The notes below the pieces were generated by a model, which was not told the origin of the DNA, did not search any database, and saw only the letters and a program-made list of their open reading frames with translations. A stretch of 44,339 bases of DNA, taken from the NCBI GenBank assembly GCA_028282925.1, contig JANQGV010000231.1, forward strand, positions 1 to 44,339, written 5' to 3'. Within the stretch, counting starts at the first letter, position 1. Every line of letters begins with the position of its first letter. The DNA is from Thermodesulfobacteriota bacterium (lineage in GTDB: Bacteria > Desulfobacterota > WTBG01 > CAIYCZ01 > CAIRTM01). The translations under genes were made by a program, and so were the position numbers. This document shows, in pieces, positions 1 to 44,339 of this stretch.

Positions 1-1
1 T

Positions 2-2674
2 GCCTCATTGTGCCTGGGCCGTAAGCCCGGTCAAGGCGAGAAAATCTATGCATCGCGCCAGTACCTGTTCAGCGGCACCATGACACGGGAAGGTGCAGAG
101 CAGGTTGCCTCCCGGCTGCTGGCAAATGAGCTTATCCAGCATTTTGAGATTGTATCGGCAGCCGACTTTGACCGGCAGGCAGGGCTCAGAATGGCGGTGC
201 CCCGGGTCACCGGGGAGGACCGGGCCGAGGTCCGGGAGATAGACCTGGACATTCCCGACGAACAGCTTCTGCGGCTGAGCAGCGAGGGGCTTCTGGCTCT
301 GAACCTGGAGGAGATGCATACCCTTAAAAACTATTTTACCGACCCGGCTGTTATTGAACAGCGCAGGCGCGCCGGTCTGGCAGGCCCGGTGACGGATGTG
401 GAACTTGAAGCGCTGGCACAGACCTGGTCCGAGCACTGCAAGCACAAGATATTTAATGCCCTGATCGACTATTCGGACGAGACCGAAGGTACGAAACAAC
501 AGATAAACAGCATTTTCAACACCTATATCAAGGGCTCTACCGACCATATACGTAAAGGCCTGGGTGAGCGCGACTGGTGCCTGTCAGTGTTCAAGGACAA
601 TGCCGGGGTGATTGCCTGGGACGACCGGTACAGCCTGGTTTTTAAAGTGGAAACCCACAACAGCCCTTCGGCTCTCGATCCTTACGGCGGCGCATTAACC
701 GGGATCGTGGGGGTCAACCGCGACACGCTGGGAACCGGCAAGGCGGCCAAACTTATCTTCAATACGGATGTGTTCTGTTTTGCCTCACCGTTTTACGAAA
801 AAGAACTGCCGCCCCGTATACTGCATCCCCGCCGGATTTTTGAAGGCGTCAGGGAAGGGGTTGAGCACGGCGGCAACAAGAGCGGCATACCCACGGTGAA
901 CGGCAGCATCGTTTTCGACGACCGGTTCCTGGGCAAGCCCCTGGTGTATTGCGGCACGGGAGGTATTATGCCGCGCACCATCCTGGGTGAGCCGTCGGAA
1001 GATAAAGAGGCCCGGCCTGGTGACATCATTGTTATGACCGGCGGGCGAATCGGGAAAGACGGTATTCACGGGGCGACATTCTCGTCCGAAGAACTGCATG
1101 AGGGTTCCCCTGTTACGGCGGTGCAGATCGGCGATCCGATTACCCAGAAGCGTATGTCGGATTTTATTATGGAAGCCCGTGACCGGGGTCTCTACCGCTG
1201 TATAACCGATAACGGCGCCGGAGGGCTTTCCTCTTCGGTTGGCGAGATGGCCGAGTTCTGTAACGGCTGTGAGCTGGATTTGAAGAAGGCCCCCCTGAAA
1301 TATTCAGGGCTGCAGCCCTGGGAAATTCTTGTGTCGGAATCCCAGGAGCGTATGACCTTTGCCATTGCACCCGAAAAAATTGATACGTTTCTGCAACTGG
1401 CGGAGCGGATGAACGTTGAAGCTACCGTTATCGGATTGTTTACCGATTCAGGATTTTTCCACGTGCGCTACGGCGATCAGACCGTGGCCTATCTCGACAT
1501 GCACTTTCTGCACGACGGAGTGCCCCAGTTGAAACTGAAGGCTTCGTGGAAGCCGCCGGTGCATCCCGAGCCCGAGCTTTCCAGCGAGGACGTGACCGAA
1601 ACGCTGCAAAAACTCCTGGGGCGGCTCAATGTCTGCAGCAAAGAGTGGGTTGTCAGGCAGTATGACCACGAGGTGCAGGGCGGCAGTGTTGTGAAGCCCC
1701 TGTGCGGCGTGCACGACGACGGGCCCAGTGATGCGGCCGTTGTGCGGCCGGTGCTTGACAGCATGCAGGGGGTGGTTGTGAGCCACGGCATTTGCCCCCG
1801 GTACTCTGATGTCGATGCCTATCATATGATGGCGTGTGCCATCGACGAGGCCCTGCGCAATTTTATCTGTGTCGGTGGGACATTGGAAGGCGCGGCCGGG
1901 CTCGATAACTTCTGCTGGTGCGACCCTGTTGCTTCTGAAAAAACACCCGACGGTGAATACAAGCTTGCCCAACTGGTGCGGGCCAACATGGCGCTGTACG
2001 ACTACACAACGGCGTTTACCATCCCCTGTATTTCCGGCAAAGACAGCATGAAGAACGATTACATGATCGGTGACCACAAAATTTCCATTCCACCTACCGT
2101 GCTGTTTTCAATGGTGGGTCGTATAGCAGATGTCAGGAAGGCCGTGACCATGGACGCAAAAGCGCCGGGAGACAAAGTGTACGTGCTTGGCACAACCCGA
2201 AATGAACTGGGCGGGTCCGAGTATTATGCGCTGCATGGCGCTGTCGGCTCCAGCGTTCCCCGGGTTGATGCGCAGAAAGCATTGAAATTATACAAAGCCC
2301 TAAATGCCGCCATTGGACAGGGGCTTGTACGTTCGTGCCATGACTGCTCCGACGGTGGACTGGGTGTGGCACTGGCTGAGACTGCTTTTTCAGGCGGATA
2401 TGGTATGGACATCGACCTGCGGCAGGTGCCCCGGGAAGACGTTTCCCGCGACGATACCCTGCTGTTTTCGGAATCCCAGAGCAGATTCGTCGTGACCGTG
2501 GCCCCGGACAAGTGCGCTGCTTTTGAACAGGCCCTGGCCGGCAACGATTGTGCCTGTGTGGGCGCGGTCACTGAAACAGGCAGTTTCAGCGTGCAGGGGC
2601 TTGGTGGAGAAACGGTTGTTGATGTTGGCATTGCCGCTTTGAAAGAGGCATGGCAGCGAACAATGCGATTTTAA
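2..2674 (+). CDS. purL: Phosphoribosylformylglycinamidine synthase, large subunit (PurL), 5' end cut by window
   Basis: This enzyme makes FGAM from FGAR, ATP and ammonia, the fourth step of purine synthesis, in the cytoplasm; ammonia comes from the PurQ partner encoded next. About 890 residues are visible. The frame is open to the left edge, so the gene is partial; the TTG at 8 is only the first possible internal start. The family motif TWSEHCKHK lies near residue 139 (counted from 8). It is followed by the ATP/substrate segment with KVETHNSPSALDPYGG and, near the end, HDCSDGGLGVALAETAFSGG of the second AIRS-like half. The visible length matches a large PurL that carries an N-terminal PurS-like region but no fused glutaminase domain, consistent with a separate purQ 73 bp downstream. 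Confidence 0.95.
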   Translation, partial: ASLCLGRKPGQGEKIYASRQYLFSGTMTREGAEQVASRLLANELIQHFEIVSAADFDRQAGLRMAVPRVTGEDRAEVREIDLDIPDEQLLRLSSEGLLALNLEEMHTLKNYFTDPAVIEQRRRAGLAGPVTDVELEALAQTWSEHCKHKIFNALIDYSDETEGTKQQINSIFNTYIKGSTDHIRKGLGERDWCLSVFKDNAGVIAWDDRYSLVFKVETHNSPSALDPYGGALTGIVGVNRDTLGTGKAAKLIFNTDVFCFASPFYEKELPPRILHPRRIFEGVREGVEHGGNKSGIPTVNGSIVFDDRFLGKPLVYCGTGGIMPRTILGEPSEDKEARPGDIIVMTGGRIGKDGIHGATFSSEELHEGSPVTAVQIGDPITQKRMSDFIMEARDRGLYRCITDNGAGGLSSSVGEMAEFCNGCELDLKKAPLKYSGLQPWEILVSESQERMTFAIAPEKIDTFLQLAERMNVEATVIGLFTDSGFFHVRYGDQTVAYLDMHFLHDGVPQLKLKASWKPPVHPEPELSSEDVTETLQKLLGRLNVCSKEWVVRQYDHEVQGGSVVKPLCGVHDDGPSDAAVVRPVLDSMQGVVVSHGICPRYSDVDAYHMMACAIDEALRNFICVGGTLEGAAGLDNFCWCDPVASEKTPDGEYKLAQLVRANMALYDYTTAFTIPCISGKDSMKNDYMIGDHKISIPPTVLFSMVGRIADVRKAVTMDAKAPGDKVYVLGTTRNELGGSEYYALHGAVGSSVPRVDAQKALKLYKALNAAIGQGLVRSCHDCSDGGLGVALAETAFSGGYGMDIDLRQVPREDVSRDDTLLFSESQSRFVVTVAPDKCAAFEQALAGNDCACVGAVTETGSFSVQGLGGETVVDVGIAALKEAWQRTMRF

Positions 2675-2747
2675 ATGCCGGCGAGAATTGCTGACAGAAT
2701 TTCAACTATTTTCTATTTAGATTGCGTATTGCAGGTGTGAGGAGAAT

Positions 2748-3569
2748 ATGGGTGCTAAAAAGGTAAAAGCCCTTGTTATAACCGGCAACGGAACAAACTG
2801 TGAAATGGAAACGGCCCAGGCCTGTAAGCTGGCCGGGGCGGATGTGGTTGATATAGTGCACATCTATAAATTGCTCAGCGGCGAGAAGCGACTCAGTGAC
2901 TACCAGTTTCTCAACCTGCCCGGAGGATTCCTGGACGGAGACGACCTGGGTTCGGCCAAAGCCAACGCCACCCGGCTCAGGTATGCACGGACACCCCAGG
3001 GTGAAAGCCTGTTCAACCAGCTCTGCCGCTTCGTGCGGGACGGAAACCTGATTATGGGCATATGCAACGGGTTTCAGTTGCTGGTAAAACTGGGGCTTAT
3101 ACCGGCCTGCGACGGTGCAGTGGTGCAGGAATTGACACTCACATTTAACGATTCCGGAACATTTGAAGACCGGTGGGTTTACCTGAAAGTAAATGAGGAT
3201 TCGCCCTGTGTATTTACGAAGGGGTTAAAAAATCTGTATCTTCCTGTCCGGCATGGTGAGGGTAAGTTCATCCCCAATAATTCAGGAATTTTAAAGCAAT
3301 TGGAGGATAAGGGCCTGATTGCCGTGCAGTACAGCAATGCCGAGTGCATCAGCCCGGTTATGGAATATCCGTTGAATCCCAATGGTTCGGTTGAGGCGAT
3401 TGCCGGTATCTGTGATGTCACCGGACGGGTGTTCGGCATGATGCCCCACGCCGAAGCATACCTGCACTATACCAACCATCCCCGCTGGACCCGGGAAGAA
3501 TTGCCCGAAGAAGGGCAGGGGCTGGCGTTGTTTAGAAACGCGGTCGAGTATATCCGGAATAACTTGTAG
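2748..3569 (+). CDS. purQ: Phosphoribosylformylglycinamidine synthase, glutaminase subunit (PurQ)
   Basis: This 273-residue class I glutamine amidotransferase releases ammonia from glutamine and passes it to PurL. The nucleophile is Cys106 in GICNGFQLL, and the His-Glu pair is H234 and E236 in MPHAEAYLHYTNHP. It is somewhat longer than the roughly 225-residue PurQ of the three-subunit systems and resembles the amidotransferase part of the large single-chain enzyme, including an insertion around residues 130-150. ATG start with a GAGGAG-like ribosome site about 7 nt upstream (gtgaggagaat). It follows purL on the same strand and is probably in the same transcript. Its TAG stop overlaps the first base of a palindromic repeat copy. 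Confidence 0.94.
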   Translation: MGAKKVKALVITGNGTNCEMETAQACKLAGADVVDIVHIYKLLSGEKRLSDYQFLNLPGGFLDGDDLGSAKANATRLRYARTPQGESLFNQLCRFVRDGNLIMGICNGFQLLVKLGLIPACDGAVVQELTLTFNDSGTFEDRWVYLKVNEDSPCVFTKGLKNLYLPVRHGEGKFIPNNSGILKQLEDKGLIAVQYSNAECISPVMEYPLNPNGSVEAIAGICDVTGRVFGMMPHAEAYLHYTNHPRWTREELPEEGQGLALFRNAVEYIRNNL

Positions 3570-3592
3570 GAGACTGCCGGAGAATGTTCATC
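3569..3592. repeat. Partial copy of stop-codon-associated palindromic repeat (left end only)
   Basis: Starting at the G of the purQ TAG stop, about 24 nt (GGAGACTGCCGGAGAATG and onward) match the left end of the full palindromic element found after the RodZ-like gene, with roughly four mismatches. The matching right end is not seen nearby, so this looks like a truncated or degenerate copy. Confidence 0.55.
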
Positions 3593-3641
3593 CTCCTCGA
3601 TTTATCTGGATTGCGACCACCTATTGTCGCTGTAAAGCAAA

Positions 3642-3714
3642 GGCTATTAGTACGGTTCCTAAAACCATGGCTTCAGCCGTGCGACCCGAATAGCCTTTAG
3701 CGATTCGAAGAGAA
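3642..3714 (+). repeat. Solo copy of IS200-like left-end structured element
   Basis: This 73-nt stretch matches the sequence just upstream of the IS200-like transposase at the right edge of the window (44132-44205). Shared blocks are GGCTATTAGT, CTAAA, GCCGTGCGACCCGAA and TTTAGCGATTCG followed by GAGAA. It can fold with a central hairpin (ATGGCT/AGCCGT) and an outer pairing AAAGGCTATT (3639-3648) with AATAGCCTTT (3689-3698). No transposase ORF lies beside it, so it is a solo end, a REP-like element or a decayed insertion. Whether it is recognised as DNA or acts as RNA cannot be told from sequence alone. Confidence 0.7.
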
Positions 3715-3723
3715 TGCGTTTAT

Positions 3724-3755
3724 AAGACGCTGCGCGTCTTCTCCCCCTTTTTTTT
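3724..3755 (+). terminator. Probable rho-independent terminator downstream of purQ
   Basis: A 7-bp perfect stem AAGACGC / GCGTCTT (3724-3730 with 3734-3740) has a 3-nt loop and is followed after a short C-rich stretch by eight T (3748-3755). The gap between stem and T-run weakens it slightly. It would end the purL-purQ transcript after the two repeat elements. Confidence 0.5.
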
Positions 3756-4064
3756 GTTCGCCCCAAAGAAAAGGAGGCAAAAGAAAGGGCGCCCTGCAAC
3801 TTGTCCCGCCTTGGCAGGCGGGATACCCTCGCGGCACGATTTCAGTCGGCGGGTCAACAAACTCGCCCCTGAAAAAAGGGGCTCAAACATGTCGACCCTT
3901 ATTTCCTCCTGAAATCGCTGCACTCGGCCGCGTTGCAATGGGATTAAGAAGGCCCGTAGCTAATCAACGGTAGAAATCAATACTGAATATATTAGTGTGG
4001 CGATTATCAGGCACCCTTATGGGGTGCTTCTTACGATTCTGCCTGTGGTGAGGATTATTTCACT

Positions 4065-4574
4065 ATGCCGAAAGAAATTACCTATTGTCCCTATTGCGGT
4101 GGATTGCTGACACGCAGGCACGCCGAAGGCCGTGAACGGCTGGTGTGTACGCAGTGCGATGCAATCTATTATCAGAATCCGTTGCCCGCTGCTACAGCCC
4201 TGGTTTTAAACGGTGCTAACCAACTCCTGCTGGGCAAGCGCGCGGTTGATCCTGCCCGGGGAGAGTGGTGTCTGCCCGGCGGTTTTATTGAGATGGGTGA
4301 AACCATGGAAGAAGCGTCTTTGCGCGAACTTCGTGAAGAAACCGGACTCGAAGGAAGGGTGATGTCGTTTGTGGGGTGTTTCTATCAGAACAGCGCCACC
4401 TATGGCGGGGTGATTATTTTCGGGTACCGGGTTGAGGCCGGAGGGTCTACACCCCGGGCCGCCGACGATATGGAGGAAGTGGCTTTTTTTGATTTACACA
4501 GCCTGCCCCATGTGGCCTTTGAGGCCCACCGCAAGCTTATTGCCGCACTAAAGGAACAAGTGCCAACGCAGTAA
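4065..4574 (+). CDS. Nudix hydrolase with N-terminal zinc ribbon
   Basis: A 169-residue hydrolase of nucleoside-diphosphate-linked substrates; the exact substrate (ADP-ribose, NADH or similar) cannot be read from sequence. A zinc ribbon with C8, C11, C28 and C31 precedes the catalytic domain, as in NudC-related and YjhB-like proteins. The Nudix box spans G73 to L95 and fits the GX5EX7REUXEEXGU consensus completely, with E79 and the REXXEE core R87-E92 binding metal. ATG start; the upstream sequence gtggtgaggatt offers a GAGG ribosome site with a rather long spacer. It stands alone between the purQ gap and the convergent thiamin operon. Confidence 0.88.
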   Translation: MPKEITYCPYCGGLLTRRHAEGRERLVCTQCDAIYYQNPLPAATALVLNGANQLLLGKRAVDPARGEWCLPGGFIEMGETMEEASLRELREETGLEGRVMSFVGCFYQNSATYGGVIIFGYRVEAGGSTPRAADDMEEVAFFDLHSLPHVAFEAHRKLIAALKEQVPTQ

Positions 4575-4659
4575 TTCGCCGGGTACTATCTCTCTTCCAT
4601 CGCTTCATAACCGATTCAAGCCTGGCAAGGTATTCTACTGCGCATGCGTACCGGATATA

Positions 4660-5961
4660 TTACCCTTTGCCGTTACCGAAATCCCAGTCAGGTTCATTGT
4701 TCAGCACTTTGATGGCGCAAAACTCACCGCACATGGTGCATACGTCACTGTCGACCGGTGCGCGGCTGTCCCTGACCTGCCGGGCGCGTTTGGGGTCGAG
4801 GCAGAGGCGATACTGGCCTTCCCAGTCCATGTTTTTCCGGCATTTGGACATCTCGATATCACGCTCCATGGCGCCCGGTACACCTTTGGCAATGTCGGCG
4901 GCATGGGCAGCAATTTTAGAGGCAATAACACCTTCACGCACATCATCGATGGTCGGCAGGCTCAGATGCTCCGACGGGGTAACATAGCACAGGAAGTCGG
5001 CCCCGTGGCTGGCGGCAATGGCCCCGCCGATGGCTGAGGTGATGTGGTCGTAACCCGGGGCCGTATCTGTTACAAGCGGGCCCAGGACGTAAAACGGCGC
5101 ATCGTTGCAGAGCCGTTTCTGAATCTGCATGTTGGCGACTATCTGGTTGATCGGCACATGCCCGGGGCCTTCAATCATGACCTGTACGTCCTTTTCAAGG
5201 GCACGCTGGAAAAGTTCGCCAAGGGTTATCAGCTCCTGGATCTGTCCGCGGTCGGTTGCGTCGGCAAGACACCCCGGCCGCAATCCGTCGCCAAGGCTCA
5301 GGGTCATATCATAGGTGCGGGCAATATCAAGCAGGCGGTCGTACTGGGCATAGAGAGGGTTTTCCTGCTTGTTGTGTATCATCCAGGCAACGGTGAATGA
5401 GCCTCCCCGGCTCACCACGTCCATGATTCTTCCTTCGCGTTTGATTCTGGTTGCCGCTTCCGAGGTAAGGCCGCAGTGTACCGTAACAAAGTCGACGCCG
5501 TCTTCGGCCTGGCGTTCGATAACGTCAAACAGGTCGTCGGCGGTCATGTTGACCAGGGCTTTTTTGTTGCGGGCCGCTTCGATCGCCGCCTGATACAGGG
5601 GGACTGTGCCGATGGGAACAGTGGAATGGCGGATGACTTCTTTACGAATGTTGTCGATGTCGCCGCCGGTGCTCAGGTCCATGATCGTGTCGGCGCCGGC
5701 TTCTACGGCGATGTCCAGCTTTTGCAGCTCTTCATCAAGGCTGATGCAGTCTTTAGACGTGCCGATGTTGGCATTGATTTTTGTACGCAATCCCTTGCCG
5801 ATGCCCATGGGCGTTATGGACCGGTGGTTTTTGTTTACAGGAATAATGACCCTTCCGGCACTGATTTCATTGATCAGGTACTGTTCGTCGGCCTGTTCTA
5901 TTTCGGCCACCTTTTTAATTTCAGGTGTAGCAATGCCTTTGCGGGCGTTTTCAATCAACAT
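4660..5961 (-). CDS. thiC: Phosphomethylpyrimidine synthase ThiC (short form)
   Basis: This radical-SAM enzyme turns aminoimidazole ribotide (a purine-pathway intermediate) into HMP phosphate for thiamin synthesis. The 433-residue product matches the short ThiC form, without the N-terminal extension of the roughly 600-residue enterobacterial type. The C-terminal iron-sulfur motif reads CTMCGEFC, that is CX2CX3C, one residue tighter than the commonly quoted CX2CX4C. Conserved blocks such as ANIGTSKD, DLSTGGDI, HCGLT and MIEGPGHVPI are present. Its ATG overlaps the TGA of thiDN (ATGTTGA), so translation is probably coupled. The gene order thiDN-thiC puts HMP synthesis, phosphorylation and thiamin phosphate formation in one transcript. 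Confidence 0.96.
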   Translation of the reverse strand: MLIENARKGIATPEIKKVAEIEQADEQYLINEISAGRVIIPVNKNHRSITPMGIGKGLRTKINANIGTSKDCISLDEELQKLDIAVEAGADTIMDLSTGGDIDNIRKEVIRHSTVPIGTVPLYQAAIEAARNKKALVNMTADDLFDVIERQAEDGVDFVTVHCGLTSEAATRIKREGRIMDVVSRGGSFTVAWMIHNKQENPLYAQYDRLLDIARTYDMTLSLGDGLRPGCLADATDRGQIQELITLGELFQRALEKDVQVMIEGPGHVPINQIVANMQIQKRLCNDAPFYVLGPLVTDTAPGYDHITSAIGGAIAASHGADFLCYVTPSEHLSLPTIDDVREGVIASKIAAHAADIAKGVPGAMERDIEMSKCRKNMDWEGQYRLCLDPKRARQVRDSRAPVDSDVCTMCGEFCAIKVLNNEPDWDFGNGKG

Positions 5962-7301
5962 GTCTGACTTATCTCCTTCGCAATTTTAATAATTTTATCG
6001 GCGACATCAATCGGATCGGTGCCAAGTACCCGCGAAACCGGCTCTTTGCCGACATCTCCCTCGTCGTAAATAACGTCGGGAGGGGTGGAGGATTTCGAAA
6101 GCACCTGCTGTGTTCCCCATTCCAGAGTCGATCCTTCGCGCTCTTTAACGTCGGCGGGTTCCAGCCGACGATCAAATGAATCCACCGTCAAACCGATGGC
6201 TCTGCATGTATCTATCAACTGAGGGGTCCAGCAAATATTCATTGCCGCCCGGTATGTACTGAAGTATCTCATGGAGGTTAGTATTATTTTGGCAATATGC
6301 TGTGAGCTGCCCGGGGCGGGTGCTGCAAGGTGCTTAATGGTATTGCCGAATCGAATAATTCTGCCGGGGAATGCCACAACATCAGTGGCTGTTTCAGCGC
6401 CGGGCAGGGCATAGCCGAAGTTTGACTGTATTTCGGGAATAAGGTTCCCGATTTTTGCCGCTTCAAGTTTATTGAAAGCCTCCATCAGGGACGTGGTGCA
6501 GCGCTGCAAGTGTGCATCGCGTGCCACCCGTGCAAACGGATTTGTCGGGCCGTGTCCCTTGCCGAGGGGCAGGCCGTTTCTGACGGCGTCGGTTAAAAAA
6601 TCCTTTGCAGCCTGTACAGCCTGTGTTGCCTGAAGCCCCTGCGCCAGCAGTGTTGCAATTGCGGCCGAAAGTGTGCAACCGGTGCCGTGGGTGTTGTCGG
6701 AGTCTACCCGGGGAGCAGTGAATTCCGTAAACCCCTCACCGTCAAACAGCACATCCGTGCACTCACGGCTCAGGTGTCCGCCTTTTATGAGAACATATTG
6801 GGGCCCCATTCCGTGTATGCTGCGGGCAGCTTCCTGCATGGTCTCAATTGAGTCGACCGTCATGCCTGCCAGAGTGGAAGCTTCGTCAAGGTTCGGGGTT
6901 ACCATGGTAGCCAGGGGAAGCAGCTCCTGCCGTAGTGCCTCTACAGCGTTTTCTTCCAGCAGGGTGTCTCCCGATGTCGACCGCATCACCGGATCGATCA
7001 CTACAAGCGGAATGTTCTGTTGCCGCAGTTGACGGGAGACGGTGCTGATTGTTTCAGCATTCAAAAGCATCCCCGTCTTAACGGCATCGGCCCCGATATC
7101 GCTGCATACAGCCTCAATCTGCTGTTGAACACATTCGGTAGGAACCGGATGCACGGCCTGGACCCCGAGGGTGTTCTGGGCGGTGAGCGCGGTTACCGCA
7201 CTCATTGCATACCCATTGAGTATTGTGATTGTTTTTATGTCGGCCTGAATGCCGGCGCCACCGCCGGAATCGGATGCGGCAATCGTCAGAATCTTTTTCA
7301 T
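5955..7301 (-). CDS. thiDN: Bifunctional HMP(-P) kinase / thiamin phosphate synthase (ThiD-ThiN fusion)
   Basis: A 448-residue fusion. Residues 1-265 are ThiD, which phosphorylates HMP phosphate: SDSGGGAGIQAD near residue 10, DPVMRSTSG at 103-111, NTHGTGC anion hole at 203-209, and the family tail GHGPTNP at 249-255. Residues about 270-448 are ThiN, a thiamin phosphate synthase unrelated to ThiE (IPEIQSNFGYALPGA at 288-302). The open frame extends upstream to 7397, but the homology starts at the ATG at 7301 (MKKILTIAASDS), so I chose that. It overlaps thiC by 7 nt. A 7-bp hairpin sits in its leader; no THI-box is visible. Confidence 0.93.
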   Translation of the reverse strand: MKKILTIAASDSGGGAGIQADIKTITILNGYAMSAVTALTAQNTLGVQAVHPVPTECVQQQIEAVCSDIGADAVKTGMLLNAETISTVSRQLRQQNIPLVVIDPVMRSTSGDTLLEENAVEALRQELLPLATMVTPNLDEASTLAGMTVDSIETMQEAARSIHGMGPQYVLIKGGHLSRECTDVLFDGEGFTEFTAPRVDSDNTHGTGCTLSAAIATLLAQGLQATQAVQAAKDFLTDAVRNGLPLGKGHGPTNPFARVARDAHLQRCTTSLMEAFNKLEAAKIGNLIPEIQSNFGYALPGAETATDVVAFPGRIIRFGNTIKHLAAPAPGSSQHIAKIILTSMRYFSTYRAAMNICWTPQLIDTCRAIGLTVDSFDRRLEPADVKEREGSTLEWGTQQVLSKSSTPPDVIYDEGDVGKEPVSRVLGTDPIDVADKIIKIAKEISQTC

Positions 7302-7322
7302 GCTTTTAACCAAAATAGAAGA

Positions 7323-7345
7323 ACGCGCCCGATGATTTGGCGCGT
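7323..7345 (-). promoter_or_regulatory. Short hairpin in the leader of thiDN
   Basis: ACGCGCC (7323-7329) pairs perfectly with GGCGCGT (7339-7345) across a 9-nt loop, 21 nt upstream of the thiDN start. It could be an operator or a leader RNA hairpin. It does not resemble a TPP riboswitch: no CTGAGA or CTGGATAAT-type core is present between 7302 and 7465 on the minus strand. Confidence 0.35.
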
Positions 7346-7492
7346 AAACGTTACTAAATCCAGCAAAAAATATAGCAAATGCACATTTTTTTAGCAAGAT
7401 TTTTTATTTTTAGCTTGTTTATTCTATGAGTACATGATATCAATCAAATAAAAGAGTATAAAAGTGTGATATCTTTTATATGGTGCTGTTTT

Positions 7493-8326
7493 ATGGAAAC
7501 CGTAGGTTCTTTTTTAAAAACCGAACGGGAAAAACAACAGAAAAGCCTGAGCGAGGTTGCAAACGCTACGCGTATCGGTAAGTCGACCCTTGCGGCACTG
7601 GAAGACGGCAAGGGGGATTTCCTGCCGCCACAGTCATATGTACGCGGGTTTCTGAGGATTTACGCCAGTGAGCTTGGTCTCGATCCGGATGAAGTGATCC
7701 AGATGTATGATACCGAGTTGCTTGATTGCGGGAAATGGGAGCCACAAAAGGAGCTTAAGGGGCAGGCGCCGCCAGTGATAACCAGGAGTACGGTATTTGC
7801 AGGTCTGGCCCTTGTCTGCATAGCAGTGCTGCTGTATTGCGCGTATTACTTTAGCTCTATGGACACATCATCTCCAGACGCCGGGCCCGCAGTTGAGCCT
7901 GTTTCCGTCACCCAAAACGCTGAAGTCCCGCCGGAGCCGACTGCTGTTGAGCGGGCTGAAGTCCCGCCGCATAAAGGACAGCAGAGTGTGAGTACCCCGG
8001 CGCCGGTTGTTCAAGAGTCGGACACAGAGGTTAAGGCAACAGAAGAAAAAAAATTCATGGTCAAGTTTGTTGCCAGCGAGCTGACCTGGATCAGGATCGA
8101 GGTTAATGACTCAGAACCGTTTGAGATAATGTTACGTGAAGGCGAGTCGTACAGAAAGTCCGCCAGTGAATCGATGCGTGTTCGTATCGGGAACGCGGGC
8201 GGAATCAGGCTTTTCTATAATGATATCCCCATCGACATACCGGGCAACGAGGGCCAACCGGTAAACCTTACCTTTCCTGATGCTGCTAAAAACACAGACA
8301 GCAGCTTTGGCCTTCAGGATTTCTAG
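7493..8326 (+). CDS. RodZ-like membrane protein with N-terminal HTH and DUF4115 domain
   Basis: A 277-residue bitopic membrane protein. Residues 1-75 form an Xre-type helix-turn-helix domain (GSFLKTEREKQQKSLSEVA, then SYVRGFLRIYASEL). One membrane helix lies at about 101-121, followed by a Pro/Glu-rich periplasmic linker and a C-terminal beta-rich DUF4115 domain (about 190-265, ELTWIRIEVNDSEPF). The layout matches RodZ, which links MreB to the cell wall machinery; many RodZ-like proteins in other phyla are of unknown role. An earlier in-frame start at 7466 would add nine residues with no homology value, so I prefer the ATG at 7493. Its TAG stop supplies the first base of the palindromic repeat that follows. 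Confidence 0.82.
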   Translation: METVGSFLKTEREKQQKSLSEVANATRIGKSTLAALEDGKGDFLPPQSYVRGFLRIYASELGLDPDEVIQMYDTELLDCGKWEPQKELKGQAPPVITRSTVFAGLALVCIAVLLYCAYYFSSMDTSSPDAGPAVEPVSVTQNAEVPPEPTAVERAEVPPHKGQQSVSTPAPVVQESDTEVKATEEKKFMVKFVASELTWIRIEVNDSEPFEIMLREGESYRKSASESMRVRIGNAGGIRLFYNDIPIDIPGNEGQPVNLTFPDAAKNTDSSFGLQDF

Positions 8327-8452
8327 GAGGCTGTCGGAGAACGTCCATCTACTGTGTTGCGCTCATCCTTCGTCACTGCGACGTACAGTCAAGTACGCCT
8401 CATTCCTCAAGATTTCGCGCGCCTTGTATCTGGGCCTTCTCCAACAGCCTCC
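8326..8452. repeat. Full copy of stop-codon-associated palindromic repeat (MITE/terminator-like)
   Basis: A 127-bp element bounded by 16-nt near-perfect inverted ends: GGAGGCTGTCGGAGAA (8326-8341) against TTCTCCAACAGCCTCC (8437-8452), with one G/T pair. Inside lies a further inverted pair, GCGACGTAC and GTACGC around AGTCAA (about 8379-8398). Five T follow the right end (8456-8460), so the whole could act as a strong terminator between the converging RodZ-like and fcl genes. Partial relatives follow purQ and the UDG gene. Confidence 0.75.
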
Positions 8453-8480
8453 CCGTTTTTAAAGGTGTTCCGACAAGCGT

Positions 8481-9503
8481 CTAGCACCCGCTCTCTTTTT
8501 TATACCATTCGTAATATTTGAGCAGGCCGGTTCTCAGGTCGGTTTTGGGCTGCCAGCCAAGGGATGTGATTTTGCCGATATCAAGAAGCTTGCGAGGCGT
8601 GCCGTCGGGTTTACCGGCGTCCCAGTGTATTGCCGCTTCTGCCCCGACGGTTTCTTTAACCAGTTCGGCCAACTCTTTTATTGTTGTATCCATGCCGGTG
8701 CCGATATTAATGAACTCGCCGATATCCTGTGCCGAATGGTTTTGCATCAGAAAAAGACAGGCATCGGCCAGGTCGTCATTATACAAAAACTCGCGGTAAG
8801 GAGCCCCTGTTCCCCAAAGAATCACCTCCTGCTTTTCTTTCAGATGCTGCAAAAACTCCGGATCAACCGGGCCGAATCTGCGTATGTCCTTTTCAAGCTG
8901 TTCAGTGTTGCCGTCCTGGACCAGTTTGCTCATGTGGAATTTTCTGAGCAGTGCCGGAAGGACATGTGACGTTTCAAGATCGAAATTGTCATTGGGTCCG
9001 TACAGGTTGGTCGGCATGCCCGATATGAAATTGCAGCCATACTGCTCGTTATAGTATCTGCACAGTTTGATGGCTGCAATTTTTGCCACGGCATAGGGCT
9101 CGTTTGTCGGCTCAAGGGAATCGGTTAAAAGGCAGTCTTCTTTAATCGGCTGTGATGCAAGCCGCGGGTAAATGCATGAGGACCCCAGGTTGAGCAGTTT
9201 TTTTGTGCCGTGTGTATGGGCGGAATGAATAACATTGCAGGCGATGGCCAGATTCTCATAAATAAATTGCGCCTTATACGTGTTGTTGGCCACGATGCCG
9301 CCTACTTTTGCTGCCGCCAGAAAGACGTATTCAGGCCGGTACTCTTTGAAAAAAAGGTCGGTTGCGGCCTGGCAGGTCAGGTCCAGCTCGGTGTGGGTCC
9401 GGGTGATAAGGTTTCTGAAGCCCTGTTCTTCAAGCTTGCGCACAATGCTGCTGCCCACAAGGCCGCGGTGCCCGGCAACATATATGAAAGAGTCCCTGTT
9501 CAT
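8481..9503 (-). CDS. fcl: GDP-L-fucose synthase
   Basis: A 340-residue short-chain dehydrogenase/reductase that epimerises and reduces GDP-4-keto-6-deoxy-mannose to GDP-L-fucose with NADPH. The nucleotide-binding GHRGLVG is at residues 11-17, the catalytic Ser region GSSC at 107-110 and Y137-K141 (YAVAK) follow. Family blocks such as AAAKVGGI and IYP(R)LASQPIKE are intact. Its ATG overlaps the TGA of gmd (ATGA), so the two enzymes of GDP-fucose synthesis are translated together. The product would feed the polysaccharide locus further right or another glycan; no fucosyltransferase can be named in the window. Confidence 0.95.
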
Positions 9504-10657
9504 AATTCATGCCTTTGGTTGACTTGAAATCCGTGACGTTTCAGGTGGGCTTCTTTGCTTGATTGTCGATAATCATACAGCACCATTTCAGCAATCATAT
9601 CCTCATAACTGATTTTAGGTTCCCAGTTAAGCTCTATCTTGGCTTTTGTTGCGTCGCCGAGTAACAGGTCGACTTCCGTAGGCCTGAAATAGCGCCGGTC
9701 AATCTCTACTACAACCTGGCCGGGCCTGAGGTTATTGTTGCGGCACGATATAAATTCATCATCCTGTAAGTCGGGAAGGGCAGGGTCGTGTAAGGACCGT
9801 ATAATACCTTTTTCATCGCTGCCCTTTCCTTCCCATCCTATTTCAACACCCAGCCTGCTGAAGGTCAGTTCCACGCAGTTGCGGATAGAATGGGTCTGGC
9901 CGGTTGCAATCACAAAATCGTCGGGTTTGTCGTGCTGCAGGATGAGCCACATTGCCTCGATATAGTCGCGGGCATGCCCCCAGTCGCGCTGGGCATCAAG
10001 GTTTCCGAGAAACAGTTTGTCCTGCAACCCCTGGGCAATCTGACTGATACCCCGGGTGATTTTACGGGTAACAAATGTTTCACCACGCAAGGGCGATTCG
10101 TGGTTGAAGAGGATCCCGTTGCTTGCAAAAATGCCGTAGGCCTCACGGTAATTAACCGTAATCCAGTAGCCGTAGAGCTTGGCAACGCCGTACGGGCTGC
10201 GCGGGTAGAACGGTGTTTTTTCGGTCTGGGGGGTTTCATGCACTTTGCCGTACAGCTCGCTGGTTGATGCCTGGTAAAAACGGGTTTTATTTTCAAGGCC
10301 GAGAATGCGGATGGCCTCCAGTACCCGCAGTGTTCCGATGCCGTCGGCATTTGCCGTATATTCCGGTGTGTCGAAGGACACCAGCACGTGACTCTGAGCG
10401 CCAAGGTTGTAGATTTCGTCGGGCTGAATTTCCTGAATGATCCTGATCAAATTGGTGGAGTCGGTCAGGTCGCCGTAATGCAGGGTGAATCGCACATCCT
10501 GCTCGTGGGGATCCTGGTAGAGGTGGTCGATTCTATCGGTATTAAACAGGGATGACCGCCGTTTGATACCGTGAACATGGTATCCTTTCGTAATGAGAAA
10601 TTCCGATAAGTAAGCTCCATCCTGCCCGGTAACCCCGGTAAGTAAGGCTGTTTTCAT
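9500..10657 (-). CDS. gmd: GDP-mannose 4,6-dehydratase
   Basis: A 385-residue NADP-dependent dehydratase that converts GDP-mannose to GDP-4-keto-6-deoxy-mannose, the branch point to fucose, rhamnose and perosamine sugars. GVTGQDG at residues 8-14 binds the cofactor, STSE at 131-134 and Y156/K160 (YGVAK) form the active site, and the length is normal for the family. A GGGAG ribosome site lies 5 nt before the ATG. It is first in the gmd-fcl operon and is divergent from the symporter gene across a gap holding three hairpins. Confidence 0.96.
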
Positions 10658-10744
10658 AGTAGCTCCCTTAATGGTAATTGCATGGATTTTTATAATGCTA
10701 AACGTATCACCGGGTGTTTGTCAATCATTGTTTACCGGAAACCT

Positions 10745-10812
10745 GTCCACTATCGTGGACCTTGGTATTTCTGCCTCAGGCTGAAATACCAAGCCGGGCT
10801 TTTTGAGCCCGG
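10745..10812. repeat. Three back-to-back perfect hairpins
   Basis: GTCCAC/GTGGAC (10745-10760, 4-nt loop) is followed at once by an 11-bp stem CTTGGTATTTC/GAAATACCAAG (10761-10793) containing an inner GCC/GGC. Next comes CCGGGCT/AGCCCGG (10794-10812, 5-nt loop). There is no base between successive stems. No T-run follows on either strand, so they are not ordinary terminators, and the flanking genes diverge, so no upstream gene needs one here. Confidence 0.7.
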
Positions 10813-10842
10813 TTGTTTACTCAATAAATTATAAAATTATAT

Positions 10843-10872
10843 TTGATATATAAAAAAAACCATGTCTATAAT
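10843..10872 (+). promoter_or_regulatory. Sigma-70-type promoter for the symporter gene
   Basis: TTGATA (10843-10848) and a perfect TATAAT (10867-10872) are separated by 18 nt in an A/T-rich stretch, about 90 nt before the symporter start. Spacing and sequence fit a vegetative promoter reading rightward. Confidence 0.55.
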
Positions 10873-10961
10873 GAAATTCAGTATAGAGTAATTACACTGC
10901 TCCAGGTGCTGGGTTTTGTATCGGGGAGTGAGCGAGTGGGACAGCTTAAACAGGATTTTTT

Positions 10962-12182
10962 ATGAAAAAACCGGCATTACACTGGCAGATTTTTATCGGG
11001 CTGTGCCTGGGGCTTGTTCTCGGCGTACTTTCGCGGATGTTCGGCTTTGAGGATATGGTAACGGGGCCGCTGGCCGTGATCGGAACGGTGTTTCTCCGGG
11101 CGCTCAAAATGATTATTGTGCCGCTGATTATCGCATCGATTGTTTCATCGGTTGCGGGAATCGGTTCGGGAAGCCGTTTCGGCAAGCTGGGATTCAAAAC
11201 CATTGTGTACTATATTTCCACGAGCCTTTTGGCTATCTTGACCGGATTGATGCTGGTAAACCTGATCAAGCCCGGAAGCGGAGCAGACCTTGGGTTGCAG
11301 CAGGAAGCGGTCAATCTGCCGGTTGATATCGACAAAATCGGTGACGTTTTGATATCAATTATACCGACAAACCCCATTGCATCAATGGCCCAGGGCGATG
11401 TTTTGTCGGTCATTTTTTTCTCGCTCCTTTTCGGTTTTTTTATTACGCGAACTTCTGATGGCTGCCGGAGCCGCATGACGCAGTTGTTTCAGGATTTTTT
11501 TGATGTCATGATGCGTATTACCCGTTTTATCATTCTGTTTGCCCCCCTGGGGATATGTTCGCTTATAGCTGATGTTACGGCCGAAAGCGGACTTTCCGTC
11601 TTCCTTCCGCTGGGCCGATATATGCTTACCGTTGTTCTAGGCCTCGGCTTTCACGCTGTGGTTACGTTACCCCTGCTGCTGATGGTTATCGGCCGGGTGC
11701 GGCCGACGGCCCTTGTGCGGGCGGTATCGGGTGCGCTCATGACGGCGTTTTCCACGGCCTCATCGGCGGCCACACTCCCGCTTACTATGGAATCGGTCAG
11801 GAAAAATGCCGGAGTGTCAAAAGAGGTCAGTGGTTTTGTGCTGCCCCTGGGTGCAACCGTCAACATGGACGGCACCGCCCTGTATGAATGTGTTGCCGCC
11901 ATGTTTATCGCCCAGGCCTATGGTATAGAACTGAGTTTTTTTCAGCAGTTTATCGTTGTGTTGACGGCGTTGCTGGCCAGTATCGGCGCCGCAGCAATCC
12001 CCATGGCCGGGATGGTGATGATTGCCATCATTCTGAAGGCTGTGGGCCTGCCGCTGGAGGGGCTTGGTTTGATTCTGGCCGTAGACAGGGTCCTGGACAT
12101 GATGCGTACCTCGATAAATGTGTGGAGTGACTCCTGCGGATCGGTCATTATTGCACGAAGTGAAGGTGAAAAAATCTTCTGA
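10962..12182 (+). CDS. Dicarboxylate/amino acid:cation symporter (DAACS family)
   Basis: A 406-residue inner-membrane transporter of the glutamate/C4-dicarboxylate:Na+/H+ symporter family (GltP, DctA). It has about eight membrane helices plus two re-entrant loops. The serine-rich hairpin STASSAATLP is near residue 263, the cation-binding NMDGT near 301, and the substrate-binding segment DMMRTSINVWSDS near the C terminus. Glutamate, aspartate or C4-dicarboxylates are the likely substrates; which one cannot be decided by reading. ATG start with AGGA 7 nt upstream. It appears to be a single-gene unit with its own promoter. Confidence 0.93.
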   Translation: MKKPALHWQIFIGLCLGLVLGVLSRMFGFEDMVTGPLAVIGTVFLRALKMIIVPLIIASIVSSVAGIGSGSRFGKLGFKTIVYYISTSLLAILTGLMLVNLIKPGSGADLGLQQEAVNLPVDIDKIGDVLISIIPTNPIASMAQGDVLSVIFFSLLFGFFITRTSDGCRSRMTQLFQDFFDVMMRITRFIILFAPLGICSLIADVTAESGLSVFLPLGRYMLTVVLGLGFHAVVTLPLLLMVIGRVRPTALVRAVSGALMTAFSTASSAATLPLTMESVRKNAGVSKEVSGFVLPLGATVNMDGTALYECVAAMFIAQAYGIELSFFQQFIVVLTALLASIGAAAIPMAGMVMIAIILKAVGLPLEGLGLILAVDRVLDMMRTSINVWSDSCGSVIIARSEGEKIF

Positions 12183-12269
12183 AGACAGAGGCCGGGAAAT
12201 AACGGCCACCTGATGTACCGGTGTTGTCCCGCAAAAATTTCTCTACCTCAATCAATCTGTTTGTTTTTA

Positions 12270-13202
12270 ATGAGTATGCCGAAATCTGATCAAAAACCGA
12301 AAGTAGTCATTATCCAGGGGCCTACCGGCGTGGGAAAAACCGCTGTTGCATCGGCCCTTGCCGGTGCGCTTTCGATAGAGGTGATTAATGCCGATTCCAT
12401 GCAGTTCTACCGCTACATGGACATCGGCACCTCCAAGCCGACCCCTGAGGAAATGCGTGCCGCCCCTCACCATCTCTTTTCCATTGTCGACCCCGATGAG
12501 GATTTTAACGCAGCCCGTTTTATGGAGTCGGCCAGGAGGCTGGTCGGTGAAGTCTCCGGCCGTGGAAATGTGCCTGTTGTTGTGGGCGGAACCGGTCTGT
12601 ATATTAAAGCACTTACCCAGGGTCTTTTCAGCGCACCGGAGCAGGACCCTGTCCTGAGGGATGAACTGCAAGCCCTTGATAAAACTGTTTTATGGGCCCG
12701 ATTGCAGGAGGTCGATCCGGAATCGGCTGAAAAGTTAAACCCAAATGATACCGTGCGTATTGTGCGTGCACTGGAAGTATATCATCTGACCGGGATGCCT
12801 TTGTCGGAACATCACCTGAAACACCGGTTTCAGGACAGCCCGTTTGATTGCCTGAAAATATGTCTCACCCGTGACCGGGAAATTCTGTATACCCGTATCG
12901 GGCTACGGGTTGAGCACATGGTGCAGGAAGGTTTGTTTTCAGAAGTGGAGGGCCTGCTCGAAAAGGGGTATTCCCCGGATTTGAAAGCCATGCAGAGTAT
13001 CGGCTACCGGCAGATGGCCGCCTGTATTGCCGGTAAGGTGTCTTTTGAAAGAGCGGTTGAACTCATCAAACAGGAAACCAGGCGTTTTGCCAAGCGCCAG
13101 TTTACCTGGCTGCGGAAAGACGCTGACCTTGTGTGGGTCAAGCTCCCTGAAAAGCAGGACCAGGTTGTGGGTCTGGTGAAAAATTTCTTGAATAATGCCT
13201 GA
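12270..13202 (+). CDS. miaA: tRNA dimethylallyltransferase MiaA
   Basis: A 310-residue enzyme that adds a dimethylallyl group to N6 of A37 in tRNAs reading codons beginning with U. The P-loop GPTGVGKT is at residues 17-24. INADSMQFYRYMDIGTSKPT (DSxQ-type motif) and VVVGGTGLYIKALTQG follow, and the C-terminal part has the Q-rich, basic tRNA-contact region (QSIGYRQM, then TRRFAKRQFTWLR). The open frame reaches 12213, but those extra residues lack homology; I prefer the ATG at 12270 (or 12276). No clear ribosome site is visible before either. Confidence 0.95.
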   Translation: MSMPKSDQKPKVVIIQGPTGVGKTAVASALAGALSIEVINADSMQFYRYMDIGTSKPTPEEMRAAPHHLFSIVDPDEDFNAARFMESARRLVGEVSGRGNVPVVVGGTGLYIKALTQGLFSAPEQDPVLRDELQALDKTVLWARLQEVDPESAEKLNPNDTVRIVRALEVYHLTGMPLSEHHLKHRFQDSPFDCLKICLTRDREILYTRIGLRVEHMVQEGLFSEVEGLLEKGYSPDLKAMQSIGYRQMAACIAGKVSFERAVELIKQETRRFAKRQFTWLRKDADLVWVKLPEKQDQVVGLVKNFLNNA

Positions 13203-13315
13203 ATCTTAATTACTATGGTAAGCAACAGTGCGGAGAGCCTTAGTTAAATAATTAGATAAAACAGTAAGTTAGCAGGCTTCTTTGCGAGTGATGATTTTTT
13301 TGAACGGTGAGGTGG

Positions 13316-14575
13316 ATGTATATGGTAGTGCAGATCGGGACAGTGCGTAACGCGGCGGTATTTTCAGCAATCTGTTTTCTGCTGTTCTTCAGGGTGCCGC
13401 AGGCAGATGGGCAGGAGCTTCAAAAGGGGGGGTATACCGGTCACGGGATCGCCCGTATTATTGAAGGAGATGTTGCCGGAGCACGGCATAAAGCACTGGT
13501 GGATGCCCAGGGAAAAGCTGTGATGGAGGCGGTTGCCTCCCAGTTGTCCATAGATGAAGTCAAAAAGTATTTTTTAACCCTGAGCAATCTTTTTTTCAGC
13601 CGACCCGATGTTTACCTGGAGCGCTTTAAAATTGTCAGTGAAACGGCCCTGTTCGACAGTTATCATGTAACCATTGAAGGGTATGTACAGCAGGATACCC
13701 TGAAGGCGGATCTGGTTTCCATGGGTATCGTGTCCAGCAAACAGCAGGCGGTGAAGATGCTGGTAATGATTGCAGAGAAGGGTCTTGATGCACCTGAAGA
13801 AACATACTGGTGGTCTTCAGCAATTGAGCCGGGTTCTGCACGGTACAGGAGCCAGGACCAACTCGAAAGCAATTTGCGCAGAAAAGGTGCAATTATACTG
13901 AATCCTTTCGATGTGTCCGCGCCTCCCGTGCCGTATGACGCCCTCGGCGACACGCTTACGCCGGACGTGGCGTCTCTGTCGCAGTACGCTTCACTCCTCG
14001 GTGCCCGAATAGTCATTATCGGCAAGGCCGGGCTGATGCGGGCAGTGGAAAAGAAGCTTTCGTCAATAGAGAGTGTTCAGTGTGATATGAGTGTGCAGGT
14101 GATTGATGTATTAAAAAAAGCGTCCGTTATTCAAACCACTACCTATGCTCTCGGCATGCACATTGACGAAAGCGCCGCCATTACGGACGCAATCGACAAG
14201 GCCTGCGGCAATATTTCCGGACAGATTATTGATACGCTCTATATGCAGATGCGCAGTGTGCATGACTATGCTTTTACCATACGCTTCGCAAAACCTGTTC
14301 TACAGGAAGGTTTCGACACGTTTGTTTCGGCAATGAAAGCGTCGTTTCCGCAAATGGAATTCCTTGAAACACGTAAAATTGATGAGAAGGAAGAGTGGAA
14401 AATACATGTGCAGACTCCCCATGAAAGCGCGGCCGTTCTCCAGCGGCTCTATGAAAAGGGAGTTGCAGGACATGCTGTTGAAGTGCTGACGGTAGAGGAA
14501 CAGAATATCTCACTTAAAGTGTCACCCGCAGAACCGGGTGCAGCAGTCAGCGCACAGGAGCAGCAGGATACTTGA
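13316..14575 (+). CDS. Exported protein with FlgT-N/LPP20-like domain, function unknown
   Basis: A protein of about 419 residues with an N-terminal hydrophobic segment (residues about 12-28) that looks like an uncleaved anchor or signal peptide. The next part, GHGIARIIEGDVAGARHKAL then DAQGKAVMEAV, matches the pattern of FlgT N-terminal/LPP20-like domains, where a short glycine stretch precedes an alanine-rich helix. A middle region (about 190-290, NPFDVSAPP then LGARIVIIGKAG) resembles the second FlgT-type domain. In Vibrio, FlgT belongs to the flagellar H ring, but many relatives are not flagellar. Start chosen at 13316, preceded by GGTGAGGTGG. It lies between miaA and pgsA; no function can be inferred from them. 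Confidence 0.65.
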   Translation: MYMVVQIGTVRNAAVFSAICFLLFFRVPQADGQELQKGGYTGHGIARIIEGDVAGARHKALVDAQGKAVMEAVASQLSIDEVKKYFLTLSNLFFSRPDVYLERFKIVSETALFDSYHVTIEGYVQQDTLKADLVSMGIVSSKQQAVKMLVMIAEKGLDAPEETYWWSSAIEPGSARYRSQDQLESNLRRKGAIILNPFDVSAPPVPYDALGDTLTPDVASLSQYASLLGARIVIIGKAGLMRAVEKKLSSIESVQCDMSVQVIDVLKKASVIQTTTYALGMHIDESAAITDAIDKACGNISGQIIDTLYMQMRSVHDYAFTIRFAKPVLQEGFDTFVSAMKASFPQMEFLETRKIDEKEEWKIHVQTPHESAAVLQRLYEKGVAGHAVEVLTVEEQNISLKVSPAEPGAAVSAQEQQDT

Positions 14576-14648
14576 AGCTCCATCTGCTCCCGTAGATGTA
14601 CAGAAAGAGTGCGTTGTCGGAGGTGAGAAAGCTTTATACAGTGGACAC

Positions 14649-15230
14649 ATGAATATACCAAACTTTTTATCAATGCTCCGCATTGTTCTGATTCCGCTGT
14701 TCATTATCCTGCTTAGCTACAATCGGCATATGGAAGCTTTTGTGATATTCGGCTTGGCAGCGGTTACGGATGCACTCGACGGATTCATTGCGCGCCGGTT
14801 TAAACTGAAGACTACCCTGGGTGCATATCTGGATCCCATAGCCGATAAGCTGCTCCTGACAAGCGCCTTTGTAGCCCTTGCGTTAATGGGGCTTATACCA
14901 CGCTGGCTGGCGATACTGGTGGTCAGCCGTGATATTATTATTTCCATGGGGATTATCATCATGTGGCTGAACGGGTATCAGCCTGAAATTAAACCGAGCC
15001 TGCTCAGTAAATGTACAACGTTTTTTCAAATTGTTACCATTGCTGCGGCATTGCTGTTCAGTATTGAAGACGTTTCGGCTATCGCACGTATTGATGCACC
15101 CAGCAGGGCGGCCTTTCTGTTGAGTGCCTGCTGGATGACCGGTACATGTACCGTTATGTCCGGTTTGCATTATATTTACAGGGGCCTTCGGTTTATTAAC
15201 GGCAGGGCGGTGCAAAATGACGGGATTTAG
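14649..15230 (+). CDS. pgsA: CDP-alcohol phosphatidyltransferase, PgsA type
   Basis: A 193-residue inner-membrane enzyme, probably CDP-diacylglycerol:glycerol-3-phosphate phosphatidyltransferase, the committed step of phosphatidylglycerol synthesis. The family signature D41-x2-D44-G45-x2-A48-R49-x8-G58-x3-D62-x3-D66 is complete. The beginning MNIPNFLSMLRI is typical of PgsA and fixes the start at 14649, although the frame opens at 14538. Four to six membrane helices are predictable. Its end overlaps the coaBC start by 14 nt, implying coupled translation. Confidence 0.88.
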   Translation: MNIPNFLSMLRIVLIPLFIILLSYNRHMEAFVIFGLAAVTDALDGFIARRFKLKTTLGAYLDPIADKLLLTSAFVALALMGLIPRWLAILVVSRDIIISMGIIIMWLNGYQPEIKPSLLSKCTTFFQIVTIAAALLFSIEDVSAIARIDAPSRAAFLLSACWMTGTCTVMSGLHYIYRGLRFINGRAVQNDGI

Positions 15231-16431
15231 GAATAAAGAGATTGTGCTCGGTATTACGGGGTGTATCGCCGCGTATAAATCTGCGGAACTTGTCCGGCAG
15301 ATCATCAAACAGGATGGACAGGTTCATGTTGTCATGACCGAGAGCGCACGCGAATTCATATCGCCTTTGACTCTTCAGACACTATCCGTCAATCCGGTGG
15401 TTATGGAACTGTTCTCCCTTTACGAGGAAAAGGAGATCGGCCACATTTCTCTTGCCGAGAGGGCCGACCTGCTTGTAGTTGCCCCTGCCACCGCCAACAC
15501 CATCGGCAAGATTGCCGGCGGCATTGCCGATGATATGCTTTCGACGGTGATAAGTGCAACGCGGGCCCCTGTTTTAATCGCTCCGGCCATGAATGTAAAT
15601 ATGTGGGAAAATCCCATAGTGCAGAGAAATATCACTACGCTTAAAGATCTGGGGTATCATTTTATTGAGCCTGCAACCGGTGATCTGGCCTGCGGCACCC
15701 AGGGGAAAGGCAGGCTTGCCGAGATCGACGATATTGTCGATGAAATGATTACGGTGCTTTCACCCCGTGATTTTTCGGGTAAAAACGTGCTTGTTACTGC
15801 CGGTCCGACCCGCGAACCCCTCGATCCGGTTCGGTTCATGACAAATCCGTCTTCCGGTAAAATGGGCTTTGCCATAGCCAGGGCTTTCTGCCGTCGCGGC
15901 GGCGCGGTTACCCTGATAAGCGGCCCTGTCAGTATAGCACCTCCACGGAACGTTCGTTTTGTGCCGGTCTTAAGTGCTCGCGACATGGCCGACGCCGTGG
16001 ACCGCTATTTTGAACCGTCCGATATTATTGTAAAAACGGCTGCCGTGGCCGACTATCGTCCGCGGAGCGTGTCGGATCAGAAGATCAAAAAGCAGGATGA
16101 CAGTCCGAACCTTGAGCTTGAAAGAACCACCGATATCCTGGCGACACTGGGGAAGAAAAAAGGGAACCGCATCCTGGTGGGGTTTGCGGCTGAGACCCAG
16201 GACCTTATTGTCCATGCCCAGGAAAAACTGGAACGCAAGAATCTTGACATGATCGTTGCAAACGATGTCGGCGGCAGTGAGACCGGTTTTGCGGTTGATG
16301 TGAACAAGGTTTCTATTATTACCGCAGGCGGCCCGGTTGATGAGTTGCCTGTCATGAGCAAGGAAGAGGTGGCCGAGCACCTGCTTGATAGAATTGCACG
16401 GCTTTTAGAGACGCGGCAACTGAGCTGTTAG
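15217..16431 (+). CDS. coaBC: Bifunctional phosphopantothenoylcysteine decarboxylase / phosphopantothenate-cysteine ligase
   Basis: A 404-residue two-domain enzyme for two successive steps of coenzyme A synthesis. Residues 1-180 are the FMN-dependent decarboxylase CoaC: H76 in GHISLAER, PAMNVNMW at 123-130 and C159 in ACGTQGKGRL. Residues 188-404 are the ligase CoaB: AGPTREPLDPVR at 195-206, SSGKMG at 212-217, AAVADYRP at 275-282 and K289. Length and motif order are normal. It starts within the end of the pgsA gene, so the two form one operon, and the UDG gene follows after 22 nt. Confidence 0.96.
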   Translation: MTGFRNKEIVLGITGCIAAYKSAELVRQIIKQDGQVHVVMTESAREFISPLTLQTLSVNPVVMELFSLYEEKEIGHISLAERADLLVVAPATANTIGKIAGGIADDMLSTVISATRAPVLIAPAMNVNMWENPIVQRNITTLKDLGYHFIEPATGDLACGTQGKGRLAEIDDIVDEMITVLSPRDFSGKNVLVTAGPTREPLDPVRFMTNPSSGKMGFAIARAFCRRGGAVTLISGPVSIAPPRNVRFVPVLSARDMADAVDRYFEPSDIIVKTAAVADYRPRSVSDQKIKKQDDSPNLELERTTDILATLGKKKGNRILVGFAAETQDLIVHAQEKLERKNLDMIVANDVGGSETGFAVDVNKVSIITAGGPVDELPVMSKEEVAEHLLDRIARLLETRQLSC

Positions 16432-16453
16432 CCGCTGTCCCGGAGATACGGAC

Positions 16454-17149
16454 ATGAGTACACCTGTACAAAAGCACAACGAATTGAACTCCCTGGCGGA
16501 AAGCCTGAAAGTCCACTGCCGGGTGCAAAATCTTTCAGGCCGCACCTGTTTCTTTCGAAATACGAATCAGGATGGAGCGCCTGCAACGGAGCCGACTGAC
16601 AAAGCAGCCCTGCTCGAAGACCTTCGAACAGAGCTGGGTGAATGCACACGGTGCGGCCTTTCGGCCGGCAGAAAATCGATCGTTTTCGGCGAAGGGAACC
16701 CCTATGCCCGCCTGGTTTTTGTAGGTGAGGCTCCCGGGGCGGATGAGGATGTGCAGGGCAGGCCTTTTGTGGGGAAGGCGGGGCAATTGCTGACCCGGAT
16801 TATCGAGGCAATCAAGATGGGCCGGTCTGAAGTGTATATTGCCAATGTGATTAAATGCCGTCCGCCCTCTAACCGGGACCCGGCTGAAGATGAAATTGCA
16901 ACCTGCATTCCTTTTTTGCACAGGCAGTTGGAAATTATTCAGCCGCAGATAATATGTACCCTCGGAAGAATCGCCGCCCAGGCCCTGCTGCAAACAGATG
17001 CCGGTATCACAAAACTGCGGGGGCGGTTTCACCGTTTCGGCTCCATACCGGTTATGCCCACCTACCACCCCTCGTATCTTCTGCGTACCCCGGCACGTAA
17101 AAAGGAGACATGGATAGATGTGCAGATGATACAGGAAGCTCTCCGGTAG
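16454..17149 (+). CDS. Family 4 uracil-DNA glycosylase
   Basis: A 231-residue iron-sulfur uracil-DNA glycosylase that removes uracil produced by cytosine deamination. Family 4 features are complete: cluster ligands C64, C67, C135 and C151, active-site GEAPGADED at 91-99 with GRPFVGKAG just after, and a C-terminal HPSYLLR near 210. The first 50 residues are a poorly conserved extension. It follows coaBC by 22 nt with a GGAGA-containing leader and probably shares the transcript. Its TAG stop is the first part of another palindromic repeat copy. Confidence 0.93.
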   Translation: MSTPVQKHNELNSLAESLKVHCRVQNLSGRTCFFRNTNQDGAPATEPTDKAALLEDLRTELGECTRCGLSAGRKSIVFGEGNPYARLVFVGEAPGADEDVQGRPFVGKAGQLLTRIIEAIKMGRSEVYIANVIKCRPPSNRDPAEDEIATCIPFLHRQLEIIQPQIICTLGRIAAQALLQTDAGITKLRGRFHRFGSIPVMPTYHPSYLLRTPARKKETWIDVQMIQEALR

Positions 17150-17187
17150 GCGGCAGGAAAACGCTCATCTACCGCGTTGCGCTCACT
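17149..17187. repeat. Partial copy of stop-codon-associated palindromic repeat
   Basis: Starting at the G of the UDG stop TAG, about 38 nt match the left half of the full element at 8326, with clear blocks CATCTAC and GTTGCGCTCA and a 2-nt gap. The right-end inverted partner is not found before the next gene. A 69-codon ORF running through this region is not convincing as a gene. Confidence 0.6.
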
Positions 17188-17331
17188 GCTTTGGGACTAA
17201 TCTGTTTGATGATACAAAGGGTATCAGGTTATGTGGATCGGGAAGGGAGTAACATCACGGGTTGGATGGTGCTTGGTTGTTTGATGGTACATGCAGCACA
17301 TCGGCACTATGCAGAATAAGGCCCACTCTTT

Positions 17332-18474
17332 TTATGCGTCGTGGTTAACCTGGAAATCGCGGGGTCGATCATCGCTTAAGTCAACGATGGTGTAGGCCAG
17401 CCTGTCGATATTTTCCGCTTCAAAAAGCTTGAGAATTTTCAGGTTGATATTTTCACGCACCTGCTCATGCTCTTTCCAGTCGGTGGTCTTGGTGAAATAG
17501 TAGAGCCGGATAGAGCGGGCATTGCCTTCCATGGTGCGGAAGTTTACCATATGAAATTCCTGATGAATGTCCGGATCGTTTTCAATCGTCGAACGGATTC
17601 CGGTAAGGATGCGTTCTGTTTTTTCGGCGGAAATGCCGTCGATTTTGAAGGTGTACTTAACCCGCCGTTTGTACATCCTGGACCAGTTCTTGACAACCGC
17701 ACTTGCAATGACGGCATTGGGAACAATGGAAACGGTTTTATCAAAGTTCCTGAATGTGGTACTGCGAATACCGATAGCTTCAACATCGGAATCCACTACG
17801 GAGCCGTCATCCAACTGTACCCAGTCGCCTTCCCTGAAAAGATTGTCGATATAGATAACGGCGCAGCCGAACCAGTTGGCAATGATGTCTTTAAACACAA
17901 GACCAAGTGTCAGGCCCATACCTCCCAGCAGGCCGATCAGAGATGTTGCCGACATACCCAGGAATATTTCTGCACCCTTTATAACGGCGACAAGAATCGC
18001 CAGCAATTTAATGACTTTGGTTATGTAGGGCAGCAGCAGGTCGTCAAGTTCGGACATTGTCCGCCGGGTGATTTTTTCCAAAAAAATGGTAAACACATCG
18101 GCGCTACGGTATATGAACCAGCAGAGTATGATTACCAGGAAAAACTGGAGGATGCTTTGCAGTATTTCATCGAGGCCCGGATTGATATAGGAAACAAGCA
18201 GGATGCGCACAAGCATAAATCCGGCCAGCACAATTAAGGCGCCGAGGGGTTTTTCCAGAACGGTGAGCAACGTGTCGTCAAGTTCGGTGGCTGTGCGGGC
18301 GGCAAGTCTTTTCAGATAGTTGATTATCAGGATCGAAAAAAGCTGCCGAAAAACAAGAGTGACAAAAATAATACCCAGGACGGCAAGGCCGGTGGGTGCC
18401 GGTATGCCGAAAACAACTGTGTCCGGTTGAAGAATAAAAGGAAGATTGTCGAAAAAGTCGGATGCGTTTTTCAT
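17332..18474 (-). CDS. Mechanosensitive ion channel of the MscS family
   Basis: A 380-residue inner-membrane channel, likely opening under membrane tension to release solutes on osmotic downshock. Five hydrophobic helices are visible at about 26-50, 77-95, 108-125, 152-172 and 178-200. The pore-lining helix has the Gly/Ala pattern GLLGGMGLTLGLVFKDI, followed by the MscS beta domain (NLFREGDWVQLDDG, then GIRSTTFRNFDKTVSIVPN). With two helices more than the classic three-helix MscS, it belongs to the mid-size MscS-like group. It lies 21 bp downstream of a PilZ gene on the same strand, suggesting joint expression. Confidence 0.92.
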   Translation of the reverse strand: MKNASDFFDNLPFILQPDTVVFGIPAPTGLAVLGIIFVTLVFRQLFSILIINYLKRLAARTATELDDTLLTVLEKPLGALIVLAGFMLVRILLVSYINPGLDEILQSILQFFLVIILCWFIYRSADVFTIFLEKITRRTMSELDDLLLPYITKVIKLLAILVAVIKGAEIFLGMSATSLIGLLGGMGLTLGLVFKDIIANWFGCAVIYIDNLFREGDWVQLDDGSVVDSDVEAIGIRSTTFRNFDKTVSIVPNAVIASAVVKNWSRMYKRRVKYTFKIDGISAEKTERILTGIRSTIENDPDIHQEFHMVNFRTMEGNARSIRLYYFTKTTDWKEHEQVRENINLKILKLFEAENIDRLAYTIVDLSDDRPRDFQVNHDA

Positions 18475-18495
18475 TATCAGAGCATTGTCAGAATG

Positions 18496-18852
18496 TCACC
18501 TGCCGGATCCAGCAGAGGAAAGCTCCTCGTCAATCGCGTCGGGGTCGGTAGTGTTGTATTGAACGAGCCGTTTCAGATGATAAAAACTGTCTTCATCCAT
18601 GCCGCTGAAATAGATGCCCGTCCCGTCACTCCGGGTTCTCAAGATCTTCCCTTCCAACGTAATGGTAATTTCCTCATTCAAGGTAATCTCCACTGTGCAG
18701 GTTTCTCCCACAGTGAAATGGGTATCCGGCGGACAAAGCATTCCCCGCAGACTTATGTTTTTTGTTTTAATGGGAATTTTTTGACCCTGGGTGGTAACGA
18801 CGACTTCGAAGGTGACTGGAACACGTGTCTGTTTTCTTCTTTCATTTTCCAT
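18496..18852 (-). CDS. PilZ domain protein (c-di-GMP receptor)
   Basis: A 118-residue single-domain PilZ protein. Both c-di-GMP binding motifs are present: the RxxxR of R6 to R10 (RKQTR) at the N-terminal switch, and the D/NxSxxG motif as N32-I-S34-L-R-G37 on the first strands. It therefore probably binds the second messenger and controls a partner by contact. Standing just upstream of, and codirectional with, a mechanosensitive channel gene, it may regulate that channel or envelope stress responses, but this is inference from position only. Confidence 0.9.
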   Translation of the reverse strand: MENERRKQTRVPVTFEVVVTTQGQKIPIKTKNISLRGMLCPPDTHFTVGETCTVEITLNEEITITLEGKILRTRSDGTGIYFSGMDEDSFYHLKRLVQYNTTDPDAIDEELSSAGSGR

Positions 18853-18976
18853 AGAAAGAGCCTCATGTTGGATTTGGTATATATATGAAAGTAATAATAA
18901 AAAAAAATAAATAAAACAATGTTTTTTTGTTATAAAAAAATGCTATCTAAATGCTAAATATATCCATAAGGCACTT

Positions 18977-18994
18977 CCCGGAAACCGTTCCGGG
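18977..18994. promoter_or_regulatory. Palindrome in the pilZ / synthase-like divergent gap
   Basis: CCCGGAA (18977-18983) and TTCCGGG (18988-18994) form a perfect 7-bp stem with a 4-nt loop about 50 nt before the rightward gene. The rest of the 191-bp gap is A/T-rich. It might be a protein-binding operator or a leader hairpin. Confidence 0.35.
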
Positions 18995-19043
18995 GAACTA
19001 TATGAAATACGTTTAGATTTACTTCTATGGAGGTGTCGGCGTT

Positions 19044-21350
19044 TTGGCCTATTCGGTTTTAACCGCGCTTTATTTTCTCATCGGTGCTTATGCTTTGGCA
19101 GCCCAAGTGTATTTTATCAGAGAGCTGCTGGTGGTGTTTTTCGGTAATGAGCTTTGCCTGGGGGTGGTTTTTGCGGCTTGGTTTGCCGGTGTCGGTTTCG
19201 GTGCCCGAACCGGAGGGTGGATTGGGGCCAAAATCCGTAACCAGGAATGTGCATTTGTTATCCATGTGCTCATTTTGGCTCTTCTCCCCCTTGTGCTGAT
19301 TCCCTGTATGCGATGCATGCTGGTGCTCTTTGATGTAGAACCGGGGGCGTACGCATCATTGAAGCAGATGCTGTCAGGCGCGGCACTTGCCCTGTGTCCG
19401 TTCAGCTTTATGGTCGGGCTTCTGTTTCCGCTGGCTTGCCGGATATTGATACGTGACCGCGATCCGGACAGCGGCAGTATCGGATGGATTTATGTTTGGG
19501 AGTCAGTGGGAAGCCTTGTAGGCGGTTTTCTGATTTCCTTTGTTTTGATCCCCCGGATTGCGCCCATGGTTGTTTTTGCCTGGGGTGCTCTGCTCATGTG
19601 CGTGTGCTGCCTCCTGTATGTATACAGCCAGGCCGATACCGGCCGGATGCACTGGTTGAAAGCTGTTCTGATGCTCTTCATTGTGACTGATGCCGTTGCA
19701 GTCGGCTCAGGCGGCTGGGAAGCCGCCGACAGATACCTGAATGGTATCCGTTGGAAAACATTTCATTCAGGTCTGCGTATTGTCGACTCTGCAGATTCGC
19801 GTTATCAGCATATTGTCCTGGCTGAAGGCGGCGGTCAGTACAGTCTGTATTCAAATGGTTTGTTAGTGTCCAGCTTTCCCGATGCATATCAATCGTCGCT
19901 TAAAGCCCATTTTTACCTGTGCCAACATCCTGCCCCCGGGCAGGTTTTGATGATAGGTGAAACCTCCGGAGGATTTATCAGGGAAGTATTAAAACACCCG
20001 GTTGAGTCGGTTACCTGTATTGAGCTGGATCCAACAATTCCCGCAATGGTGCGGCCGTATCTTACTTCTGAAGACAGTAGGGCACTGCGTGATGAACGGG
20101 TGACGTTTTCCTACATGGATGGCCGCCGTTATGTGAAAGAGACCTTCAAGCGTTATGATCTGGTTATGGTACATGTGCCCGATCCCGCAACCGCACTTCT
20201 CAATAGATACTTCACCATTGAATTTTTCAGGGAAGTGCGAAATATACTTAATGAGGGCGGGGTGTTTATTATCGGCATGTCCTCAACCGAACACTATATC
20301 GACCGACAAACGGCTGACTACAATGCATCAATATTTCGGGGATTCGTCGATGTCTTTCCGTATGTGGTGGCTGTTCCGGGTGAGCGTAATCACTTTATTG
20401 CCTCGACACGCAAGGGGGCTTTTTCCTCCGATCCATCTGTGCTTACCGAGCGATACCAAGAGCGCCGTATTGTCACGCGCCATTTTACGCCGGAACTGTT
20501 TACCTGGATTGTTCAGCAGGAAAAGATCGACTTTTTGCAGCAGAAATTGTTCCGCTCGGAGCCGCCACCGTTGAACAGGGACTTTCACCCAATTACCTAT
20601 TACTTGAACCTTGTTCTGTGGGAAAATATCTTCGGGGAGCGGGGAGTGGAGTCGATTCTCGATATGCTGTACGCAAAAAGAGTCCGGCTGGTTTTTGTTG
20701 TCATGGCGATAATCGCCATGATTCTGTTTTTGCTGCTGTGCAAAAAAGATGGAAGCGCTTTCGAGAAATACAGCATATGCTGGGTAATAGGTTCGACGGG
20801 TTATGCAGGCATGGCGCTGGAGCTGATTCTGCTTTTCATGTTTCAGAATTTTTACGGGTATATTTATAAGCAGATCGGAATTATCATTGCCCTGTTCATG
20901 ATTGGAATTGCCCTGGGAAGTTGCGGAATGCGTTGGTATCTTAACAGATGCGGAGGGGCGGCCTTGCCGCTGGTACGACTGCTGGAAGCCGGTATTTGTA
21001 TATACTGTCTGGTTGTGCCTCTCGTATTGTACGCCTTTGCCGGTTCTTTGTTCGACTCAAAGAGCCTTTTTTTCAGCATGCAGTATCTTTTTTATATTCT
21101 TATACTGGTTATCGGCCTCTTTGTGGGGCTGGAATTTCCTCTTGCCTGTCATCTGCTCATAGGTGCAGGGCATGAAGGGGGCCGGGTGGCCGGATGGATT
21201 GATGCGGCAGATCACGCGGGTGCGTGTTTTGGAGCATTTTTAACCGGCATCCTTTTTGTTCCCTTGGTGGGCGTGTATGCATCCTGTTTTATTGCAGCAG
21301 GGCTGAAGGTTTTTTCGCTGGTCTTGCTTTGGCGGCAGCCCAATAATTGA
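19044..21350 (+). CDS. Membrane protein with spermidine-synthase-like domain
   Basis: A 768-residue protein with three parts: about six or seven N-terminal membrane helices (1-225), a soluble spermidine-synthase-like Rossmann domain (about 235-500), and a second block of five or six helices (550-760). The cofactor loop reads MIGETSGGF (near 302) where polyamine synthases have a GGGDGG-like loop; the acidic ELD follows at the expected place. The segment equivalent to the catalytic D-x-TDP reads VHVPDP (near 376), so the usual catalytic Asp is replaced. A TTG start is used, preceded by GGAGG 10 nt upstream; no in-frame ATG lies near. It is thus probably not a genuine polyamine synthase but a methyltransferase-fold membrane protein of unknown role. 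Confidence 0.75.
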   Translation: MAYSVLTALYFLIGAYALAAQVYFIRELLVVFFGNELCLGVVFAAWFAGVGFGARTGGWIGAKIRNQECAFVIHVLILALLPLVLIPCMRCMLVLFDVEPGAYASLKQMLSGAALALCPFSFMVGLLFPLACRILIRDRDPDSGSIGWIYVWESVGSLVGGFLISFVLIPRIAPMVVFAWGALLMCVCCLLYVYSQADTGRMHWLKAVLMLFIVTDAVAVGSGGWEAADRYLNGIRWKTFHSGLRIVDSADSRYQHIVLAEGGGQYSLYSNGLLVSSFPDAYQSSLKAHFYLCQHPAPGQVLMIGETSGGFIREVLKHPVESVTCIELDPTIPAMVRPYLTSEDSRALRDERVTFSYMDGRRYVKETFKRYDLVMVHVPDPATALLNRYFTIEFFREVRNILNEGGVFIIGMSSTEHYIDRQTADYNASIFRGFVDVFPYVVAVPGERNHFIASTRKGAFSSDPSVLTERYQERRIVTRHFTPELFTWIVQQEKIDFLQQKLFRSEPPPLNRDFHPITYYLNLVLWENIFGERGVESILDMLYAKRVRLVFVVMAIIAMILFLLLCKKDGSAFEKYSICWVIGSTGYAGMALELILLFMFQNFYGYIYKQIGIIIALFMIGIALGSCGMRWYLNRCGGAALPLVRLLEAGICIYCLVVPLVLYAFAGSLFDSKSLFFSMQYLFYILILVIGLFVGLEFPLACHLLIGAGHEGGRVAGWIDAADHAGACFGAFLTGILFVPLVGVYASCFIAAGLKVFSLVLLWRQPNN

Positions 21351-21377
21351 TAAAAGGCCAGCTTTTGCAAATCGGTA

Positions 21378-21425
21378 TTTTATATAAAAGTTATTTAGTT
21401 TTAAATTATATAAAATAGTTTTTTT
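21378..21425 (+). terminator. A/T-rich hairpin with T-run after the synthase-like gene
   Basis: TTTTATATAA (21378-21387) is a perfect inverted match to TTATATAAAA (21406-21415), followed by seven T (21419-21425). Because the stem is only A/T it may be weak as a terminator; it could also simply be promoter-type A/T-rich DNA before the small genes. Confidence 0.35.
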
Positions 21426-21580
21426 ATATATAAAAAAATAAAAAATTAGGTTGTGTGATACTCGAAATGTATTAAAGTAATCAGCCATAACTGCCGATAG
21501 TATTATCCGTCGGAAAGAGTAAATCCGATGATGTATATGCATGCCAAGGGGGCCGGGGCCTTAATCTTACAAAACGGACT

Positions 21581-21880
21581 ATGAAAATAACGGCAGACAG
21601 CATTTCCGAAAAACCGGCAGGCGTTGTTTCCAACAATTCCAATGCTCCTTTGAGATCTGTTGCTGATGCACGGCAGGAAGATCGGGTCGATATATCTTCT
21701 GAAAGCCTTGCATTGATTACAGCAGAAAACAAAATTGCTTCGGAGACAGAGGTTTTTGATGTTCAAACGGCCGAAGCAGTGATGAACCGCATTAACGATG
21801 CCTTGCTGCAACGTCCTGAGACTGCTTCAGGTGTCCATAGATTTCATGCTGGAAAAGTACGTTTTCTGTCCGAGAAATAA
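21581..21880 (+). CDS. Small protein, function unknown (possibly FlgM-like)
   Basis: A 99-residue hydrophilic protein without signal peptide or membrane helix. The stretch DRVDISSESLALI (about residues 34-46) resembles the D-x-V-x-(I/L)-S-x-x-A segment common in FlgM and other small flagellar proteins. A helical C-terminal half follows (TAEAVMNRINDALLQ). That similarity is short and I would not assign anti-sigma function from it. ATG start without a strong ribosome site (acaaaacggactatg). A second small gene follows after 21 nt, suggesting a two-gene unit. Confidence 0.5.
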   Translation: MKITADSISEKPAGVVSNNSNAPLRSVADARQEDRVDISSESLALITAENKIASETEVFDVQTAEAVMNRINDALLQRPETASGVHRFHAGKVRFLSEK

Positions 21881-21901
21881 CATTTTTTGTATCGTTATAC
21901 T

Positions 21902-22105
21902 ATGAAGGTTACTACAAGCAAAGCCCATCATTTGATTGCACGTAAACATATACAGTCGCAGCGGTCCAAATCGAACATGAGCACTCCACCGGTTGAAGAA
22001 GCCGAAAGCGGCAACAGCACAGCGAAAAAACTGCTGATTGAAAAGACGCTGGATAGTGTGTTTGAAAGGCTGGCAAAGAGGCCGGCCGCTTCTTCCGAGA
22101 AATAG
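21902..22105 (+). CDS. Small basic protein, function unknown
   Basis: A 67-residue product rich in Lys, Ser and Ala, with an N-terminal basic half (KAHHLIARKHIQSQRSKSN) and a helical C-terminal half (AKKLLIEKTLDSVFERLAKR). No known motif is seen. It follows the 99-residue gene by 21 nt on the same strand and precedes the convergent epimerase gene by 160 bp. The start is the ATG at 21902; a TTG at 21887 would add five residues. Its coding status rests on position and composition only. Confidence 0.4.
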   Translation: MKVTTSKAHHLIARKHIQSQRSKSNMSTPPVEEAESGNSTAKKLLIEKTLDSVFERLAKRPAASSEK

Positions 22106-22264
22106 TAAAATCAATCTATACTACCATACTGTTCCCATACGGACATTTTTTTCAGGGTAAGAACTTCGTTCCAGGTCAGGAATGTCTGGAGAGCGGGATT
22201 GTTGATTGGGTACAGGCTTACATCTTGACGATATGTTTTCACCGGTGCAGCGGCACCGCCCCTC

Positions 22265-23323
22265 TTATATGTTGTAAAAGGTACGATACCAGGCAATAAA
22301 CTGCTCAATTCCCTTTTTGATCGGTGTGTTTGGTTTGTATCCCATATCTGCCATGAGATCATCCACATCGGCCCATGTGGCAGGGACATCGCCGGGTTGG
22401 ATCGGTAAAAGATTTTTTGCAGCTTGTTTGCCCAGGGTTTCTTCGATTGCACTGATGAAATCCATCAATTTAACCGGGTTATTGTTTCCGATGTTATAGA
22501 TCTTATAGGGAGCGCAGCTTGATCCCGGATCCGGTTTTTTCCCGGTCCAATCCGGGTTCCCTTGAGGTGGGTTGTCGATGACACGTACCACGCCTTCAAT
22601 AATATCATCAATATACGTAAAATCCCTTTGCATGTTGCCGTTGTTATAGACATCAATCGGTTTGCCTTCAAGAATAGCCTTTGTAAAGATGAAGAGTGCC
22701 ATATCCGGCCGTCCCCAGGGGCCGTATACCGTAAAAAAGCGGAGGCCGGTGGTGGGAATACCGTAGAGATGGCTGTAGGTGTGGGCCATAAGTTCATTGC
22801 TTTTTTTGCTGACGGCATAGAGGCTTACCGGGTGGTCCACATTGTGATGTGTTGAAAAGGGCATTTCCTCATTGAGCCCATACACACTGGAACTGCTGGC
22901 GTATGCAAGGTGCTTGACGTTATGGTGACGGCATGCTTCCAGTATATTGATAAACCCGGTGATGTTGCTTTCGGTATATGCGTACGGATTGGTAAGCGAG
23001 TACCTGACTCCTGCCTGGGCCGCAAGATTACATACGCTGTCGAATTGGTGCTTTGAGAAGAGTTTAAATAGGTGTTCACGGTCTTCCAGGTTAAGCTGAA
23101 TGAAGCTGTAAGAAGGGTGTCTCGAGCTTTGCGCCAGGGTTGCATATGAAAGTGAATCGGGGGCAATTCCTGTCTCCACCAAACGCCCGTGTTTCAACCG
23201 GGGATCGTAGTAATCATTTATGCTGTCGAGCCCTACAACTTCATCTCCCCGATCAAGGAGCCGTTTCGCGAGATGAAAGCCGATAAATCCTGCGGTTCCG
23301 GTTACCAGTATTTTTTGTGCCAT
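22265..23323 (-). CDS. NAD-dependent epimerase, UDP-glucuronate 4-epimerase type
   Basis: A 352-residue extended SDR enzyme of the CapI/LspL group, probably interconverting UDP-glucuronate and UDP-galacturonate. The cofactor motif GTAGFIG is at residues 9-15. The group-typical [14 protein letters not shown] follows at about 33-46, and the catalytic YAVSK is near 168, with [16 protein letters not shown] after it. It lies 27 bp downstream of the UDP-glucose dehydrogenase gene on the same strand, so the pair would convert UDP-glucose to UDP-GlcA and then UDP-GalA. A closely related GlcNAc-type 4-epimerase cannot be excluded by eye. Confidence 0.9.
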
Positions 23324-23350
23324 GGCTGTATTCCCGCTTACAATAGTCGG

Positions 23351-24736
23351 TTAGAAATGTTTTCGGGGTGGTGCTCCAATCGTAAAGACGTTAAAACCTA
23401 TTTTGTACAGACGATCGTGATCAAGGATGTTGCGTCCGTCAAAAATGAACGCCGGCTTTTCCATGCTTTGGAATATCTTCTCGTAATCAAGCGTTTTATA
23501 TTCATCCCACTCGGTCAGTATGGCAATGGCATGCGCGCCCTGGGCAGCTTCATAAACGTTTTCTGTGAATTCTATGTTGCCGGCAATGTCTTTCAGGTCA
23601 AGTTTTGCGTTGTCTAGGGCTTTGGGATCGGTGATGGCAACCTGAGCGCATTCAGCAATTAAGTTTTTCGTAACGTGTATTGCCGGCGATTCACGTGTGT
23701 CGCCGGTGTTGGCTTTAAAGGCAAACCCGAAGAGCGCAATACGTTTTTCGGCAACCGTGTTGAACATGACTTTGATCATATTGGTGACAAAGCGTTGCTC
23801 CTGATATTCATTCATGCTGACAACCGACTCCCAATACCGGGCAACTTCATGCAGCCCATAATGCTCGCAGATATATACAAGGTTGAGTATGTCTTTTTTG
23901 AAACAGGACCCGCCGAAACCGACACTGGCATTTAAGAATTTCGGGCCGATTCTACTGTCTGTTCCGATGGCCCGGGCCACCTCGGCAACATTGGCCTCGG
24001 TTACTTCGCACAAAGCAGAGATGCTGTTTATTGATGATATACGCTGGGCCAGAAAGGCGTTGGCAACCAGTTTTGAGAGTTCGGCGCTCCAGAGGTTGCT
24101 CGTAATGATTCGTTCGCGCGGAACCCAGTTGGCGTAGATGTCGACAATTGCCTGCCGTGCCTTCAGACCGCTTTCAGTTTCGTGCGACCCGATTAGGATG
24201 CGGTCCGGATTTTCCATGTCCTGAATTGCCGACCCTTCCGCAAGAAATTCCGGATTTGAAATAACTTCAAATTTGAGACCGTTGGCGTTTGCATCAAGGA
24301 TGCGTTCCATGGCATGAGCGGTGCGTACCGGAAGCGTGCTTTTTTCAACAATAATTTTGTCTGATTCGGAGACTTTTAAAATATTACGGGCTGTCTTTTC
24401 CCAGAACTGTAAATCAGCGGCTTTTCCTTCGCCTTCCCCATACGTTTTTGTAGGTGTGTTTACAGAAACAAAAATAATATCGGCTTTTTTGATGTTGTTA
24501 TCTATGTCGGTGGAAAAGAAGAGGTTTTTATTGCGCGCCTGCTTTACAACCTCAAGTAACCCTGGTTCATATATGGGCAGGTTGTCCGTCTGCCAGGCTT
24601 TGATTCTGGCCTCATTAATGTCGACGATGGTAACCTCGTATTGGGGGCATTTAGCGGCAATCATGGCCATTGTCGGTCCGCCGACGTAGCCTGCGCCGAT
24701 GCATAAAATCCTTTTTTCAAAATTGCCTGTTGTCAT
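23351..24736 (-). CDS. ugd: UDP-glucose 6-dehydrogenase
   Basis: A 461-residue enzyme oxidising UDP-glucose twice with NAD to UDP-glucuronate. The N-terminal [14 protein letters not shown] binds [20 protein letters not shown] is typical of the animal-like subgroup, and the catalytic Cys lies in [10 protein letters not shown] near residue 278. [17 protein letters not shown] belongs to the C-terminal UDP-binding domain. I take the ATG at 24736 rather than the GTG at 24748, because the GGAG ribosome site lies 11 nt before the ATG but only 1 nt before the GTG. First gene of a leftward pair with the epimerase. Confidence 0.94.
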
Positions 24737-24898
24737 AGGTGAACACACTCCTGCATTTTATCAAAATTTATAATGGGTGGTGGTCTGATAAGATATATAT
24801 CAAATTGATTACTCAAACTTGTAAATTATATGATTTTTTTATGTTTTGTTCAATTGAAAAAATGATTTAATGTCGATTTGACAAAATATTTGTTTTTA

Positions 24899-24927
24899 TT
24901 GACATGAAGAGGGCTGTACTATACATT
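24899..24927 (+). promoter_or_regulatory. Candidate promoter of the second nucleotide-sugar dehydrogenase gene
   Basis: A perfect TTGACA (24899-24904) is followed after 17 nt by TACATT (24922-24927), or after 15 nt by TATACA, within an A/T-rich divergent region. Another TTGACA at 24878-24883 has no good partner. It reads towards the gene starting at 25004. Confidence 0.4.
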
Positions 24928-25003
24928 TATTAAACTATAAACCACCCTTTATAAAATCCTTATTTTCACATAAATCGAGAGAATCATGAAAGGAGTAGGC
25001 CTT

Positions 25004-26635
25004 ATGGAACGGTACTCTGTGGGCCCCGATGGTCAAAAGTATTTATTGCCGGGAACTGAAGAGCACAAAACAGAGCTTGACAGGATTAAAGCCATAGTAG
25101 ATCAGCAGAGAGCCCAGGGGCGAGAGATAGTAGTTGTAATGGGATTAGGTTTTGTAGGCTCCGTTATGGCTGCAGTGGTGGCAGATAGCGAAAACGAAGA
25201 CGGCAGCCCGAATAAATTTGTAATCGGTATGCAGCGTCCCAGCCCGAGAAGTTTCTGGAAGATCCATTATATAAATAAGGGTGTTCCTCCGGTGAACTCT
25301 GAAGATCCCAAAGTCGATGAGATAATAGCCCGGACGGTTAATGAAAAGAAAACATTTATTGCAACCTATACCTACGATGTCCTCAGCCTTGCCGATGTTG
25401 TGGTCGTGGACGTACAGTGTGATTATATTAAGGAGTGCCTTGGCGATGTTGAAAAGGGCTATGCAGACATAAAAGCGCTTGAGTCTTCCCTAGCGGTTAT
25501 TGCAGACAAGATTCCACCGGAAGCCCTGGTGCTGATAGAAACAACAGTACCCCCGGGTACCACAGAGCAGATCGCGTATCCAACCATGAAAAAGATTTTC
25601 AAGAAGAGAGGTATTTCCGCAGAACCGTTATTGGCTCACAGCTATGAGCGGGTGATGCCCGGACGGGAATATGTCGACAGCATTCAGAACTTCTGGCGGG
25701 TCTGCAGTGGTATCAACGATGAAGCACGCAATCGGGTGGAAGCATTTTTGACGGATGTGCTGAATACAAAAGACTATCCGCTGACGGTTATGGACAAGCC
25801 GATTGAATCTGAAACGGCAAAAATTGTTGAAAACAGTTTCAGGGCGGCCATGCTTGCCTTTCTTGATGAATGGAGTGTTTTTGCCGAACGAAACGGCGTG
25901 GATCTTGTAAAAGTCATCAACGCTATCAAGATGCGACCGACCCATAACAATATCATATTTCCCGGCCCGGGTATCGGGGGCTATTGTCTTCCCAAAGACG
26001 GTGGGCTCGGCATGTGGGCTTACCGGCACCTTATGGGGTTCGAAGACGATATTTTTCAAATGACCGAGATGGCCATCAATATTAACGATACGCGCGCGCT
26101 CCGAGTTGCGCAGTTGGCCCGCGATGCCTTGAGAAATATGAACAAACCGATAGCCGCTGCAGAGATTTTATTGCTGGGGGCTGCCTATCGCCAGGATGTC
26201 GGTGATACCCGCTACAGCGGGTCGGAGCTTGTTGTGCGGCGACTTACTGAGATGGGAGCAGAGTTGAAAGTCCACGATCCGTTTGTAGACCACTGGTGGG
26301 AGTTTGAAAGTCAGGAAAGCTATCCTGCCAGCGGACTCAGCTGGGCACGTTTTTTCAGGAATCAGGAAAAGCTTACCGACTTAAGAATTGACGACAGCCT
26401 GGAGCAGGCTTTGCATGATTCCGATGTTGTGATTTTTGCGGTTCCGCATGCGCCGTATCTCTCCATAGATCCAGACTGGCTTGTTGAAAAAGTGGGACAG
26501 CCAACCGCTATTATTGACTGCTTTGGCATATTGCCTGATGAAAAGATACGGAGGTATTTTGAACTGGGGTGCGAAGTGAAGGGTCTTGGAAGAGGGCATA
26601 TTAACAGGATAAAGAAAAACGTTTTAAAACGGTAG
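25004..26635 (+). CDS. Nucleotide-sugar dehydrogenase (UDP-glucose/GDP-mannose dehydrogenase family), long form
   Basis: A 543-residue NAD-dependent dehydrogenase that should oxidise C6 of a nucleotide sugar to the uronic acid. The fold markers are GLGFVGS near residue 47, ETTVPPGTTEQI near 182 (the TVPPGT loop), and the catalytic C328 in GPGIGGYCLPKD. It is about 100 residues longer than usual, with an N-terminal extension before the Rossmann motif and insertions such as GMQRPSPRSFWKIHYINKG. The ATG at 25004 has AAAGGAG 8 nt upstream, better than the ATG at 24986. Its substrate is open: UDP-GlcNAc-, UDP-Glc- or GDP-Man-type are all possible. It is divergent from ugd. Confidence 0.88.
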   Translation: MERYSVGPDGQKYLLPGTEEHKTELDRIKAIVDQQRAQGREIVVVMGLGFVGSVMAAVVADSENEDGSPNKFVIGMQRPSPRSFWKIHYINKGVPPVNSEDPKVDEIIARTVNEKKTFIATYTYDVLSLADVVVVDVQCDYIKECLGDVEKGYADIKALESSLAVIADKIPPEALVLIETTVPPGTTEQIAYPTMKKIFKKRGISAEPLLAHSYERVMPGREYVDSIQNFWRVCSGINDEARNRVEAFLTDVLNTKDYPLTVMDKPIESETAKIVENSFRAAMLAFLDEWSVFAERNGVDLVKVINAIKMRPTHNNIIFPGPGIGGYCLPKDGGLGMWAYRHLMGFEDDIFQMTEMAININDTRALRVAQLARDALRNMNKPIAAAEILLLGAAYRQDVGDTRYSGSELVVRRLTEMGAELKVHDPFVDHWWEFESQESYPASGLSWARFFRNQEKLTDLRIDDSLEQALHDSDVVIFAVPHAPYLSIDPDWLVEKVGQPTAIIDCFGILPDEKIRRYFELGCEVKGLGRGHINRIKKNVLKR

Positions 26636-26758
26636 CGGTTCAATACGGAGACTTGTAGCATTTTTGAGTACCGTACTACCGTAGATGCGCCAAACGGCTT
26701 GGTGTGAGTTTTTATTGTCTGGTTACCGGCGCGCCTGAAGATTACTATGGAGATGCGA

Positions 26759-28303
26759 ATGCAAAACCGTAACACCGGTTTGCACTTATGGCAGAAGCCA
26801 CATTTTTGTGCTACTGACGGCAGTTGGCATGATTCGTTTTGGGACGCAATCAGGTGCAGCCGGGATGAGCTTTCCTGGGACCCTGCTGCACTGCTTTCCA
26901 TGCTGACATCGCCATTTGTTTTTGGCGACCGTACACTTGTAAAGGGGGTGTCCCGTCAGCCCTGGCTTTCCAAAATTACTCCGGAGGGATCGTCTGAGTT
27001 GCTGGATATTCCCCCGCACGGCAGGAAATACGCGGAACCGGATGAAATAGCAGCGAAGCTGGAAGAACTGCTTTGTGATGAAGCGGCAAAAGTCTGTGAA
27101 GGTCATGATGAGGTCTATGTGCTGCTTTCCGGGGGGCTTGACAGTAGAATCGGTGCAGGCATTGTCGCACGGCTGTACCGGGAAGGACGGCTTGCACAGA
27201 AACCCCGTGCTGTAACCTGGGGTTTTGAAAATTGCCGCGATGTTGTCTACAGTCGAAAAGTAGCTGATATTCTTGGGCTCGACTGGATTCATATCCCGCT
27301 TGGGCCTGAAAACCTGCTTGAAAATATCGATCATGCCGTAACGCTTGGAAGTCTTGTCACACCACCGCATTTGCACTGTATGTCCTGGTTTGAAAACGTG
27401 TCACCGAATAGTATCGTGCTTGCCGGGAGCTATGGCGACTCTATCGGGCGGGCTGAATTCAGCGGCAGCCATTTGCTGGCCGTTGATTATTACAGACCGG
27501 TGAACCGCTACGGGCTGCTCCGAAAGGAATTGTACCCCAAAGCGCTGCACGATATGAATCTGGACCTGCAAAGCCTGCGGCGGCGGAATTCCGGTGCTCC
27601 CAAGTATGTATTGTGCGAATATGAGCGCCAGGCTCATTACATGCGCAGCCAAATAGCCCATGCAATGAGCCTCATTAATAACTATTGTAGCGTATACCAG
27701 CTGTTTACCGACCCAGAGGTGTATTCCTACATGTGGTCCATTCATCCATCATTGCGTGACGACCGCGTGTATGCCTGTCTGCTTGAGCGCCTGGACAGCC
27801 GTCTGGCACGTCTGCCCTGGGCCCGCACCAACAGGGCGCTGAGCGGAAAGACCGAAGGCGCCGTTCAAGGGCTCTCGCTTGATTTTCATGATTATCGGGC
27901 CTGGATCGTCAATGACCTTTATAATGCCATAGAAGAGTGCATTGATATTGAGTGGTTTAAATCTTCAGGACTTTTCAATCATGAAGGCATAAAGGGTTTA
28001 AGTGACGCTATCCGGCATGATTATAGCCATGGGGCGTCGGGGAGCTTCAGGCCGTATGAACTATGGATATGGTTTGCCAGTGTGCGTGCATTTGAACGCC
28101 GGTGCAGGGATCTCGGTAAAAATATTGTACTCGACCATGATGACGAAACCCCTGTCGAGGAGGGAGTGTCTGCCCGTGAAACAGGCCGGGCGCCTTCATT
28201 GCGGCAGCGTATAGGTCAGAATGCATATGTGAAACAATATCGAAAAAAAATCAGAAACTATGTTCTGAAAAAGAGAGCGTTAAAAGAGTTCCCCCCCCAG
28301 TAG
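26759..28303 (+). CDS. Asparagine-synthase-like ATP-dependent amidotransferase, no glutaminase Cys
   Basis: A 514-residue protein whose central part is the asparagine synthetase ATP-pyrophosphatase domain. The PP-loop LSGGLDSR is near residue 122, followed by WGFENCRDVVYSRKVAD and the ADG-like region AGSYGDSIGRAE. The N-terminal 110 residues resemble the remnant of the glutaminase domain (SMLTSPFVFGDRTLVKGV) but have no N-terminal Cys2, so free ammonia or another donor is probably used. Homologues in polysaccharide loci amidate uronic acids, for example WbpS in Pseudomonas O-antigen, which fits the neighbouring dehydrogenases. Start at the ATG with GGAG six nt before it; an ATG at 26747 is also possible. 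Confidence 0.8.
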   Translation: MQNRNTGLHLWQKPHFCATDGSWHDSFWDAIRCSRDELSWDPAALLSMLTSPFVFGDRTLVKGVSRQPWLSKITPEGSSELLDIPPHGRKYAEPDEIAAKLEELLCDEAAKVCEGHDEVYVLLSGGLDSRIGAGIVARLYREGRLAQKPRAVTWGFENCRDVVYSRKVADILGLDWIHIPLGPENLLENIDHAVTLGSLVTPPHLHCMSWFENVSPNSIVLAGSYGDSIGRAEFSGSHLLAVDYYRPVNRYGLLRKELYPKALHDMNLDLQSLRRRNSGAPKYVLCEYERQAHYMRSQIAHAMSLINNYCSVYQLFTDPEVYSYMWSIHPSLRDDRVYACLLERLDSRLARLPWARTNRALSGKTEGAVQGLSLDFHDYRAWIVNDLYNAIEECIDIEWFKSSGLFNHEGIKGLSDAIRHDYSHGASGSFRPYELWIWFASVRAFERRCRDLGKNIVLDHDDETPVEEGVSARETGRAPSLRQRIGQNAYVKQYRKKIRNYVLKKRALKEFPPQ

Positions 28304-28385
28304 TGCTGTCTTTATTTGTACGCCTTTCAACTTCTTTTTAGACGTATGTAACGCCTGAATAGTAAAGATAATCGCGTGCCTGATG

Positions 28386-28411
28386 CTGTATGTGTAATAC
28401 AGTGCTTTTTT
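28386..28411 (+). terminator. Rho-independent terminator after the asparagine-synthase-like gene
   Basis: CTGTAT (28386-28391) pairs with ATACAG (28397-28402) over a 5-nt loop, extended by two wobble pairs and followed by TGC and six T (28406-28411). It probably ends transcription before the flippase gene. Confidence 0.5.
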
Positions 28412-28438
28412 GAAGAGGTGCATTGGAGTTTTTTTAAC

Positions 28439-28460
28439 AGCATTTCATATAATGCTTTTT
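28439..28460 (+). terminator. Second hairpin with T-run before the flippase gene
   Basis: AGCATT (28439-28444) pairs with AATGCT (28451-28456), 6-nt loop, followed by T to 28460. With the previous terminator 28 nt upstream it makes a tandem stop between the asparagine-synthase-like and flippase genes. Confidence 0.4.
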
Positions 28461-28489
28461 GAGCATGATCGATTCCGCCAGGGTGTGTT

Positions 28490-29986
28490 GTGAGAATTCG
28501 TGACCGTAGTATCATCATCATGATCAGCAAGGGATTGACGTCGTCCAGTACGATCATCCTGGGCATTATTCTGGTTCGTTTAATCAGTCAGGATACCCTT
28601 GGTACTTTCCGTCAGGTTTTTCTTGCGGAACGATTCCTGGCCGGTTTAATCGCCCTGCAGATCGGATCGAGTCTTTATTATTTTATTCCGAAACTTTCCA
28701 GCGACAAACAAAGAGCATTAGTGCTGCAGAGTACCCTCGTGTCGCTGTTTATGGCCGGCCTGACCTTTTTGGTCATGTTTTTTGCTTCCGACTATGTTGC
28801 CCGCCTTTTTAGCAATCCGCTTATCGCCCCGCTGATAAAGATATGCGCGTTTTATCCTTTTGCAAGCAGAGTTATTGAGTTGATTCCGGCTTATATGATC
28901 AGCACCGATCGGCCGGTTAGGGCAGGGGTTTTTACTCTCCTGGCATCAATCGGGCATATGGGCAGCGTTGTTATTGCATTTGCGGCCGGTGCCGACCTTG
29001 CGACGGTTATCTGGTGCTCGATTATAGCACAGGGGCTGGTGGCCACAGCCGGCTTTTTTGATATGGTTCGTCTCTCCCCTAAAGGGTCTTTAAAACTCGA
29101 TTGGGGACTTGTCTGGCAGCAGATGGTATATGTGTACCCCCTGTTGATAACCTCGCTGGTGGGTGTTTTGAATCTGCAGTTCGGGAAGTTGCTGATTTCA
29201 ACTTTTTTCAGTCCTGCCGAGTATGCAATTTATTCATGCGGGGCATTCGAATTGCCGATTATCTCATTGCTCACAGCGAGCCTGGCTTCAGCCATGATGC
29301 CGAATCTTGTGCGCCTCGGGCAAGAAGGTAAAACCGCCGATATGATGCATATCTGGCAGGAAGGGGCCCGGAAGTGCAGTCTCATCATAATGCCCTGTTT
29401 TGCGTTTTTTCTCGTAACGGCAAATGACCTGATGGTGTTTTTATACGGGGCTTCTTATGTGGGGGCTGCCGGACCTTTTTGTGTGTATCTTTTTTTGCTG
29501 CCGATTCGTGTTGTTGTGTACGCAACGGTTTTTCGGGCGCTTGGCCAGACCAGGTATATTGCTATTTCTGCGGTTGTGAACCTTCTGCTTAACATGTTAA
29601 TCAGCACTGCTTTTGTAACTTTTGGTGAAAATTCATTGCTGGGATTTGTCGGCCCCAGCATTGGGGCGGTGGTGTCAAACATGATTGCAATGATGTATCT
29701 CGTTATAAAGCTTAGCAAAATAACAACCATTCCGTTTGTAGATGTTATGCGCTGGAAGGAGCTCGCAGGAATACTTTTGGTGTCGTTGTGTTGCGGTTTT
29801 GCAGCAAACCTTGTCGGATTTGTTCATATTACTATTTTAGCGAAAATTATCATTCAACTCGCCATATTTACAGGGATGTACTTTTTTGTGTTGTTTAGAT
29901 GGAACCTGCTGAAAAGTGACGAGCTTGATTTGATTCACAAAGGTAAGAACGTGTTGTTGTCCAGGGTGCTTCCCGGGACGAAATAA
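28490..29986 (+). CDS. Polysaccharide flippase, Wzx type
   Basis: A 498-residue inner-membrane protein of the polysaccharide transporter (MOP) superfamily, expected to flip lipid-linked repeat units to the periplasm. About 12-14 hydrophobic helices cover the whole chain. The beginning SKGLTSSSTIILGIILVRL and the internal GASYVGAAGPFCVYLFLLPI are typical of Wzx/MurJ-like proteins. GTG start at 28490 without a convincing ribosome site; an ATG at 28520 would shorten it by ten residues. It converges on the DUF4838 gene, with a 14-bp gap containing part of a terminator. Confidence 0.87.
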   Translation: MRIRDRSIIIMISKGLTSSSTIILGIILVRLISQDTLGTFRQVFLAERFLAGLIALQIGSSLYYFIPKLSSDKQRALVLQSTLVSLFMAGLTFLVMFFASDYVARLFSNPLIAPLIKICAFYPFASRVIELIPAYMISTDRPVRAGVFTLLASIGHMGSVVIAFAAGADLATVIWCSIIAQGLVATAGFFDMVRLSPKGSLKLDWGLVWQQMVYVYPLLITSLVGVLNLQFGKLLISTFFSPAEYAIYSCGAFELPIISLLTASLASAMMPNLVRLGQEGKTADMMHIWQEGARKCSLIIMPCFAFFLVTANDLMVFLYGASYVGAAGPFCVYLFLLPIRVVVYATVFRALGQTRYIAISAVVNLLLNMLISTAFVTFGENSLLGFVGPSIGAVVSNMIAMMYLVIKLSKITTIPFVDVMRWKELAGILLVSLCCGFAANLVGFVHITILAKIIIQLAIFTGMYFFVLFRWNLLKSDELDLIHKGKNVLLSRVLPGTK

Positions 29987-29995
29987 GGGGTTTTT

Positions 29996-30017
29996 GCCGG
30001 CTACCGGCGTTTTTTTG
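29996..30017 (+). terminator. Terminator of the flippase gene inside the end of the DUF4838 gene
   Basis: GCCGG (29996-30000) and CCGGC (30004-30008) form a 5-bp stem whose loop CTA is the reverse complement of the convergent gene's TAG stop; G and then eight T (30010-30017) follow. It would stop rightward transcripts at the last codons of the opposite gene. Confidence 0.55.
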
Positions 30018-32622
30018 TTCTGTATTGCGCTGGACGCTGCAGGTGCCCGCCTGGTTTCCTGTCCTCTATGAGAAGAATTTTATCCGCCTCAATAGAAACG
30101 TATCCGTTTACGCTTTTTCCAAATTTAATCCACACATCTTCAAATCGACCTTTTTGTGCAGGGCTCAACGATATTTTCCATATCCCGCCCTGACCCGCCC
30201 TGCTCCTGATCCATGCCGTATCCTGATGGCGGTTATCAGTGCTCAAGGTGCCCATTATGTTGCCTGACGCATCGTATATGTCAGCTGTTGCCGTTTCGTG
30301 GGGAGACGTTGAAGAGATTGTTATATCGAATTTAGTTGCACGGTTGGGAACCTGGAAATATACGGTTGGGATATACCGTTGCGGAGGTATGATATGCTGG
30401 CGGGCAATAAACCACAGGCCTCTTTTTTTGTATTTGCCGTCAATGGCATAAAAAATATTTTCAGGCACATCCAGCCTGAATGTACTGTCCCTGGTTTCTA
30501 AAAATATATGGTAGTAGCTGTTTGACCTGCCGGAGAAGGAAACAGTGGTGTCCTGATTGATTGTTTTTTTGGCAAGACGCATGCCTGATTCGGAATATAC
30601 GGAACATTCTATGAGGTTATTGATAATTGCCACGTCTTTGACAGTGATTTCAATCCTGCCGGTAAACCGCGGTGTCAGAACAATATGCTGGCTTCCGCGA
30701 AGACGGTACGGCTTGAGCGGTTCACCCTGTTTGAGGGGCGGGCGGACTGGCCTCCCGACGACAGGAGTAATACGTTTGCGCGAGGCCTGACTTGTAACGT
30801 GAGGTGAAAGCGCAAGAAAGGGACGTTCATTTTCTAATAAGGTCTGATAGTCGTTCTCGTTCATGGAAAAACCAGAATGTACAGAGGACGGGAGAGCTTT
30901 GAAAAGGCGAAGTGATCTATGCAGGACCTTCAGGTTTATTCCGAATGCGCTTAAGCGTTTGCGTTCTTTGCCGGGAGGCGTTTGCGAAAGAGCATCGGAG
31001 TACAGTTTTTCGATTGTTTGAAAATTCTTAGCATAGACGTTCCGCAAAATTTTACGTTTTGCAAGGTGACTGATCCCTGAATTTTGTATGCAAAACTGTT
31101 CGAGCTCATTTTCTATAAGCTCATAAATGGTCCGCATGTTTTTTGCGCCGGGACCGTAATATTTGGTGAAAAAATCGTCGTACAGTTCGTCAATGCTTTG
31201 GTCTGCATCCCAGGCCAGCTTGCTGAACATGTAGTTGAATGCCGCGCCATGTCCCCAGGCATCGATGCCGTACATGTATAGGCCCTGAGTATGATGTTTC
31301 CTTAATGTCGGGAAAACAAGTTCCAGTATTTTTTTATTCGGCGGCATCGCCTGGCCATAGCTGCCTTTAAACCATGCCGGAAAGTCGTAATACGAGGCAA
31401 TCGGATGCAGCGATGACCAGTCGCGGATAAGGTTACTCCATTCTGTTCTGCTTTCCTGCATAAAAAGTGTGCGGTGATAGTTAGCGGCAAGAACCAGCTT
31501 TACATTAGGATGGACTGTAATGGTTTTGTCCAGAGGGGGGCGCACGTAATCGGCGTATATATAGCCGCAAAGAAATCTGTCGGGAAATTCCCGGGAAACG
31601 ATTTTGGCCACTTCATTATAAAAGGTTATTATCCTGCGAGTAATAAACCGCTTTCCCTCACCATCGGTCTCATCAAGGCGTTTGCATGGAACGCACTGGC
31701 ACCAGCCCCTGCCATCGGTGGGGGACAGAGAGTACGTTTTGTATTTATTTGATTTGGAAAAGCGTTTTATTGCTGCTCTGGCATATTCCCGTATAAGGCC
31801 CGGATTGGTGGTGCAGAGTTTGTGGTTTTCAGAGCACGAGGGCTTAATTCGTTTGCCTCCTATAAGCGCGAAGTATTCCGGGTGATCTTTATACATGTCC
31901 GCAGGAATGGCCCTGTGCCAGTAGTGCTCCCGGTGTAATTTCTGACTGCCGCCGACTTTGTTTCTCAGGAGCCATCTTTTTACCGCGGGCTTTTCATTTC
32001 GGATATACGGGATTTCACGGCTTTTGAAATCAGGCCCGTCCAGTATGTCAATTTCCCGAATAATGATGGTGTCCTTCCGTGGTATAAATTCTCCGATGTC
32101 TCCCGGCATAAACCAGCGCACCCCCAATTGTTCCTCAATAAAGGTATAGGTGCCGAAAAGCGAACCCGGGCTTGTGCCGCCTTCAGCGGTAGTGCCACCG
32201 GATGGTGTATCGTTCCCAACAATGAAAATATTATCGTTCCGGGTGATGATTCTATAGCCCTCTTCGGGGATAGAGCTGGTTTTTATAGCATTACGTCGGG
32301 AGTAGATATTGTTGCCGATTGAAATCAATTTTCCGGTTGTCGGCCCGGTTGTTATGGAAAGATGTGCGCCGGAAACTTTTTTAATATAATGCTGGAGTTC
32401 TTTTGCCGCGCTATAGACCGACGAGGGTGCATTCTTATCATGATAAATTGTGTATTCCGAGATACCGCCTTTAACAAGGAGGATAGGCTTGCAATCGGCC
32501 GGGGATGTGTAAAAGAATGGTGTCAGAAATATTAAAAAGAATACTATATAATATAGTAGCAGAAAACGGGTGTTGAACCGTTTGGTGGTGTCTGCTGAGC
32601 CTATGCGTTTTTTGTCATGCAT
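30001..32622 (-). CDS. Exported DUF4838 protein with GH67-N-like domain
   Basis: A protein of about 873 residues with an N-terminal hydrophobic stretch (residues about 18-42, FLLLYYIVFFLIFLTPFFY), so it is exported or membrane-anchored. It has a GH67-N-like domain at about 50-190 (YTIYHDKNAPSSVYSAAKEL), then the DUF4838 core at about 195-500, with the WCQCVPC Cys cluster and YDFPAWFKGSYG. The last 250 residues form beta-sandwich-like regions. DUF4838 proteins are related in fold to glycoside hydrolases (alpha-glucuronidase-type N-termini) but most have no proven activity. A TTG at 32628 would add two residues. It sits between flippase and nucleotidyltransferase genes, so a role in polymer trimming or modification is a reasonable guess only. 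Confidence 0.75.
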   Translation of the reverse strand: MHDKKRIGSADTTKRFNTRFLLLYYIVFFLIFLTPFFYTSPADCKPILLVKGGISEYTIYHDKNAPSSVYSAAKELQHYIKKVSGAHLSITTGPTTGKLISIGNNIYSRRNAIKTSSIPEEGYRIITRNDNIFIVGNDTPSGGTTAEGGTSPGSLFGTYTFIEEQLGVRWFMPGDIGEFIPRKDTIIIREIDILDGPDFKSREIPYIRNEKPAVKRWLLRNKVGGSQKLHREHYWHRAIPADMYKDHPEYFALIGGKRIKPSCSENHKLCTTNPGLIREYARAAIKRFSKSNKYKTYSLSPTDGRGWCQCVPCKRLDETDGEGKRFITRRIITFYNEVAKIVSREFPDRFLCGYIYADYVRPPLDKTITVHPNVKLVLAANYHRTLFMQESRTEWSNLIRDWSSLHPIASYYDFPAWFKGSYGQAMPPNKKILELVFPTLRKHHTQGLYMYGIDAWGHGAAFNYMFSKLAWDADQSIDELYDDFFTKYYGPGAKNMRTIYELIENELEQFCIQNSGISHLAKRKILRNVYAKNFQTIEKLYSDALSQTPPGKERKRLSAFGINLKVLHRSLRLFKALPSSVHSGFSMNENDYQTLLENERPFLALSPHVTSQASRKRITPVVGRPVRPPLKQGEPLKPYRLRGSQHIVLTPRFTGRIEITVKDVAIINNLIECSVYSESGMRLAKKTINQDTTVSFSGRSNSYYHIFLETRDSTFRLDVPENIFYAIDGKYKKRGLWFIARQHIIPPQRYIPTVYFQVPNRATKFDITISSTSPHETATADIYDASGNIMGTLSTDNRHQDTAWIRSRAGQGGIWKISLSPAQKGRFEDVWIKFGKSVNGYVSIEADKILLIEDRKPGGHLQRPAQYRTKKRR

Positions 32623-32648
32623 AAGCAACGGGCGTTATATAGAGGTGG

Positions 32649-33986
32649 TTAATTTTTCATTTTAGACGGTGGTGAACCCTGGAGCCATGTGTGGATTTTT
32701 TCAAGCTTTTTCAGCCTGTTGTGTTCCATGGTGATCTGCTGCTGCATGTCCTGCTTGTGAAAAATATATGAAAATAACGATTTGAAGTAATTCGTTAATG
32801 AAGAGCTGATTTTAAGAAAGCCGAATTTGCATATGGCGACAAAGCCTTTCCCCCCGCTTTTATCGTATTCTTTTCTAAAAGCCTTATGGGCAACCCGGGG
32901 TATGTGTATCAATACCTTCGCCTTTTTTTTGCCGAACAATTGTAAAAAACCTGCCGGCAGTTGTTGTTCATCATCCGTTTTCGAGAATATGCGTTCATTC
33001 GTTATGGTTTCAATATCTTCCGCAGAAAGCCCTTTTTGGTGAAGAGTCTGCCTTAGAGGCAATGGGACAGGAGTGTCGAAAAACTCCTGGATCAACAGCA
33101 ACACCAGCAAAACGGGGCGCTCCACCCGATACGCTTCCAACCGTGTTTGCAACGTGTTCCAGTCAATAGTGTTTAGATTGCGGGTAATGATTTTGGCAAC
33201 ATCGCAGAAATTTTTCAACAGCATTATTTTATCGGGGGTGATGCTGCGCATAATGTGGTAGCTGTTAAGAATAATAGTATCTTCAATGCAGGGGGAAAGG
33301 TACGTATATCCGGGTTCGTCAACAGCCGCGGCTCTGTCAAATATTTCCTCTATGTCAATTTCATACGGCGACTCGGAAATGTCTATGTCCCAATGCAGTT
33401 CTATGGTGATTGAAAGAGTCCTGTGCTGTTTGTGAAAGACTGAGTGGTAACCGGTGCTTTGCTCCGCGGCTGATAATTTCAGTTTATTGTAACCACTCGC
33501 CAGTAAAGTCTTTTCCGCCAGGGGAACTTCTTTTTTTGAAACAAGTATATCTATGTCCGCACAGGGGCGCACCGCTATGTTGGGGTAAATCGATCCTAAA
33601 AACGAAATGCCCTTTAATGGAATAAAGCCAATCTTATTGTTAGACAATACTTCGGCAATCCTGTGGTACTCCTTTACAAGCGACATATTTTTAAATGCTG
33701 TCGCATGGTACTCCTGTCGGAGCTTGTCGAGTAAAGGTTGCGGCACCGGGCAGGGGTCCGTGGCATGGTCGAGTGCCTGAAGAATCAGACTTGCAACACC
33801 GTGTCTCCTTGCAAGGGTAACGATGTGTTCCCAGTCTGTGGCATGAGTTATGTATTTAGCAGGTTCCGGTTGTACTGTATTGTCTATTTCACAGGAACAG
33901 CAGTGAAGAACAAACTCATGTTCTGGTGGTAGGTTTAAATCCATTAGCCCAGAGTCTTTGTTTAACCGAATTTCGACGGTATTCAC
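32649..33986 (-). CDS. NTP_transf_5 nucleotidyltransferase-like protein
   Basis: A 445-residue protein with the uncharacterised nucleotidyltransferase pattern of PF14907. LKGISFLGSIYPNIAVRPCA begins near residue 124, followed at once by DIDILV, whose D-x-D supplies the metal-binding carboxylates, and then IELHWDID. The C-terminal 180 residues are helical with no known motif. Such proteins recur in exopolysaccharide loci, often beside asparagine-synthase homologues, without known substrate. The frame begins with GTG at 33986; an ATG at 33944 is an alternative start. It precedes the DUF4838 gene on the same strand by 26 bp, so the two are probably co-expressed. Confidence 0.8.
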   Translation of the reverse strand: MNTVEIRLNKDSGLMDLNLPPEHEFVLHCCSCEIDNTVQPEPAKYITHATDWEHIVTLARRHGVASLILQALDHATDPCPVPQPLLDKLRQEYHATAFKNMSLVKEYHRIAEVLSNNKIGFIPLKGISFLGSIYPNIAVRPCADIDILVSKKEVPLAEKTLLASGYNKLKLSAAEQSTGYHSVFHKQHRTLSITIELHWDIDISESPYEIDIEEIFDRAAAVDEPGYTYLSPCIEDTIILNSYHIMRSITPDKIMLLKNFCDVAKIITRNLNTIDWNTLQTRLEAYRVERPVLLVLLLIQEFFDTPVPLPLRQTLHQKGLSAEDIETITNERIFSKTDDEQQLPAGFLQLFGKKKAKVLIHIPRVAHKAFRKEYDKSGGKGFVAICKFGFLKISSSLTNYFKSLFSYIFHKQDMQQQITMEHNRLKKLEKIHTWLQGSPPSKMKN

Positions 33987-34411
33987 ATTACCCGAAACAG
34001 TTACGGGTTAGCTGACATTGGCAGCCGAAAAACAGGAAGATCCCCGTTTTTTTCGACTGGCTCTTATAGCTGACTTCAAGAGTTGTTTGGTTAATTGAAG
34101 ATACGTGATTTTGTTGTTTATATGGCTGATCAATACACCCCTTGTGACATTCAGTATGTGTCTTATTATGTCGAAAAACAGTATATATTTCAATAGTATT
34201 CTTAGAACGTTCTGCTTCGCTGCATGTGTCAGACAAATGAAATTGGAGGGGTGGTGAAAAAGTCCAGTTGTCGGCCCTTGAAAATACTTCAATATGTGTT
34301 TTGACATGAATGGAGGTAGAACCTAATCAAAAATGGTTTTATTGCTTTATTTCTCCATTGCGTTTATAATTGGAATATAAAAAATCATGCTTTTTTCGTG
34401 AATATTGTATT
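33987..34411. other. Non-coding gap of 425 bp before the polymerase gene
   Basis: Moderately A/T-rich sequence between two divergent genes, presumably holding both promoters. At 34312-34325 it has a 14-nt exact match (GGAGGTAGAACCTA) to the hairpin arm in front of the IS200-like transposase. Short leftward ORFs of 82-99 codons across the gap show no features and are not called. Confidence 0.5.
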
Positions 34412-35680
34412 ATGTATGAAAAATTATATCTTTCGGCAATTTTTGCTGTTGTTTTTTTGCAGTTGTTCAGGCCTGTGTACGGCTTGATGACAATAGCATT
34501 AATTTTTATGCTGAAGACCTACCTTTTGTTTCCAATTCACACGGCATATCATTTGTCGATTGTGGTAGGGGCTGTGCTGCTTTTTGCAGTGCTGATAAGG
34601 GGGGGGAATCCCGACCAGCTTGACATCATCGGTATCGTGATGGGTTTTCTGTTTGTGTGTATCAGCTCTACCATATTGAATGGTAATTTTACGCTCAATG
34701 CCTGGTATGCGACCATGTATGAACTGGTAAAGACCCTTTTTATCGTTTTTATAATACTCTGCTATAAATTCAGGCATAAGGATTTTGTTTTGATGCTCTA
34801 TGCTTTTCTGGCGGGATCGTTTATCAATGGGGCGTATACTTTATATGAGCGGTTCCAGTATACCGGCAGAAGCCTCTACCGCAGTGAAGGGCTTGCTGCC
34901 CAGCCGAATGAGACTGCCCTGATGCTCTATGTCTGTATGCCCTTCGCCTACTTTTTTTACCAGCAAGCACAATCCAAAATTAAAAAATTGATATTTCTGG
35001 CTGTTCTCTGTAGCCAGGTTATAGGTATTATCTGTACTGTTTCAAGGGCGGGTTTGCTGGGCATGGTGCTTGTGGGCGGGTTGATCTTTCTTAAAGACAT
35101 TAAAAAAATATCTACAATTATCATTATAGCGGCCCTGGTGTATTTTGGCGCCAGCTATGGTAAAGATCTCTATTCTCAACGAAGCGTTACGAAAAAAACC
35201 TTAAGTAAAACCAAATCATTGAATTACAGTGTGGGCTCGCGTGTTGGCGCCGCAAAGGATGCCGTGCTTCTCTGGCTGTATAACCCGGTTCTCGGGGTCG
35301 GGCCCGGTAACTATGCCAAGGCCAGGACCGAAAAGTTTGAGCTCAAGGGCATCCTGGCCGGCATGGGCGTGCACAATACCCTGCTGCAAATTCTTGCGGA
35401 AACCGGTACCTTTGGGATTTTTTTGTTTGGGATGATATTTAAAAAAGGTTTTGGCGCCTTAAAGAAGATGAAACAACAGGGGAATACGTTTTACCGGGGA
35501 ATAGCCGATAATGCCTTTATTTTTCTGGTGGCAATGATGTTTGCAACTCTTTTCACCAACGGCTTTAAATCCGAAATATACTGGATTTTTCTAACGGTGC
35601 CCTTTATTGCAAAAGCAGCTTTTCTCAATGAACTGAAGTCTGTGCAGCAGGAGGGTAGCGCAGCCGGTTCGCCTGCTTAA
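34412..35680 (+). CDS. O-antigen polymerase/ligase-like membrane protein (Wzy/WaaL family)
   Basis: A 422-residue inner-membrane protein with about ten to twelve helices and one large periplasmic loop (about 240-320) that contains SRVGAAKDAVLLWLYNPVLG then VGPGNYAKAR. The GxGxGN-like motif and a following His (GMGVHNTLLQIL) are typical of Wzy_C/O-antigen ligase proteins that join lipid-linked repeat units or attach them to an acceptor. Polymerase rather than ligase is favoured by the neighbouring flippase, but the two are hard to separate by sequence. The frame opens at a TTG at 34370; the ATG at 34412 gives a typical start. Confidence 0.82.
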   Translation: MYEKLYLSAIFAVVFLQLFRPVYGLMTIALIFMLKTYLLFPIHTAYHLSIVVGAVLLFAVLIRGGNPDQLDIIGIVMGFLFVCISSTILNGNFTLNAWYATMYELVKTLFIVFIILCYKFRHKDFVLMLYAFLAGSFINGAYTLYERFQYTGRSLYRSEGLAAQPNETALMLYVCMPFAYFFYQQAQSKIKKLIFLAVLCSQVIGIICTVSRAGLLGMVLVGGLIFLKDIKKISTIIIIAALVYFGASYGKDLYSQRSVTKKTLSKTKSLNYSVGSRVGAAKDAVLLWLYNPVLGVGPGNYAKARTEKFELKGILAGMGVHNTLLQILAETGTFGIFLFGMIFKKGFGALKKMKQQGNTFYRGIADNAFIFLVAMMFATLFTNGFKSEIYWIFLTVPFIAKAAFLNELKSVQQEGSAAGSPA

Positions 35681-35755
35681 CGTTTTGACAGATGTTGTTA
35701 TCATGTGCGGCTACTTTGTGTGCCGATAGGATGTGTCTGAATAGAGGTTTCGTTT

Positions 35756-37036
35756 ATGCACAATGTCATTCTGCAGGAAGTTTCGGATCCGCTCAAGGCT
35801 GAAAATGTTGACCCAAAGACCCTGCTGGACGATCGCAGCACGTGGATACGGAAAACACTCGGCGCGGCCGGCATAGACCGACCCCTGCGCATTCTTTTTG
35901 CTACCACGGGGCTTGGTCCCGGCGGGGCGGAGCATCAGGTTTTGCGCCTGATGCCGTATCTGGCGCAGCTTGGAATGCATGTGGAACATGTCTATTTTGA
36001 CCGGTCGCACGCTCTTCTGCCGCATTTTAAAACGGCGGGGTTGACTACACATTTCATTGAAATGGCCGCACAGGGGCCGTTCCGGTTTATCCGGGAGGCC
36101 AGGCGATTGATAAAGGCACAAAACTACGATGTTGTCGTGAGCTTTATCGGGATGACGAGGGTGTATATCCGGCTGGCGTCTATCCTTGCGGGTGTTCCGG
36201 TAATTGTGGCATGCTCCCGCAGCCGGAGAATGAGGGCGGATTTGCCGTTCAGGCTTGTGATGTCGGCTCTTAATCCCTTTACCGATGCATGGATTGCCAA
36301 TGCGGCCACAAATGCAGATGCCTTGGAGCAGTTGTGGCTGATGAATAAGCCGGATATTTATTTTGTTCCGAATGTGCTTGACTGTACAAGTAAAGATTAT
36401 GTGAGCGGCAAACCGTTTGAATCAGATCTGGCAGACTGGATATCCGGCAGAATGGTTGTCGGCACGTGCGGCTGGATTTCCGAGCCGAAAAACTTTGACA
36501 TGTTCCTGGATCTTGCCAAACGAATTGCGCAACACCGGCAGGATGTCTGCTTTGTTATCGCCGGAGGGCCGCGCCCATCCAAAGAATCACATTTGCTGGC
36601 CGAGCGGTTGCATCTCAGGGTTGAAAACGAAGGACTGTCCGGGTTCGTTAAGCTGCTTGGCCCCCGTGAAGATGTAGCGGACATTATGCCGAACTTTACC
36701 CTGCTGGCATATACATCGATATGGGAGGGGTGCCCCAATGCCGTCATTGAAGCCCTGAGAGCATCTCTTCCGGTTGTGATGACAGGGGCGTGTGATACCC
36801 GTCTGCTCATCGAGGAAGGTGAGAATGGGTATGTGGTTGAGAAAAACGATCTCGACGCAATGGCAGCCAGGGTGAATGAACTCCTGGACAACGCTCAGGT
36901 ACGCCTCGATTATGGAAAGAGATCACGGCAACTGGCTGAGCAACATTTCAGTGCTGAAAATAATGCCTGGAAATATGCTCTGATATTTCTTAACTATATT
37001 GTTGCCAAATCAAAAAACGGAAAAACCCCCAGGTAA
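35756..37036 (+). CDS. Glycosyltransferase family 4 protein
   Basis: A 426-residue GT-B fold, retaining glycosyltransferase that should act on the cytoplasmic face of the inner membrane. The N-terminal domain shows ILFATTGLGPGGAEHQVLRL (acceptor-side glycine motif). The C-terminal donor domain shows VGTCGWISEPKNFD and the E-x7-E pair E324 and E332 in EGCPNAVIEALRASLPVV. The first 40 residues before the Rossmann motif are an extra tail. GAGG ribosome site eight nt before the ATG. It leads a three-gene run with the next GT4 gene (14 bp later) and the CapK-like gene. Donor and acceptor sugars unknown. Confidence 0.92.
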   Translation: MHNVILQEVSDPLKAENVDPKTLLDDRSTWIRKTLGAAGIDRPLRILFATTGLGPGGAEHQVLRLMPYLAQLGMHVEHVYFDRSHALLPHFKTAGLTTHFIEMAAQGPFRFIREARRLIKAQNYDVVVSFIGMTRVYIRLASILAGVPVIVACSRSRRMRADLPFRLVMSALNPFTDAWIANAATNADALEQLWLMNKPDIYFVPNVLDCTSKDYVSGKPFESDLADWISGRMVVGTCGWISEPKNFDMFLDLAKRIAQHRQDVCFVIAGGPRPSKESHLLAERLHLRVENEGLSGFVKLLGPREDVADIMPNFTLLAYTSIWEGCPNAVIEALRASLPVVMTGACDTRLLIEEGENGYVVEKNDLDAMAARVNELLDNAQVRLDYGKRSRQLAEQHFSAENNAWKYALIFLNYIVAKSKNGKTPR

Positions 37037-37050
37037 TTTTTTGTAACACA

Positions 37051-38226
37051 ATGGCCGAGTCATCTAAAATTAAAATTCTTATTGTGCTGAACACCCTTGG
37101 TTTTGGAGGGGCCGAAGTTCAGATTGCCCGAACAGCCCCCTATTTTGACCGCGAAAAGTTCGAGGTTCAAATTGCCTATTACAGCAAAGTCCGGCAGGGG
37201 CATCCCAGCGATATGCTTGAAAAGGCCGGGGTAAAGGTGACATTTCTCGACCGTGACAATTGGGGCAAAATAAAGTATTTTTCCAGAGCAGCACAATTCA
37301 TGAAACAGGAAGGCTTCGATATAGTTCATGCCTGGACGGGAACGGCCAACCTGTATGGTCGTATCCCTGCTTTGATGGCAGGCGTTCCGGGGATAATCGG
37401 AGGCCTTTTGGGCCGAAGAACAGCAAATGGCATTATGGGAACCATCTATTCCCTGACAAACTGGCGATGTTCGGGATGGATCGTCAATGCTGATGATATT
37501 AAAAGAATTGCTGAAAAGAAATTGAAATTCATCGGGAGCAGTCCGATATATGTAGTGCCCAATGGTATTGAGTTCGACGGAGAAGAGCGCTTTAAACGCG
37601 ATGCAAAAACCTTCTATGACGGCATTAAGGGGGCCCGCCCCGTGGTGGGTACCGTTGGAAGGCTGGTGCCGGTAAAAAATATCAAACTGTTTTTAGAAAT
37701 GGCCCGGACAATGCGGCTGAACGGCACCGAGGCCGATTTCTGGATTATCGGCGACGGGCCCCTGCGATCTGAAATAGAGGGGCTTATTGCATCGTACAAC
37801 CTTGAGGATTGTGTGAAAATGCTGGGATATCGAAAAGATGTTGATGAAGGCATTGCACGCATGGATATGGTCGTTTTAACCAGTGATTCCGAAGGGTGTC
37901 CCAATGTGCTGCTTGAGGGCATGCGGGCTTCTTTGCCGGTGGTTTCTACAAACTGTACGACGCTGGAGCAGATTGTTGAGGACGGCAAAAACGGTTTTGT
38001 TGTGCCGGTCGGCAATGCCGCAGCGCTTGCGGAGAAGGCTTCGGCTATTCTTGCAGATCCCCGGAATAAAGAGAGCATGGGGGCGGCTTCTCATAGAATT
38101 ATAGAAGAGCGTTTTGCCATGCCTATTGCCGTGGGCAATTTGCAGAAAGTGTATATGGAATGCCTGAGAAGGGGTGCACGGGGCAACAAAAAGGTTCTTG
38201 ATAAATTAAACCGCCTCGGCCTTTAA
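37051..38226 (+). CDS. Glycosyltransferase family 4 protein
   Basis: A 391-residue GT4 enzyme, similar in layout to its upstream neighbour and perhaps an old duplicate. ILIVLNTLGFGGAEVQIART opens the N-terminal domain, VGTVGRLVPVKNIKLFLEMA is the donor domain entry, and E281/E289 in EGCPNVLLEGMRASLPVV are the E-x7-E pair. The gap of 14 bp from the previous gene leaves no room for a promoter. No clear ribosome site, so translation may be coupled. Sugar specificity cannot be read. Confidence 0.93.
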   Translation: MAESSKIKILIVLNTLGFGGAEVQIARTAPYFDREKFEVQIAYYSKVRQGHPSDMLEKAGVKVTFLDRDNWGKIKYFSRAAQFMKQEGFDIVHAWTGTANLYGRIPALMAGVPGIIGGLLGRRTANGIMGTIYSLTNWRCSGWIVNADDIKRIAEKKLKFIGSSPIYVVPNGIEFDGEERFKRDAKTFYDGIKGARPVVGTVGRLVPVKNIKLFLEMARTMRLNGTEADFWIIGDGPLRSEIEGLIASYNLEDCVKMLGYRKDVDEGIARMDMVVLTSDSEGCPNVLLEGMRASLPVVSTNCTTLEQIVEDGKNGFVVPVGNAAALAEKASAILADPRNKESMGAASHRIIEERFAMPIAVGNLQKVYMECLRRGARGNKKVLDKLNRLGL

Positions 38227-38255
38227 AAAATATACCCATATTACAGAGGTTTGAT

Positions 38256-39557
38256 ATGCAGATGCTCTTTAGCTGGCTTGCTAAATCACTATCGGGAAAC
38301 ATAAGCCGGGTGGTGAAGGAGTTGCAGTCTTTCGAGACAATGAGCAGGGATGCAATATGTGCGTTCCAGCTTGACAAGCTTAACCTGCTTATAGACCATT
38401 TCAGATCATACCCGTTTTATGCGGCGCTTCTTGCGGAACACGGAGTTGGCGGCAAGAAATTGCACTCGTTTGATGATTTGCGCTCTTTCCCCGTGGTGAC
38501 CAAGGATGTTATTCGTGAAAATCTTGAATATATATCGGGCCGTAAGGAGTCTGTCCTGCTAGGCAGTACCAGTGGGTCGACCGGTAAAAACTTCAGGTTT
38601 TACCAGAACCCTGAAATGCTCCTGTATCGGCGCGCCCAGAATATCCTTATGCTGAACTGGGTCGGCATAGACCACTGGCTTGACAGGAAATTTACGGTTT
38701 GGGGACTGTCGCCAAAAAATCACGCCATGGAGGGGCTGTTGCAATCTGCGAAGGTATTCATTCAAAACAGCATGCGCGTTCAGGCTTACGGTCTGGATGA
38801 AGACCGTTGCATAGAGATTATACAGCAGATTCGCCGCTACAAGCCCGCCTATATACACGCATACCCGGGATATGCATATGAGATTGCACGGGCAGGGATC
38901 AAGCACGGCATTGAGCCGCCTGCGGTGAGGGCTTTTGTTGTTTCCGGTGAAACCATGTTTGACCACCAGGCGGAAGCAATACGTGAATACTTCGGCAACA
39001 ATTTGTTCAGCCGTTACGGTTCGAGGGAGTTCGGCGCTGTTGCGCATGACCGGCTGGGAGGCAACGGGCTGTATGTTCATCCTGCCAAAGCGTTTGTTGA
39101 GAGCGATGAAAACGGAGACCTTCTGGTTACCGACCTTACCAATACCGCAACACCTTTTATCAGGTATGCCATTGGAGATGCAGGTACCGTTGTCGGACCG
39201 GAGCCAGGTGCCTCCGCGTTCTGCTATCAGCGGATTGCCGACCTTGTCGGCAGAACCCACGATATAATAAAGACCCGAAGCGGGAAACTGCTTCCGGGGC
39301 AATTCTGGACTATAATGTCAAAAACGGTTCCCGGCATCGGCATGTTTCAGGTTGTTCAGCACGATCAGGACCATGTCGACCTGAAGATAGTGGCAGGCCC
39401 GGATTATAGAGACGAAAACGAACATAAGCTGCATGATGAACTTCGGCAAATAGCCGGGGATGAGATGATTATGCGGGTAGTAAAAGTTGATCATATTGAA
39501 CTGACCCCGTCAGGCAAGCGGAAGTTTGTTATTAAGCAGGATTCAAGCCAGGCGTAG
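38256..39557 (+). CDS. CapK/PaaK-like adenylate-forming enzyme
   Basis: A 433-residue protein of the phenylacetate-CoA ligase family. The P-loop-like STSGSTGKN is at residues 104-112, YSRYGSREFG-type motif reads LFSRYGSREFGAVAHD near 250, and DLTNTATPFIRYAIGD contains the ATP-ribose aspartate near 305. Relatives named CapK occur in many capsule and O-antigen loci, where they are thought to activate a carboxylic acid for transfer to the polymer, although few are tested. GAGG ribosome site seven nt before the ATG. It ends the run with the two GT4 genes and converges on the deacetylase gene. Confidence 0.87.
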   Translation: MQMLFSWLAKSLSGNISRVVKELQSFETMSRDAICAFQLDKLNLLIDHFRSYPFYAALLAEHGVGGKKLHSFDDLRSFPVVTKDVIRENLEYISGRKESVLLGSTSGSTGKNFRFYQNPEMLLYRRAQNILMLNWVGIDHWLDRKFTVWGLSPKNHAMEGLLQSAKVFIQNSMRVQAYGLDEDRCIEIIQQIRRYKPAYIHAYPGYAYEIARAGIKHGIEPPAVRAFVVSGETMFDHQAEAIREYFGNNLFSRYGSREFGAVAHDRLGGNGLYVHPAKAFVESDENGDLLVTDLTNTATPFIRYAIGDAGTVVGPEPGASAFCYQRIADLVGRTHDIIKTRSGKLLPGQFWTIMSKTVPGIGMFQVVQHDQDHVDLKIVAGPDYRDENEHKLHDELRQIAGDEMIMRVVKVDHIELTPSGKRKFVIKQDSSQA

Positions 39558-39603
39558 CTTTAGTGAGTGCTGAGGTAGGAAGTATACGACAAGAAACCTA
39601 ATA

Positions 39604-40803
39604 CTATTTTAGTCCTAAAAAGAACCTCACCAACCGTATAGCGGTTCCGATCCGCAGGAGCGTTTTGTGAAACCCGGATCCGTTAAACGCTTTAATTCGC
39701 CATTCGAACTCCGTGTTTGTTCGCATCCCTATATTTTTATTTCGCCACCTAATCACCGTCCCCGCGCCCATACGCTTTATTAATTCGGCATATTTTCCCT
39801 GGGCCTGGGCTGCGTACCAAGCAGAAGGAAGGGTAAAGTGTGTATACCCGGCGTCTCTGGCGGCGCTTATTATCTCATCCGAAATCCCGCCTCCGGGCCA
39901 GCAGATGGAGTTTACCTGTTTGTTCAGGTTGGCTTCAATACTTCTTTTTGATTCCGTCAATTCGTTTGTCATGCGTTCTGTGTACTGGCTGTCTGTTTCA
40001 AATGTTCCGGAACATGCCTCAGACCCCTGTTTTTGATTGAAAGCGTCAACAGCGCTCAACAGCTTTTTACGCCAATCCGGGGAGTCGAAAAACGCCTGTC
40101 CGCCGGAGGTTTTCACTGTTTCGGTCAGCACGGTTTCAAGGGCGAGGTCAGGAAAATATTTTTTAGTTACCAGGGCTTTGCCGTGTTCATAAATCGGGGT
40201 GCCGTAATCGATTTTATGTTCATACTCTTTTGCCCGGGTCAGGTAATGCGGTTTGAATTCGGGGAATTTGTTCCACAGCATCCAGACATGTCCATTTTGT
40301 TCGGTTGCCGACCCCGGATGCCAGAAGTCAACAACACGCGGCCCTGCAAAATACCAGGTGTGGCTTAACGCGTGGGCCTGAATATCCACCAACCCGCTTT
40401 TCTCCATTTTCCGCATTTCCTGCCACGATAAGAATCCGGCACAGCAGTTTTGAGCATTGTGTTGCTTTTCAGATATAACGGCTTCCTGTTTGTTGCGGAC
40501 CCCATCATATGGGTCGACAAATTCCGGGCTGACAAAAATTGTACCTTTCATTCCGTATTTCTGTAAAATCGGGAAAACGTGAACCCAGTTATCAAGGTAC
40601 CCATCGTCAAAGGTAAGTGATACATACTTTTTGGCTGTGTCTGCCTTCTCAATATCTTTGAAGAAAATACTTTCATAGCCTAATTTTTTGAGCGATTTAA
40701 TTTTATTCTCGAAAGAAACGATCGGTTCGGATATATGCGGACAAAACCATTCATGATTATACAGCCCAACTGTATGGAACATGATTGTGAGGATGTTGCT
40801 CAT
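39604..40803 (-). CDS. Polysaccharide deacetylase family protein
   Basis: A 399-residue NodB-type deacetylase. TFDDGYLDN at residues 64-72 carries the catalytic base D66 and metal ligand D67, and H144 and H148 in AHALSHT complete the metal triad. The second half, with a WPGGG-like motif (SICWPGGGISDE) and further Asn/His positions, matches the C-terminal NodB motifs; the insertion between 100 and 140 and a 60-residue C-terminal extension make it longer than average. No signal peptide is evident, so it may act on a cytoplasmic intermediate. GGAG ribosome site ten nt before ATG. Divergent from the acetyltransferase gene. Confidence 0.85.
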   Translation of the reverse strand: MSNILTIMFHTVGLYNHEWFCPHISEPIVSFENKIKSLKKLGYESIFFKDIEKADTAKKYVSLTFDDGYLDNWVHVFPILQKYGMKGTIFVSPEFVDPYDGVRNKQEAVISEKQHNAQNCCAGFLSWQEMRKMEKSGLVDIQAHALSHTWYFAGPRVVDFWHPGSATEQNGHVWMLWNKFPEFKPHYLTRAKEYEHKIDYGTPIYEHGKALVTKKYFPDLALETVLTETVKTSGGQAFFDSPDWRKKLLSAVDAFNQKQGSEACSGTFETDSQYTERMTNELTESKRSIEANLNKQVNSICWPGGGISDEIISAARDAGYTHFTLPSAWYAAQAQGKYAELIKRMGAGTVIRWRNKNIGMRTNTEFEWRIKAFNGSGFHKTLLRIGTAIRLVRFFLGLK

Positions 40804-40983
40804 AATGCGACGCTCCTGATCTGATAATAATGTGAAAGCTGAAGGTGGTTGCCTGGTGTTTGAAAATTTCCTGAACTATAACAGTGTAAGCTAAGTGTAT
40901 GGAAATTTCCAACTTTTTTTTATTGTTTTATTATGATATGATAATTTATTACATAAAAAAGCAGTAATTTTAAAGAAATTGGA

Positions 40984-41574
40984 ATGAAATTTTCGCACTA
41001 CAAGTATCTCATCCTGAGTGATTTGTATCGCTATAATGCTGATGTCGGCTTTAAAAACTTCATCAGCCATGTTTTATTCCATGCAGGATACAAATACAGT
41101 TTCTGGATGAGAACATGTAAATTTCTCCATGCCGGTAAAGCGTTGAAGTATACTCTTTTGCCGGTGGCCATGTTTATTCTCAGACATTATGAATATAAAT
41201 ACGGTATTTCCGTTCCTTTTCAGACAGCAATCGGCAGCGGATTTTATATCGGCCACTTTGGCGGTATCGTGGTGAATAAAAATTGCCGTATTGGTAAAAA
41301 TTGTAATATATCCCAGGGGGTAACCCTCGGCCAGGCTAATCGAGGTGCCAAAAAAGGATGTCCGGAAATACGGGATAATGTATATATCGGACCCGGCGCC
41401 AAGGTTATCGGAGCGATATCAGTTGGAAATGATGCGGTCATCGGCGCCAACTGCGTAGTTTCAACGGAAATACCTGATAAGGGAGTTGTAGCGGGTGTGC
41501 CCGGCAAGGTGATTTCCCATGATGGTTCCGAGGGTTATGTTAATAGAACAGATTACGATACGGTTTTGTTATGA
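40984..41574 (+). CDS. Serine acetyltransferase-like hexapeptide O-acetyltransferase
   Basis: A 196-residue trimeric left-handed beta-helix acetyltransferase. Hexapeptide repeats cover about residues 85-180 (IGSGFYIGHFGGIVVNKNC, then PEIRDNVYIGPGAKVIGAIS, then VAGVPGKVIS at the end). The likely catalytic His is in IGHFGG. It resembles CysE and the colanic-acid/capsule acetyltransferases; its position next to wecB and glycosyltransferases makes a sugar O-acetyltransferase more likely than serine acetyltransferase. Its TGA overlaps the wecB ATG by 4 nt (ATGA), so the two are translationally coupled. Weak ribosome site. Confidence 0.88.
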   Translation: MKFSHYKYLILSDLYRYNADVGFKNFISHVLFHAGYKYSFWMRTCKFLHAGKALKYTLLPVAMFILRHYEYKYGISVPFQTAIGSGFYIGHFGGIVVNKNCRIGKNCNISQGVTLGQANRGAKKGCPEIRDNVYIGPGAKVIGAISVGNDAVIGANCVVSTEIPDKGVVAGVPGKVISHDGSEGYVNRTDYDTVLL

Positions 41575-42656
41575 AAATTATTCATGTGGTCGGAGCACGT
41601 CCCAATTTTATGAAAGTGGCGCCGGTGATGGCGGCATGTGCTGAAAATAAACGGTTTGAGCAGTGCCTGGTGCATACCGGGCAGCATTATGATGAAAAGA
41701 TGTCGGATATTTTTTTTCAGGAACTGGGCCTGCCCATACCTGATATTAATCTGGAAGTCGGCTCCGGCTCTCATGCCGAGCAGACTGCCAAAATCATGAT
41801 CCGCTTTGAGGAAGTTGTGCAGCAGCAACAGCCCGATCTTGCGCTGGTATATGGGGATGTCAACTCTACGGTTGCGGCGGCCCTGGTTTGTGCCAAGCTT
41901 AATGTGAAAATCGGTCATGTTGAGGCCGGGCTGCGGTCCGGAGACCGAACAATGCCGGAAGAAGTAAACCGGCTGGTTACAGACTGCCTGGCCGATATTC
42001 TGTTTACCCCTTCACCCGACGGTGACCGAAATCTCATCGGTGAGGGTGTCGACAAGCAGAAGATACATCTGGTCGGAAATGTGATGATAGATACCCTGGT
42101 CCGATTGCTTCCCAGCGCAAAGGAAAGATGGCGGAGCGAAGCGCTGGAGCAGTTTTCCCGGTTTGATCGCTATTGTCTTGTCACGCTGCACCGTCCCTCC
42201 AATGTGGATGAGGCAAAGATGCTTGGATCGATATTGTCGACATTAAATACATTAAGCCTCAGAATACCAATTATTTTCCCAATACATCCCAGAACCCGCG
42301 ATCGTGTGCAAACGCTTAACCTGGAGCCGTTATCCCCGGATGTGCACTGTACTGAACCGCTGAGCTATCTGGACTTCCTGGCGCTTCAAACGAGGGCGGC
42401 ATTGGTAATAACAGACTCAGGGGGCATTCAGGAGGAAACAACCTATTTGGGCATCCCCTGCCTGACGGTGCGGGAGAATACCGAACGGCCGATTACAATG
42501 GAGATGGGAACCAATATACTGGTCGGTCAAAACATGGACGATCTGTATAATGCAGCACAGGAGATTCTTGACGGAAACGTAAAGGACTCGGAAATACCAC
42601 CGCTTTGGGAAGGTAATGCGGGAAAACGCATTGCCGATATAATCGATACGTTATGA
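41571..42656 (+). CDS. wecB: UDP-N-acetylglucosamine 2-epimerase (non-hydrolysing)
   Basis: A 361-residue enzyme converting UDP-GlcNAc to UDP-ManNAc. The start GARPNFMKVAPV, HTGQHYDEKMSDIFF, VYGDVNST (DxNS type), HVEAGLRSGDRTMPEE and DSGGIQEE all match the family. UDP-ManNAc can be oxidised to ManNAcA by a dehydrogenase such as the one at 25004, so these two could cooperate. Translation is coupled to the acetyltransferase upstream. Its stop overlaps the end of the convergent GT gene by 6 bp. Confidence 0.95.
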   Translation: MKIIHVVGARPNFMKVAPVMAACAENKRFEQCLVHTGQHYDEKMSDIFFQELGLPIPDINLEVGSGSHAEQTAKIMIRFEEVVQQQQPDLALVYGDVNSTVAAALVCAKLNVKIGHVEAGLRSGDRTMPEEVNRLVTDCLADILFTPSPDGDRNLIGEGVDKQKIHLVGNVMIDTLVRLLPSAKERWRSEALEQFSRFDRYCLVTLHRPSNVDEAKMLGSILSTLNTLSLRIPIIFPIHPRTRDRVQTLNLEPLSPDVHCTEPLSYLDFLALQTRAALVITDSGGIQEETTYLGIPCLTVRENTERPITMEMGTNILVGQNMDDLYNAAQEILDGNVKDSEIPPLWEGNAGKRIADIIDTL

Positions 42657-43979
42657 TTTGTTGCCGGGGGACATTGTCTGGTTGTCGTTATGTACCCGGT
42701 TGAAAAAAACAGCCATTTTTTCTATAGCCGCCTTTGATTCATAGTCTCTGACAGCGTCCATCGATACATCCAGCTCTCCACGGGGGACCTTTTTTTGAGA
42801 CAGGAGGGATATGGCCTCGGCGATTTGGGGGGCGTTGTCATCCGGTACCGCAATTCCGCGATTTAATTTCATAACCATTTTCCCGGCTTCGCAACCCTCA
42901 GGTCCGATTACCAGTATGGGCCGGCAGGCTGCAAAATAATCATACAGCTTGCCCGGGATGGCACCGGCATGTTGGTTGAGTTCGGTGTCGTGTCCAATGA
43001 CGAGGAGCAGGATATCGGCACCTTTGCACATCGATACAAATGTGTCGTGGGTCAGGCGCTCTCTGAACTCCACCGTCTCCCCCAGTCCAAGCTGTGTGCG
43101 CAGGTCTTCCAGGTATGTGAGCCCTGCGTGGTATCCATACTGCTGGAATTTCATGTTTTTCAAACCATCCGGAGCCTGTTTTTTGATGAGGGCGAGTGCT
43201 TCGAAAAAACCATCCAGTTTCCTGGTGCCCATATAAAGAGACCCCCCGTGAATTATTGAAAAAAAAGAATGGGTCTGGGGAGCCAGGTGGCTTGATTGTG
43301 ACAGGTCAAACCAGTTGTAGATGAGACAACGTGGCTTTGTCTGTGTTGAAGTGAATTTCTTGAGCAGAACGTTTTCCTGTTCCGGAGCCGTAAATGAGAT
43401 ACCTGACGAATGTTGCACAATCTCATTTTCAAGCTTGTAATTATACCGATTGCACAGATGGGATTTGTTGACAAGGCCGGCGGGATACACATCCCGGTAA
43501 TCAACGATGTAGGGGATTCCGGTTTTCTTTGCAACACGGTATGCAAGGTAGAGATTGCTCAAAAGTGGTGCCGTGGCCCAGATTAAATCAATGTTGTTGC
43601 GGCGAACAATATTGACCCCCGTTTTTGTGGCCCTGAGCGCCCAGGTGTATCGATCGTCAAAGGGGATATACGGCTGGGAAGCTTTAGCACCGGCGGATGT
43701 GAGTCTTGCCAGGTGCGAAGAAACGCCACGGGAGTATTTTTCACGCCAGAGTTTTGCATGACTCCAGGGGCTTTTGCAGGAGACCTGTGTGACCGGCACT
43801 GAGTGAAAGATGTCTTTTCCCAGTTCCACATCCGTTTCATGATAGCAGGAAGGCTCAAGGCACAGCACATGAGGATTCCACCCCAGTTTTGATATGTTCT
43901 GAACAAGTTTATACGGTCTTTTGGCCGCAATGCTTGCATCGGGAGGGAAGCTGGAGGAAATGACGAGAAGGTTTTTCAT
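42651..43979 (-). CDS. Glycosyltransferase, GT4-like
   Basis: A 442-residue GT-B protein. The start MKNLLVISSSFPPDASIAAK is typical of WcaI/GT4-type enzymes, with IDLIWATAPLLSNLYLAY and PYIVDYRDVYPAG in the acceptor domain. HAGAIPGKLYDYFAACRPIL in the donor domain marks the sugar-nucleotide site, where the E-x7-E pattern is replaced by a GK(L)YDYF arrangement common in this subgroup. It converges on wecB, sharing 6 bp, so its transcripts are antisense to the wecB end. It is the last intact gene before the IS200-like element. Confidence 0.87.
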   Translation of the reverse strand: MKNLLVISSSFPPDASIAAKRPYKLVQNISKLGWNPHVLCLEPSCYHETDVELGKDIFHSVPVTQVSCKSPWSHAKLWREKYSRGVSSHLARLTSAGAKASQPYIPFDDRYTWALRATKTGVNIVRRNNIDLIWATAPLLSNLYLAYRVAKKTGIPYIVDYRDVYPAGLVNKSHLCNRYNYKLENEIVQHSSGISFTAPEQENVLLKKFTSTQTKPRCLIYNWFDLSQSSHLAPQTHSFFSIIHGGSLYMGTRKLDGFFEALALIKKQAPDGLKNMKFQQYGYHAGLTYLEDLRTQLGLGETVEFRERLTHDTFVSMCKGADILLLVIGHDTELNQHAGAIPGKLYDYFAACRPILVIGPEGCEAGKMVMKLNRGIAVPDDNAPQIAEAISLLSQKKVPRGELDVSMDAVRDYESKAAIEKMAVFFNRVHNDNQTMSPGNKS

Positions 43980-44131
43980 GTTGTTATTCTCAGGCCGATT
44001 GATTTATATAGCGGGTGTCATGTTGAGTATCGCTTCCGGCGTTGGTTAGAAACATATCAAGTATTTTGATTCACCACAATGTTTTTAAGTGAATTCTATA
44101 AACTCATGGATTTTGGCGCTGAACCCCGACC
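43980..44131. other. Gap between the glycosyltransferase and the IS200-like element
   Basis: This 152-bp stretch lies between the start of the leftward glycosyltransferase gene and the structured repeat. It must hold that gene's promoter, but I see no clear -35/-10 pair and no ORF. Confidence 0.35.
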
Positions 44132-44205
44132 GGCTATTAGTTTATTTTCTAAACCCACGGCCTCTGGCCGTGCGACCCGAAAAGCTTTTAGCGATTCGGG
44201 GAGAA
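44132..44205 (+). repeat. Structured left-end element of the IS200-like insertion
   Basis: A 74-nt block with a strong hairpin CACGGCC/GGCCGTG around TCT (44156-44172) and a wider pairing CCCGAA/TTCGGG (44176-44181 with 44195-44200). IS200/IS605 elements carry such imperfect subterminal hairpins, which TnpA recognises as single-stranded DNA. The same block, with variations, occurs alone at 3642-3714. Confidence 0.6.
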
Positions 44206-44216
44206 AAAAGTAAAAT

Positions 44217-44264
44217 AGGCTCTACCTCAGGGAAATCCCCGCAGAGGGGAAGGAGGTAGAACCT
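44217..44264 (+). promoter_or_regulatory. Hairpin sequestering the transposase ribosome-binding site
   Basis: AGGCTCTACCTC (44217-44228) pairs with GAGGTAGAACCT (44253-44264) with one mismatch, with an inner stem TCCCC/GGGGA (44236-44240 with 44246-44250). The right arm contains most of the GGAGG ribosome site (44252-44256) and ends directly before the ATG. In IS200 such a hairpin represses translation of the transposase. Confidence 0.7.
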
Positions 44265-44339
44265 ATGCATGATTGGAAAAGCTTATCGCATGTCCGCTGG
44301 GAATGCAAATACCATATAATAATAATCCCGAAATACCGA
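44265..44339 (+). CDS. tnpA: IS200-like transposase TnpA (Y1 family), 3' end outside window
   Basis: The first 25 codons read MHDWKSLSHVRWECKYHIII and then IPKYR, matching the conserved start of Y1 transposases (the VxWxxKYHxxxxPKYR pattern) that cut single-stranded DNA through a tyrosine. The catalytic HUH and Tyr residues are beyond the window. ATG start, GGAGG eight nt upstream within the hairpin described above. It lies at the boundary of the polysaccharide locus. Confidence 0.82.
   Translation, partial: MHDWKSLSHVRWECKYHIIIIPKYR

Follow-up and report, generated by a model that had tools for sequence, protein, structure and literature searches.

Palindromic repeats at stop codons in a Thermodesulfobacteriota bacterium: a probable family of IS5-type MITEs

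Introduction

Why should one repeat begin exactly at the stop codons of three unrelated genes? The question is raised by a contig of a Thermodesulfobacteriota bacterium (JANQGV010000231.1, assembly GCA_028282925.1), of which positions 1 to 44,339 of the forward strand were analysed; this whole stretch of 44,339 nt is called the window here. A first-pass annotation had pointed to three palindromic copies (3569, 8326 and 17149), each opening with the G of the TAG that closes the gene before it (purQ, a rodZ-like gene and the uracil-DNA glycosylase gene, UDG), and had proposed either insertion at a preferred site that makes a new stop and shortens the protein, or selection for terminators directly abutting genes.

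Results

Three related copies in the window

The three copies are indeed related, a single nhmmer profile matching all of them with E<1e-3 (25, 169 and 24 bits, respectively), and each of them starts at the TAG that terminates the gene upstream. The features of the window are the following:

2748..3569, plus strand: purQ-type glutamine amidotransferase gene, full length (domains, orthologue C-termini)
3567..3639, plus strand: truncated copy, left part only, from the purQ TAG stop at 3567-3569 (profile match 3565-3639)
7466..8326, plus strand: rodZ-like gene (HTH_25, RodZ_C domains), stop abutting the complete element on the left
8323..8326, no strand: left CTAG, read from the sequence as YTAR target duplication
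8327..8480, plus strand: complete element, short class, 154 nt (sequence, profile match 8321-8484, 85 aligned full copies)
8481..8484, no strand: right CTAG, likewise read as YTAR target duplication
8481..9503, minus strand: GDP-L-fucose synthase gene (domains), convergent, stop abutting the complete element on the right
16454..17149, plus strand: UDG gene (domains, orthologue C-termini)
17147..17200, plus strand: degenerate copy from the UDG TAG stop at 17147-17149 (profile match 17145-17186)

The middle copy alone is complete, as first described, but its end had been set too early, at 8452: the left arm (GAGGCTGTCGGAGAACG) opens an imperfect palindrome that runs up to 8452 and is followed by a second right arm up to 8480, the whole lying between the two CTAG sequences. 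This copy has a stop codon at both ends: the TAG of the rodZ-like gene (8324-8326) is at distance 0 from the left edge, and positions 8481-8483, read on the minus strand, are the TAG of the GDP-L-fucose synthase gene, also at distance 0. The C-terminus of this synthase is complete when compared with a solved homologue. The degenerate copy next to the UDG gene ends in TTTGGGACTAA (17190-17200), a segment found in the 185-nt class of apex inserts (class B consensus), and given this segment from a longer class it is probably a deletion derivative.

Left ends gather at stop codons

The left-end 18-mer, with at most 3 mismatches, matches 262 sites across the draft genome of 5.62 Mb; a reversed control pattern matches 13. 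A profile built from 30 genome copies and run with nhmmer on 1.75 Mb of this genome gave 210 hits, or 176 elements once split hits were joined, ranging in size from 154 to 345 nt and without a long ORF inside. Left ends were scored against our own gene calls (1394 genes, with 640 TAA, 378 TGA and 376 TAG stops). Among the 158 left ends that could be placed, 34 (21.5%) fall exactly on a sense stop (26 TAG, 6 TAA and 2 TGA) and 79 (50%, 54 of them at TAG) lie within -3 to +12 nt of one, a criterion that a random intergenic position satisfies in 2.5% of cases; 13 only lie 13-60 nt past a stop. For left ends edged by TAG, this triplet is the gene stop in 42 of 71, as compared with 6% of TAG triplets in intergenic DNA or stops. 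The stop excess is thus about 20-fold for left ends and 10-fold for TAG-edged ends, counted over copies that are not independent of each other. Stop-codon adjacency is therefore real and general: neither a lack of stop bias across the genome nor unrelated copies, either of which would have spoken against the earlier observation, was found.

The adjacency is also asymmetric. Left ends are commoner than right ends at stops, a right-end stop in exact register, at one position, being seen in 5 copies, and the elements are oriented in the sense of the gene in 117 cases versus 39. Six genes read into an element (-15 to -8), and old, divergent copies are still found at stops. We considered target-primed (retro-type) insertion with truncation of one end, and rejected it: copies kept only as a left or only as a right end are balanced in number away from stops (17 versus 13), and long flanking duplications are absent.

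A search with the core pattern matched at least 118 stretches from other organisms, most in Desulfobacterota and Nitrospirota, among which left ends again peak at stops (18 at -1 and 10 at 0) and right ends show a single-position stop peak of 7. The type of stop tracks the subfamily, YTAG|CAGG edges going with TAG or TAA and TGA|YGG edges with TGA. In a TGAYGG sister subfamily (L061-L178), which has the ends TGAYGGCTTCGTAAAAAG/CCATCA and 4-5 bp duplications and abuts TGA stops, the stop seems to be supplied by the element itself. A TGA-type element start (ttgacggcttcgtaaaaa) also lies one base after the TGA stop of the UDG orthologue of a distant relative (G033, L307), apparently an independent insertion at the same gene end.

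Target site and a related insertion sequence

In copies from relatives, matching 4-mers stand at both ends as direct repeats: TTAG, CTAG, CTAA and TTAA, that is, YTAR. Flanks of the CTAA/CTAA and TTAA/TTAA kind cannot be an inverted repeat and are therefore target duplications. The duplication is thus found in relatives and in the complete window copy (CTAG/CTAG); across the copies of the genome itself, identical 4-bp flanks occur in 1 of 28, which is not significant, the right ends being perhaps eroded. Among own copies, only about 60% have C or T in front of TAG/TAA; in young ones the edge is mostly C/TTAG. IS5-group elements duplicate YTAR. An IS5-family transposase (NF033581, 263 bits) is encoded at G000:C197 within a 1342-bp element that has CTAG|CAGGCTGTTGAAAAA at both ends; the right end of this insertion sequence matches the MITE consensus of the relatives at 21 of 22 positions, own copies matching at 16 of 22. 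A related insertion sequence in another genome ends in TTAG|CAGGCTGCTGAAAAA, and related transposases in two other genomes have the same kind of end on at least one side. A close IS5 transposase is absent from three element-rich relatives (G006, G008 and G010), and its presence does not track element number.

How far can such a target explain the stop bias? CTAG is scarce, and 47 of its 219 occurrences in non-coding DNA overlap in register with a stop codon; for YTAR sites, the share is 9%. Target choice together with loss of coding insertions would bring up to about 11% of left ends onto stops, with equal orientations; the observed 21.5% exact and 50% near exceed that, so the target accounts for part of the bias.

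Empty sites sought within the genome gave tandem self-matches only. Two candidate pairs of empty and filled sites from other organisms were set aside: in L089/L140, L140 retains part of the right arm behind the same UvrB-like stop and is a deletion derivative, and L115/L165 is not clean either. An element stands at the same UvrB-like stop in two species (L089 6640-6790 and L140 5740-5780), in one of them reduced to the right arm; the two share this copy at 84% DNA identity.

Protein C-termini are mostly unchanged

If insertion made new stops, abutted genes should end early. We took 20 own genes that an element abuts and compared them with their best matches in two genomes of the same family, some of which pairs may be paralogues: the C-termini differ in length by 0 residues in 11 of the 20, with a median of 0, and the difference is 0 in 25 of 51 control genes. 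In 3 of the 20, orthologues are longer, by 5, 15 and 22 residues. PurQ has exactly the C-terminus of its closest orthologues, and UDG is the shortest in an alignment of 30 proteins, its 29 orthologues extending 1-13 residues further at the C-terminus. Among the orthologue stops listed for the 20-gene comparison, none is directly followed by an element start. The stop positions are thus mostly native, and the elements arrived later. The proposed shortening of proteins is thereby refuted as a general rule, which is not to say that single genes may not have been affected.

Base pairing is preserved on the antisense strand

In all 85 full short copies, folding is stronger for the strand antisense to the gene than for the sense strand (mean -65.2 versus -48.5 kcal/mol), as it also is in 32 of 32 long copies and in 108 of 114 foreign copies; this lean amounts to 16 kcal, as against 6 kcal in shuffled sequences. 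Read on the antisense strand, 93.1% of the alignment cells are standard pairs and 275 are double changes, compared with 86.4% (maximum 87.0%) and 72 (maximum 100) in shuffles that ignore the relatedness of copies; the same pairs read on the sense strand are standard in 82.6%. G-U combinations outnumber A-C combinations in paired positions (481 versus 95). Pairing is kept on the antisense strand, which is not expected of a passive MITE. Some copies carry in addition a structured insert at the apex, about 115 nt long in 17 copies and about 185 nt in 15. In examples of these long classes (L251 5032-5273, on C107, and L249 15389-15732, on C214), the inserts are conserved and highly structured. Rfam gave no gathering-level match in the window and no credible match for long-class copies.

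The T-run noted earlier exists in some copies but is a minority trait, following the hairpin on the transcribed strand in 12 of 85, and we rejected an intrinsic terminator as the nature of the element. Selection for terminators abutting genes, the other account offered at the outset, is not supported, on the same count and given the poorer folding of the sense strand in 85 of 85 copies.

Discussion

We think it probable, at roughly two chances in three, that the repeat is a non-autonomous IS5-type MITE whose YTAR target contains the stop, which insertion duplicates. The ancestral ends of the repeat, CAGGCTGTTGAAAAACG, match those of an IS5-family insertion sequence, and the repeat would insert at the 4-bp target YTAR, mostly CTAG, and duplicate it. 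Since TAR stands for TAA or TAG, and non-coding DNA has few CTAG sites elsewhere, a stop codon would often be hit; as the duplication would leave the gene with a whole stop, protein length would not change and the insertion would be tolerated; and since YTAR is self-complementary, either end could carry a stop. Shared terminal inverted repeats, a short size without a transposase gene and a high copy number are all as in IS5-type MITEs. We infer that the copies were moved by an IS5-type transposase and that tolerance is the main reason for their retention. The idea of a preferred insertion site has thus gained support, the site being apparently YTAR, which contains TAG/TAA.

The MITE reading leaves several observations unaccounted for: (i), the excess of left ends; (ii), the copies 1-12 nt past the stop; (iii), the antisense pairing; and (iv), the apex inserts. 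An element that targets gene ends and acts or moves through folding of its antisense strand (as RNA or as single-stranded DNA) would take in the pairing, the exchanged apex modules and the left ends at or just past stops beyond what the target gives, and we regard it as doubtful. Could the copies instead be placed or kept as 3'-end elements (a terminator, an mRNA stabiliser or a ribosome-release signal), through selection for those abutting stops? The drop from 79 of 158 left ends at -3 to +12 to 13 at 13-60 is sharper than tolerance alone predicts, and the old copies still at stops, the favoured sense orientation and the UvrB copy common to two species point in the same direction; such a role is nevertheless unlikely, given the rarity of the T-run and a transcribed strand that folds worse and keeps fewer standard pairs than its complement.

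Movement as a folded single strand antisense to the gene, HUH/Y1- or attC-like and actively directed to stop-codon motifs, would agree with the antisense folding and compensatory pairs, with the fit between the edge motif of a subfamily (YTAG or TGA) and the stop used, and with the Y1 transposases of the genome; we find it quite improbable, however, as 4-5 bp target duplications are typical of DDE transposases and not of Y1 enzymes, the true RAYT of the genome has GTAG repeats of its own, and no element lies within 1.5 kb of six longer Y1 genes, the sole nearby copy adjoining an IS200-like fragment. Least credible of all is insertion inside coding 3' ends, with an earlier stop and a shorter protein as the result: the short UDG, the three genes with longer orthologues and the TGAYGG subfamily, whose stop seems part of the element, speak for it, but abutted genes resemble controls in their C-termini, PurQ is full length and few genes read into an element.

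If the repeat is an IS5-type MITE, there is a simple reason for mobile repeats to gather exactly at gene ends: the transposase target would contain the stop and duplicate it, and the gene would pay nothing. A caution follows for annotation, namely that TAG stops can sit at the edges of mobile elements, and the strand-specific pairing and exchangeable apex modules are open to study in any element-rich Desulfobacterota isolate.

Elements of this kind are already known. As in IS5-family MITEs, the terminal inverted repeats match an IS5-family insertion sequence in the same genome, duplications are YTAR, and the copies are short, non-coding and many; unlike these MITEs, the present element has a long internal imperfect palindrome, one-strand pairing, a second right arm and exchangeable structured apex inserts. 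YPAL elements are said, in the original report of 2006, to lie close downstream of stop codons. The YPAL/RU-2 elements of Yersinia, compared by description, resemble ours in being about 168 bp long, palindromic, intergenic and mobile with target duplications (PMC2229807, PMC2759123), but these duplications are 3-26 bp, versus 4 bp here, and the phylum is another (PMC2229807). Palindromic mini-elements of similar size are thus known in enterobacteria (PMC2229807, PMC2759123): ERIC/RU-1, again by description, is an imperfect palindrome of about 127 bp, intergenic and near gene ends like the present element, and differs in its TA duplication (PMC2229807). Within the same broad bacterial group, Geobacter metallireducens has palindrome-containing intergenic multicopy families, compared here by description; one is said to be similar to sequences in many genomes (PMC2700814).

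A precedent for termini that supply TAG stops is given by the GTAG-REPs: flanking ORFs often take their TAG stop from the end of such a repeat, and the repeats lie <20 bp from 3' ends (Di Nocera and colleagues, PMC3733652). Like them, the present element is palindromic, mostly intergenic and near 3' ends, with termini that supply a TAG stop (PMC3733652); GTAG-REPs, however, are 20-40 bp long, bear a GTAG or CGTC tag and have RAYT partners, whereas the present element has 154-345 nt and C/TTAG edges. Membership of the RAYT/REP group was accordingly rejected, the element being at least 154 nt and the RAYT at G000:C127 being flanked by GTAGGGTGGG repeats without an element copy. In a limited literature search, we did not find the present family, its YTAR logic or its antisense pairing.

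Two further repeats were seen along the way. The RAYT just mentioned is a bona fide one (NF047646; L295 1422-2060) in a Desulfobacterota genome, and the GTAGGGTGGG repeats on its flanks are REP hairpins. A repeated GCCGTGCGACCCGAAnAGCnTTTAGCGATTCG, which resembles the left end of an IS200-like element, occurs in the window at 3676-3714 and 44167-44205 and also at L288 1370-1490; in L288 it lies upstream of a Y1 transposase fragment, and in the window one piece stands just behind the truncated copy 3567-3639.
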